NCBI RefSeq assembly: GCF_011397635.1 | Contig: NC_064767.1 | Span: 1 to 64,000 of the forward strand | DNA: 64,000 nucleotides | Source of the DNA: Epinephelus fuscoguttatus | Lineage: Eukaryota > Chordata > Actinopteri > Perciformes > Serranidae | Direction of reading: 5' to 3' | In this document: one piece after another, positions 1 through 64,000 of the stretch | Layout: each line of letters opens with the position of its first letter | How positions within the stretch are numbered: position 1 is the stretch's first letter | Translations under genes and position numbers: made by a program | The notes under the pieces: model-generated | Database searches by the model: none | What the model saw: the letters and a program-made list of their open reading frames with translations, nothing else | What the model was told of the DNA's origin: nothing

Positions 1-147
1 CACAACCTAACCTAGCACAACTTCAACTAACCTAGCCTAACAACCTTTCTTAACCTAACACAACCTAACCTAACCTAACTTCTTCTTCTTCTTAACCTAA
101 CTTCTTCTTCTTTCCTAACCTAACCTAACCTAACCTAACCTAACCTA

Positions 148-178
<31 letters not shown>

Positions 179-1698
179 TAACCTAACCTAACCTACTTCT
201 TAACTTCTTCTTAACCTAACCTAACCTAACCTAGCACAACCTAACCTAACAACCTAACTAACTCCTAGCTTCCTAACTAACTCCTAACCTAACTAACCTA
301 ACCTAACCTAGCACAACCTAACCTAACCTAACCTAACCTAACAACTTCTTCTTCTTCTTCTTCTTAACCTAACCTTCTTCTAACCTAACCTAACCTAACC
401 TAACCTAACCTAACCTAACTTCTTCTTTAACCTAACCTAACTAACTTCTTAACTTCTTCTTCTTTAACCTAACCTAACCTAACCTAACTAACCTAACCCC
501 TAACCTAACCTAACCTAACCTAACCCCTAACCTAACTTAACCTAACCTAACCTAACCTAACCTAACTAACCTAACCTAACCTAACCTAACTAACCTAACT
601 AACCTAACAACCTAACAACTCACAACCTAACAACTCCTAACAGCACAACTTCTTCTTCTTCTTCTTTAACCTAACCTAACCTAACCTAACTAACTTCTTC
701 TTAACCTAACCTAACTAACTTCTTCTTCTTCTAACCTAACCTAACCTAACCTTCTTCTTTAACTTCTTCTTCTTCTTCTTTAACCTAACCTAACCTAACT
801 TCTAACCTAACCTAACTAACCTAACTTCTTCTAACCTAACAACTAACCTAACCTAACTAACTTCTTCTTCTTAACCTAACTTCTTCTTCTTCTTCTTTCT
901 AACTTCTTCTTAACCTAACCTCTAACTTTAACCTAACCCCTAACCTACTAACAACCTAACAACCTTCTTAACCTAACCTAACTAACCTAACTTCTTCTTC
1001 TTCTTCTTCTTAACCTAACTTCTTCTTAACCTAACTTCTTTAACCTAACCTAACCTAACCTAACCTAACCTAACCTAACCCTCTTCTAACCTAACCTAAC
1101 TTCTTAACTTCTTCTTAACCTAACCTAACTTCTTCTTTAACCTTTAACCTAACCTAACCTCTAACTAACTTCTTCTTAACTTTAACCTAACCTAACCTAA
1201 CCTACAACCAACACAACTTCTTCTTAACCTAACTAACCTAACCTAACCACAGCACAACTTAACCTAACCCACCTACCCACAACCACAACCTCCTAACCTA
1301 ACAACCTAGCACAACTTAACCTAACCTAACTTCTTCTTAACCTAACCTAACAACCTAACCTAACTAACCTAACCTAACTAACCTAACTTCTTAACCTTCT
1401 TCTTCTTCTTCTTCTTAACCTTCTTCTTCTTTAACTTCCTTCTTCTTCTTCTTCTTTAACCTAACCCCTTAACTAACTAACCTAACCTAACTTCTTCTTC
1501 TTTAACACAACCTAACAACCTAACCTAACCTAACCTAACCTCCTAACTTCTTCTTTAACTTCTTCTTCTTCTTCTTCTTCTTAACCTAACCTGCCTAACA
1601 ACTAACACTAACTTCTTCTTCTTCTTCTTCTTCTTCTTAACCTAACCTAACTTCTTCTTCTTAACCTAACCTAACAACTAACTTCTTCTTCTTCTTTA

Positions 1699-1729
<31 letters not shown>

Positions 1730-2124
1730 TAACAACTTCTTCTTCTTCTTAACTTCTTAACTAACTTCTTCTTCTTCTTTAACCTAACAACTAACCTAAC
1801 CTAACCACAACCTAACCCCTAACACTAACTTCTTCTTCTTTAACCTAACACAACCTAACCTAACCCACAACCACTAACCTAACCTAACCTAACTAACCTA
1901 ACCTAACTTCTTTAACCTAACCTAACCTAACCTAACCTAACCTAACCTAACCTAACCTAACCTAACCTAACCTAACTTCTCTTCTTCTTCTTCTTCTTTA
2001 ACTTCTTCTTCTTCTTCTTCTTTAACCTCTTCTTCTTTCTTCTTCTTCTTCTTCTTCTTCTTCTTTCTTCTTTCTTCTTCTTTAACCCTAGCACAACTAG
2101 CCTAACTTCTTCTAACCTAGCACA

Positions 2125-2155
<31 letters not shown>

Positions 2156-2371
2156 CTTCTTCTTCTTCTTCTTTCTTCTTCTTCTTCTTCTTTAACTTCT
2201 TCTTTTCTTCTTCTTCTTCTTCTTCTTCTTCTTTCACAACTTTAACCTAACTACTTTCTTCTTCTTCTTCTTCTTCTTCCTAACACAACTTCTTCTTAAC
2301 ACAGCACAACCTCTTCTTCTTTCTTTCTGCTTCTTCTTTCTTCTTCTTCTTCTTCTTCTTCTAACCTAGCC

Positions 2372-2403
<32 letters not shown>

Positions 2404-2818
2404 CTTCTTTCTTCTTCTTCTTCTTCTTCTAACCTAACTTCTTCTTCTTCTTCTTCTTCTTCTTTAACCTAACTTCTTTAACCTAACTTCTTTCTTCTTC
2501 TTCTTCTTCTTTCTTCTTCTTCTTTCTTCTTCTTCTTCTTCTTCTTCTTTCTTCTTCTTCTTAACTTTCTTCTTCTTCTTTCTTTAGCACTTTCTTAACT
2601 TTCCTAGCACAACCTGCTTTCTTAGCTAACTTTAACTTCTTCTTCTTCTTCTTCTTTCTTCTTCTTCTTCTTCTTCTTCTTCTTCTTCTTCTTCTTCTTC
2701 TTCTTCTTCTTCTTCTTCTTCTTCTTCTTCTTCTTTCTTCTTCTTCTTCTTCTTCTTCTTCTTTAACCTATTCTTCTTCTTCTTCTTTAACTTCTTCTTC
2801 TTCTTCTTTAACCTAACA

Positions 2819-2849
<31 letters not shown>

Positions 2850-3054
2850 CTTTCTTTAACAGCACAACACAACTAACTTTAGCACAACTCTTCTTTCTTC
2901 TTCTTCTTCTTTAACTTCTTCTTCTTTTCTTCTTCTTCTTCTTCTTTAACCTAACCTTTCTTCTTCTTCTTCTTCTTTCTTCTTCTTCTTTCTTCTTCTT
3001 CTTCTTCTTCTTTAACTTTAACCTTCTTCTTTAACTTTCTTAACTTCTTCTTCA

Positions 3055-3085
<31 letters not shown>

Positions 3086-3645
3086 TCAACACAACTGCTT
3101 TCTTCAACACTTCTTCTTAGCACAACTTCTTCTTCTTTCTTCTTCTTCTTCTTCTTCTTCTTCTTCTTCTTCTTTAACCTAACTTCTTCTTTAACTTCTT
3201 CTTCTTTCTTCTTCTTCTTCTTCTTCTTCTTCTTAACTTCTTCTTCTTTAACTTCTTTAGCACAACTTCTTCTTCTTTAACTTCTTCTTCACAACTTCTT
3301 TCAACTAGCACTTCTTTCTTCTTCTTCTTTCTTCTTGCACAACACAACACAACCACAACTTCTTCTTCTTTTAGCACAACTTTCTTCTTTAACTTCTACA
3401 ACTTCTTCTTCTTTCTTCTTTCTTCTTCTTCTTTCTTCTTCTAACTTCTTAACCTAACTTCTTCTTTCTTCTTCTTCTTTCTTCTTCTTCTTTAACTTCT
3501 AACCTAACTTCTTCTTTTCTTTCTTCTTCTTCTTCTTTAACCTAACTTTAACCTAACTTCTTCTTCTTCTTCTTCTTTAACCTAACTTTAACCTAACCTA
3601 ACACAACTTAACCTAACTTCTTCTTCTTCCTTCTTCTTCTTTCTA

Positions 3646-3676
<31 letters not shown>

Positions 3677-3797
3677 CTTCTTTCTTCTTCTTCTTCTTCT
3701 TTAACTTCTTCTTCTTTCTTCTTCTTCTTTAACCTTTCTTTGGCTTCTTCTTCTTCTTTAACCTAACTTCTTCTTTACACACTCTTTAACTTCTTCA
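1..3797. repeat. telomere, C-rich strand, base-calling-degraded
   Basis: The stretch is made of CCTAA pentamers, some CCCCTAA, and long CTTCTT runs, with no unique sequence until about 3797. C-strand repeats reading inward from base 1 are what the left end of a chromosome should show. Vertebrate telomeres are (TTAGGG)n. CTTCTT is a reported nanopore miscall of CCCTAA, and CC for CCC is an ordinary homopolymer deletion. I therefore read this as real telomere recorded with errors. Long Glu/Lys-rich frames on the minus strand here are artefacts. Confidence 0.85.
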
Positions 3798-4640
3798 GGT
3801 AGGATTCATGCACAGGAACACAAGCAATTTTATTCCGAAAATTAAAAACGTGATTGGCAACACTAAAACATAAATAGGAATCAAAACATTAGACAGATAG
3901 TTTATTTGGCATTATTTACAGAGGGCAAATCATTAATTAGGGGGTTAAAATTAATTAAACTCATCCAGGGATTTGTAAACATAATTGATCACACTTAAAA
4001 ACATAAATAGGGATTCATAAATTAGACACATAATTCATTAGACACTATCTAAAACTGGGAAATCATTAATTAGAGGACTTAAACCTGTAAAATGCATTAT
4101 TTGGCTACATTAAAAACAAGGGAAGGGAAGCAGGGACTCACAAGGGGTTAAAAAATCTTGGCAGAGCACATGACTGGTCATTAGTGACTTTATTGTTATA
4201 CAATAAAATTCATTTCAACAGGTTCTACTGTCATTTTCATTCGGAACAAGCCCAGGCTTCTTCCTCCATTAGTGTGTGTGTGCTCAAACCACGTGGGAGG
4301 AGCCTTGACACTCACTCACTCTCTCACAGAGCTCACTTCTACTGCAGCAGCCAGAGGAGAAACAGCTCACTGTCTCAGCTCCAGTAGTGGGTCCAAACTT
4401 TGCAAGAGTGCTGGTCCTGAGGAAGATCCATATGGATCGAAACGTCGACAGACAGCACTACATTAATTAGGACTAATTAAGGCTCAGCAACAGCTTTTTT
4501 TCCCCTTGAGGGCAAACTTTTTCTCCCTCCCTTTGTCTCCTTTCTTGCCTTTTCTCCTCACTTCTCCCTTGAGGAAAATCCTTCTCTTTTGGAGTTTTTT
4601 TTCAGCATTTTTCCCTCTTTCTGACTGCTTTTGGATTACT
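3798..4640. other. subtelomeric sequence without a gene
   Basis: This is AT-rich sequence with short internal similarities (for example 'ataaataggaatcaaaa' and 'ataaatagggattcata' about 150 bp apart). From about 4180 it becomes repeat-like, including a perfect palindrome GATCCATATGGATC near 4426 followed by GAAACGTCG, a motif common in fish non-LTR retroelements. I see no gene with splice sites or a conserved domain. Confidence 0.5.
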
Positions 4641-4833
4641 TTTAACCTTTAACCTCACCCCCCTCCTTTTTCTTTTAGAAATCTTCCTTTCCCCTTTTGG
4701 GAAAGCGCTTTTTGTTACTCATTAAGTCTTTATCATTTCTATTTTCATTTCCACTATTGTTTTCTTTACTTTGTTTATATTTTTTATATAACAAAGGCTG
4801 CCCCAGGGGAACATTAAACACTAAATCATTAAA

Positions 4834-5010
4834 GGACACTTACACACAAAACACAGACATTAAACGACACACACACACGCCAAACACAATATTAAAGGAC
4901 ACTTACACACAAAACACAGACATTAAAGGACACACACACACACCAAACACAATATTAAAGGTCACTTACACACAAAACACAATATTAAAGGACACATACA
5001 CACAAAATAA
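4834..5010. repeat. 63-bp tandem repeat, CA-rich
   Basis: About 2.8 copies of a 63-bp unit beginning GGACACTTACACACA and containing AATATTAAAGG. Copy starts at 4834 and 4897 are 63 bp apart. Confidence 0.8.
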
Positions 5011-5132
5011 AAACAGTACACACACGCACACTTATCTACATTAAACATAAAAAACACGAAAAAAATATATAAAAAAAATACACCAAATAAACAAAAAACG
5101 TACAAAAAAACACCACAAACACGTACACAACC

Positions 5133-5405
5133 ATGGCTGATGGTGCCTGGACCACAGTCCAATATGGCAGAAAGCGCCACAACAAATACAGGGGGGGCCA
5201 GCATGGCTGGGGTGCCCCTGGGAGGATGGACAGTGCACCACCCTTCCCCTCTAACAGGGGATGGGGTACAGTCCCCTATCCTAACCCTAACCCTATGGGG
5301 GATGGGTTCAGTTCCCCTTCCCTAACCCTAACCCTAACCCCTAACCCTAATGGTGCATTTTCATTGAACAAAACAGAAAAAGTGCCATCAAACGTGCCCT
5401 TCTAG
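5133..5405 (+). CDS. unrecognised 90-codon ORF, possible retroelement ORF1 start
   Basis: The frame starts MADGAWTTVQYGRKR and is rich in Gly, Arg and Pro. This faintly resembles the first residues of fish non-LTR ORF1 proteins. Its middle is made of telomere-like CCCTAA repeats translated as PNPNP and TLTLTP, and it stops soon after, so it is at best the remnant of an element start. I do not assign a function. Confidence 0.2.
   Translation: MADGAWTTVQYGRKRHNKYRGGQHGWGAPGRMDSAPPFPSNRGWGTVPYPNPNPMGDGFSSPSLTLTLTPNPNGAFSLNKTEKVPSNVPF
5276..5352. repeat. short interstitial CCCTAA tracts
   Basis: Two short clusters of intact CCCTAA hexamers (around 5279-5295 and 5320-5350) are separated by unique sequence. 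They have the full vertebrate hexamer, unlike the pentamers at the chromosome tip. Confidence 0.75.
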
Positions 5406-5553
5406 TGAACAAAACATACAATAAAGTGCCTTGAAGGGTGCCTGATAAACAAATGTAATGACCCTAACTCACCATGCGATCACTTTTTCCATGCTGGTGC
5501 CCTGCCCTGCTGGATACAGCTGGTGCTCTTTTTTGTTTTCTCGCCCCTGCAAC

Positions 5554-6036
5554 TCACAATTCCTCACTCCAGAATTGGGTTGGTGGCATGTTTTCAGTAA
5601 GCGTTTCATCCACATACTCACGTGTCATCTGACTTTGGGGCTCAGGAGCACAGACTTTCTTCTCCCCGGCTGGGGTTGCTGGCACGTTCTCAGGGGGCGT
5701 TTCATCCACATACTCACATGTCATCTGACTTTGGGGCTCAGGAGCACAGACTTCCTTCTCCCCGGCTGGGGTGGCTGGCACGTTCTCAGGGGGCGTTTCA
5801 TCCACACAATCACATGTCATCTGACTTTGGGGCTCAGGAGCACAGACTTCCTTCTCCCCGGCTGGGGTTGCTGGCACGTTCTCTGGGGGCGTTTCATCCA
5901 CACACTCAAGTGTCATCTGATTTTGGGGCTCAGGAACACAGACATCATTCTCCCCGCCAGAGGTTTCTGTCAGCAGCCCTGCTTCTTGGATATAGGTGGG
6001 AAATCCAACCTCCTTCTGGTCTCCTGATTTTGACAT
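5554..6036 (-). repeat. 96-bp (32-residue) in-frame tandem repeat at the 3' end of the recombinase gene
   Basis: About four copies of a 96-bp unit (phase markers at 5623, 5719, 5815, 5911). In one minus frame they read as VDETPPENVPATPAGEK followed by VCAPEPQSQMT. The frame overlaps the recombinase exon end by about 65 bp in a different phase, so it is either an extra C-terminal domain reached by a frameshift or a 3'-UTR repeat. The opposite strand is also open because the period is a multiple of three. Confidence 0.7.
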
Positions 6037-7604
6037 GATGGGAGCTCATCCTCTGACAAAGAGGAAACTTCAAAACTGACTTTCACTCCATGTCCCTGTG
6101 GAGAACTCTCACGTTTTTGACGCCTGCTCTTCAACTCCTCATCAGACAGTGAAGAGCTTGACTCTGGTTGATCATCATACACAGGTTCCTCATCACTTGA
6201 GCTTGTCTCCGATGTATCAGTTAAGATGAGTTCATCGTCATCACTTTTGTCATCTGGAGGGGGGTTGGCAGCAGCACTCTGCAAGGCTTTCATTCGCAAC
6301 TTTCTGGTTTCATACCCCATCACTTTGTCTGGCAGAGCGACATAAAATCGCTCTGCTGTGCTGGGGTCATGGCACATATGTTTTGCCACCTGCTTCCTCT
6401 CCTTTTCAGAGAGGTACTTGTTGGCCTGGAAACCCAAACAAAGAATCAGTCAGAAACAGTCCTTTTAGAAAATGTGTCTCAACAGTGTTAATCAACGCTC
6501 TCAATAAACTTATGACATCCACTCAACAGTCTCTAAAATGTGTGTACACTAAATTTGTTACTTCTACCTACATGCAACCATCAACATAATCTCACTTCAA
6601 ATTCTAGCCCCCATGTTGAGGATTCAAACTTCCAAATTCAAATCCAATGCCACTGATCTCCAACTTCCAAATTGTAATCTATAGACAAATTCCAACTTCC
6701 AAATTCTAATCTATGGATGAATTACAACTTCCAAATTCTAAAAACTATGGCCAGATTCCAACTTATATTAAGTTCTTACTTGAGTAGAGACGCTGCTCCG
6801 GATCATGTTGAAGCTGACAGTCCCCTGCATTCCAGCATCCACCCAAGCCAGATGGAGGAAGTTTAACGGCTTCTGAATCTGCTTGCCAAGCACTGTATGG
6901 AACACATACTTGCTGGCCTGGCCTGGCTTACAGCACTTGCCATTGGTCAGGCATTCAAGCCACGTAAACTCCTCATTGTTGAGGGAAAATGCAGCTTGGC
7001 CAAATGACCTCACGGTTTTGTGGTCATCCACCTTAGGATATTAAATGAAGAAAATTAAATTATTTCTGTGGATAGGTGGACTTTAAATGAGTGGAACAAA
7101 CCTCCAGTGACTGGTGTTTGTAGCTTATATGACTATGAAATGCTGACTTCAACAAAGACACTAATCTTAATTTAACCAATGAAAAGCTCATTACTTGGAC
7201 CCACCACACCTAAATAAATACTAACCAGAACTTGGAACTTCTTGCCATGATCCCACGTCTCAAAGTTCATCACATGTTCCTTGGTCATGTTAGTGAGTAC
7301 AATGGATCTGTGTCCAGTGAGCATGGACAGGTAGCCCATTATGTAGCCAATGAGCTTGGAATGCTCATTCTGCTGTCTTCCATTGCCGGCTAAGCTTTCT
7401 ACAAAACATGCAGAGATATACACAGAAAGATACAGTTAAGAATGCAAACTACTGAAGAAGAAAGAGTACAATGTAAATAATAACGTCGACTTACCAAACA
7501 GTTTAGGAATTTTTTTCCTGGCAGTAATCATGAATTTCTTTTCTTCGACTGCACCAAGCTGATTGTCTGTAAAAACAGTGTGACATGCATGTATTTAGAT
7601 GACA

Positions 7605-7644
<40 letters not shown>

Positions 7645-10600
7645 GTATGAGACATACAATTTGATTTCAATAAAGCCAAGAATACCGGACTGAAAACAAC
7701 TGAAAACATTTACCTGTCTTATGGCGTAGGACTTTCTGCCGGTGGACGACCATTTTTTTCTGGACATCAGCCATGATTCTCTTAATTTCATACTGAAGTG
7801 TCGCGAAGTCTTTCTTCTTGAGCTTACTAGCCTTCTCAAATGAGCTCTCGGTGTGTCTGAGGAACATGACCACATTGGTCATCATGTTTTGACTGTCGTG
7901 GGTGCATAGCCCTTCTGAAACAGGTACGCTGGCCAACTGTGGAAAAAGTTAAGGAGTTAGAAGTGGCTAAATCTGACTTCCAGTTCCACCACATTCCATG
8001 GTCCAACTTCTCAATTCTCATCTATTTCTATATCACCGTAGATTAAAATTTGGAATTCATAGAAAAAAAATATGTGTGTATTTGTAAGTATTTGGTGCCT
8101 GGTTAACTCTGAAAATTGTCTTTTTTTAGGTCAAGAACAATCTGAGATGAAAAACTACTTACGCACGTAACTTGTCTACTTGGATTAGGAACCTTAGGTC
8201 TTGGGAGACGGCCTTGGAAGGCAGGCCAGCGGCCATGTAGAGGCAAAAGCGAAGACCGTGGCTGGATGACTGCCGTGCATTTTCTATGTCCTTCTTTCCT
8301 TTCCGTGACCCCAGGCGAAACTTTCTAAAGTCTTGAAGAATCTTTTCTGCAGTAAAATTAAAACCGTTAATAACTAATTAATTAGTTGGACAACCCAAAA
8401 ACAACAAAGGTGAAAAGGGAAAGAATGAACTAACTGTAAATCTCTCTGTCTCCCCCAAATTGTAACTGGAAAGGAAAGGAAAACTTACCAAATAAATGAT
8501 CGCCCATCTTCCCCTTGTTGGCATGTTCCCATTTTTGAGCTGATAGAGGTGGTTTACAAGGTATACAGGTGGGTGTCTGGTGCTGTGCTGTCATCAAAAA
8601 ATCCACTTTTTGTTCCAGCTGCTGCAACCTGGAAAAAAACTGCTGGCAGGTGCACTTGCATGCCTTTGACAAAGGGGTGGAAGCAAGTGGCTGACTGGCA
8701 CTAGGATCAGTGGAGGAGGAGTTGTGGGACCCAGGAACAGGGGTGGAAGGAAGTGGCTGACTGGCATTAGGGTCAGTGGAGGACACATTTTGATCACTTC
8801 TCATATGACTACCGCCAGGCATGAGGGTGGAACATCTGTGGCTGGAAATGACTCCAGTGGGAGGATGAGCATTGGGGGGTGAAATGTTGTGCTTTGAAAT
8901 ATCCAGGTCCATGTCTGTGTCTTCGTCCTGGGATCCTCTTGCTCCTGCCTATGTTCCTTATCAACGGAATCCTCAGACGGTTCCAAATCAATAGGCAGAC
9001 AATCATCCTCTGTAATGAAATTTATTTGATTTAAATTGGAAATTAAAACCCTGTCGTTCCAAATTCCAAATTTCTGTTTTTGGTTGCTACACAAAAGCCA
9101 TACAAAAAACTACACAATAGAAAGCTCAAATTTAATTTGTGTATAGTTGGATAGAAAATTTAAAGGGATATGATAATGAAAGCCTTCTTTTCAGTCCCCT
9201 TGATACCAGGGAATCACAAATAATATTAACACAACTTAAGAGTACCATATTCATCGGTAATCCCCATGTCCAACGTTGATACCATGGGCTTATCGGGCTG
9301 GGACCTCCGCAGTTCACCGAGCTCTTTCACGATGGCTGCTCTCTTGGCCTGCTTCATGATAGGTTCTCGTTCCTATTAACATAAGAAAATAATCTACTAT
9401 TAGACAAACTTAAGAGGGACAAAACATTACATTTACAACAGATCTTAAATGAGTTTTTCATCAAATTAAAACAAAATGATTGTACTTACCTCTGCTGAAA
9501 TAATTGTATGTGTATCTTGTAAGTGCTTATCGAGGCGGGCAAGCTTTTTCTACCCACATAAGTCGCAGTCCAAGCTGTCTGAAGTTCTGTGGTAGGAAAT
9601 GAAAAATAAATGAGTCCAGGAAATCCAAGCTGATAACATAACAGGGTATCTATGCATAAATATGAGAAACACATTTTATTTAATCTTACCGTCCATTCCC
9701 ATATTTCACAAGAAGCTTGAACTCCTTTTTATTTGGAATGGTATGGGACACTGTAAGGTGTTGCTTTAAGTTGCTGTAGCTGGCAAAACACAATCCGCAT
9801 ACTTTTCCGCTCTGCAGATAATTAAAAATAATACACTAAATTAAGACTGCCTCCTCAGCAAACTATCACAAAGTACACTCTCTGTTATTTTCTACTTACC
9901 ATCTTGCCAAAGAGGACATTCAGAACACTGAAACCTGTGCATTTAGAGGGGTTTAAGAAGGACATGTGGTCACAATGTTATTGTCAAAAATTGGAAAACT
10001 GAGCATATTCAAACAATAAATAACCCATCCCTCTGTTACCCTCAGCTGTGTATATCTCTGTAACTCCTTGCTGCCCCTTTGGGGCTCTGGACACTCTTCT
10101 TTCTGACTGTGCTGTCAGAGCTTCTCTAGAACTCTGCTTGCTCCTTCTTCTTACAACCTCATTTCCTTTCCCATCTTCAGAAGTCTTCTCTGCTCCCACA
10201 CTTTGTGTTGATATCAGTGGACTGTCTCCAGCTTTCTTTGATCTATCTGTGACACTCTGACAAACTTCTAAGAGGGATGAAGCTCTCCTTGGCTCGTCCT
10301 TCACTGGCTTGGAAGCTGGATTTTCAGCCATGTCCATGGAGCAGAATTCAGTGCTGTTGCACTTGTTGCTTTGAATTTGTGTAATTGCTTTCTCAGTCTT
10401 CTCGTTTGTTTCTGTGTTGCAGGTTTTGTCCATTTCGACAGGGTGAGACACAGGTTCTGTGTCGGCTGTCTTAGTGGGTTTTGTTTGATGTGTGAGCGCA
10501 GTGAGAGCTGCACTTCTTGGTCTCGAAGAGGTCCTCTTGTGCACTGTCCATCTTTCCACCTCTTTAATCAACTTGTCATTGATACAGGCACTGGTCTTCT

Positions 10601-11426
10601 CTCTGTGATGACAAAGATATCTCTCCCTCAGTCGGTACTTTGGAGCCACAGGGTCCCTTGTTTCTTCACAATGAGACTGCTTCCCTCTTTGTTTAAAGCG
10701 ACCCTTTCCATTCCTCTCACAGGTGCAGCACTCACACATTTCATTTCCCTCCCCAAAAAAGTTGGCACCATAGTAACATGTGATCTCCTCGCCAGGTGAG
10801 ATGGGTCTAATGACTTCAACATAAGCAAAGAACCTGCAAGCGACATACTTGCCGTTTGGATTGCAGTCATGGTTAACAAAACTTGCAGGCCCAAGCCAGA
10901 GCTGATCGCAGCGTTTGCGTAAGGAATACATCACGCTGAAGTCATTGACTCCAGCCTGCAGCACAGCACTATCAGCGGGACTAAACTCTGCTATGCAGCC
11001 CAGCAGGACCTCAGCACGCTGTCCTGGAAACCAGTGCCTTGTTGAGGTTATCTTTGCTCCATTGGTCTCAGAAGAGTATCTGTCACTGGACTCTATCTTG
11101 ACACCACTGTCCAACAGGAAGGCCCTGAAGTAGCAATACACATGTTGCCTCAGTAGTTCCTGATGACGGCTTCCCAGAGAATTAAAATAGTCACCAGCCA
11201 GTTTGCCCACTATCATCAGCAGTGCATCGAATGTTGCGCTGAAATCATGTGTATGCTGAAAGCTCAGCAGGGTCTCTTTGAGAATACCACAACACTGTAT
11301 CTCTGGTGAAGGAGTGATGTTCATTTTATGGGTCCTGAAACCCAACAGAGGGTCCAGCACCAAACCCGTGGCCAGGTCATCAATCTCACACAGCTCCATA
11401 ACACTCATTCTGGTCCCTCCGTCCAT
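5554..11426 (-). CDS. SET (KMT5B/C-like) - C2H2 zinc finger - tyrosine recombinase gene, with two lesions
   Basis: Exons inferred from GT/AG sites and matching phases are 10040-11426, 9900-9934, 9690-9811, 9490-9586, 9246-9372, 8489-9009, 8163-8346, 7714-7928, 7495-7548, 7226-7398, 6780-7031 and 5970-6425. The N-terminal part is a histone H4 Lys20 methyltransferase domain of the KMT5B/C type. Two C2H2 fingers, a Ser/Pro-rich linker and a phage-integrase-like domain follow. All junctions agree in phase except around exon 6, whose 521 bp leave the frame one base short. An in-frame TAG (9550-9552) lies in the second finger. A 32-residue repeat reading frame overlaps the 3' end in another frame. 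The gene could be a recently decayed or mis-sequenced mobile-element gene or a domesticated one. Alternatively the SET part is a separate retrogene and the recombinase starts at a later ATG in exon 5. The domain calls are firm; the single fused transcript is inference. Confidence 0.65.
5970..8346 (-). CDS. tyrosine recombinase domain exons 7-12
   Basis: Exons: 8163-8346, 7714-7928, 7495-7548, 7226-7398, 6780-7031, 5970-6425. The predicted domain follows the integrase order: an N-terminal helical part, catalytic Arg in YLSMLTGHR, a candidate beta-hairpin Lys in WDHGKKFQVL, the second Arg in SFNMIRSS (the family HxxR His is Asn here), and the last box MCHDPSTAERFY. That box matches the classic GHxxxxTxxxY pattern, with His and nucleophile Tyr. 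Crypton elements and genes derived from them carry this kind of recombinase in animals. Every junction in this part agrees in phase, and the core has no stop codon. The end is an acidic Ser-rich tail (TDTSETSSSDEEP). Confidence 0.75.
6600..6770. repeat. TTCCAAATTC motif array in the last recombinase intron
   Basis: Four copies of AACTTCCAAATT occur within about 140 bp, part of a loose 30-40-bp unit with TCTATGG. The same motif recurs near 8047, 9058, 11705, 11740 and, inverted, several times at 13400-13510. Confidence 0.6.
8489..9372 (-). CDS. linker exons 5 and 6 (9246-9372, 8489-9009)
   Basis: Exon 5 encodes a basic helix (MKQAKRAAIVKELGELRR) and ends in DEY. Exon 6 starts acidic (DDCLPIDLEPSEDSVDKE), then must change frame near 8930-8950 to reach DLDISKHNISPPNAHPP. 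It continues with two copies of a Ser/Pro unit (STDPNASQPL, STDPSASQPL) and a likely coiled coil, RLQQLEQKVDFLM. The exon length is one base short of what the flanking phases need, which supports a single-base deletion. Confidence 0.6.
9490..9934 (-). CDS. C2H2 zinc-finger exons (9900-9934, 9690-9811, 9490-9586)
   Basis: The first small exon encodes FSVLNVLFGKM. The next encodes a clear C2H2 finger, CGLC then 12 residues then HLTVSH, ending LLVKYGNGR. The third encodes a second finger with CDLC and DKHLQDTH, but the codon after CDLCG is TAG (9550-9552). Phases (2+33; 120+2; 1+96) join without a break to the exons on both sides. The fingers probably bind DNA. The stop codon would separate the SET and first finger from the recombinase unless it is a sequencing error or is skipped. 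Confidence 0.7.
10040..11426 (-). CDS. KMT5B/C-type SET domain exon (intronless H4K20 methyltransferase)
   Basis: A continuous frame runs from ATG at 11424-11426 for about 460 residues; without splicing it stops at 9984. The family transfers methyl groups from SAM to Lys20 of histone H4 in the nucleus. Visible family marks are an N-terminal helical region with ELCEIDDLATGLVLDP (about 11-26), RYSSETNGAK (116-125), the core NHDCNPN (185-191), EEITCYYG (213-220) and a post-SET zinc cluster CECCTC (231-236). After about residue 270 the sequence is Ser/Thr/Lys-rich and unfamiliar. Vertebrate KMT5B/C split this region over several exons, so a single exon points to a processed retrocopy. A donor site (G/GTAACAG) at 10039 gives phase 1, which fits the next exon. 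Confidence 0.85.
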
Positions 11427-14069
11427 TGCCTCAAACCATCAGCATGCTGAGAGTCTTTTGGAGTCAGTGAAAAGTATCGTCCGATCGACGGTTTATAACA
11501 ACCTGTTCACTTTTGCTCACTTTTCTCTGTCTTCCCGTGAAGCCCAGCTGTTTAAATAAACATCACTTCTGGAATTTGTTGGGCTGCTATTGACTGCAAA
11601 TTCCAGACTGCATTGAGTGGCTAAGGCAAAAATGTACAAGATACAATGACAAATTAGCTTTAAAATGTATGTATTATGTAGCTAGATAGTTAACTAACTT
11701 CATGTTCCAAATTTCAATCTCTATATTAAGTAACAGATTGAAATTTGGAAATATTCCATTTACATCTATATGATAACATTTTCATGTGCTGCCCAAAATG
11801 CAATAAAACATGTTTTTTAAAAGTTCAGAAGTGCATAAAAACACTGATAAACATGATATTGTGATGTTAGACAGTGAAATAAGGCAAACACAAACAATTT
11901 ACAACACATTTTGTACAAGAAAAATCAATAAACAACAGACCTAATGCTTACCATGCAGTCAATGCTGCTGCTGATCTTCCTACTTCCTGTTGACACAGGA
12001 AGTCCAACTTTTAATCTATGTGCATGCATTATACAATATATTGAAATGTGGAAGTACAATATGGATATGTGGAATATAAAATACTAAACTTAGAATATAT
12101 GTTTTTTCTACTCCAACAATTAATCTATTTACAGCAATATGAAATGTGGAAATTATGTTTTTATGCCACAACTTGATGACTATGAAATCATTAGTATCCC
12201 CCAACCCCCACTCTCAATCAATGTTTCTAATCAATATACGTGCAGATGTTTAAGCCTGCAACAGAAAAACAAGCCATTTTCATTTTAACATGATTCCAAG
12301 AGGCTATCCAAAAAATTCAACAGTTTCTGAAGGCAGAGAACGTCTGCTTTACATCCATATATGGGTTGTTAGGGTTGTGGTCTATAATCCAAGATACGAC
12401 GCAGTCAGTCTTGGGAGGGTTACGTTAAAATGTATTCTGATACAAATAGAAACTCCCTGTTAAAAAATGTAATCAGTAACCTCATCCGAGTATCACAAAA
12501 TGAAAGCAATGTTTATGAATTGCCTGTCCAGCTATTCCTTCATTTGTTACGTGCAAAAGCATGTTTAGATTAAAAGTGGTAATTAAGCACATTTAAATTC
12601 ATTTTCCTAAGTAAGGTTATGTTATTCACATTTGACACTCTAACTGACACTCCAGACATCATTCTGGTCACCAGCATCACTTCTTGCTGTCCCGAAAATG
12701 TTTTTCACACACAACATTCAATGCAGGGAGTGAGAAGAAATTTCTCTGAGACCTTTCCAGCGGTGCTTGTCCCACATCCCTGGCTGCTTCCCTTAAAAAG
12801 ATATTGCACTTAACCTGGTGAAAAATCCCAACATTTGGCGCCCCCTAGCTCTGGACAGGAAGGGGCTGGAGCTGTGGATCGAAGACGCCCCGGATCAGCT
12901 CATCGGGCCCTTTCCGTCGATGCCTTGCTTGCGGCTCTACGACCAAGTCTGCCTGACTTGGCTTCTTTCATTTGATCAAGCAGAAAGGCCTGCAAGGCTC
13001 TCCATCCAAGAAGGCCTCGCTGCAGAAAAACTCAATCCGGGGTGGAAAAATAGACTTCCAGCTAGGGGTCCGATCTTCACTTATGTTATGGAGCTCTTTG
13101 AGAGTTTCCGGGAACAGCCGGCCCCACGTCCCTAGCCGCTTGCGTTTTCGAGTTACGGCCTCCCAAAGTTCAGGGGTCAGCAGGTCACCCCACGCAGTCT
13201 TTTTGGGGCATATTTGGCCATACAACGAGATGGAGACTTGGAACCACGTCTGGCTGAAACCTGCCATCCCGCCGATACAGGGTGTAATTTTTGGTACCCC
13301 TGACCCCAAAGGAAGTCAAAAAACACTTATTTGAAAAATCTGGTCAAAATTGGACTTTTTACATTAAAACAGATGAAAAGTTGCATTTAGGGAATCCAGC
13401 ATTAAAATTTGGAATTTGACATTTGTTAGGCGATGCTGCCCCCTATGGTCAAATTTGGAATTTGGAATTGGTTAATTTTTCAAAGTTGGAATTTGGAATT
13501 TGGAATTCCGGATTTTTGTTTAGTAGATGAGAATCTGAGTTGGAAACATGGAAAGTGGGGTCTCGCCATTCATTGTGTATGTGAAAACCCTATCCCTGAC
13601 CCTGACTCATTTCCCTAACCGTCTTCGACGTTGAGGCTCAACTCCCTTCACCCTAACCCCATCTAGGCCTGCTGCTTTGTGTTGGTTCACAGCTCTCAGA
13701 ACCCTTTTCACCAGATGTTCCTGTAGTTCAAGCAGGTAGGTGTTTGAAGGCTGAGGACCTGTGGGCCACTCTCTGGGTTTGGAGAAGCAGAGTGGGGCCT
13801 CACTGACTCAATAGGGATGTCATATACTGTAAAACCCTGTGAGGTAAATTGTGATTTGTGATATTGGGCTTTATAAATACAATTGATTAATTGATTGACC
13901 CTCAGGCACCATGTCGAGTCATTACTCAACACAAACACCAACCTTCAGTCTCACCTTTTTCTTTTTTCATTTGAAACTTTGACCTGAACATTTTGGACAA
14001 ACAGTCAACATGGGGTTATGGTTTGGCAATTCAGTTTGTCTTCAGATCACTTATCTGTCTGTTCACCTC

Positions 14070-14113
<44 letters not shown>

Positions 14114-14195
14114 GGGGATGATAAAAGTCGCCCTCATCCTGCTCCTCTCTCAGTTTATGCTATTTGTCAAGTTGCATTTGCAACAAAACAGAAAC
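11427..14195. other. region between the SET gene and the LY6-type gene
   Basis: No gene is supported here. A possible 5' UTR exon for the SET gene (minus, ending at a GTAAGC donor near 11951) cannot be confirmed. 12815-13330 is GC-rich with open frames on both strands but no recognisable domain. 13400-13510 holds inverted GAATTTGGAA motifs. 13800-13900 is a partial copy of the (ATTG)n-tailed retroposon, and 14070-14112 is a (GT)n microsatellite. Confidence 0.5.
11705..11750. repeat. perfect 16-bp hairpin containing the TTCCAAATT motif
   Basis: TTCCAAATTTCAATCT (11705-11720) is inverted exactly at 11735-11750, with a 14-base loop. It lies just upstream of the SET exon. Confidence 0.85.
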
Positions 14196-15761
14196 ATGAA
14201 GGTTTACCTGCTGCTGATGCTCCTGCTGCCGATACTCTCAGGTACCACACAACACACACACACACACACACACTCTAACATTTAATCTGTACACTAACCC
14301 ACACATGTAACACGTAACACATCTCATCTGATGTTTCTATATATATAAACTGAGAATGTCTGATGGACTCATCAAATAGTGAGTCAAAGTACACAAAGAG
14401 CTGACAGTTCATATGTCAATTAATTAATCAATCAATCAATCAATCAGATTTATTTATTTATTTATTTATTTATTTATATATAAAGCCCAATGTCACAAAT
14501 CACAATTTGCCTCACAGGGCTTTACAGCATACAATAATGTCACAGTCTGTTGATAAGCTGAAATACAACACTCAGATGGCAGATGTTACATTCACTGACC
14601 TTCAGAAAACTCTAGCTGTGAAAAAGAGAGTCAGTAAGAGCATTTACCTCAGACCAGGATGACACATATAACTTCCTTGTGTAATCTCACAAGATAACTC
14701 GAAGATGTCCAGATCATAAAATGTTACGGTCATTTATATGACACTACAATGAAACAGAAAATGTATAAAGTTGATTCAAATGGATAAATTCTCTCAGTAA
14801 CCTCATTTATTTATTCTGATACATGTTAAACATTATTTTAATTTCTGTTGGAATGAAAAACAATAGTTTGTCTTTTTATATTTGAGGACATATTTAAACC
14901 TTCATTAGTTCCTCATTTAGAATATTTTGAACGTCATTAAGATTTTTGTAAGATTAGAAATCTATTTCATCAGTGAATAGAACTTTGTGTAAAAAGTTAG
15001 AGAAATCTATTTAATCATTAATGCCCAGTGTGAAGGGGGCAGCCCGACACAGGATCCCTGAGGGGCACCAGATTTGATAGTTTTACTTTGAGATTTGTGA
15101 CGACTTACATAAACATGTAGCTACCTCCCGTTCACATGTTTTCTGAACCAGCTCACCGCATTGCCTCTGACATCATGACATAAACATTTTTCAGGAACAT
15201 ACCTGTCCACACTGTGTCATCAACAGCTGACCTCTGGAACAGACTCGGGTGTTCATGTTCAGATATTATAACTTTATCATCTCTTATCTCAGCTTTATCA
15301 ATGTCCAATCAAACAGCTGCACAAGTGCGTCTTAGCTGTGACCTCATCAGATGTGTTTGTTTTGCAGCTCAGGCGTCTAACATCAAGTGTTACGGTGAGG
15401 ATTCCGTGTGGGTCAGGAACATGCTGCTAGACTGCGGCGGCCCAGTCAAACAGGCCTGCTACACCAGAGGTAAGTCCTCTACCTGCTAACGCCCCTATGA
15501 AGCATATGCTGGTGCTTACCTCTGGTGTGTCTGTCAGGATTTGACTAGATTTACAGCTGAATCTTTCTGACAACACAATACAGTTTTAAATACAAATCTA
15601 TTTTAAAATCTTGTAGCTAATCTTTCCGGACACGTGTCAGCGCTCTGATAATGCATTTCCTGTTTGTCTTTGCAGCTAGTGGAGAGAAAGGCTGCACTAC
15701 GTTGGACAACTGTCAGCAACCTGGCTGGACCTGCTGCTATACCGACGGCTGCAACATCTGA
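14196..15761 (+). CDS. small secreted LY6/uPAR (three-finger) domain protein
   Basis: Exons 14196-14241, 15368-15469 and 15676-15761 join with phases 1/2 and 1/2 into 77 residues. Exon 1 is a signal peptide (MKVYLLLMLLLPILS). The mature part begins near SNIKCYGEDS and has eight cysteines ending in the LU signature CCYTDGCN (key residues C-C-x4-C-N). LY6/uPAR proteins fold as three disulfide-braced loops, and most are GPI-anchored or secreted ligands of receptors. Here the stop follows CNI directly, leaving no hydrophobic tail for a GPI anchor, so a secreted form is inferred. All donors and acceptors are canonical and there are no lesions. The specific paralogue cannot be named. Confidence 0.82.
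14430..14560 (-). repeat. (ATTG)n-tailed retroposon-like repeat, fragment
   Basis: AATCAATCAATCA and (TTTA)n are followed by AAGCCCAATGTCACAAATCA and TTTGCCTCACAGGGCTTTAC. This is the reverse complement of the 3' end seen at 24076-24350, 45060-45180 and 13800-13900. It lies in intron 1 of the LY6-type gene. Confidence 0.8.
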
Positions 15762-15810
15762 GCCAATCACAGACCAAGACATACTGATATCATCAAAGTA
15801 AACAATGTGA

Positions 15811-15816
15811 AATAAA
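15811..15816 (+). terminator. polyadenylation signal of the LY6-type gene
   Basis: AATAAA lies 50 bases after the stop codon. Confidence 0.75.
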
Positions 15817-15819
15817 GTC

Positions 15820-16400
15820 TGGTAGATTTCCCAGAATGCAGTTTGGTTTCATCTGAGTTCAGTGTGTAAACATGAATATTTAAAGTCCGTCAATTTGTGG
15901 ACTTTGAGTCGTGTGTCTGCGTCCCTGTCGACTCTACAAACAAACTTAGAAACATCTAGAGTTCAGTTATCAAGGACATTTTAATCAGTCTGTGACAGTC
16001 GATCACTCAGAGTCCACCTGAAGGGTTAATATTGACACTGAGACTCACAAACATCCAGAGTTCAGTTATCAGGAAAGATTCGGTCTGTTCGTCTGAAGGC
16101 TTGTCAGATATCTACACTGAAATAATAAACTCACAAAGATCCAAACTTAAACGTTCTGAGACTTCTGGCAATTCTGTTGGTTTCAATACAAAATGTTGTC
16201 TGAGCAAAGTATCAGCTAGTTACAGCATCAACAGTAAAAGTACTCTCAGCTCTATCATTACACTATCAGTAGGGTTACAGGTAACTGTTTTGTGTTCAGT
16301 TCATTGACTGTTTGTGGTTTCTATGGTAAATCAGTTGTAAACAGGTTTGTTCTTGTAGTCGTAAAAAGTCAGCGTCAGACGCCACAGTGTGACACACCTG
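15820..16400. other. intergenic sequence
   Basis: Contains two loosely similar 'acatc(c/t)agagttcagttatca' segments (15950, 16050). I see no gene. Confidence 0.5.
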
Positions 16401-17339
16401 AGGCCCATTGTTCAAAACCTAGATAAGGAATTAAGCTGGTATATGTTGGTTATCCTGGCTTAATTTAGCTTTGATTTGGTTGTTTGAAAGCAGAGGTGCA
16501 TATGTTACCATGGAGATTTATTCTGTGCAGTTAGCCTGGTCCCAACCACGCTAACAGCAGGCTAAGTTTATCCTAGTGCCTTATTTGTCCAGTCAGCTGT
16601 CACTGCAATCAGAAATCAATGTGTTTCAGACTTATTCCATGTTCTTATGTATTTGCCCCATTTTTAAACAAACAAAATACATTTAGCCTATAATAGTTAA
16701 AAAAAAAAAAACATTGAACATTTAAAACACTATTTTTGTCAAAATCATTCATATGATAAGCACGATCAGGTGTCTTCAGTGAAGTCAATGATGAGGGCAA
16801 TATATAAGTCCCATGCACATGTGTAATCCAGTGCCGCACAACACAGATGGTTTTAGAGCTGCTTTGTTTCTTGTTATTAAAATAGCTGCTTTGTTTGCAG
16901 TTTTTATTAAATAGCTGCTTATAGTACAATTTTATTTTAATATTTTATTTTTAAGATAAAAGCACTAAGCAGTGTGCAGCTGCTCACTCACCCATTCTAA
17001 GACACACACTAATGCCATCAGTCTACCACACAGGGTGTATACAGCATAGGGAGCAATCTAGGGTTCAGCATGTTGCCCAAGGACACTTTGACATGCAGAT
17101 ATCCTCACCAGTCAAAGAAGTAATTGTTGGAATACACATACAAGGAGGTGTATTTGGCATTGGTAGCACACAGTTGCTGGTTATTAGGTTTCATAACTGT
17201 ATGACCTTCCCAAATTACATTCCCAGTTAACTGGACCAATGACTCCAGTGTACTTTACATTAATAAATGAAAACAGGAAGAGGAAATCACAATATTCTTT
17301 GACCTCATTTGATTTAGATGAACAATACTGTAATCGCTC

Positions 17340-18978
17340 AGTGTCTGCTTTGAGCTGTGGAGAGAGAGAGAGAAATAATATTGATCAATACATTCATCTT
17401 TCTCTAGTTTCTCAATTTCCAAGTCCAGTTTCCTTAAAGTCTTTTTTTCTTTGTCTGTCAAGCTCCATGTCCTGCAGCTTTCTCTTTTCACACTGGAGCT
17501 CCACATCTGCCAGCACTATCTGCTTCTGTAGATGACTTGCATGTAGCTGTCTGACAGTTTGGATGTCCTTCAGGCAATAATTCAATTTAATTCAATTTTA
17601 TTTATAAAGCCCAATATCACAAATCACAATTTGCCTCACAGGGCTTTACAGCATACAACATCCCTCTGTCCTTAGGACCCTCACAGCTGATCAGGAAAAA
17701 CTCCCCAAAAAAACCCTTTAACGGGGAAAAAACGGTAGAAACCTCAGGAAGAGCAACTGAGGAGGGATCCCTCTTCCAGGACGGACAGACGTGCAATAGA
17801 TGTCGTACAGAACAGATCAGCATAACAAATTAACAGTAATCCACATGACACAATACTCACAACATTTCCAGGCAGGCTGTCAGGCTGTTCATCTCTGTCC
17901 TCTTACAAATATATTTTCTATGAGCACCACATCACTGACTTCTAACTGACTAAATTATCTCCACAAGACTGGCAGGTTACCTCAAACCTTCTGGAGTCCA
18001 AAGAAAGTGTCTCCTCCTCATCTGCTGCATCCCCTGCTGCAGATGTGCCTTCACCCTGCCACATTAAATAGAACTTGTATTGACCTAATGTAAACTTACA
18101 AGACATGCCAAGCAAATGCCTTTAATGAATAACACTCACCGGATCATCTTCTGGTGGCTCCAGAGGGGTCAGTGTGTCACCTGACACTGCAAGACAATCC
18201 AAGGTCAGACAGTCCACATAACACCAATACTTCATTAATGAATGAATAAAATGGTTCATTCCATGGACAGTATACTGGAATAATGTACCTTGTATAAAAA
18301 GGGTAGTTTCTCTGTGTGGGACAGAGTCTGTAGCTGCCTCCTCCCTGTATCCCCTCCATCAGTGGCCTGCCTTGGTTTTGATCAAGTGCAAGCTCTTTCG
18401 CTTGTGTGAAATCGGATATTGGTGGGGTGCAAAACATTCTAATACTTAATCTTCACCTGTTACCAGGTGCACTTTTATTTATTTATTTATTTATACATTT
18501 ATTGATCAGGGACAAATGCATTGAACATTACTTCATATAAAATACTAAACAGATGTCATGCATACTCGTTTCTAGCTGATGCTAATGGTTGTCAAGTTGT
18601 ATTTGTGCTGTATGAGCATTAAATGAGAGGTTATATATAGCCTTTAAGAGATTTGCACAATGAATCAAGCATCATCATGGTACATGTTGTGAGTAAAATT
18701 AATTCCCACTGCTCACCTTTAAGGTGAAGTCTACAACTGTTAATTTGTGAAAGGAACTTTAATTGTAATTATGACAGATACATTTGTGCAGCAAGTGTAT
18801 ATTTTTAGATTACTTACGCATTCAGTCGGTCCGCAATTGTCTGCCACGCATTTTCTCTCTGCTTAATATTTGCTGCTGTGTTTCCTTTATTAGTTATGAT
18901 GTGTTTAACCTCCTCATAAATCTCCATGATGACACACTGCTCACTGGGCGAGAAGTAAGCCGCATGTGTCCTCTCCAT
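17340..18978 (-). pseudogene. Myb/SANT-like DNA-binding gene of the Harbinger-type element
   Basis: Exon 1 (18818-18978) starts MERTHAAYFSPSEQ and encodes the Myb/SANT-like core ending AWQTIADRLNA at a GTAAGT donor. Later exon-like parts with splice sites lie at about 18280-18440 (PPISDFTQAKELALDQNQGR), 18132-18180 (VSGDTLTPLEPPEDDP) and 17981-18058 (acidic). The last part (about 17410-17575) is a coiled-coil-like basic segment that shifts frame in an A-run near 17440. In Harbinger elements such proteins bind DNA and help the transposase. The frameshift and the retroposon insertion mark it as inactive. Confidence 0.6.
17585..17830 (-). repeat. (ATTG)n-tailed retroposon-like repeat inside the Harbinger-type element
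   Basis: Reverse complement of the 24076-24350 copy, sharing TTATAAAGCCCAATATCACA, AGGGATCCCTC and GACGGACAGACGTGCAATAG. The family is very common in percomorph genomes. Confidence 0.8.
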
Positions 18979-19713
18979 TGGTGCATCAGTAAAACTGTGA
19001 TCGACCCACGTGGTCTATTTAAGAAAGCCGTGGACGCGCTGAATAAGTCGCACCTACCTTGACATAGCCGCTCCTCCTCAGCCTGGCTTGGCGTTGGAAC
19101 AACCAATGAAGCCAGGGTGGACTGATGAGACTTTGTCCAGCCTCGCTTTTCCACTTATCCTGGATTGCTTAATTCTACTTTCAAACAACAGGCCCCTGGT
19201 CAGCTGCTGTTATTTAGTTACTCACAGTTTCATTCATTCAGGTGATTCCACAGGTGTTTGATGTTGAGAGTTGGTGGGCGGAGTTACAAATGACCGTTGT
19301 CTCCAAAACAAAATAAAAAACAAAATAACATTTTTATTTTTTACAAAAAGTTAAATTTCATCAAACTGAAAACAAAACAAACACGTTTCCTCCTGAAACT
19401 GTTTCTCAGGTCATCATGACAGCACACCTTCATCCAATCACAGCAACATTAATCCACTGAAGTGTCAGAGTTACGATAAACGTACACATCAGTCAGACGT
19501 TATTTTCTACCTTTGTTAGAAACGTTTGAGACAAACTGATTCAGAACCGAATTCATCAGAAACAAACAAAAAAAAGCTGATCGTTCTGAACTTCCTGCAT
19601 TCAGTCATTTCAACAACTCGTTCTAAACTCGGGACATGTTGACTTGTGACTTTCTCATGGCTGATGAATACAAACACAAACAAACAGGAAGGAGACTGGT
19701 CGGTCTGAAAACA

Positions 19714-19719
19714 TTTATT
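19714..19719 (-). terminator. candidate polyadenylation signal of the EML gene
   Basis: AATAAA on the minus strand lies about 2.5 kb after the EML stop codon and is followed by a GT-rich stretch. Other AATAAA copies occur in the interval, so the true end is uncertain. Confidence 0.35.
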
Positions 19720-19939
19720 TGCATTTTTTTGTTGAAATCTTCAGTACAGTCTGTCGTCTGACAGGAATGCATGAGAGAAGACATGATTGGCTCAAAACAG
19801 TCACATGAACATCATCATCATCATCATCATCATCATGTGTATCAACGTCGTTACAGAACACTGTAAAATAAACAAACACTTTAATCCAGAAACTCCCATA
19901 ACACCCCACCCCTTATGTAACCCTGCCCCACCCCAAACA

Positions 19940-20396
19940 TACAGGCAAGTCCCAGAACATTCGGTGAATCCCTGAATATCGAGGCACTCCCTCATCATCC
20001 AGTGACTCATCTGTATGTTCAGGCACTCCCACACTGAACATTTAGGCGAGTCCCTGAACATCCAAGCGAGTCCCTGAACATTCAGTGAGTCCCTGAACAT
20101 CCAGGCAAGTCCCTGAACATCCAGGCGAGTCCCTGAACATCCAGGTGAGTCCCTGAACATCCAGGCAAGTCTCTGAACATTCAGTGAGTCCCTGAACATC
20201 CAGGGGAGTCCCTGAACATCCAGGCGAGTCCCTGAACATCCAGGGGAGTCCCTGAACATCCAGGCAAGTCCCTGAACATTCAGGCGAGTCCCTGAACATC
20301 CAGGGGAGTCCCTGAACATCCAGGCAAGTCTCTGAACATTCAGTGAGTCCCTGAACATCCAGGGGAGTCCCTGAACATCCAGGCAAGTCCCTGAAC
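19940..20396. repeat. 20-bp minisatellite
   Basis: About 17-20 copies of a 20-bp unit, AGTCCCTGAACATCCAGGCG, with C/T and G/A variants and occasional 19-bp units. Confidence 0.9.
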
Positions 20397-21032
20397 TCTG
20401 TACAAGCCCTTCAGAGAAACGAACGTAGAAAAGATGAAGATATTAAAGATGAGGAGTATTAAAAAGGCAAAAACATTAATGACCCCCCACCCCCCTGCCC
20501 CTGGAGTGACATCATCATGACATTCAGAAAACATTATGAACAGAAATGGTCCAGAAGAGACAAAAACAAACATCAGCAGTCATTCAGTGAGTCACTGAAA
20601 AGCAGCCAATCAGAGGAGAGGACCTCATATGTTTCCTGCGTCTTGATTGGCTGAGAGATGTGAGTTTTGAATGTGAAGGGCGGCTGAGTATTTTTACAGT
20701 GTAGCTGAGGAGCTGCTGCCCTCTGGTGGTGAACAGAAATATACACACAGATATCTGCAGTATATACAAACAGATCCTCCGTCAGACAGACGTCTCCGAT
20801 CCACCGCTGATTATTAAAAACATCTGAGTCACAGTTTTCACTCTGGAGGTTCGCTTCCTGTTTACATTCTGTTCACTTCCTGTTTACATCAGTGAGTCGA
20901 CCTTGGAGACCGACCTGGTTCTGACAGATTTAAGACCTGAACAGGACCTGAGACAACAGGATGTTTCTGAGTGCAATGCATCTTGGGAGTCATAGTTTAA
21001 AGGCTCTCTGGTTTGTAGTTCACATCTTCTTC

Positions 21033-21096
21033 ATGTTTCACAATAAAAGCCTCCAGCGTTCTGTCTCTTTCCTGGAGGGCTTTTATTGTGAAACAT
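21033..21096. repeat. 24-bp-stem hairpin in the EML downstream region
   Basis: ATGTTTCACAATAAAAGC and CTCCAG (21033-21056) are inverted at 21072-21096 with one unpaired C and a 15-base loop. Both strands carry AATAAA within the stem. Confidence 0.85.
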
Positions 21097-22209
21097 CTCT
21101 CAGAAATATGGAGGTTGGCAAGTTTACAAAATAAAAACACAACGAAGTCAAAATAAAACTTCAGATTTCTAATTAACATCCATTTATAGATTATTTTTAT
21201 TAATAATTATTAAACTCATTATTTTAATTATTAAATCTTTTTTAACTTCGATAAAACGTGATTGGTCTGTTCTTTTTTTCCCCTCCAAATTAAAAAAGTT
21301 AAAAAGGAAACATACTAAAAAACATTTAAGACTTACAGGTTCTGTCTGACCCCCACGACACTTCCTGTTCAACTGCTCTGCTCTGATTGGTGAGTCACAC
21401 CTGTCAGGTTTCATCCTGTCTCACCTGGTTCAGCTGTTGCTGTCCTCTGTTCTCTACTGCCCCCTGGGACAGACAGGTAGAACGCTCACCTGGACCAAGG
21501 TGAGACTTTAAAACCAAACCCTGTTCAGGTGTGACAGGTGAGTGTCAGGTAAAGACTCCTCCTCCAGCTGTTGCTCAGGTAAATCTCCAGGTGTTTCAAA
21601 CTGTGACATCACATTTGTTCAAACTGAAGGAAAGTTTATTTTAACAGCTGATTGATGAGAAGAACAGTGTGACACCGCTGCCACAGGTTCGAGTCCCACA
21701 CACACACACACACACACACACTTGTACTTCTATACTTGTGAGGACCGTCACTGACATCATGCACGTCCGAACCCTAGAGACGAATATTAATGACATCACA
21801 ACCACGAGAACTCTTGATTCGGCCAGGTGAGATGAAGAAACAGGAAATTGAGTGGCTCCTGTTTGGACGTACGGACAACCGTCAGCAGATCAATGTGATA
21901 CTGAAGAAAACACAATGGTTCTTTTTTCTTTATAAACATTTGTTCTGGACGGACATCAGAGAAGTCACACAGTGACATCATCATGTTTCGTCTGTTTCCA
22001 CTGCAAGCTGGACCCTGACCCATAATCCTGTTAACCTGGTTCTGACCTTCGAACCAAGTCCTGACACACGTACAGACACTTAACATCCAACACAAAGTGA
22101 GGACAAAACAAAATGACCCCACTTTGTAAAGATGTCTTCACAAAGTACAAAACTCCTGGTCCTCACAAAGATAGCTGTACCAACACTCATACACACATAC
22201 ACTCTCTGT

Positions 22210-22665
22210 CTATGAGGGGGGGGTGAGGGGGGGCAGTCCCTCGTCACTGGGCGTGGCCGTGTCGTCACTCGGCTCCAGGCTGTCCTTCAGACTAACCGTG
22301 CTGTCTGAGGGGGGCGGAGTCGACTCGGAGTGGGGTGGAGTTAACTCTGAGATGGGTGGGGCTAACTCTGTAGGGGGCGGGGTGTCTGGGGAGGGTTCTT
22401 GGGTCCCATTAGCCGTCGGAAGAGGGTCAGGTTCCTGGGTGGGTGTGGCTGCTGCAGGGAGGGCTGGAGTGAAGGCAGAATCCACCCTGTGGGGGGCAGA
22501 GTTAGCGAGGAGGCCGTCGCTGAGAGACAGTGAAGATTTTTCCACCAAACGCCACTGCATTATGCTGGTGTCCTTCCCCCCCGTCGAGATCAGGTGACTG
22601 TCGTTATACAGGAAGCTGACGTTGGTCACATGACTGCTGTGGGCGCTGTATTTATGGCTGGGAGC
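22210..22665 (-). CDS. eml4: eml4 last exon and stop
   Basis: Encodes APSHKYSAHSSHVTNVSF, HLISTGGKDTSIMQWRLVEK and then about 90 residues rich in Pro, Ser, Thr and Glu with repeated PPxSE/D motifs. Stop TAG at 22210-22212. Confidence 0.9.
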   Translation of the reverse strand, partial: APSHKYSAHSSHVTNVSFLYNDSHLISTGGKDTSIMQWRLVEKSSLSLSDGLLANSAPHRVDSAFTPALPAAATPTQEPDPLPTANGTQEPSPDTPPPTELAPPISELTPPHSESTPPPSDSTVSLKDSLEPSDDTATPSDEGLPPLTPPS

Positions 22666-24024
22666 CTATGGACATACAGATTATTGATTACTGATTGATC
22701 TCTGGGCTCCAACAAGACTAGTATGAAGACAACCCAGTGTAACTAGATCCCAGTATCGAGACAACCCAGTGTAACTGGAGCCCAGTACGAAGACAATCTA
22801 GTATAACTGGAGCCCAGTATGAAGACAACCCAGTGTAAATGGATCCCAGTATGAAGACAATCCAGTGTCACTGGAGCCCAATATGAAGGCAACCCAGTAT
22901 AATTTTGTTTGCAGCACAATGTATAGAACACATCTACTCTATAGATACGATAACACACATTGATTACACACACATATCACACATAAACTGCAAATATACA
23001 CAGAATAAATAATCTAAATAGTCTAGAATAAATCGTCTAAACAATAAATATTTGCCCTTCCTTAAGATGCACTGCTCATTGGTAATAATCTATACATACC
23101 ACACCTGCCCATGCCTTGTTTAATTGTGTAATAGCCAAAGGAAGAAAAGTGATTTTTGCCCAATTTGTTCTAATATTGGGATGTCTGTACCTTCACCCCG
23201 AAGGGAGAAGCTTAAATTCCCCCGAGAGTGAGAGACCTTGTCTGCCTTTTGGGTCAGCCTGGTCAGATAAAGATGGTACAGATCAGTCTGCTGCTTCCCA
23301 ATGATTTTTCCACAATTTTTCCCAGTTTGTTTCTATGGGTGACCATACCAGCATACAATACAATAAGCAAGAATACTCTCAATAAAAGCCTTATGAAATA
23401 CAGTGAAACTTTTGTTGTTGACGCTAAAAAAATTAGCTTCTTAAGAAAGTGCATGTGCTGCTGTGCTGACCCTTTTCGAACACAGCATTTGCACACAGAT
23501 TCAAGGATAGTTTATGGACTATAATAAGACCAAGATATTTGTACTCAGTTACCACCTCTATCTTTTCTCCCTTTATCATAGATGGGATGTGGGTGGGGGC
23601 TCATGTCTAAAATCAAAGACCAACTCTCTAGTCTTTCATATATTTAACTGCAAACGTGACACCTCACACCAGCTCACAAAATCGCTTAACACAGGTCTAT
23701 GCCAAATTTCATCCTGCTTCAGTAAGCTAACTATGGCACTATCATCTGCAAATTCAAGTTAACTCATATCACAGCGGTGCCTGGACAGCGTGACGTGTGT
23801 GGTTGTGCTGCTGCCGTGGTCCTGCCAGATGCCTCCTGCTGCTGCTGCTGCCATCATTAGTCATTAGTCATACTTCTACTGTTATTATACACATATGACT
23901 ATTGTCACACATGTATACTGCCAGGTATTAATACATACTTTCAACATATTGTACCACAGTAGCCAGAACTATAACTATAATATTATTACTTTCATTAATG
24001 TTACTGTAAGCTACTGTCATTACC

Positions 24025-24064
<40 letters not shown>

Positions 24065-27000
24065 ATTGTGTCATGTGGATTACTGTTAATTTATCATGCT
24101 GATCTGTTCTGTACGACATCTATTGCACGTCTGTCCGTCCTGGAAGAGGGATCCCTCCTCAGTTGCTCTTCCTGAGGTTTCTACCGTTTTTTCCCCGTTA
24201 AAGGGTTTTTTGGGGAGTTTTTCCTGATCAGCTGTGAGGGTCATAAGGACAGAGGGATGTCGTATGCTGTAAAGCCCTGTGAGGCAAATTGTGATTTGTG
24301 ATATTGGGCCTTATAAATAAAATTGATTGATTGATTGATTGATTGATTGAAATGTAATTATATGACTCCCAGGGTGACCACTGCGACAGCAGTCAGTATA
24401 TAAAATATACAAGAGTGGTGACAAAACACTGCCTTGCAGTGTTCCAATAGATGTAACAAGAACACCTGGTGTAGTATTTCCCACTCTTGCCCTTTGTGGT
24501 CTACAACAGAGAAAGTCCAAAATCCATCTAATCAGTCATGAGTCCAGTTTAAAATGACCTCTCAGTCTTTCAGCTAAAATGTATGGGTGGATTGTGTTAC
24601 ATGCTGATAAAAAATCTACAAATAAAAACTGCATACACAAAAAATTGACCAGACCTGTATGCAAACTGCAGTGGGTCGAGGGCATGTCCACATGAGTTTA
24701 TAATGTGGGTTTTTACTATCCTCTCCGGTGCTTTCACAACCAGAGAGGTGAGAGAAATACATCTGTAGTCCTTGGGTGAAGATGGGTGGGGTACTTTTGG
24801 CAAGGGGGCCACCAGTGATGTCTCCCAAAGTAGTGGGACCACCTGCATATCCAGAGAGTGTTGGAAGAGAGAGCAGAATATTCCACTTGCCATAATCTTT
24901 ATGCCATTCCATGCAGCCCTTGAGTTTCCTGAAGCCAGGGTACTCTGCACCTTGTCCCTGTACTGGCATTTGGCCTTATAGACCTCATTTACTTCCTTTT
25001 GTACGTCTTTCCTGTCCTGTAGATTTCCCGCAGCAAAGAATCCCTTTTTTCATTTAGTATGCATTTAAGTCCTTTTGTTACCCATGGTTTGTTGTTCAGG
25101 TACACTTTAATGGTCTTTGTTGGAATTCACACAAAAGCTTATGTAACCTGTAACAGTCTCTGTCAGCTCATGCAAGTCAGCAGAGGAATCCTCAAAGACA
25201 GTCCAGGGCTTGATGCTGACTTTTTTCCCAAGGAGCAGGCTTCCCCAGAGGTCTGCCGCTTTTCCCGGTCTCTTGTCTCCGCCACACTTGAACTTATTTC
25301 CACCCAGCCGACAGCCTGGCCGTGGAGAACGGTCCCTAACTGCATCAGTAAGTCATTAACATAGAGGGGATCAAAATAAAAATAAATAAATAAAATAAAA
25401 ATCAACCAGCCCCCGTCCTCCCCTGACAAGTAAAGAACAGTCCCTAAAGTGCAGTGAGGTTTGTGGACCGTTATCTGCCACTAAGAAAGAAACGTGAACG
25501 GCTCGTTTCTCCTCTAACACGCCACATACCTATGTGCTGCCACGGCTCGGTTGTCCAGGTGCTACTGTGCAGTCATGACACCAATGAAAGAGGAAATTAC
25601 TGGACCTAGAGTTGGACTTCTCTGTCGCCAGTAAGCTGTTATCTTGCACGGCAGAGCACTATGAGCCTCTGCCGTATTCCTGTCTGTGACCCCCGTTCAA
25701 CCCACAACCGCCAGGATTCGCCTTTCCTTTCTGCTGCTGGTTGAAACGTGATAATAGGGACGCCCCAGCACCCACTCCACTAACTTGACGTGGAAATGAG
25801 CAGTAGTCTAGAAAACTGGCAAGTTTTTTTTGCTTGTTTGTTTGTTTGTTTGTTTGTTTGTTTTTTGGAGGGTGCTCGTGTGCCCTCACATAGATTGCAC
25901 CCTGGGCGGTCGCCCACATTGCCCATAGCAAAAACCGTCCCTGCCTCCACCACACTTTGACTTATTTCCACCCTGCCGACAGTGGGACTTATATTCATTG
26001 TGCCAACAGTGGCTTGGAAACCACCCATAACACTTGCACTGTTGAGCCCTGCAGTCCAGGTAGTGTTCTCCAAGCATCCTTTCAAGGTCTCGATGCTGTC
26101 CTCATCCCACACCTGAATTTGCTTTTCCACAGGCTTCACCCTTTTCAAGACCTGTCTGTTGGTGGGTCTGAGGAAGACAGTGTTGTGATCTGAACTGCCA
26201 AGAGGGGGCTTGGCACTGGATGCGTACACCTTTGGGATTTATCCGTAGCATAGATCAATTATTATGTTTTTCCTTGTTGGACAGGTAACATATTGCGAAT
26301 ATGATGACAACGTGCATGCAAGGGTGCAATTGTTAAAATCACCTATAATAAACTTGGGGGCATCTGGGGCCATATCATCAAATTCTTGCGTAATGTTAAA
26401 AAATAATGTCTGCTGCCTTTTCTATATCTGCACACGGATGTATGTATACAACAGACAAAAATATTTGTGGGAATTCTCTGGGAAGATAATGGGGACGCAG
26501 AGATACCAATAAAAGTTCAATATCAGGGGTGCAAATCTTTTTCCTCAGCATCGTTGTTCTACACCATCTGTCATTTATCATGACGCTCACTCCCCCATCC
26601 TTGCTCCTTGCCTGTTGCCTTGCTGCACTGATCCATGCACGATAGTAAATCCTTCCGGACAGACTTCGGAATCCGGCACAGTTTCATTCAGCCAAGTGTC
26701 AGAGAAGGCGAGGACACAAGCTTCCCTATACTCATGCAAGTAATGAGTGTTTGCTCGTAACTCGTCTGCTTTCCTTTTGATAGATTATGCGTTTGATAAA
26801 GTTATAGTTGGAAGCGGAACTTTTGCTGTTTTCCTCATTCTGAGTCTCTACCTCAGCCCACCCCCTTTTTCCTTGCTTCTTCTTGCATCCCATATGTTTA
26901 AATGCCCTTATAATCTCCATAGGTATATTCAGATCAGTAACACTCCAATCGCTTGCGTGGATGTTAAGTTCCAAGAGGAAATCACTGCTGTAGCGAATGT

Positions 27001-30000
27001 GTGAGTCTGAGTTGCAGTTTGCTGGCTCACCCACTATGTTGATTACAAGCAAAATAAGTCTGATTATTAGAACGAATTCCCATATCCGACACATGTTGGC
27101 TCTTCCCAAGCCTTAGCTAAATTCCATCATTGATTAGTGCGGAAAATAAGACAATAAGACGATCAGACAAGACTTAACAAAACAATCAAACAGACAGACC
27201 GTGCTACTGGTCGCCACAGTGTGGCGCCCTGGAAATTACAAGCATATAGTGTCTGTGTGTGTATGTTTGTGTGTGTGTCTCACCTTGGGGGTGGAGCATG
27301 GGTAAGCAAACAGGTGAACTTTACAGAAGTCATCTGCCAGAGCGATCACCTTCCTGTTGTGAGATCTCATCAGAGCATTGATGTCAGTGCCGTCTGAGCC
27401 CTCAGGCCACACACCTGCAATCACACACACACAAAGACACAGGTGGACAGATGTATGGAGAAACACGCATACCAAATGTACTATGTGTACCAAGTGTACC
27501 AGGAGTACCAACTGTACTATGTGTACCACGTGTACCAGGAGTACCAATTGTACTATGTGTACCAAGTGTACTAGGGGTACCAAGTGTACTAACCGAACAC
27601 GTGGTATCCCAGTACGCAGGTGTAGGTTGCCCAGTCGATGTCTTTACACTCTGAACGATTTCTGATCAGTTTACAGCCATTTGGAACGTCCCCTAAAAAA
27701 ACACTACTGTTAGTACACAACACTACGGAAGTACAATTACACAGTACTACATTACTAATGTAGCACAGTACTTTCAGTAAACAGTACTACATTACAAATG
27801 TATCAGAGTACTCTCAGTGAACAGTACTACATTACAAATGTATCAGAGTACTTTAAGTACACAGTACTACATCAGTGATGTATCAGAGTACTGTAAGTAC
27901 ACAATACTACATTATTGACATATCAGAGGACTCACAGTAGAGGATTTCGTAGTCTCCAGAGTTGGACATGATGAAGTTGTTGTCAGGTGACCAGTCCAGG
28001 TGTGTGATGTAGCTGGAATGTCCCTGTGGAAACATTCAGGTAACTCATGAACATACCTGAACATCATCTTCATCAGCTGAACATCATCATATCAAATCTT
28101 AGAGAGCTCATGGAACCAGATTCTCCCACCAGAGCACTGCACCCTGAGAACGCAGGGTTCCCGTGGTTGCTAAAGAAGAGCCAGAGCCTTCAGCTATCAG
28201 GCCCCTCCTCTGTGGAAACGAGTCTGGGAGGCAGACACCATCTCCACATTTAAGACTAGACTTAAGACTTTCCTTTTTGATAAAGTTTATAGTTAGGGCT
28301 GGTTCTTATAGTTAGGACTGATTCTTATAGTTAGGACCAGCTCTTATAGTTAGAACCGGCTCTTATAGTTAGGACTAATTATTATAGTTAGGACTGGCTC
28401 TTGTAGTTAGTACTAATTCTTATAGTTAGGACTGGCTCTTATACTTAGGACTGATTCTTATAGTTAGGACTAATTTTTATGTTTACGACTGGCTGTTGTA
28501 GTTAGGACTAATTCTTATAGTTAGGACCGGCTCTTGTAGTTAGGACTGGCTCTTATAGTTAGGATGAATTCTTATAGTTACGACCAGCTCTTGTAGTTAG
28601 GACTAATTCTTAAAGTTAGGACCGGCTCTTATAGTTAGGACTAATTCTTATAGTTAGGACAGGCTCTTATAGTTAGGACTGGCTCTTGCAGTTAGGACTA
28701 ATTCTTATAGTTAGGACTTGCTCTTGTACTTAGGACTAATTCTTATATTTAGGGCTGGCTCTTATAGTTATGACTGATTCTTATAGTTAGGACTAATTTT
28801 TCATGTGTACAGCTGGCTCTTGTAGTTAGTACTAATTCTTATATTTACGACTGGCTCTTATAGTTAGGACTAATTTTTATGTTTACGACTGGCTCTTGTA
28901 GTTAGGACTGGTTCTTATAGTTATTTGAATGAACTGATTTGTGATTTTGGTTTTATGAATAACATTGAATTGAATTCAGTCGTCACATCTGTCAACACTT
29001 CAAACATCTGTGAGGACATTTTTACCATCACAGTTTATATTCATCCTCTGAGGAGACACACCATCTCTACTGTGACATCACTGTGTCTCAGTCGTTGCCT
29101 GGTCTGTGGCAGCAAATTGATTGTACTGCACATGTGCAGCTCTCCACAGAGATGAGGAGGAAATCACATGACTTGTCATCAGCTGATTCGTGGATGAGGT
29201 ACGTAAACAGCAGCCAGGACACATTGGACATTGATGGCAGGTGAGACGGGATCGACAGACGGACAGAAAACGTCTCGGCTTTCTGGCTTTTCATTGATGA
29301 AGATAAAACTTTTTTTTTTTTTAAGATATTTTTGGGGGCTTTTTAGCCTTTAATGTGTAGGACATACAAGCGTGAAGGGGGAGAGAGAGAGAGGGAGTGA
29401 CATGCAGCAAAGGACCGCAGGCTGAAGTCGAACCCAGGCCACTGTGGCAACAGCCTTGTACATGGGGCGCCTGCTCTACCACTAAGCCACCGGCGCCCCG
29501 TGAAGATAAAACTTTGCTTCAGTTTCCTTCGTCTGTTTGGAGAGAAGGAATCCGCCACTCCTCTGCTCCTCACTCTGGTGGTTAGTCTGATAAATAAATG
29601 GCGACCCCTATAATGATGTCATGACCCCCAGGTTGAGACCCACCGTCCTGACCGGTGGTCAGACATCTCAGAATGACACAACAATAAAACACAGACTCAC
29701 CGTGCACTTCCCATAGCGGCTGTACTTGCGTCCTCGCTCTGAGACGGTGTAGAGGTAAATAAAGTTATCATGAGATCCGACGGCCAACAGGCTGCCATCT
29801 GCAGACACACAGAGAGGAGCATTCTGGGTAATGCAGTTCACGTCTCTCACAGCGTCTTCATGGAAGCAGTCCTGCTGTTTGTTCATTAACAGAAACAGTT
29901 ATCATGAGATCCGACGGCCAACAGGCTGCCATCTGCAGACACACAGAGAGGAGCATTCTGGGTAATGCAGTTCACGTCTCTCACAGCGTCTTCATGGAAG

Positions 30001-33000
30001 CAGTCCTGCTGTTTGTTCATTAACAGAAACATCACATGTGACATCACCCACCAACGGAGAAGCGCATCACCGACAGCTGCTCGTTCCCATCGGTGTGGAT
30101 CGCCACCAGGTCGGTCGTCTCAGCGTCCAGGACGTACCACCTGGGACAGACGCAGCAGTCAGAGACACCAATTACAGACAGAGACACCAGTTAGAGACAC
30201 AGACCGGTTAGAGACACAGACACCAGTTAGAGACACCAGTTCAAGATAGAAAGACCAGTTAGAGACACAGACCAGTTAGACACACAGACACCAGTTAGAG
30301 ACATAGACACCAGTTAGAGACACCAGTCGAGATAGAGAGAACAGTTAGAGACACCAGTTGGACAGACAGAGACAGAGACACCAGTCACAGACACCAGTTG
30401 GAAAGACAGAGACACCAGTTAGAGACACCAGTTGGACAGACAGAGACACCAGTTAGAGACACTGGTTGGACAGACAGTGACAGAGATACCATTTGGACAG
30501 ACAGAGACAGAGACACCAGCTAGAGACGCCAGTTGGACAGACAGAGACAGAGACACCAGTTAGAGACTCCAGTTGGAAAGACAGAGACACCAGTTGGACA
30601 GACAGAGACACCAGTCACAGACACCAGTTGGAAAGACAGACACAGAAACAGAGACACCAGTTGGACAGACAGAGACACCAGTTAGAGACACTGGTTGGAC
30701 AGACAGTGACAGAGATACCATTTGGACAGACAGAGACAGAGACACCAGCTAGAGACGCCAGTTGGACAGAGAGAGACAGAGACACCAGTTAGAGACTCCA
30801 GTTGGAAAGACAGAGACAGAAACAGGTGCATACTGACTTTCCTGAGTGTGTTCCAATGGCGACAACGGCTCCGCTGGGATGGAAGTCGGCACAGTGTCCA
30901 TGTTCCTGAGAGACAGAGCTGTCAATCATCTGTCAAACAACCAATCAGCTTTCTCCAAGCACTGACAGCTGTCGACAACAACAATGACATCTGGACATTT
31001 TTAATTGGATACTGTAAACGCTTCTCTTCTTTCTCTGCTCTGATTGGCTGCCTGTTTTCAGGAGGGCGGGGCTTCACAAACAATCTAAGACACATCAATC
31101 TGTTAAGTCAAACATTTTGAGTAAACAAGGATGTTTACAGATGTTTATATTTACTTTAGTCACAAACACATTTAGTAAACAGACTGATGTTTACAGATAA
31201 ATGCTTATATTTACTTTAGTCACAAACACATTTAGTAAACAGACGGATGTTTACACGTAAATGTTTATATTTACTTTAGTCACAAACACATTTAGTAAAC
31301 AGACTGATGTTTACAGATAAATGCTTATATTTACTTTAGTCACAAACACATTTCGTAAACAGACGGATGTTTACACGTAAATGTTTATATTTAGTCACAA
31401 ACGTATTTAGTGAACAGACGGATGTTTACAGATAAATGTTTATATTTACTTTAGTCACAAACACATTTAGTAAACAGACGGATGTTGACAGATAAATGTT
31501 TATTTACTTTAGTCAAACATATTTAGTAAACAGACTGATGTTTACAGATGTTTATAAAATACATCCTAGTGTTTAATAACACTGATGTTTTTCTTTCAGC
31601 CGTCACTCTGTATCATGATCAATGAAAATATTGTTGGATATGGAAATAAAACAATGATGATTATGATGGTGATGATGACACTGACCTCCAGCGTTCTGCT
31701 CCACTGCAGACTATGATCCTCCGAGCTCCAGACACAGACCAGCCGGTCCTGAGCGCACGTCAGGAACAACCCTCTGGATGGGTGACACGCCAAACCCCAC
31801 AGCTCATCTGTGTGACCCTTTACACATCACAGGAAAGAGAAGCTGAGACCCTGAAGATATCATCGCATTACTGAGACCCTGAACACATTACTGAGACCCT
31901 CAATGCATTACTGAGTCTCTGAACACATCACTGACACCCTAAAGGTGCCGACACACCAAATTGGCATCAAAGAACTAGCGGCAACGAAAGCCAACTGTTG
32001 CGTTGTCTACGTCGCCCTGTGTCAGTTGCATTTGAACACACTACACGGACTACATCCGACGGCCAAGTAGCACGTACGTTCTGCGCCTGCGTGAGAGAGA
32101 GCGGAGTGAGAGAGTGGTACATCCTGCCAGCCAAGGGGTTTCCTATCTGTGCAGCCGAGCACCGCAGCACCTCCACGGACTATTACATCCAGACGGTCCC
32201 AGTGTTTCCTCCGCAGGCTCCAATTCACTCAGCTGCCCGATAAACTCGCTGCTTCTTCCCACTTTAACCTGAATAACAAACCAGGGCTCGGTGCTCCGGT
32301 TGGATCCAAACGGAGAGCCAGGGCTGGCTCAGAGACTAGCGGAGGCTTCACTTTCACTACAGGCAGATTCACTCGCTACAGGGGAGAGGAAATAAAACCT
32401 GAACAGTCAATCTCTCTCACCGACATGCTCCACCGCTGATTCAACATGCTCAATCAGCCGAAAAGTCGCCGACGTGCCAACAGTGTGGGACACACCGTAA
32501 AAACTAGGGCAACAGACGCTCACTGACGGCCCAACTTTGCTCGACGGCCAACCATCGGTTCGGTGTGTCAGGGCCTTAAAAACACCACTGAGACCCTGAA
32601 CACATCGCTGAGACCCTGAACACATCACTGAAACCCTGAACACATCTCTGCTTTACTAAGACCCTGAACACATCACCGCTTGACTGAGACCATGAACACG
32701 TCAGTGCTTGACTGAGACCCTGAACACATCACCGTTTTAGTGAGACCCTGAACACATGACTGCTCTACTGAGACCCTGAACACATCACCGCTTGACTGAG
32801 ACCCTGAACACATCACTGCTTTACTGAGACCCTGAACACATCACCGTTTTAGTGAGACCCTGAACACATGACTGCTTTACTGAGACCCTGAACACATCAC
32901 CGCTTGACTGAGACCCTGAGCACATCACTGCTTTACTGAGACCCTGAACACATCACCGTTTTACTGAGACCATGAACACGTGACTGCTTTACTGAGACCC

Positions 33001-33431
33001 TGAACACATCACCGTTTTACTGAGACCATGAACACGTGACTGCTTTACTGAGACCCTGAACACATCACCGCTTTAGTGAGACCATGAACACGTGACTGCT
33101 TTACTGAGACCCTGAACACATCACGAAGACCCTGAACACAGGGTCAACACCTGTCCTGTCTGAGTCGTACCAAATTATGGCATCATGATGACATCATGAT
33201 GATGTTGTGAAGTCTCACCTGGACCTCCACCAGGAAGCCATCGTTGAAGGTTCCTCTCAGGATGAAGTTACGAGACGTCCCGACTAGAAACTCCTCCCCC
33301 TTCCCCTCAGACACCGCTCTGATGGTTCCGTACTGATCCGGGACCTGTGAACACACCATCAGCTATGTGACCTGGGTGATGTGTGTGTGTGTATGTATGA
33401 CAGCGTGTATCTGTATGTGTGTATGTGTCTA

Positions 33432-33470
<39 letters not shown>

Positions 33471-35300
33471 AGTACCTCGATGTCCCTCTCCGCTCGCAGC
33501 TCATGGTCCCACAGGATGATTTTTCGGTCTTTTCCTCCTCCAGTCAGCAAAGTGCCACTCCTCATCTCACATAGACAGAACACGCTGCCCTCGTGACCTT
33601 TGACCTGCCGACAGATCTGGAACGCTGCGCCCACGCACGCACACACACACATACACACACACACACGTGAGTCTTGCCTTCTGAACTGAAATGTTACAAA
33701 AAATTTGACAGAATGAATAAAAACGACCTTCATCGTTAAATTCTGTGTTCATACATGTCATTATAAACTCTGTGTGCGTACATACGTGTCATTATAAACT
33801 CTGTGTGTACATACATGTCATTATAAACTGTGTGTACATACGTGTCATTATAAACTCTGTGTGTTCATACGTGTCATTATAAACTCTGTGTGTACATACA
33901 TGTCATTATAAACTGTGTACATACGAGTCATTATAAACTCTGTGTTCATTCAAGTCATTATAAACTCTGTGTGTACATATGTGTCATTATAAACTCTGTG
34001 TGTTTATACATGTCATTATAACCTCTGTGTGTACATACATGTCATTATAAACTGTGTACATAGGTATCATTATAAACTGTGTGTTCATACGTGTCATTAT
34101 AAACTCTGTGTGTGTTCATACATGTCATTATAAACTGTGTGTTCATAAGCGTCATTATAAATTCTGTGTGTGTTCATACGTGTCATTATAAACTCTGTGT
34201 GTTCATATGTGTCATTATAAACTCTGTGTTCATACGTGTCATTATAAACTCTGTGTGTACATACATGTCATTATAAACTGTGTACATACGTGTAATTATA
34301 AACTGTGTTCATACGTGTCATTATAAACTCTGTGTGTTCATACGTGTCATTATAAAGTCTGTGTGTTCATAAGTGTCATTATAAACTCTGTGTTCATACG
34401 AGTCATTATAAACTCTGTGTGTTCATATGCGTCATTATAAACTCTGTGTGTTCATATGCGTCATTATAAACTCTGTGTGTTCATACGTGTCATAAACTGT
34501 GTTCATACGTGTCATTATAAACTCTGTGTGTACATACGAGTCATTATAAACTCTGTGTGTACATATGTGTCATTATAAACTGTGTGTTCATACGTGTCAT
34601 TATAAACTCTGTGTGTACATACGAGTCATTATAAACTGTGTGTACATATGTGTCATTATAAACTGTGTGTTCATACGTGTCATTATAAACTCTGTGTGTA
34701 CATACGTGTCATTATAAACTGTGTGTACATATGTGTCATTATAAACTCTGTGTTCATACGTGTCATTATAAACTCTGTGTGTACATATGTGTCATTATAA
34801 ACTCCGTGTGTTCATACGTGTCATTATAAACTCTGTGTGTTCATAAGTGTCATTATAAATTGTGTGTTCATACGTATCATTATAAACTCTGTGTTCATAC
34901 ATGTCATTATAAACTCTGTGTGTTCATACGTGTCATTATAAACTCTGTGTGTGTGTTCATACGTGTCATTACAAACTCTGTGTGTGTTCATACGTGTCAT
35001 TACAAACTCTGTGTGTGTTCATACGTGTCATTATAAACTCTGTGTTCATACGTGTCATTATAAACTCTGTGTGTTCATACGTGTCATTATAAACTCAGTG
35101 TGTTCATACGTGTCATTGTAAACTCTGTGTGTGTTCATACGTGTCATTATAAACTCTGTGTACATACGTGTCATTGTAAACTCTGTGTGTGTACATACGT
35201 GTCATTAAAACTCTGTGTGTGTTCATACGTGTCATTATAAACTGTGTGACAAACTGCATAAGATGATGATAAATAATTTATAATAGGGTGTGTGTAAAGT

Positions 35301-35336
<36 letters not shown>

Positions 35337-35673
35337 ACTCTGATGAATCAGCTCTGCTGATGTCACTTCCTGCAGCAGCCAGCAGGAGGCAGTAGATCAC
35401 ACAGAAAACATGTTTCCTCTGACTTCCTGTTTGAGCAGATATGCTGCTAGAGTCAGACCTGATCTGAGACACTCTTCCCTGTCTGTACGTGTTTCTGTCC
35501 GACACAGAGACACCGAGCAGAACGTGAACATGACCAGTCTGAATCTGTGGTGTTGATAAATGTGTCAGTGCTGGCTGATGAACTTTGACCTCACTGCACA
35601 ACTTCAGTCGAAAACATTTAACTGTTGGCACCACTCCTCTGTAAACCAGTTTAACCACACTAAAACCATTAGT

Positions 35674-35723
<50 letters not shown>

Positions 35724-38700
35724 CACCTCACAGTGTAGGATCAGTCGACAGGATCAGGATCAGTCGGACAAACAGTCAAAGGTTCGTCTGTGTTTCTGTG
35801 ATTTCAGAAGTCTGTTTAAAGAAGCTCAGCTGGTGAAATCTGTCACGACACAACATCACTGTGGTGCACAGCCAGATACACACACTGAAGGTCACAGTGT
35901 TTAAGGTCACAGTGTAACAGGAAGTGATTGCGAATCAGTTTCAGCTGCTTTGGTGCAAATCACAGAGGCGACAGGAACAATGGAGAGACAAACAGGAAGT
36001 GGTTTTACATGTGGTGTCCACAGACGGCTGCTCTCTGCTGATCCTTCCTGACTGAGTCTTCCCTAGTTTCCCTAGTTTGGTACCCTGAAGCCCAATCAGG
36101 TTTCACAGGTGGTCCAGCCCCTTCAGGATGAAGGTTTGCTGTAGGGATGCACCAAATATTCGGTAACCGAATATATTCGGCCGAATATTGCAAAAAAAAC
36201 CCCACACATTCGGTATTCGGTAGAATAAGTTAAAAGCAAGGCCGAATAATAGCGGCGCTGTTTTGATAACGCAATCAAACAGTGTGCCATGACGGGCGGA
36301 TTAAAATGTCGGCAGTGTAGCGATCCGTCCGTCACTGCACTCGCATTTGCGACTAAAAATAGTTTTGAGCGAGCAAAATAAATCATTCAGCACGCTGTGC
36401 GAGCAGCCTACAGATTTCAACCAGCAGCAGAAACGAAAGGCGAATCCCATCGGTTGTGGGTTGAACGGGGGTCACAGACACAGACACGAATACGTATTCC
36501 TGTCAAATACGGCGGCCATCGGCTTACCGGCGAGGACAAGTCAGCTCCAATATCCTCTTCTTGGTGTCATGACTGCCCAGAAGTACCTGAACAGCCGAGC
36601 CAGCCGAACACAGGTATGTGACGTGTCAGGAGAAACAAGCCGTTCACATTTCTCTCTTTGTGGCAGGTAACGGTCCACAAACCTCACCGCACTTTAGGGA
36701 CTGTTCTTTACTTGTCAGGGGAGGAGGGTGGCTGGTTGATTTTTATTTTATTTATTTATTTTATTTTGATCCCCCCTATGTTAATCACTTATTGATGCTG
36801 TTTTTGAAGTATGAATAAGTCAATAAGTAATTTATTCCATTGAAATATCATTGATGTATTATAGAAAAGTGATTTATCTTTTTATAAATGGCAAAAGGCA
36901 CATCTGCCTCATTTTCACTGTGGTATCCTGATACTACTCAGAACCATGATATTTTCATTGGTATCGCACAGTGGGTCCCAATTTTGGTACCGTGACAACA
37001 CTAATCTGGAGGGGGTTCATCTGCAAATACTAATGAAAAACTAAACACAATATTCGGTATTCGATACTCGGTATTTGGCCAAGCGTTTAATATTATTCGG
37101 CTTCGGCCACAAATTTTCATTTCGGTGCATCCCTAGTTTGCTGTGTCTCCACAGTCTCAGGAGGACAGTGTCCGTCCTCATATGTCCAGCGTGTGAAGGG
37201 TTAGGGTTAGCACCTATGGGACGTTATGTATTGGTGCATCCACCACAGGCTGTCCAGGAGTTCACTGATGCCCTGATCCAGGTCTGGAAGGAGATCCCCC
37301 AGGACACCAGATGTTGTCAGGAGGTTATACAGGCAGGCAGGATTCAAACACACTACTGAGTCATAATCCAGTCCTCATTGGGTCGATGATTTTGGATCCA
37401 GTCCTCAGTGGGTCGATGATTTTGGATCCAGTCCTCAGTGAGTTGATGATTTTGGATCCAGTCCTCAGTGGGTCTTTGATTTTGGATCTGGTCTTCAGTG
37501 AGTCGATGATTTTGGATCCAGTCCTCAGTGGGTCGATGATTTTGGATCCAGTCCTCAGTGAGTTGATGATTTTGGATCCAGTCCTCAGTGGGTCTTTGAT
37601 TTTGGATCTGGTCTTCAGTGAGTCGATGATTTTGGATCCAGTCCTCAGTGAGTTGATGATTTTAGATCCAGTCCTCATTGAGTCGATGATTTTGGATCCA
37701 GTCCTCAGTGGGTCGATGATTTTGGATCCAGTCCTCAGTGGGTCTTTGATTTTGGATCTGGTCTTCAGTGAGTCGATGATTTTGGATCCAGTCCTCAGTG
37801 GGTCGATTATTTTGGATCCAGTCCTCAGTAGGTCTTTGATCTTGGATCCAGTCCTCAGTGAGGTGATGATTTTGGATCCAGTCCTCAGTGAGTCGATGAT
37901 TTTGGATCCAGTCCTCAGTGGGTCGATTATTTTGGATCCAGTCCTCAGTAGGTCTTTGATCTTGGATCCAGTCCTCAGTGAGGTGATGATTTTGGATCCA
38001 GTCCTCAGTGGGTCAATGATTTTAGATCCAGTCCTCAGTGAGTCGATGATTTTGGATCCAGTCCTCAGTGAGTCGATGATTTTGGATCCAGTCCTCAGTG
38101 GGTCAATTATTTTGGATCCAGTCCTCAGTAGGTCTTTGATCTTGGATCCAGTCCTCAGTGAGGTGATGATTTTGGATCCAGTCCTCAGTGAGTTGATGAT
38201 TTTGGATCCAGTCCTCAGTAGGTCTTTGATCTTGGATCCAGTCCTCAGTGAGTTGATGATTTTGGATCCAGTCCTCAGTGGGTCTTTGATTTTGGATCTG
38301 GTCCTCAGCGGGGAGGTTAGGGTTACTGATGTCATTCATTATTCAGGATCTGATGATATAACTTTTTGCTTCATGTTTCTGAGCAGAGTGTATGACAGAT
38401 ACTTGTTAAATTAGCCCCACCCCCTTCTCACCTCTGGGTCCCTTGCTGGTGGGAGTCTCAGCAGAACTCCTGGTCCAGACCAGCAGGACTCCTCCGGAGT
38501 CTCCTGTCAGAATGTCTCCAGTACTCAGGAAAGCCAGACACTGGACAAACTTTGGCTTCTCATATTTCTGAAAACACAAACAAATAACAGAGTAAGAGTT
38601 AGACCTGGGGGGTATTCCAGAAAGCAGGTTTAGTGACAACTCTGAGTGTGTTAACCCTGAAATGAGGTAAACTCTGAGGGCCGAATTCACGATGAATGAA

Positions 38701-41700
38701 CTGCGGCCGCTGATAGCACCTTGAATTGCACTTCACTTGCACCCGCAGTTTGCTCAGTCTTAACGTCCTATCCACAAAGGATATTGCGCTAATGATATAC
38801 CAGCACAAACACGCCCACAAAGTTTGGCAGCTTAGTGCAGTTTGCCCCTGATTTGCCCCTGATTGCAATAAGCCACATGGCTAATTGCAATCAGGGACAA
38901 ATCAGGCCCAAAGTATAAATGCTGGCTTTGCACCAAGAACACCGTGGCAGAACAATGGCAGACTTTGTTTGGAAAAGTACTGAATACTGTATACCCTCAT
39001 GTAGTGATGTCTGCTGGTGAGTCAGTCTAACAGTGTCGGATGGGTTGAGGCTGTGGATTTGACCAAGTCTGACCACTTTATCACTATTCCCTTCACTTGT
39101 AGCTGTTTTTTCATTATCTTTTGAATTTAATATGAATTATGGAACTGTTTTTGTTCACGTTTGTTTCCCCCGTTTCGTAAAATAAATTATTGAAAGTTGC
39201 TTTTGAAGCGCGTGACAGAAGTGCGTTTTGAGAACGACCGCAGACTGTCACCTGTTCAACGCATCAATATCTTCGGATGCCATTAAAGTAATAATGATTA
39301 TAATAATAATGTCAAAATATTATTTACAGACTGATTTAACAGACGATCACTGCTGCCACGCTCACTGCAAAGTCTGGGCGAGAGGCTTCCACAGAGGAGC
39401 ACCCAGATTGCACCAGCTTTCTCAAGACGTTATTTACTTCACTCAAACTGTGTGTGGCTGTTAGCGCTGGTGTTAGTGAATTAGACGTTGTTTATCAATG
39501 AGGCTCATTTGCATATAAAGGGGCAATTTTTGCGCCAAATATATGCATATTACCTCATTTAAATACGTGCAAATAACACCGGAGCACCAAGACGCAATCT
39601 GCTTGGCAGCACAGTTAGTGGAGCATTTCACCCTCTGCGCGTGCTTTGTGAATTAGATGGTATCTGTTTGCTCCATTTTTACCAGTTTAGTGGCCGCAAA
39701 AGCCACGCAATCCTTTTGTGAATTCGGCCCTGAGTGTGTTAACCCTGAGATGAGGGACACTCTGAGTGTGTTAACCCTGAGATGAGGGAAACTCTGAATA
39801 TGTTAACCCTGAGATGAGGGACACTCTGAGTATGTTAACCCTGAGATGAGGGACACTGAGTATGTTAACCCTGAGATGAGGGAAACTCTGAGTATGTTAA
39901 CCCTGAGATGAGGGACACTCTGAGTATGTTAACCCTGAGATGAGGGAAACTCTGAGTATGTTAACCCTGAGATGAGGGACACTCTGGGTTTTCAGCTCCA
40001 GACAGAGAGGTAAGTCAAACTCTGAGTCAATCACCATGGCAACTGACTCTGTGAACCTAACCTGCTCACTGACAGGTTTTCTATAAGACACCCTGAGTTC
40101 ACCCTGTCTCCTCCCTACTGCTGAGCCTGAAGCAAGCTGGCAGACACACATGGGTTGTTCATATGTAGGAAATCTGATCCATATCGAGGCAGAATTAATT
40201 CACAGTGCTTTACGCTGGGAGAGGATCTTCAGACCCCGTCTAGATGTGCTGTCTTTCCCCAGTGAATATCTGTTTGAACCGTACTGTTTTTCATCAGACT
40301 CAATCATTTACCGGCCACACATGTCAAATCTGACACACCACAGATGTGCGCTCTCATCAGAGCAAATGTTTTTTTGTGAATGGTAGCTTTTTATATGATA
40401 TTGGTGATGATTTGTGGCCTCTGCCTTCTTTCTGTTGGCTGAGTAGAACTCAAATGTTACTCAGCAGGATATTAGGCAAGAGGACACACAAGTTGAAACA
40501 GTATTTTGGGGGGTTTAAATTACTAGTGACCTACAGCACATAATGACATAGCCACTGAATGACAGGTTATTGAAGCTACTTTGTTTAATAAATCAAATAT
40601 GAATCAAACTAAATGAAGCTACAGTCGTGGCCAAGTCAAATGTGCCTTACCTGTTTGAATGATGTTTTTATATTTCATTTTAAGCTGCTTCCAAGTGTGT
40701 TTTTCTCCTGTGAGATTGCACCTACATGAAAATCAGATTTTATTCAAAACCACTTTTTCACCTCTAAGCTATGATTTTAATTGAGTGTGGTTAAATGTAA
40801 ATTAATGGACTAGGGCATTCAAACGTACGTGGTGACTCAGGCCGCAGTTTTCTCCCATGCTGCCTCTCTCTCCTTGGCAGCTTTAGTGCTGTTACTTTGT
40901 TTATGAAATATATGCTCATATTCGCTGTAGGCATTCATGAGCACCTCCAAGTCCACAGGCGTAAAATAAGTTGATCGCTTTTTCTCTCCGGTTGCCATGG
41001 TGACTCAAGGTATCAGGGCTCCACTGATGATGGCTTTTTATTGTGGTTGTGCACGTGCTTAACTCAAGGTGTACCTACTCAGAGTTGACTGAACTAATTC
41101 AAATCAGCTGTTCTGGAACCAGATACTCAGAGTTTCCCAGCTCAGGGTAAGTCAAGTCAGAGTTCAGGATTAGACTCAGTTTGTTGAACCTCCTACCTGG
41201 AATACCCCCCAGGACTACAGACCAGGGCTACAGAGTTAGATCAGGACTACAGACTTAGACCAGGGGCCTCATGTACAAAGGGTGCGTACGCACAAAAACA
41301 TGGCGTACGTCCTTTTCCACGGCAAAGTTCAGATGTATCAAGAGTGAAATGACCATGGAAATGTGCGATGCCTCACGCCAACTTCATGGCTGGCGTACAC
41401 ACATTTCTACAGCTGTTGATCCTTTGGCGACACTTAGAGGTGATGCTGGGAAACTGTTATAATAAATAAATGTGAAATCAATCAGTCCTCAGAGTGATGT
41501 GCACATCAGAGACACATGACAATTAACAGTGATGAACAATTAACACACCCACGTGTCTGCAATTAGATGAGCGGATATAAAAGCATGCGCAAAGTGGAGC
41601 AGAAAATACTAGGGATGTAACGATACCAGAAACTCACAATACGATATTATCACGATAAAGAGTCCACGATACGATATATATCACGATATTTATACAAGGG

Positions 41701-44700
41701 GGAAAAAGAGAAAATTTATTGTTAAAAATAACTATTTTATTCAAAAATAGTGCATGTACACTATACAGCATGTTATTTTTTAACTTGGAAGCGTATCATA
41801 AACAAATCAACACACAGCTGAACATGTGCTTTCATTTCCCCCCCATTACTGCTAGGCAGGCAGTCATTAAAGTGCCATAACAAAGTCATGTCAATTAAAA
41901 CTATAGTGACAGAATATGAAAATGGAAACATTCAGTATTTTTTAACCTACTCTGAACAAAAGTAGTATAGTACTATTACTAGAAAGTCATCTGAATGAAA
42001 TCAAATTATGAGAATAGAGTCTTAATATTCATCAAATATACAGAACTTAGAACAATCAGACCCTGCAACAACAACAAAATTAACAAATTAGAAATAATGT
42101 AAACTCAATAACACACAATCCCTCACTCACAGATACACAGAGAGAGAGAGAGAGAGAGAGGTGGGTAGAGATGTGTGTAAAAGAAAACCAAAATAAATGA
42201 AGCCCAGCCGTTTCCCCGGAAGTCATAGAAAAACTCAAAAACACACATTCACTCAGTTTGTTCACGCCAGGTTGACAATCTTGACATCAAGGAGACCCTG
42301 ACACTTTCTCAGAACAGGAGATGAGGAGAGGAAAGCTCTGCTCCTGCGCTTTCATGTGATATGCTTGACGTTTCTGTGCGACCCCACATTCGCGAGTAAT
42401 CCATCCAACAGTAATGTGTGTGCAGAGCTGTATGAAAGCTTTGTTATACATTATTTTAGTGTAACTTTATCATTTTTTTTCACCGTGAAAACATTGGACT
42501 GCCGACAAGTGCTTGGTCTTGTCGGAAAGCCACGATTCCGCTGTTTCACGTGATATGTGTGGCTTCTCGCTATGACCAACGGTCGTGGAGAAAATCCACA
42601 GAGAAGAACAATCAATCTCCTTACTTTTATTCACTGTTTCCTCCGGTCACGCACGGGTCAGAGTCGGAGGCTGAGCTGCACAAGTCTGCTCTCACCTGCG
42701 CGCACAGTTGCATGCAAAGGATTATGGGGAATGTAGTCACACAGTCATATTACCGGCTCTGTAGGAGAACGCAGCTATATAACTACCGTGGCATTCCCAC
42801 AACAGTATCGAGAATTTATTTTATCGCGACGGCGCGAAATTCAACATATCGTTACATGCCTAGAAAATACCGTTAACAACAACGGCTGCTTTAGCAGTAT
42901 TAGAAGACATTGTAAATGGCACAATACAAAGAGAGAGTGTGTTCCGACTCAGACAATTAACCAACATTGTGGCGAGGTGGCCTGGTTCAATGCATGATTC
43001 ATACATTCTGAGTAACAGCATGGTTGGGAACAGACTACTACCTGGCACCGTGCATGATGGGTGGCTTCTTTGTGAGCAAATAATTCATTTGTTTAACTGT
43101 CCTTATATTAATCCCCCTGATGCGCACTGAGCATGTGCGCCCCCAAATATTATCCTGTCTTCACAGCATCAGTACTAGTCAGTGGTTAGAGGTAGTGACT
43201 TGTTGTTTTTTAAACTACAGCTTCAGAGCTTTCTAACAAGCCCCTGATTGTCTCTGTGTGTAAAGTACTCATGTCAATAAACCCGTGCGTAAAGTGTGAC
43301 ATTTCCTAATCAGCCTCACCTTTTCCCCGGCGCACTTCTGCATTCATTTACAACAATACTGTGTGATCCGTGTAAGTGGTGTATAAAATTAACAAATATA
43401 AACTGTAAATCCAGTTTGCATAATTAATTGTCTGCTTTCAACTGACCCCAGGCGACTCTCTGTTCAGACGGGTGAGCTCCTCCTCTCCTGTCCCCCAGCC
43501 TGTTTTGGCCACACTGAGCGGTGGTATGCAGCCATCCTCCGCTTCACGTCCACCTTAATGTCGGACCACTTCATTTTTAGTTCTGCGTGTGTACACTTTT
43601 CTGACCCCACAGCTAGGGTTGGGTACCGTTCATAATTGAACCGATACGGTACCGGTACCTGGAATTCGGTACCGGTACCAAACGGTACCTTATTTTGGTA
43701 CTTTTTAACCCTATGGGCTCTAGGAGTTTTTGGGGTATTTTTACTGCCTTTACTTTTAAGCTCATATCACAGTCATTATAAAGGCTACATACACATGCTA
43801 TATCTTGTTTTGTTTTTTTCAAGACAATCTGGGCTAACCAGATTTGCCATCAATTCATGTCCTTCTATGTGCCTGTATTTTATATTAATTTCCATATCAA
43901 TGAGAAAAACAAATCTGGGTGCCAAAATTCTTATATTTTTACATGTATCTCACATAGCAAGCTGGAAGTTGACGCTGGGTTTCCATCCAAATGTATCGCA
44001 AATTTTAAGCAAATTTTGTGAAAATGTGCCAAAGAAAATGCGAATTTATGCACGTTTCCATTCGTTATTGTTTTGCAAGTATTGGGAGTCAACAGGTCAA
44101 GCAGAAGGTGGCGCCTCTCATGAAAAATAAAATGCAAAAGAACACCCGTAGAAGAAGAGGACGCCGTGAGATGACGTCATTGAGAGCGTCTCATGTCCAC
44201 AACTGATGTGAACAATTACCGGCACATCCATGACTACGACGAGATGGAGAGATTCCTTGGGAACTTCTTGGCCACTGCGAGAGCTCTCATCACACTCATA
44301 TCAGCGTTGTCAGCGTAGCCTACATAATGTCGTGATGTCTGTGTTGGTACACCAGGCAGCGCACATGATGCAGCGGTATTCAACACGTCCAGTCTGTTCA
44401 CGTAAGCTGTGAAATAGCCTACACTCACCTGACACTGACAAAAGTCGCATTTTCCTAATATCGATATGCTGACTTTTCCACCTCCTCCAAGCGTAAAAAC
44501 TTTTTTGCAATATTTCGGCTTTTTTTTTTTTGAATTTCTGGCGTTTCCATTCAAGTGTTTTTTTCACAATTGTTGAAAATGCGAATAAAAATAGGTGGAT
44601 GGAAACCCACCTATATTCTGCCATATATGAAGAGGGGAGACTCACTGGAATCTGGCAATATAAGAACCATGATGCTGGGACATTCTGTCACTTCACAGCT

Positions 44701-47700
44701 GTCCAAAACATGTGGTTTGTGCCAGGCGGACATGATTGCCAGTATTTTTTCATTATTGCAAGAAATTCCATTGACTCATTCACAAGTCAAAAATGTGTTT
44801 TATCTGAAAGAAACATGCAATATTTACATCTAAGATCATAGAAAAATAGTCAACCGAGTGCAATGATGTCCTCCAAGATAATATTTGTTTTTCAGTTTCA
44901 GTTATATACTGGGGGGACATTTTGGGCATTGGGGGGGCACGTGTCACCCTCAATGTATATGGTGACTACGGCCCTGTCAGCATGTATAATTAGGCTGCAG
45001 TTGTCTGGGTGCGCAAAGGTGAAGTGGCTGGTCTTGTCATACAAAGTTTGTTGTTTGTAGGGTCATAAGGACAGAGGGATGTCGTATGCTGTAAAGCCCT
45101 GTGAGGCAAATTGTGATTTGTGATATTGGGCTTTATAAATAAAATTGATTGATTAATTGATTGATTGATTGATTGAATTGAGTGTCAACTGGACAATATG
45201 GAGATATTTGCATCTTGAAAGCCGGACTACAAATGTGGATAGACAGGGAGAAACACACGCAAGCCTAAGACGTGGTAAGATACGATATTCCTCACTATAT
45301 GAAGTGACTGATAACAAGATCTGTATCATGGGTTGTAAAGAAATTCGTCAGGTTTTTATTTTGTAGACAATTGATCTGGATTTATAGCGTGATGGGATGA
45401 CAGCATAATGATCAGTCAGTTTGTTCACGCCAGGTTGACAATCTTGACATCAAGGAGACCCTAACACTTTCTCAGAACAGGAGATGAGGAGAGGAAAGCT
45501 CTGCTCCTGCGCTTTCATGTGATATGCGTGGCATTTCTGTGCGACCCTGCATTCGCGAGTAATCCATCCAACAGTAATGTGTGTGCAAAGCTGTATGAAA
45601 GCTCTGTTATACATCATTTTATTGTGATTTTATCATTTTTTTCGCTGTGAAAACATTGGACTACCGACAAGTGCTTGGCCTTATCGGAAAGCTACAATTC
45701 CACTGTTTAACGTGATATGCGTGGCTTCTCACTATGACACACGGTCACGGAGAAAATCAATAGAGAACGGGTGTGAATTTGGACGCACTATGCATCATTC
45801 AGGCCCACAGTATAAACTTCTCAGTTTCAACATTTTATTGAGAACATTTAAGAACAGTGCTGCACGTTAACTTTTGTCTGCACATTTTTTTTTACTGCCA
45901 TTGTTGCTGAGTCTGAGGTGCGAGTCATGCGCTCTCGCTCCGCCTCCACCTCAGGTACCGAAATTTGGCACCATTTCATTTTAAGTGAATCGGTACTCTG
46001 TAGTACTGACGTGAATCGGTACCAAGTACAAAAAGTACCAGGTTTCGGTACCCAACCCTACCCACAGCATTGACAGCCTCACACACACTCTCCAACTCAC
46101 TCCTCTTGTATTTTATAATGATGCCGGAGCACAGCGTGCCAAAAAGTACATTTTTGCGCGCCTCCACTTCAGTGAGTAGCATCTCCAATTCGCATTCTGT
46201 TAAGTTTTTCTTTTTCCCGTCTTACTCATTCTTTTGTTTTAGTTTTCTGCTCGTGCAGACAGGGGAATCTCAGGTGCAGGGTCGATTTGCATATTTAAAT
46301 GGAGAAGTGGTTAGGGAGGGGTCGAGTTCTCCAACATGTGCATTCAATTCCACATTGATTGGGGTGTACAAAGGAAATGTACTTGGATTCATGCCTACGC
46401 ACAGATTTAAGCGTACGCCATGTTTCAGTCGGAAATCCACGTAAGTCTTTGTACATGAGGCCCCAGGACTGCAGAGGTAGACCAAGGCTACAGAACAGTA
46501 CTACAGAGGTAGACCAAGGCTACAGACCAGGCTCTATTAAAAATTTGTTTTATTTTGAAACTGCTAAACATCTGACCATCTGCAGTTCAAATTAAAACCA
46601 GCTCAGAACTTTTATAACTCAAACATGGAACTGTAAAAAAAGTCTCAGACAATCATTTCTGTTTCACATTTGAGTCCTGAATGCCAAATCTTCTGAAAAC
46701 AAGTGGAAAATCTGTCTGTCTGTTGGTCAACCATCATTTTCTGCTGTTGTAAAACAGCAATGTGTCTGACCATACCTTATAGACCTGCACACCAACGGCT
46801 GCACAGACGGGTACAAGCACTCACACCATGTGTGCGGTGGTCATGAAAATGACAACTGTGTTGGTCTGAGACTAGTTATGACCGTTGTGCTGCATTGCTT
46901 CTGGTCAGGTGTCAAGTAGGTTTAGGATTAACTATGAGTGGAGCGATGTTTTCCTGTAGTTGAGCTGTAGGGTTCAGGGGGTTTTCTGTGACTGATGGAC
47001 TGATCTGAGTCCTGTTGGATCTGAAACAATCTGACGGTGTGAAAACAAACTGCAGCTGCAGGTTTTTAAAATCAGAATAATATGAGTGTGAAACTTTTAA
47101 TCTGAAGGTCTGGGCCTTTGTGGTCAGCCAGGTGGAGCTTCCTGTTTGTCCGCAGATCAAATTCCTCACATTCACTTTGTTTCAGTTCCTCCAAACCTCA
47201 TTTATCTTCATTTTAACCCTTCACAGTCTTTACTGAACAGAGGAGACTGTTTAGTATTCTACATGATCAGTTCTGATCTGTAGTTTCTGTTAGCGTGATG
47301 ATTTTATGCTGCTACTTAAAAGAATTAACAAAAATCTACGACGGCATTGATAAGCTTCACTTTGAGAACACAACGGTTCTGAACACGAAAGACGAAAGTT
47401 ACTGTCCTATAAAAATGTTTCTCGATCACTCAGGTGAGACAAAATCTACATGAGAATAAAATCTGAGACACGTGTCTTCAACAGATCAGAAAATATTAAA
47501 ACAAATTTAAAAAGGTTGATTTCTCAAAATAAATATGAAGTCCACTCGTGGAGAAAATAGGAAGAAGATCTTCATTTGACTTAATGACATTCAGTCACAG
47601 TTTACTCTAAAACCTCCATGTTGTCACTGTGTGCTGATGTCTGGTAACATCCAGATGATGGAGACAATAAAGTTTAAAGTTCACAAACTCAGAGTTTGTT

Positions 47701-50700
47701 CCAGATGTAAATCAGAATTGAGATATTTCAAGAGGATGTTTGGGATTAATTGATTCTCCTTTCAAATAAAAAGTAACCACAAACATCGGCTAGAACAATA
47801 AACAAACAGTAAATAATAAATAAGAAGAGACTAACACTAAGAAAAATAAACTGCAGCTGATTTATAGTCTTTTTACTGTTTTCTCTATGAAAACAAAAAT
47901 GTTTCCAAAAAAAATTACAATCAAAGTTATTAAGTTTTGTTTTAAAAGAAAATCTGATCCAGCTGCTAAAGGGTTTTATAACTGTTTTATCTGTTAACAT
48001 CACTCAGAACATTTACATGTTAATGAATAACCCATTAACGTTTAGTGGAGTATCCCGTTTAAAGACCATGCCCCGTTTACAGAGACAGGGGTATTCCGTT
48101 AATCAAAGACGAAAATCAAAAGACGCGTCCTCACCCCAAAGATTCCCTGTTTACGAGCCAGCGAGTTCCCATTCCAGGTCCAGAAGAAGATGTGGGACTT
48201 CCCACAGGTGACGATGGTGTTGGGGTCGGTAGGGTGGAACTCGACAGCCAGTACGACCTCATTAGTGGTCTGAAACACACCAGTTACAAACCTTTAGACA
48301 CTAATGATATCAGGTGTTGTTCTGTACGCAGGTGTAGGACAGTGACTGCCAACCTTGATCTCAGCGATTTTTGACTTCTTCTGCCAATCCCAAACTGTCA
48401 ACATGTGGTCGTTACAGTCGTCAATGACACTTAGGTGCTGACCAGAGTCCTTGCAGAGAGACAGACAGAGGGACATGATGTGAGACAGACATTTTAAGAC
48501 CTTCAGCAGAGTCTGAGCAGTGTGGTCTATATGGACTACAGTTCCCATGATGCACCTGGGTGATACTCACAGCTTTGGAGAAAGCCAGGGAGCCCACACC
48601 TCGCTCAAATGTTCCCAAACCGATGACCTGCAGAGTGGACAGACTGACGCTGTCCCAGATACGAACGTGAGGCTGTATCGCCTGTACACAGCAACAGAGA
48701 GAACGGGATGTGAATACTTCACTTTTTGTTTATTGCTTACAAAACAGTTTTAATTTTTCAAAAGTCAGGTGTGATTCAGTTTGAGTCTCCTGTTCGTCCT
48801 CACCCGTCCATCTTTGTCCACTCCTGCAATCTGTCCTGTAGCGATCCGGATCTTATCAGGATGGATGGCCAGACTGATGGACAGAGACAGAGAGATGATG
48901 TCAAAGAGCACAGAGCAGCCAATAAGAGCACAGCAGATGATTCATACGCCAGCGTGTTCTCACCACTTGACACAGTCGGTGTGTCCGAGGTAATGTCGCT
49001 GAGTTCGTTCCTCATAGTTAAACAAGGCAACAACGGAGGCGATGAAGTAAACGATCTCTCCGGTTGGAAGAAGGTATACATTGGCTCTGCAGTCTCTGCC
49101 ACGGTAACCGTACCTGCAGGAAGTCAAGGAAGCACCTGGAGAACAGCAAGAGATCTACCGACGTTCTACTCTACATCTACTGATGGTCAACTCTACATCT
49201 ACTCTACATCTACTGATGGTCAACTTTACATCTACTCTACATCTACTGACATTCTACTGTACTCTACTGTACCGAGAATCTACCAGTGATCTACTGAGGC
49301 TCTCCTGGTTCTCAGTTCTGGCTCCTTCAGTCTTGATGTTTCTCGTCATCGTCAGTAACACAGAGTTTTCTGTATGCGGACGACGATCGGCTCTCTGTAC
49401 ATGTTGATCATCTCAGTTTTCGGATCAATGTCTGATGTTACCGAACGTCATCCTGCAGCTGTCGTCCTGAGACACAGACAGGTTTTATGTTTCTGGATGT
49501 TTGTATCTGAACACATGAAAATTATTTTATTCTGGCTCTGAGAACAAAAACTTTAAATTCCACAAGTGAACTTTGTCGACGACTGAACTACGTTATTTTT
49601 ATTTATCATCGATCAATGTTATTATTGTGTTTAAATGTATTTAATGTTTCCAGGGTGAAGGATACACCCATTCCAGCTTCAGTCTTTCTGAAGGAAGTTC
49701 TGTCCGAACATCATCGTAGTTCTCCACGTCTGAAGGGATGAACATGGTAATTGGTCGCCCACGCATGAACATCTTAATGTGGTTCCCCTCTGAAACACAA
49801 AAAAAACCAAAACAAGATTCAGTGTGGAATAAATGTCTCACCAAAGTAAAATATCACCGCTACTGATTTTATAACATTAATTTCTGGTATCGTTTGAGAC
49901 ATGTTCGTAAAAACCAAGATGGCCGATGTGAAATTTACTGTTAAAGTACTATTTTCAAAGAATAACTCGTTCACATGTTGTTAATGTGACATCATCACAG
50001 CTCATCTCTGCACGCTGTAGTCCACTGACATATACCGCTCAGCGCTAAGTCACATTTTATCGCTCTGATTGGCTGGAAGTCTGTCTGCCCAGAGGCGTTT
50101 CTGTCTGCAGCCGCTGATCCCACCGCAGGACCTTTGAACCTTTGCAGTCATGTTGTGTCTCTCTGTTGACGTTTCATTAACATTGTCTGCACCATTAATA
50201 AGACTGAGCTGGACTCAATGAGCAGAGAACCAAAGCTGACTGGTATCAGTCTGTTGGACAGGGGCTCTGGACCTGGGACCTCAAGAGGGGACACTTCTTC
50301 AGGAGGGGACGGTTCTTCAGGAGAGAATACTTTGTCAGGAGAGGACAGTTCTTCAGGAGAGGACACTTCTTCAGGAAAGGACACTTCCTCAGCAATCCAT
50401 ATGTTTTAGTTTGGTTTTATGTGTTGCGTTCAACACCACTGATCGTGATGCGTTTGTTAATAGATTACAGACCTGGATCTGGTATCTCTGGTTCTGACAG
50501 TTCTCCTCAGACTCGTCTAACATGGTTCATAAAAAAACAAGAACATTATCTGTGCTTTCTGAGGCTCCTCCGGTGGATCTATGCTGACGACACGCAGCTT
50601 TACTTCTCGGTTAAACCAAAGAACCTCAATGACCTCATCACCCCTCATGACAACATCATCTTCTGTTAGATACTGGACGTCTAAAAATTTCCCTAATCTT

Positions 50701-51737
50701 CATTCGGACTAAACCGACTTCCCAGTTATCGACCGCAGTACTGCCTGAAAGAGACCACCTGCTTCACGAAGGTCAGTCGGTATATTCGCCCCTCTACTCC
50801 CAATCTCAAGATTGTCTCTGAGAATCTTCTGATCCTGTTTGACTGACATCAGAACCCTGAACGTCCCATTAGAACGCTGAGCGGCTCATTAAAACTCTGA
50901 ACTTCTCATCAGAACCCTGAATGTCTCATTAGAACTTTGAACATGTCATTAGAACCCTGAACTTCTCATTAGAACTCTCCCTCAGTCGTGTTTTTATCAG
51001 GTGAGAAATTCAAACCGATTCTATCAGCAAAGAACTACAAAGAACCCGATCCTCACCTCCCTTCATCGACATGAAGGACAGGTGAAGGACAGTTGAGGAC
51101 AGCTGAAGGACGGATGAGGACAGGTGAAGGACAGGTGAGTACTGGTGAGGGACAGGTGAAGGACAGGTAAGGACAGGTGAAGGACAGGTGAGGACAGGTG
51201 AAGGACAGGTGAGGGACAGGTGAAGGACAGGTGAGTGCAGGTGAAGGACAGGTGAGGACAGATGAAGGACATGTAGGAACAGGTGAGGACAGATAAAGGA
51301 CAGGTGAGGATAGGTGAGAACATGGGGAGGACAGGTGAAGGACACATGAAGGACAGGTGAGTACACGTGAGGACAGGTGAAGGACAGGTGAGGGGCAGGA
51401 GGGGTGAGGACAGGTATTAAGCGTTGATGCCGTGTTGTTTACCTCCATAAATTCACTCATGTTTAACAACCTGTCAATCAATGACCTGTCAATCAATGTC
51501 GGCGCCACGGTAGCATACAATCTGAGGCCTTACATTTAGGTGGTGGGTGGGGCTTATGCTTTATTGGTCTTTTTATAAGTTTTCTCACCTGGAAGGTGAA
51601 TAAATTTTGGGTTCCACCTGTGTTAACCTTATATGGAGGTAAACAAAAGCAGGGGGCAGAGCCACAGACAGGTGTGACATCACCTGATCAGTCTGAAGGA
51701 GAGAGAGCAGGTGGGTGAGCGAGGCTGACAATGTAAA

Positions 51738-51783
<46 letters not shown>

Positions 51784-52904
51784 GGAGAGATGTGATTGGC
51801 CCAGAAACAGGAAGTGCTCATTCAGCGCCTGTTAGCATGTAAGCTCGCTCTGATGATTCATTAGGACTCACCTGCTTGGCTGTTTTTCTCTCGTGTCGAC
51901 ATTTTGGCTGGTTTGAGACAAAGACATCATCAACAACAACAACATAAACAACAACACAAACAACAACAACACAAACAACAATATGGCGTCTTCACTACAG
52001 GAGAGACTGAGACTGAGCTAACAAAGATTCCTGCTGAGTCTGACTTCCTATTGGCTGTTACACATGATGATGGTGATGATGATGATGAGTGTGGTATATT
52101 CACGATGAAGATGAAGATAAATGTTTACCTTGACTGACGACCACATCTTTGTGTCTGAAAGGAGACAGAAAAAAAAACTTCAGAAGATTCAAAAAGTCTG
52201 ATCAATCAATCAACTAATCGATCAATCAACCAATTAATCAATCAGTCAGTGTCTCTCGGCAGTAGTTTAACGAACCTGAAAAATAAAAACATAATAAACT
52301 AAAATTAAAGAAACAATAAAAACACAGCAGAGAGTACTGATCGTATTTCATTGGTTTCTTTTGTTTGAATGTGATGATGTCATTTCTGACATTTTATTTC
52401 CTGATGTGTTCATGGGGTTAGTTTAGGGGTTAGGTTAGGAGGAAGCAGGGACGGTTGGTATCTTCGTCTCTTCAGATGAACAATAAAGTTTTTTCATTAT
52501 ACTGAGTGACGTTTTCTGTTCGCACCGATCAGCTGTTCTGATCACAGCCTCATCGATCAATCAGTATCAGTCAGTCACTGAAACTGGACATGTGGACATA
52601 TGTCCCACCCTGAGACGGAGGACAGACAAGTCTGCTAAAGACACAAAGAACGAACCTCAGCGTGTCTCTGCATAAAAACCTTTATGTCCTGACGTCGTTG
52701 AGAAAAAACAGAAACCGTAGGGCTGGGCGATAAGTCGATTTTATTGATTAATTCGAATTTGTAGTTTAGGCCCATTTGTTTTAATGAAAATTTAGTTTCT
52801 ATTTAAAATCCGCCACCGCCGCTCCCCGCTGGGCTCCCGTAGTTCAAAGTGGGCTCACACCTCGTTCAAGAAAGGGAACGAGTTCTTCAGCGCTTTTGTG
52901 TGCT

Positions 52905-52953
<49 letters not shown>

Positions 52954-53352
52954 ATCAGGGCCGAACTCCGCCGTGCGCGACACAGAGAGCAGAGGAGGAT
53001 TTTAGACACACACCGTGTAGGGACATAAATGACATGTCGTTGTGTAAATAAGATAAATAAGTGTTACCAACGCCAAGCTGGCAGACCCCCGAACCGTAGT
53101 AAAGGGACCTCCGAAGACCATTAGCTCCTTTAGCTTGTGTTAGCTCGTTGTGGCAACAACACATAAACAATGGGACTTCGTCTGCGTTAAAAAACGGCAC
53201 TTTATTTTCAGCACTGCAGGGATGATGCACAGCCTCTGTCATCAGTGTCTGACTTTTACATAGAGGGAAATAACTCAAAAACAGATGTCACACACCACAC
53301 CCGGCGCGCTAACGTCTCATACCTCCAACATCAACTACACACATACACAGCT

Positions 53353-53386
<34 letters not shown>

Positions 53387-56300
53387 GCCACACACATCAG
53401 GCTCAGCCTGTAACATAAGGCTGTTTAGTTTGTTTAATAAAAGGACAGGTATAGACCTGTTCTGTAGGAGAGGTAACCTTAAATAACTTCTGTTGTGATC
53501 CAATATGATGGTAGGGGAAACACTGCCGTATGATAAGAAAGGGGTCCGGTGGAAAGTGATCACAGATGCAGTCGCCATGTATATTGCAAGAGATGTGGTG
53601 CCCACATATAGGCTACTGTGGAAAAGCTGGGGTTTATTCACATGCTGAAAGTTTTCAACCCCAGGTATGTGCTACCAGGCCGCAAGTTATTATTTTTTTA
53701 ACTAGAAGGGGGAAAAAAATCGATTTAAATCGTGAATCAGATTTTTTGTGAAAAAATTTGAGATTTTTTTTTTAGGCCATATCGCCCAGCCCTAAACAAC
53801 TGTCAGCGATGCATTGAAACTGACCATAATGAACCGTCCAATCACAGCTGATCAAAGTCCCGTCAGGTGACTGTAAAGTAACCGTCCAATCACAGCTGAT
53901 CAAAGTCCCGTCAGGAGACCAGAAACAAACCGACCAATCACAGCTGCTCAAAGTCCCATCAGGTGACTGTAAAGTAACCATCCAATCACAGCTGATCAAA
54001 GTCCCGTCAGGAGACCACAAACAAACCGACCAATCACAGCTGATCAAAGTCCCATCAGGAGACCACAAACAAACCGTCCAATCACAGCTGATCAAAGTCC
54101 CATCAGGTGACTGTAAAGTAACCATCCAATCACAGCTGATCAAAGTCCCATCAGGAGACCACAAACAAACCGACCAATCACAGCTGCTCAAAGTCCCATC
54201 AGGTGACTGTAAAGTAACCATCCAATCACAGCTGATCAAAGTCCCATCAGGAGACCACAAACAAACCGACCAATCACAGCTGATCAAAGTCCCATCAGGT
54301 GACTGTAAAGTAACCATCCAATCACAGCTGATCAAAGTCTCGTCAGGAGACCACAAACAAACCGTCCAATCACAGCTGATCAAAGTCCCATCAGGTGACT
54401 GTAAAGTAACCATCCAATCACAGCTGATCAAAGTCCCATCAGGAGACCACAAACAAACCGACCAATCACAGCTGCTCAAAGTCCCATCAGGTGACTGTAA
54501 AGTAACCATCCAATCACAGCTGATCAAAGTCTCGTCAGGAGACCACAAACAAACCGTCCAATCACAGCTGATCAAAGTCCCATCAGGTGACTGTAAAGTA
54601 ACCATCCAATCACAGCTGATCAAAGTCCCGTCAGGTGACTGTAAAGTAACCGTCCAATCACAGCTGATCAAAGTCCCATCAGGTGACTGTAAAGTAACCG
54701 TCCAATCACAGCTGATCAAAGTCCCATCAGGAGACCACAAACAAACCGACCAATCACAGCTGCTCAAAGTCCCATCAGGTGACTGTAAAGTAACCATCCA
54801 ATCACAGCTGATCAAAGTCCCATCAGGAGACCACAAACAAACCGTCCAATCACAGCTGATCAAAGTCCCATCAGGTGACTGTAAAGTAACCATCCAATCA
54901 CAGCTGATCAAAGTCCCATCAGGAGACCACAAACAAACCGACCAATCACAGCTGCTCAAAGTCCCATCAGGTGACTGTAAAGTAACCATCCAATCACAGC
55001 TGATCAAAGTCCCATCAGGAGACCACAAACAAACCGACCAATCACAGCTGATCAAAGTCCCATCAGGTGACTGTAAAGTAACCATCCAATCACAGCTGAT
55101 CAAAGTCCCATCAGGAGACCACAAACAAACCGTCCAATCACAGCTGATCAAAGTCCCGTCAGGTGACTGTAAAGTAACCATCCAATCACAGCTGATCAAA
55201 GTCCCGTCAGGAGACCGCAAACTAACCGTCCAATCACAGCTGATCAAAGTCCCATCAGGTGACTGTAAAGTAACCATCCAATCACAGCTGATCAAAGTCC
55301 CATCAGGAGACCACAAACAAACCGACCAATCACAGCTGATCAAAGTCCCATCAGGTGACTGTAAAGTAACCACAATCACAGCTGATCAAAGTCCCATCAG
55401 GAGACCACAAACAAACCGACCAATCACAGCTGCTCAAAGTCCCATCAGGTGACTGTAAAGTAACCATCCAATCACAGCTGATCAAAGTCCCATCAGGAGA
55501 CCACAAACAAACCGACCAATCACAGCTGATCAAAGTCCCATCAGGTGACTGTAAAGTAACCATCCAATCACAGCTGATCAAAGTCCCGTCAGGTGACTGT
55601 AAAGTAACCGTCCAATCACAGCTGATCAAAGTCCCATCAGGAGACCACAAACAAACCGACCAATCACAGCTGATCAAAGTCCCATCAGGTGACTGTAAAG
55701 TAACCATCCAATCACAGCTGATCAAAGTCCCATCAGGAGACCACAAACAAACCGACCAATCACAGCTGATCAAAGTCCCATCAGGAGACCACAAACAAAC
55801 CGTCCAATCACAGCTGATCAAAGTCCCATCAGGTGACTGTAAAGTAACCGTCCAATCACAGCTGATCAAAGTCCCATCAGGAGACCACAAACAAACCGTC
55901 CAATCACAGCTGATCAAAGTCCCATCAGGTGACTGTAAAGTAACCGTCCAATCACAGCTGATCAAAGTCTCGTCAGGAGACCACAAACAAACCGTCCAAT
56001 CACAGCTGATCAAAGTCCCATCAGGTGACTGTAAAGTAACCATCCAATCACAGCTGATCAAAGTCCCATCAGGTGACTGTAAAGTAACCGTCCAATCACA
56101 GCTGATCAAAGTCCCATCAGGTGACTGTAAAGTAACCGTCCAATCACAGCTGATCAAAGTCCCATCAGGTGACTGTAAAGTAACCGTCCAATCACAGCTG
56201 ATCAAAGTCTCGTCAGGAGACCACAAACAAACCGTCCAATCACAGCTGATCAAAGTCCCGTCAGGTGACTGTAAAGTAACCATCCAATCACAGCTGCTCA

Positions 56301-58445
56301 AAGTCCCATCAGGTGACTGTAAAGTAACCATCCAATCACAGCTGCTCAAAGTCCCATCAGGTGACTGTAAAGTAACCGTCCAATCACAGCTGATCAAAGT
56401 CACTTGAGGTGACTCTTTAGTAACCGTCATATCACAGCTGATCAAAGTCCCATCAGGTGACTGTAAAGTAACCGTCCAATCACAGCTGATCAAAGTCCGT
56501 CAGGTGACTGTAAAGTCAAACCGTCCAATCACAGCTGATCAAAGTCCCGTCAGGTGACTGTAAAGTAACCATCCAATCACAGCTGCTCAAAGTCCCATCA
56601 GGTGACTGTAAAGTAACCATCCAATCACAGCTGCTCAAAGTCCCATCAGGTGACCACAAACAAACCGTCCAATCACAGCTGATCAAAGTCCCGTCAGGTG
56701 ACTGTAAAGTAACCATCCAATCACAGCTGCTCAAAGTCCCGTCAGGTGACTGTAAAGTAACCATCCAATCACAGCTGCTCAAAGTCCCATCAGGTGACTG
56801 TAAAGTAACCATCCAATCACAGCTGCTCAAAGTCCCATCAGGTGACTGTAAAGTAACCGTCCAATCACAGCTGATCAAAGTCCCATCAGGTGACTGTAAA
56901 GTAACCATCCAATCACAGCTGCTCAAAGTCCCATCAGGTGACTGTAAAGTAACCGTCCAATCACAGCTGATCAAAGTCCCATCAGGTGACTGTAAAGTAA
57001 CCGTCCAATCACAGCTGATCAAAGTCCCATCAGGTGACTGTAAAGTAACCGTCCAATCACAGCTGCTCAAAGTCCCATCAGGTGACTGTAAAGTAACCGT
57101 CCAATCACAGCTGATCAAAGTCCCGTCAGGTGACTGTAAAGTAACCATCCAATCACAGCTGATCAAAGTCCCGTCAGGTGACTGTAAAGTAACCATCCAA
57201 TCACAGCTGCTCAAAGTCCCGTCAGGTGACTGTAAAGTAACCATCCAATCACAGCTGCTCAAAGTCCCATCAGGTGACTGTAAAGTAACCATCCAATCAC
57301 AGCTGATCAAAGTCCCATCAGGTGACTGTAAAGTAACCATCCAATCACAGCTGATCAAAGTCCCATCAGGTGACTGTAAAGTAACCATCCAATCACAGCT
57401 GCTCAAAGTCCCATCAGGTGACTGTAAAGTAACCGTCCAATCACAGCTGATCAAAGTCCCATCAGGTGACTGTAAAGTAACCGTCCAATCACAGCTGATC
57501 AAAGTCTCGTCAGGTGACTGTAAAGTAACCGTCCAATCACAGCTGCTCAAAGTCCCATCAGGTGACTGTAAAGTAACCATCCAATCACAGCTGATCAAAG
57601 TCCCATCAGGTGACCACAAACAAACCGTCCAATCACAGCTGATCAAAGTCCCGTCAGGTGACTGTAAAGTAACCGTCCAATCACAGCTGATCAAAGTCTC
57701 GTCAGGAGACCACAAACAAACCGTCCAATCACAGCTGCTCAAAGTCCCATCAGGTGACTGTAAAGTAACCATCCAATCACAGCTGCTCAAAGTCCCATCA
57801 GGTGACCACAAACAAACCGTCCAATCACAGCTGATCAAAGTCCCGTCAGGTGACTGTAAAGTAACCGTCCAATCACAGCTGATCAAAGTCTCGTCAGGAG
57901 ACCACAAACAAACCGTCCAATCACAGCTGCTCAAAGTCCCATCAGGTGACTGTAAAGTAACCGTCCAATCACAGCTGATCAAAGTCTCGTCAGGAGACCA
58001 CAAACAAACCGTCCAATCACAGCTGATCAAAGTCCCATCAGGTGACTGTAAAGTAACCGTCCAATCACAGCTGCTCAAAGTCCCATCAGGAGACCACAAA
58101 CAAACCGTCCAATCACAGCTGATCAAAGTCCCGTCAGGTGACTGTAAAGTAACCATCCAATCACAGCTGATCAAAGTCCCGTCAGGTGACTGTAAAGTAA
58201 CCGTCCAATCACAGCTGCTCAAAGTCCCGTCAGGTGACAACAAAAACAAACCAACCAATCACAGCTGAGTTTGATTTTGTGCCATCAGTCACTCTAATAA
58301 GAACATACTGACAGTAACTGATCAATGCGTTTTTAGTTACTGATTGACAAAATATCTGATCTGATTTATTGATCCACAGAGTCTGATTTACTGTCATCAA
58401 ATCTATGACATCACAATAACCTGATCAAACACACACATATATGTG

Positions 58446-58488
<43 letters not shown>

Positions 58489-58546
58489 TTTACTTGTCCT
58501 GACACCTGATCACAGTATGTGTATCTATATATGTGAATATGTATAA

Positions 58547-58578
<32 letters not shown>

Positions 58579-60173
58579 GTGCGTGTGTGTGTGTACCTGT
58601 CTGCGTTCTTCACCACCTTGGCAAGCAGTTTGGACGTGGACGCAGCTTTGACCAGTTTGTTCCTGGTGTCCTCAGACGTGTCCCAGGTGCTGCTCTGAGA
58701 ACGCTCCATACCTGAGGAACGCTTCACGCTGGGACCCCTGATGATGTCACACAGAGACTCTGTCAGTACACAGGAGGAGGAGGAGGAGCAGCAGCAGGAA
58801 GAGACAGGAGGAGGAGGAGGAGGAGCAGCAGGAAGAGACAGGAGGCGGAGGAGCAGGAAGAGAAAGGAGGAGGATGTCGCTGAGCTTCATCTTCATTTCT
58901 CCTCAGATCACTTCAGTTTTTTATTGATTATTGATCAGAATATTTATCACTTTATCAGAGATCAATAAACAAATTGTTTTTTTTCTGTTGACAGATTCAA
59001 CATCCTGAGAATAAACAAATAAACACTCTGTAAACAACCTGTAAGTGTTGTCTGATCAAAACGATCTTCAGATGATGAAGATTAAAAACCCAACTGTTTT
59101 TGACCTCCAGAGACACTCAGCGGTGTTAGTGAGGAGAAAGAGGAGCAGGAGGAGGAGCAGGAGGAGAAAGAGGAGGAGGAGGAAAAGCAGGAGGAGGAGC
59201 AGGAGGAGAGTTGGAGGAGCAGGAGGGTTAGGGTGAAGGAGGAAGAGGGAGGAGGAGGGGGAGGAGGGGAAAGAGGAGCAGGAGAGGGAGGAGGAGGAGG
59301 AGGAGGAGGAGGAGGAGGGGGAAGGAGGAGCAGGAAGAGCAGGAGGAGGGACAGTCCTCAGGTGAAGCTGGGGGAACAGGTCAGTCCACTTGATAAACAA
59401 CAGCCCAGCCTGAACTTTCTACAGCAAGAAATTAGAGTCAGGAGGCTCCACGACCTCCAAGAAGATCAAGGAGGCCTTAGGAATTCCAGTTAGAGCAGAG
59501 GAGGTCTGCAGAAAGAGGAGCAGATCCTTAGGAGCGGCTGGGAGAAGAAAACATTAGTAGTCTTGATCAAACACACAGTCAGTACGGAAGGTCTCAAGGA
59601 GAGTCCAGGACCTCCAGGAGAGTCCAGGACCTCTCAGAGGATTCGGGACCTCCAGGAGAGTCCAGGACCTCTCAAAGGATCCAGGACCTCCAGGAGAGTC
59701 CAGGACCTCTCAAAGGATCCAGGAACTCCAGGTGGCCCCAGGACCTCCAGCTCCTGAGGAACCACAGTCCTGCTTGTATCCACACCTGAGGAGCTGCAAC
59801 AAGTGCATTCAGCCAATCAGGAGCACATGAGCTGGTCATGTGACTCAGGTGTGGGCGGAGCAGAAAGGGACTGTGGCTCCTCAGGGGCAGGGTTAGCATC
59901 CACTGACAGGGTGATGTCAGAGCAGCAGCAGCAGGAAGTGAGGTCAGTTGCAGCCGACAGATCACAAACTGGAACCTTTTGAGAGGTGCGTGGCCTTTAC
60001 TGCTGTCGGCGGACTGGACCAGCCTCTGCTGCTGGGGGATCGGGGGGGTCTGGGGAGGGTGGGGGGAGGAAGGAGAGGGGGACAGGTCCTTTGGACGAGG
60101 AGGTTCCTCATGTTCCTGGATCTCCTCCATCTGAGACCGCTGACTGCTGACCTCCTTCTTCCTGTCCGTTCCG
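22210..60173 (-). CDS. eml4: echinoderm microtubule-associated protein-like 4 (3' 20 exons)
   Basis: Twenty exons on the minus strand (listed separately) give an unbroken 873-residue partial protein with every GT/AG junction in phase. It covers part of the basic Ser/Pro region, the HELP motif (KMFMRGRPITMFIPSD) and the two tandem WD propellers. EML proteins bind microtubules and tubulin through the N-terminal and propeller regions. EML4 was chosen over EML1-3 because of KLIRNRSECKDIDW, RSHNRKVIALADDFCKVHLF, HTDELWGL, an early part with SGTDRKKE, and a long Ser/Thr/Pro tail. The N-terminal trimerisation coiled coil is not in the window, so the gene continues past 64000. The introns are packed with minisatellites and transposons, but the exons show no lesion. 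A duplicated half-exon sits beside exon 16. Confidence 0.85.
22700..22905. repeat. 32-bp minisatellite in eml4 intron 19
   Basis: About six copies of a unit reading GCCCAGTATGAAGACAACC and AGTGTAACTGGA. Confidence 0.85.
23775..24350 (+). repeat. (ATTG)n-tailed retroposon-like repeat, longest copy
   Basis: The longest copy in the window contains GAGGGATCCCTCCTCAGTTG, a CCCCGTTAAAGGG palindrome-like box and AATTGTGATTTGTGATATTG, and ends in (ATTG)n. A (CT)n tract lies at 24031-24060. It sits inside the LINE reverse transcriptase. Confidence 0.75.
25343..25760 (-). mobile_element. internal fragment of the same hAT-like element as 36142-37135
   Basis: Reverse-complement similarity to 36410-36790: GGGGTCACAGACA, CGGTCCACAAACCTCA, AAAGTGCGGTGA-type and TTTATTTTATTTATTTATTT blocks occur in the same order. 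Terminal repeats were not found here. Two similar 35-bp segments (CTTATTTCCACCC at about 25288 and 25960) bracket the inserted DNA. Confidence 0.6.
27284..27414 (-). CDS. eml4: eml4 exon 19
   Basis: Encodes GVWPEGSDGTDINALMRSHN and RKVIALADDFCKVHLFAYPC. Confidence 0.9.
27445..27595. repeat. GTACCA-type minisatellite in eml4 intron 18
   Basis: About 10-bp phrases GTACCAAGTGTACCAGGA and GTACTATGT repeat up to the exon 18 boundary. Confidence 0.85.
27594..27692 (-). CDS. eml4: eml4 exon 18
   Basis: Encodes WDVPNGCKLIRNRSECKDID and WATYTCVLGYHVF. KLIRNRS is characteristic of EML4. Confidence 0.9.
27707..27930. repeat. 40-bp minisatellite in eml4 intron 17
   Basis: About 5-6 copies of a 40-bp unit, ACAGTACTACATTACAAATG then TATCAGAGTACT. 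Confidence 0.85.
27936..28023 (-). CDS. eml4: eml4 exon 17
   Basis: Encodes GHSSYITHLDWSPDNNFIMS and NSGDYEILY, ending in phase 1. Confidence 0.9.
28090..28290 (+). pseudogene. LINE reverse-transcriptase C-terminal fragment
   Basis: Read with frameshifts, it shows the phrases CAGGCCCCTCCTCTGTGGAA, ACGAGTCTGGGAGGCAGACA and ACATTTAAGACTAGACTTAA. These correspond to the Q-APLLW, READT and TFKTRLKTFLFDK C-terminal phrases of many fish LINEs. Confidence 0.6.
28290..28925. repeat. 19-bp minisatellite in eml4 intron 16
   Basis: More than 30 copies of a 19-bp unit, TTAGGACTAATTCTTATAG, alternating with TTAGGACTGGCTCTTATAG. It begins directly after the LINE fragment. Confidence 0.9.
29300..29502 (-). 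repeat. tRNA-derived SINE
   Basis: On the minus strand it opens GGGCGCCGGTGGCTTAGTGG, TAGAGCAGG (A-box-like), followed by CTGGGTTCGACTTC (B-box-like). It then runs into a GA-rich body and ends in a poly-A-like tract (29305-29320 on plus is T-rich). Confidence 0.75.
29701..29798 (-). CDS. eml4: eml4 exon 16
   Basis: Encodes DGSLLAVGSHDNFIYLYTVS through YSRYGKCT. Its first 35 bases plus the acceptor are duplicated at 29898-29932. Confidence 0.9.
29764..30031. repeat. 134-bp perfect tandem duplication covering the start of eml4 exon 16
   Basis: 29764-29897 and 29898-30031 are identical base for base by eye. The copied block carries the exon 16 acceptor and its first 35 exonic bases but no donor. 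Confidence 0.92.
30052..30140 (-). CDS. eml4: eml4 exon 15
   Basis: Encodes WYVLDAETTDLVAIHTDGNE and QLSVMRFSV, ending in phase 1. Confidence 0.9.
30166..30830. repeat. complex AGACACCAGTT minisatellite in eml4 intron 14
   Basis: Variable units built from GTTGGACAGACAGAGACA and CAGAGACACCAGTTAGAGA, with a larger repeat of about 240 bp (30439-30595 resembles 30668-30825). Confidence 0.85.
30838..30905 (-). CDS. eml4: eml4 exon 14
   Basis: Encodes EHGHCADFHPSGAVVAIGTH and SGK in phase 2. Confidence 0.9.
31133..31556. repeat. 60-bp minisatellite in eml4 intron 13
   Basis: About seven copies of a 60-bp unit containing CACATTTAGTAAACAGAC and GATGTTTACAGATAAATG. Alternate copies share ACACGTAAATG, hinting at a 120-bp dimer. 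Confidence 0.9.
31686..31817 (-). CDS. eml4: eml4 exon 13
   Basis: Encodes GHTDELWGLACHPSRGLFLT and CAQDRLVCVWSSED, start of the second propeller's repeats. Confidence 0.9.
31943..32576. mobile_element. non-autonomous PIF/Harbinger-type element inserted in a minisatellite
   Basis: Inverted ends AGGTGCCGACACACC and GGTGTGTCAGGGCCT are flanked by a 3-bp TAA duplication (31940-31942 and 32577-32579). The same GAGACCCTGAACACAT minisatellite lies on both sides. No transposase was found inside. Confidence 0.75.
32580..33145. repeat. 28-bp minisatellite in eml4 intron 12
   Basis: About 19 copies of a 28-bp unit, GAGACCCTGAACACATCACC and GCTTTACT variants. Its left part (31850-31940) was separated by the element at 31943-32576. 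Confidence 0.9.
33219..33344 (-). CDS. eml4: eml4 exon 12
   Basis: Encodes VPDQYGTIRAVSEGKGEEFL and GTSRNFILRGTFNDGF. Confidence 0.9.
33427..33470. repeat. (GT)n microsatellite beside the eml4 exon 11 donor
   Basis: About 20 uninterrupted TG units end about six bases from the donor of exon 11 on the minus strand. Confidence 0.9.
33476..33624 (-). CDS. eml4: eml4 exon 11
   Basis: Encodes FQICRQVKGHEGSVFCLCEM and GGGKDRKIILWDHELRAERD. The acceptor is GCGCAG (not the nearer TTCCAG), which keeps phase and the conserved YQI-like start. Confidence 0.88.
33737..35250. repeat. about 29-bp minisatellite, 1.5 kb, in eml4 intron 10
   Basis: Roughly 50 copies of TGTCATTATAAACTCTGTG plus a TGTTCATACG or TGTACATACG spacer. 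Spacer length varies with the number of GT steps. Confidence 0.92.
35304..35333. repeat. (GT)n microsatellite
   Basis: About 15 TG units. Confidence 0.9.
35674..35720. repeat. (AC)n microsatellite
   Basis: About 22 AC units. Confidence 0.9.
36142..37135. mobile_element. non-autonomous hAT element
   Basis: Inverted ends TAGGGATGCACCAAATATTC and CATTTCGGTGCATCCCTA are flanked by a perfect 8-bp duplication GTTTGCTG (36134-36141 and 37136-37143), which is diagnostic for hAT. The subterminal regions are full of ATTCGG/CCGAAT motifs. No intact transposase is present. Internal sequence is shared with 25343-25760. Confidence 0.9.
37140..37358 (+). pseudogene. Tc1-like transposase 3' fragment
   Basis: The frame reads VQEFTDALIQVWKEIPQDT and ends in the usual THY-stop (ACACACTACTGAGTCA), as in fish Tc1 elements. 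A stretch between QDT and CCQE is missing, and the upstream three quarters are absent. Confidence 0.75.
37370..38315. repeat. 30-bp minisatellite in eml4 intron 10
   Basis: About 31 copies of a 30-bp unit, GATGATTTTGGATCCAGTCC plus TCAGTGAGTC, with 60-, 90- and 120-bp higher-order patterns of variants (TCTTTGAT, TCGATTAT). It starts immediately after the Tc1 remnant. The period is a multiple of three, so both strands show long spurious frames (367 and 324 codons). Confidence 0.93.
38432..38567 (-). CDS. eml4: eml4 exon 10
   Basis: Encodes KYEKPKFVQCLAFLSTGDIL, TGDSGGVLLVW and ends GPRG in phase 1. Confidence 0.9.
38678..39730. mobile_element. nested non-autonomous Harbinger-type element
   Basis: Inverted ends GGGCCGAATTCAC and GTGAATTCGGCCC (13/13) are flanked by the 3-bp duplication TGA (38675-38677 and 39731-39733). 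It interrupts the GTTAACCCTGAGATGAGG minisatellite between its first copy and the rest. Confidence 0.85.
39731..39990. repeat. 32-bp minisatellite
   Basis: About eight copies of a 32-bp unit with TATGTTAACCCTGAGATGAG and GGACACTCTGAG. Confidence 0.9.
40837..40998 (-). pseudogene. Myb/SANT-like ORF fragment
   Basis: 54 codons: MATGEKKRSTYFTPVDLEVL, then NAYSEYEHIF and KAAKEREAAWEKTAA, then TGA where the conserved helix end (RVNA) would be. It resembles the exon at 18818-18978. Confidence 0.7.
41610..42862. mobile_element. hAT element nested in the Harbinger element (left)
   Basis: Ends TAGGGATGTAACGATA and ATATCGTTACATGCCTA are flanked by a perfect 8-bp duplication GAAAATAC (41602-41609 and 42863-42870). 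No transposase ORF. 42244-42600 is closely similar to 45415-45760. Confidence 0.9.
43977..44608. mobile_element. third-level nested MITE
   Basis: Ends GGGTTTCCATCCA and TGGATGGAAACCC (13/13) with further subterminal pairing (TTTTGTGAAAATG and TTGTTGAAAATGCG). No clear target duplication, so the superfamily is left open. Confidence 0.75.
45060..45180 (+). repeat. (ATTG)n-tailed retroposon-like repeat, short copy
   Basis: GTCATAAGGACAGAGGGATG through AATTGTGATTTGTGATATTG to (ATTG)n, nearly identical to 24240-24350. Confidence 0.85.
45976..46188 (-). pseudogene. Harbinger Myb-like domain, first part
   Basis: MLLTEVEARKNVLFG, KYKRSELESVCEAVNAVG is the Myb/SANT-like motif of Harbinger accessory proteins. 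The continuation (EKCTHAELKMKWSDIK) lies beyond the hAT insertion, at about 43550-43600. Confidence 0.75.
46467..48134. other. rest of eml4 intron 9
   Basis: Apart from a few copies of the AGACCAAGGCTACAG repeat (to about 46530), I see nothing structured here. Confidence 0.5.
48135..48269 (-). CDS. eml4: eml4 exon 9
   Basis: Encodes TTNEVVLAVEFHPTDPNTIV through NSLARKQGIFG. The next intron is 9.6 kb and full of transposons. Confidence 0.9.
48354..48449 (-). CDS. eml4: eml4 exon 8
   Basis: Encodes DSGQHLSVIDDCNDHMLTVW and DWQKKSKIAEIK, a WD repeat. Confidence 0.9.
48571..48681 (-). CDS. eml4: eml4 exon 7
   Basis: Encodes AIQPHVRIWDSVSLSTLQ through GTFERGVGSLAFSKA. A GTGAGT donor ends it. 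Confidence 0.9.
48804..48873 (-). CDS. eml4: eml4 exon 6
   Basis: Encodes LAIHPDKIRIATGQIAGVDK and DGR, nearly invariant in vertebrate EMLs. Confidence 0.9.
48964..49113 (-). CDS. eml4: eml4 exon 5
   Basis: Encodes YGYRGRDCRANVYLLPTGE through RTQRHYLGHTDCVK, the end of HELP and the first propeller strands. Confidence 0.9.
49170..49270. repeat. 33-bp minisatellite in eml4 intron 4
   Basis: About three copies of TCTACATCTACTGATGGTCA plus ACTCTACATCTAC. Confidence 0.8.
49666..49789 (-). CDS. eml4: eml4 exon 4 (HELP motif)
   Basis: Encodes EGNHIKMFMRGRPITMFIPS and continues to ERLKLEW. The donor must be GTATCC (after TGGGT) to keep phase with exon 5. Confidence 0.88.
50270..50395. repeat. 21-bp minisatellite
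   Basis: About six copies of TTCTTCAGGAGAGGACAC-type units. Confidence 0.8.
50405..50990 (+). pseudogene. LINE reverse-transcriptase fragment
   Basis: Frames shift, but the RT phrases are clear: FNTTDRDAFVNRLQTW (about 50430-50475) and the catalytic box YADDTQLYFSV (50580-50612). The end runs into a 30-odd-bp CATTAGAACCCTGAA repeat (50850-50980). Confidence 0.7.
51060..51415. repeat. GGACAGGTGA minisatellite in eml4 intron 3
   Basis: About 20 units of GGACAGGTGAAGGACAGGTG with indels. On the minus strand it translates as Cys/Pro/Ser-rich frames that are not genes. Confidence 0.9.
51739..51782. repeat. (GA)n microsatellite
   Basis: About 20 GA units. Confidence 0.9.
52129..52154 (-). CDS. 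eml4: eml4 exon 3 (26-bp microexon)
   Basis: Encodes only HKDVVVSQ plus split codons (1+24+1). Splice sites TTTCAG and GTAAAC are good, and both neighbours fit in phase. Confidence 0.8.
52718..53794. mobile_element. non-autonomous hAT-like element in eml4 intron 2
   Basis: Inverted ends TAGGGCTGGGCGATA and TATCGCCCAGCCCTA (15/15). Flanking octamers AGAAACCG and AACAACTG agree at only five of eight positions, so the insertion is old. It holds a (GT)n tract (52911-52944) and a (CA)n tract (53355-53385). The huge 48-bp array starts right beside its right end. Confidence 0.75.
53803..58262. repeat. giant 48-bp minisatellite in eml4 intron 2
   Basis: About 90 copies of a 48-bp unit with the fixed core CCAATCACAGCTGATCAAAG. 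Two unit types exist: A (GTGACTGTAAAGTAACC) and B (GAGACCACAAACAAACC). From 53.8 to about 56.0 kb they mostly alternate, forming a 96-bp higher-order repeat. From 56.5 kb rightwards A dominates, with hybrid units (GTGACCACAAAC) at about 56650, 57610 and 57805. Because 48 is a multiple of three, the minus strand has stop-free frames of 535, 380 and 580 codons repeating SPDGTLISCDWTVTLQ. These are broken only by small indels near 55370 and 56500. Confidence 0.97.
58448..58482. repeat. (GT)n microsatellite
   Basis: About 17 TG units. A second (GT)n tract (58547-58594) abuts the eml4 exon 2 donor. Confidence 0.9.
58597..58737 (-). CDS. eml4: eml4 exon 2
   Basis: Encodes GPSVKRSSGMERSQSSTWDT and then SEDTRNKLVKAASTSKLL, matching the EML4 linker that precedes HELP. 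CAG acceptor and GTACAC donor. Confidence 0.8.
58770..58872. repeat. GAG/GCA purine-rich repeat
   Basis: (GGA)n and GCAGCAGGAAGAGACAGGAG repeated, just upstream of eml4 exon 2. Confidence 0.85.
59138..59352. repeat. 200-bp pure purine tract (GGA/GGAG)
   Basis: Almost uninterrupted G/A on the plus strand, including more than 30 GAG or GGA units, in eml4 intron 1. Confidence 0.92.
59595..59745. repeat. GGACCTCCAGGAGAGTCCA minisatellite
   Basis: About six units of roughly 20 bp, alternating AGGACCTCCAGGAGAGTCC and AGGACCTCTCAAAGGATCC. Confidence 0.85.
59976..60173 (-). CDS. eml4: eml4 exon 1 of those visible (basic Ser/Pro region)
   Basis: Encodes SGTDRKKEVSSQRSQMEE through SSKGHAPLKR, a low-complexity basic and proline-rich stretch. 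Starts after a TGTAG acceptor, ends AAAAG/GTTCC. It carries 1 and 2 bases of split codons. The start is the least certain of the set because the upstream exon is outside the window. Confidence 0.65.
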
Positions 60174-60231
60174 CTACAGACAGAACCAGGACCGTCAGAG
60201 ACCACAAACTACCCAGGCTCTACGGAGACTG

Positions 60232-63200
60232 AGGCTCTAAGAGACTCTACTGAGGCTCTAGTGACTCTACTGAGGTTCTAAGAGAGTCTACAGGGGCTCT
60301 CTGACTCTACTGAGGACCTACTGAGGCTCTATTGACTCTACTGATGCTCTACTGACTCTAGTGAGGCCCTGCTGACTCTACGGAGGCTCTACTGATTCTA
60401 CTGAGGCCCTACTGGGACTATAGTGAGGCTCTACTGAGACTCTAGTGAGGCTCTACTGACTCTACTGAGGCTCTACTTAGGTTCTACTGACTATTGAAGC
60501 CCTGCTGACTCTACTGAGGCTCTACTGACTACTGAGGCCCTGCTTAGGCTCTACTGATTCTACTGAGGCCCTACTGAGACTATCGTGAGGCTCTACTGAC
60601 ACTTCGGACTCTACTGAGACTCTAGTGAGGCTCTACTGACTCTACTGAGGCCCTGCTGAGACTCTACTGAGACACTGATGAGGCTCTACTGACTCTACTA
60701 AGACTCTAGTGAGGCTCTACTGACTCTACTGAGGTCCTACTGACTCTACTGAGGCTCTACAGAGGCTCTACTGAGGCCCTACTGATAATCTACTGATACT
60801 CTAATGATTCTAATGAGGCCCTACTGACTCTACTGAGGGTCTATGGACTCTACTGAGGCTCTACTGAGGCTCTACTGACTGAGGCTCTACTGACACTCTA
60901 CTGACTCTACTGAGGCTGTACTGTAGGGCTGCAACTAACGATTGTTTTCATTGACAACTAATCTGTCGATTATTTCTTTGATTAGTCGACTAATCATTTT
61001 ATCGAAAAATGTATTAAAATGTTGAAAACTGTCTGTCTGTCTCTCCCAAACCTTAAAATTATGTCATCTAATGTCTTGTTTCGTACTCAAGCCAAAGGGT
61101 TTTAGTTCACCAACATGGAAGAGTGTGTGAAGCTGCCAATATTTGAACGCAAGAAGCTGGAAGAAGAGTATTTTGGGTACTTTTATAGTACTTTTCTATG
61201 AAAAATGACTCAAACCGATTTGTCGACTACTGCGGTACTACTACTACTAGTCACTGATTATTTTAATAGTCGATTAGTTATCGATTAGTCGACTAATCGT
61301 TGCAGCCCTACTCTACTGAAGCTCTACCAATTCTACTGAGGCTCTACTGAGGCTCTACTGATACTCTATTGACGCTCTACTGACTCTACTGTAGCTCTAC
61401 TAAGGCTCTAATGATTCTACTAAGGCGCTACTGACTCTACTGAGGCCCTATTGAGGCTCTACTGAGGCTCTACTGACGCCCTTCTGATGCTCTACTGAGG
61501 CTAGACTGTCTCTCAACTGACTACTGAGACTCTACTAAGGCTCTACTGACGCTACCGAGGTTCGACTGACTCTACTGAGGTTCTACTGACTCTACTGAGG
61601 CCCTACTGACTACTGAGGCCCTGCTGAGGCTCAACTGACTCTACTGAGGCCCTATTGGCACTCTACTGACACTCTACTGACACTCTACTGAAGCCCTACT
61701 GAGGTTCTACTGACTCTACTGAGGCTCTACTGATTCTACTGAGACTCTAGTGAGGCTCTACTGACTCTACTGAGGCCCTACTGACTCTACTGAGCCTCTA
61801 CTGACTCTACTGAGCCTCTACTGACTACTGAGGCCTTGCTGAGGCTCAACTGACTCTACTGAGGCCCTATTGGTGCTCTACTGACTCTACTGAGGCTCTA
61901 CCGATACTCTACCGATGCCCTACTGAGGCTGTATAAGCTCTACTGATACTCTACTGACACTACTGACTACTGAAGCCCTACTGAGGTTCTACTGGCTCTA
62001 GTGAGGCTCTACTGATTCTACTGAGACTCTAGTGAGGCTCTACTGACTACTGATTCTACTGAGGCCCTGCTGAGGTTCTACTGACTCTACTGGGGCCCTA
62101 CTGAGACTCTAGTGAGGCTCTACTGACTCTACTGAGATCCTACTGACTCTAAAAAGGCACTACTGACTCTACTGAGGCTCTACTGATTCTACTGAGACTC
62201 TAGTGAGGCCCTACCGACTCTACTGAGGCTCAACTGACTCTACTGAGGCTCTACTGAGGCTCTATTGATACTCCACTGACTCTACTGGGGCCCTATTGGG
62301 GCCCTACTGAGGCTCTACTAAGGCTGTAATTATTCTACTGAGGCTCTACCGAGGCTCTATTGATACTCTGCTGACTCTACTGGGGCCCTACTGATTCTAC
62401 TGAGACTCGAGTGAGGCTCTACTGACTCTACTGATTCTACTGAGGCCCTACTGACTCTACTGAGGCTCTATTGACACTCCACTGACTCTACTGGGGCCCT
62501 ACTGAGACTCTAGTGAGGCTCTACTGACTCTACTGAGATCCTACTGACTCTACTGAGGCACTACTGACTCTACTGAGGCTCTACTAATTCTACTGAGACT
62601 CTAGTGAGGCCCTACCGACTCTACTGAGGCTCAACTGACTCTACTGAGGCTCTACTGAGGCTCTATTGATACTCCACTGACTCTACTGGGGCCCTATTGG
62701 GGCCCTACTGAGGCTCTACTAAGGCTGTAATTATTCTACTGAGGCTCTACCGAGGCTCTATTGATACTCTGCTGACTCTACTGGGGCCCTACTGATTCTA
62801 CTGAGACTCGAGTGAGGCTCTACTGACTCTACTGAGGCCCTACTGACTCTACTGAGGCTCTACTGAGGCTCTATTGATACTCCACTGACTCTACTGAGGC
62901 CCTACTGACTCTACTGAGGCTCTACTGAGGCTCTATTGATACTCCACTGACTCTACTGGGGCCCTACTGGGGCCCTACTGAGGCTCTACTAAGGCTGTAA
63001 TTATTCTACTGAGGCTCTACCGAGGCTCTATTGATACTCTACTGACTCTACTGGGGCCCTACTGATTCTACTGAGACTCGAGTGAGGCTCTACTGACTCT
63101 ACTGAGGCACTACTGATGTTCTACTGACTCTACTGAGGCCCTACTGAGGTTCTACTGACTCTACTGAGGCTCTACTGAGGCTCTACTGACTCTACTGAGG

Positions 63201-63237
63201 CTGAACTGACTCTACTGAGGTTCTACTGACTCTACAG
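60232..63237. repeat. 3 kb CTCTACTGA-type minisatellite upstream of eml4 exon 1
   Basis: Units of 9-10 bp (CTCTACTGA, GGCTCTACTGA, GGCCCTACTGA) are arranged in larger repeats. For example, the roughly 245-bp block 62280-62430 and its neighbours recur near 62680 and 62950. One MITE (60924-61310) interrupts it. Confidence 0.95.
60924..61310. mobile_element. 387-bp hAT-like MITE inside the 3 kb array
   Basis: Inverted ends TAGGGCTGCAACTAACGATT and ATCGTTGCAGCCCTA, with internal TTAGTCGACTAATC palindromes. Flanking octamers CTGTACTG and CTCTACTG differ at one base, but the array itself could supply that similarity. Confidence 0.8.
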
Positions 63238-63239
63238 TG

Positions 63240-63525
63240 TCTGTTTAAAATTCAGAGTGAATGAAGCTGTTGTGTTGTGTTGTGTCGACTGATGTCACTG
63301 AGGACAACTTGACCCTCAGAACTGTGACAACAAACAGAGTGATTAATTATTTTAAATCTATTGATCAGATTCAGTCTGGAGGCTGCAATAAGATCAGCGA
63401 TTAATGGTGAGAGAGGAAACACATCACAGATATAAACAGGAAACAGTGAATGTGACACGGAGACAAACCTAAACAGGTGGACTGAACTGACTGACACTCA
63501 GTGATGACTCTGCTTGTCTCTGTTG
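63240..63525. other. unique sequence, no feature seen
   Basis: AT-balanced sequence with no exon-like open frame. It belongs to an intron of the EML gene or its upstream region. Confidence 0.5.
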
Positions 63526-63576
<51 letters not shown>

Positions 63577-64000
63577 TGTCTGTGTCTGTGTCTCTGTGTC
63601 TGTCTGTGTCTGTGTCTCTGTGTCATTGTGTGTGTGTCTCTGTGTCAGTGTGTGTCTGTGTGTCTGTGTCTGTCTGTGTCTCTGTGTCATTGTGTGTGTG
63701 TCTCTGTGTCATTGTGTGTGTGTCTCTGTGTCTGTCTGTGTCTCTGTGTCATTGTGTGTGTGTCTCTGTGTCTCTGTGTCAGTGTGTGTCTGTGTGTGTC
63801 AGTGTGTGTCTGTGTGTGTCAGTGTGTGTCTGTGTGTCTCTGTCATTGTGTGTCTGTGTGTCTCTGTCATTGTGTGTCTGTGTGTCTATGTGTGTGTGTG
63901 TCTGTGTGTGTGTCTGTGTGTCTGTGTCTGTGTGTGTGTGTCTCTGTGTGTCTGTGTGTCTCTGTGTGTGTCTGTGTGTCTCTGTGTCTCTGTGTGTCTG
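63526..64000. repeat. (GT)n and TGTGTCTCTGTGTC minisatellite at the window edge
   Basis: A (GT)22 tract is followed by variable TGTGTCTGTGTCTCTGTGTC and CATTGTGTG units that run off the window. Confidence 0.92.

Follow-up and report, generated by a model that had tools for sequence, protein, structure and literature searches.

The locus analysed here raises the question of whether a histone methyltransferase gene and a recombinase-like gene, lying side by side on one strand, belong to a single mobile or spliced unit, or whether they became neighbours and were then copied together. The window, that is, the whole stretch of DNA under analysis, comprised positions 1 to 64,000 of contig C16, and its parts were used to search a genome of 1.047 Gb in 26 contigs, which by its gene content is probably that of a fish. 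We consider it probable that an old, selected retrogene of kmt5c stands beside a decayed recombinase-like gene and that the pair was spread by subtelomeric duplication.

The methyltransferase gene occupies a single open frame of 480 aa (minus strand, 11426 to 9984) of the KMT5C (SUV4-20H2) type, in which the following features were recognized:

9984–11426, minus strand: intact retrocopy ORF of 480 aa, the final 14 residues and the stop being flanking sequence (ORF reading, parent comparison).
10680–11417, minus strand: KMT5B/C-type SET domain, residues 4–249, with NHDC and CECCTC (Pfam SET PF00856, E 5e-8; SUV420H2 structure 3rq4, E 7.9e-83).

Structure 3rq4 aligned to the ORF over the whole SET domain, and the solved KMT5B also aligned over much of residues 4–249. 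With the NHDCNPN and CECCTC motifs present in the open frame, the intronless KMT5B/C-type SET domain of the original prediction was confirmed. The full SET domain and the motifs are common to the ORF and KMT5C/SUV4-20H2, an H4K20 methyltransferase, whereas the window copy differs in being intronless, 3′-truncated and subtelomeric. The PNC of the parent kmt5c is changed to PNG in the window copy and to PNS in the copy on contig C13. A search of IMG/VR with the SET protein gave no match.

The origin of this ORF was traced within the same genome. A DNA search with window positions 10041–11426 returned 10 matches, namely three near-identical copies (C16, C9 and C13) and seven pieces on C19 with 71–93% identity. 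When the first 250 SET residues were used in a protein search, the 12 matches among those listed fell into five places. Besides the three copies already named, these were C19 (five matches) and C2 (four matches), the more distant C2 gene being, as we infer, kmt5b. The parent kmt5c on C19 consists of eight coding pieces and a 5′-UTR exon, with GT/AG borders at all seven introns between the coding pieces. In the window copy these seven introns and the 5′-UTR intron are all absent, and the junction of the 5′-UTR exon and the first coding exon is fused as well:

10029–11614, minus strand: 3′-truncated retrocopy of the kmt5c mRNA, with the 5′-UTR junction and eight coding pieces fused (68–93% DNA identity to C19:12677900–12688000).

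Because the C19 pieces are joined without introns, the 5′-UTR junction included, the SET gene is identified by its sequence as a processed retrocopy of the intron-bearing kmt5c in this same genome. The possibility that the SET gene arose together with the recombinase was excluded by this parentage. Homology to the parent ends at about 10029, within a parent coding exon whose frame continues (TAEGNRGVREMFFK...). No poly(A) was seen at this 3′-end of the retrocopy, and extension of the parent region by 20 kb revealed no further homology to the window except one simple repeat.

Downstream of the retrocopy, the same strand carries a multi-exon gene:

5970–9934, minus strand: recombinase-like gene, exons 2–12, disabled in exons 4, 6, 8 and 12 (copy alignment, motif spacing).
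9490–9811, minus strand: two zinc-finger-like exons, 9811–9690 and 9586–9490 (Pfam and by eye).
6315–7399, minus strand: catalytic exons 10–12 with TGHR, HKT, NMIR, MCHD and RFY (motif reading, copy comparison).

Two C2H2 fingers had been predicted; exon 3 gave a weak zf-C2H2 match (E 0.0025, below the curated cut-off), while the second finger, in exon 4, was recognized by eye only. The R, K, R, H and Y boxes of the gene stand in an order and spacing typical for tyrosine recombinases. In lineage B (C15 and C21), whose protein is 32% identical to that of the window, all five residues are kept with spacings within one residue (window lineage and lineage B, respectively: R–K 32 and 31, R–R 105 and 105, R–H 25 and 24, H–Y 9 and 9). 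Thus, the predicted recombinase boxes hold in their order and spacing, but the usual histidine of HxxR is Asn in both lineages (NMIR and NMLR); the decayed lineage E has TGHG instead of TGHR. In Pfam, the window protein did not match Phage_integrase and met only DUF1248 (E 0.02–0.05), lineage B matched Phage_integrase PF00589 weakly (E 0.14), and none of the recombinase-like proteins scanned matched DUF3504. Searches of IMG/VR and PDB with the recombinase protein gave no supporting match, PHROGs offered no support (one family of unknown function, E 0.063), and a profile comparison based on shallow alignments, itself a weak test, found no supporting match to 4 of 10 other recombinase-type ORFs. 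The profile evidence being weak, we refer to the gene as recombinase-like.

The gene is damaged in all three copies. In the window, the frame is broken in exon 4 by an in-frame TAG and in exons 6 and 8 by a 1-bp frameshift each, and a stretch of ~274 bp that C9 has in exon 12 is missing. On C9, exons 4, 6 and 8 are free of these lesions and exon 12 is open to its end; this copy instead has 1 bp inserted in exon 3 and 4 bp lost from exon 11. On C13, exon 4 is short of 1 bp, and as the copy stops at 8392 it has no exons 7–12. Since the disabling lesions differ between copies, much of the decay occurred after the copies had separated.

Both genes lie in a segment that recurs in the genome:

5345–13596, no strand assigned: segment common to other contig ends, on C9 over its whole length and on C13 only as 8392–13596 (DNA search, edge comparison).
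12743–13596, no strand assigned: right-end repeat unit, seven in a row at ~893-bp spacing on C3, two on C9, single in the window and on C13 (DNA search).

The SET and recombinase genes were side by side in all three copies found by the DNA search (C16, C13 and C9), which are 98–99% alike, the C9 copy containing insertions and one duplicated stretch; further copies with only the recombinase part 6200–8390 may exist. It is unlikely that the copies are haplotype duplicates, because they are on three contigs and have different flanks. These contigs are of chromosome size, and the nearest edge is ~5 kb from the contig start on C16, ~1 kb from the contig end on C9 and ~70 kb from the contig end on C13. 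The right edge falls on the same base, 13596, in the window, C13, C9 and C3, and as C3 and C9 are alike at first beyond it, the edge is followed by three different sequences in all; at the C3 place only the right-end repeat unit was matched in that search. The left edges differ: the window copy begins at ~5345 at CCCTAA repeats, the C13 copy at 8392 at CCCTAACCCT, and the C9 copy goes further left. TTAGGG/CCCTAA hexamers per 200 bp at the left and right edges numbered 5 and 2 in the window, 2 and 0 on C13, and 1 and 0 on C9, compared with a baseline mean of 0.06 per 200-bp bin over window positions 14000–63800, where 15 of 249 bins contained any. When the two ends of the segment were compared, neither terminal inverted repeats nor long direct repeats linked them; what matched was either telomere-like or short and attributable to chance. 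The alignment of paralogous loci, proposed earlier as a way to find the ends of an element, thus yielded a shared right edge, but differing left edges and no terminal inverted repeats.

The contig-end positions and the telomere-like junctions imply that subtelomeric duplication fits these data at least as well as transposition driven by the recombinase, while the constant right edge leaves room for an element end. Three observations run against the subtelomeric reading: the same right-edge base in three contexts, as for the end of an element, the zero count of telomere-like hexamers in the 200 bp flanking the right edges on C13 and C9, and the distance of the C3 place from its contig end, 258 kb.

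The main competing explanation is that 5345–13596 is a unit mobilized, now or recently, by its own tyrosine recombinase, with the SET gene retained as helpful cargo that might, for example, mark chromatin at the element copies. The constant company of the two genes in 3/3 copies, the exact right edge shared between unrelated flanks, and the purifying selection on the SET gene described below would all suit such an element, as would the fact that the recombinase lesions of the window do not recur where the other copies align with it, which implies an ancestor with more open exons. We nevertheless regard it as unlikely, considering that the copies are few and all three lie near contig ends, that their left edges differ and that no terminal repeats were seen. 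Related recombinases speak against it as well. Searches with the window and lineage B proteins (at least 14 and at least 36 matches, respectively, the window's own included) detected further lineages on C5, C15, C21 and C24, and in a comparison at the contig level none of the 12 listed KMT5-type SET matches lay on these contigs. A fuller version, in which an element has carried a captured H4K20 methyltransferase, preserved by purifying selection, for tens of millions of years, spreads the two genes jointly from one chromosome end to another and deposits a repressive mark either on subtelomeres or on copies of itself, seems somewhat less probable still. From the predicted recombinase transposon with a captured H4K20 methyltransferase, the identity of the SET gene and its recombinase-like neighbour therefore stand, but the mobility of the unit is not favoured. 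If the recombinase does move the pair, this would be a rare mobile element carrying a histone methyltransferase.

Known systems offer partial parallels to such an element. The spacing of the R..R-H-Y type described for the Crypton tyrosine-recombinase transposons is also seen in the window gene, which differs from them in having no DUF3504 match, a weak Phage_integrase match in lineage B only, Asn in HxxR, and a mobility that is putative (PMC3212892, in part). The terms 'SET domain' and 'methyltransferase' have 0 occurrences in the text of that paper. DNA methyltransferases have been taken into retrotransposons of dinoflagellates and charophytes, where, according to the available part of PMC5890265, a host-type chromatin enzyme is likewise found with a mobile gene; those systems differ in involving DNA, not histone, methyltransferases, and retrotransposons. 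Among the paper titles found in the literature search, none concerned the combination of a KMT5-type SET and a recombinase.

A second alternative joins the two genes at the level of the protein: through a new splice site, the SET retrocopy would have taken up the zinc-finger and recombinase exons lying downstream and become a chimeric retrogene. The SET gene had been predicted to be spliced from 10040 to 9934 into these exons:

10034–10042, minus strand: proposed splice donor AGG/GTAACA, in the parent codons E-G-N (consensus scoring, parent alignment).

The donor fits the exons in phase, and in 3/3 copies the 35 nt of exon 2 are open in the frame that the fusion needs. The donor agrees with the consensus at 6 of 9 places, which is low but within the range of the 11 donors of the predicted exon chain (5 to 8). 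However, the site consists of retrocopied Glu-Gly-Asn codons through which the parent kmt5c is translated. A phase match at a single junction is expected by chance in about one case in three. Exon 2 ends in ATG, from which translation might begin anew directly ahead of the first zinc finger, and this weakens the case for one continuous protein. The chain has GT donors in exons 2–11 and AG acceptors in exons 2–12, and the splice phases of exons 3–12 are mutually consistent provided that every exon is read from a copy that has it open; to this extent the statement that eleven of twelve exons match in phase survived, but the window frame itself is not open. The exon phase match was rejected as proof of a working fusion, the window frame being broken in four exons (4, 6, 8 and 12). 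SETMAR, in which a SET domain is fused to a mariner transposase, likewise has a SET domain adjoining a mobile-element enzyme; there the fusion with a DDE transposase is confirmed, whereas in the window it is only a candidate and the enzyme is recombinase-like. Recruitment of this kind is common in zebrafish, where 95 chimerical retrogenes have been recorded (PMC3091775, in part). As in the teleost retrogenes and chimerical retrogenes covered by the available part of that work, the window holds a processed copy of a host mRNA with apparent negative selection and adjoining recruitable exons; unlike them, it lies in a multi-copy subtelomeric segment, and its recruitment of recombinase exons is only a candidate (PMC3091775). 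Together with the lack of a SET in the upstream stretch read for the C5 recombinase lineage, the nearest other one, these points make the chimeric retrogene doubtful: the spliced SET–recombinase fusion is unproven, and nothing beyond phase favours it.

The preferred explanation, an old and selected kmt5c retrogene, requires that the ORF was kept by selection. Retrocopy and parent were compared over 463 aligned codons by the pairwise NG86 method, which averages both branches, giving an overall dS of 0.56 and dN/dS of 0.34. The SET part (residues 1–277, 275 codons) had a dS of 0.51 and a dN/dS of 0.19 (bootstrap 0.13–0.29), the C-terminal rest (188 codons) a dN/dS of 0.54 with a wide bootstrap range (0.37–0.79). 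A neutral retrocopy branch would be expected to raise the pairwise dN/dS to 0.5 or more. The pairwise dN/dS, in which the parent branch is included, shows a signature of purifying selection on the SET part. When neutral evolution was simulated from the parent sequence, stop-free runs numbered 0/2000 at both 0.15 and 0.28 substitutions per site, 6/2000 at 0.10 and 106/2000 at 0.05. Chance as the source of the intact SET ORF was ruled out by this simulation (0/2000 stop-free at 0.28 substitutions per site). With the zebrafish rate of 4.13e-9 per silent site per year (PMC3091775, in part), which may not be that of this species, the dS of 0.56 corresponds roughly to ~70 million years.

The copies themselves were also compared with the window sequence. 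In the SET ORF, C9 and C13 differed by 5/1443 and 4/1443 substitutions, in the upstream region by 24/2170 and 14/2170, and in the recombinase region by 28/4381 and 11/1543 (8392–9934 for C13); 258 positions outside these classes, at which C9 differed 4 times and no difference was listed for C13, were left out. Pooled, substitutions were fewer in SET (9/2886) than in the flanks (77/10264; Fisher p 0.008), although the copies share ancestry and are not independent, and each copy taken separately gave p 0.08 and 0.10. The catalytic part of SET, to residue 249, is open in 3/3 copies. In C9 and C13, a common 1-bp loss at 10683 shifts the frame just past the domain and ends it soon after, leaving open frames of 269 aa, and the C13 copy has an additional 1-bp insertion. 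These frameshifts in 2/3 copies just after the domain, and the C-terminal dN/dS of 0.54, go against the selected-retrogene reading. That the SET ORF is a retropseudogene, a passive neighbour merely not yet decayed, would agree with these two features beyond residue 249, but is very improbable given a SET dN/dS of 0.19 at a dS of 0.51 and a window copy without a stop, a state that no neutral run retained at 0.28 substitutions per site.

Considering these results, the history of an old kmt5c retrogene spread by subtelomeric duplication may be outlined as follows. A kmt5c mRNA would have been reverse-transcribed and inserted, with its introns lost, beside the multi-exon recombinase-like gene, retroposition itself, and not a later rearrangement, presumably placing it there. 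The retrogene would then have kept an open SET domain for a long time under purifying selection, and the ORF of the retrogene, which ends at 9984, probably gives rise to a truncated KMT5C-like protein of its own, a putative H4K20 methyltransferase. Later, the whole segment would have been copied to several chromosome ends, probably by exchange at telomere-like repeats, after which the copies appear to have decayed, partly independently, the recombinase-like gene becoming damaged and the catalytic part of SET remaining open in all three. SUV4-20 enzymes act at telomeric chromatin, and hence the position and the function of the retrogene could be linked. If an old, selected kmt5c retrogene has indeed been copied between chromosome ends, it would provide the genome with another source of H4K20 methylation, one linked to subtelomeres.

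Relatives of the recombinase-like gene were found on other contigs of the same genome. One on contig C5 (3544487-3544720, examined with its flanks) is related to the recombinase of the window and has decayed; some of its adjacent exons abut with little or no intron between them, and thus it is perhaps itself a processed copy. On contig C15, two different recombinase-like lineages lie at 21213172 and 21226170, about 13 kb apart, and two different lineages are likewise present on contig C21 at 1649766 and 1662603 with a spacing of about 13 kb. This recurrent arrangement suggests a larger repeated unit that contains both lineages on C15 and C21.

The repeat unit found at 12743-13596 of the window was matched seven times in a tandem array on contig C3 (48717926-48724076, spacing approximately 893 bp), the left side of which is bordered by an N run. 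Judged by eye, satellite-like tandem sequence with units of a few hundred bases lies to the left of the segment copy on contig C9.

Within the window, parts of an EML-type gene (echinoderm microtubule-associated protein-like) lie on the minus strand at 22213-22665 and 33362-33748. The domain Beta-prop_EML_2 was matched at E 1.2e-15 and Beta-prop_EML at E 5.7e-10, each under the curated whole-domain cut-off. The 53775-58265 part is a long repeat region, the repeated units of which have large open frames on both strands and include the peptide SPDGTLISCDW.
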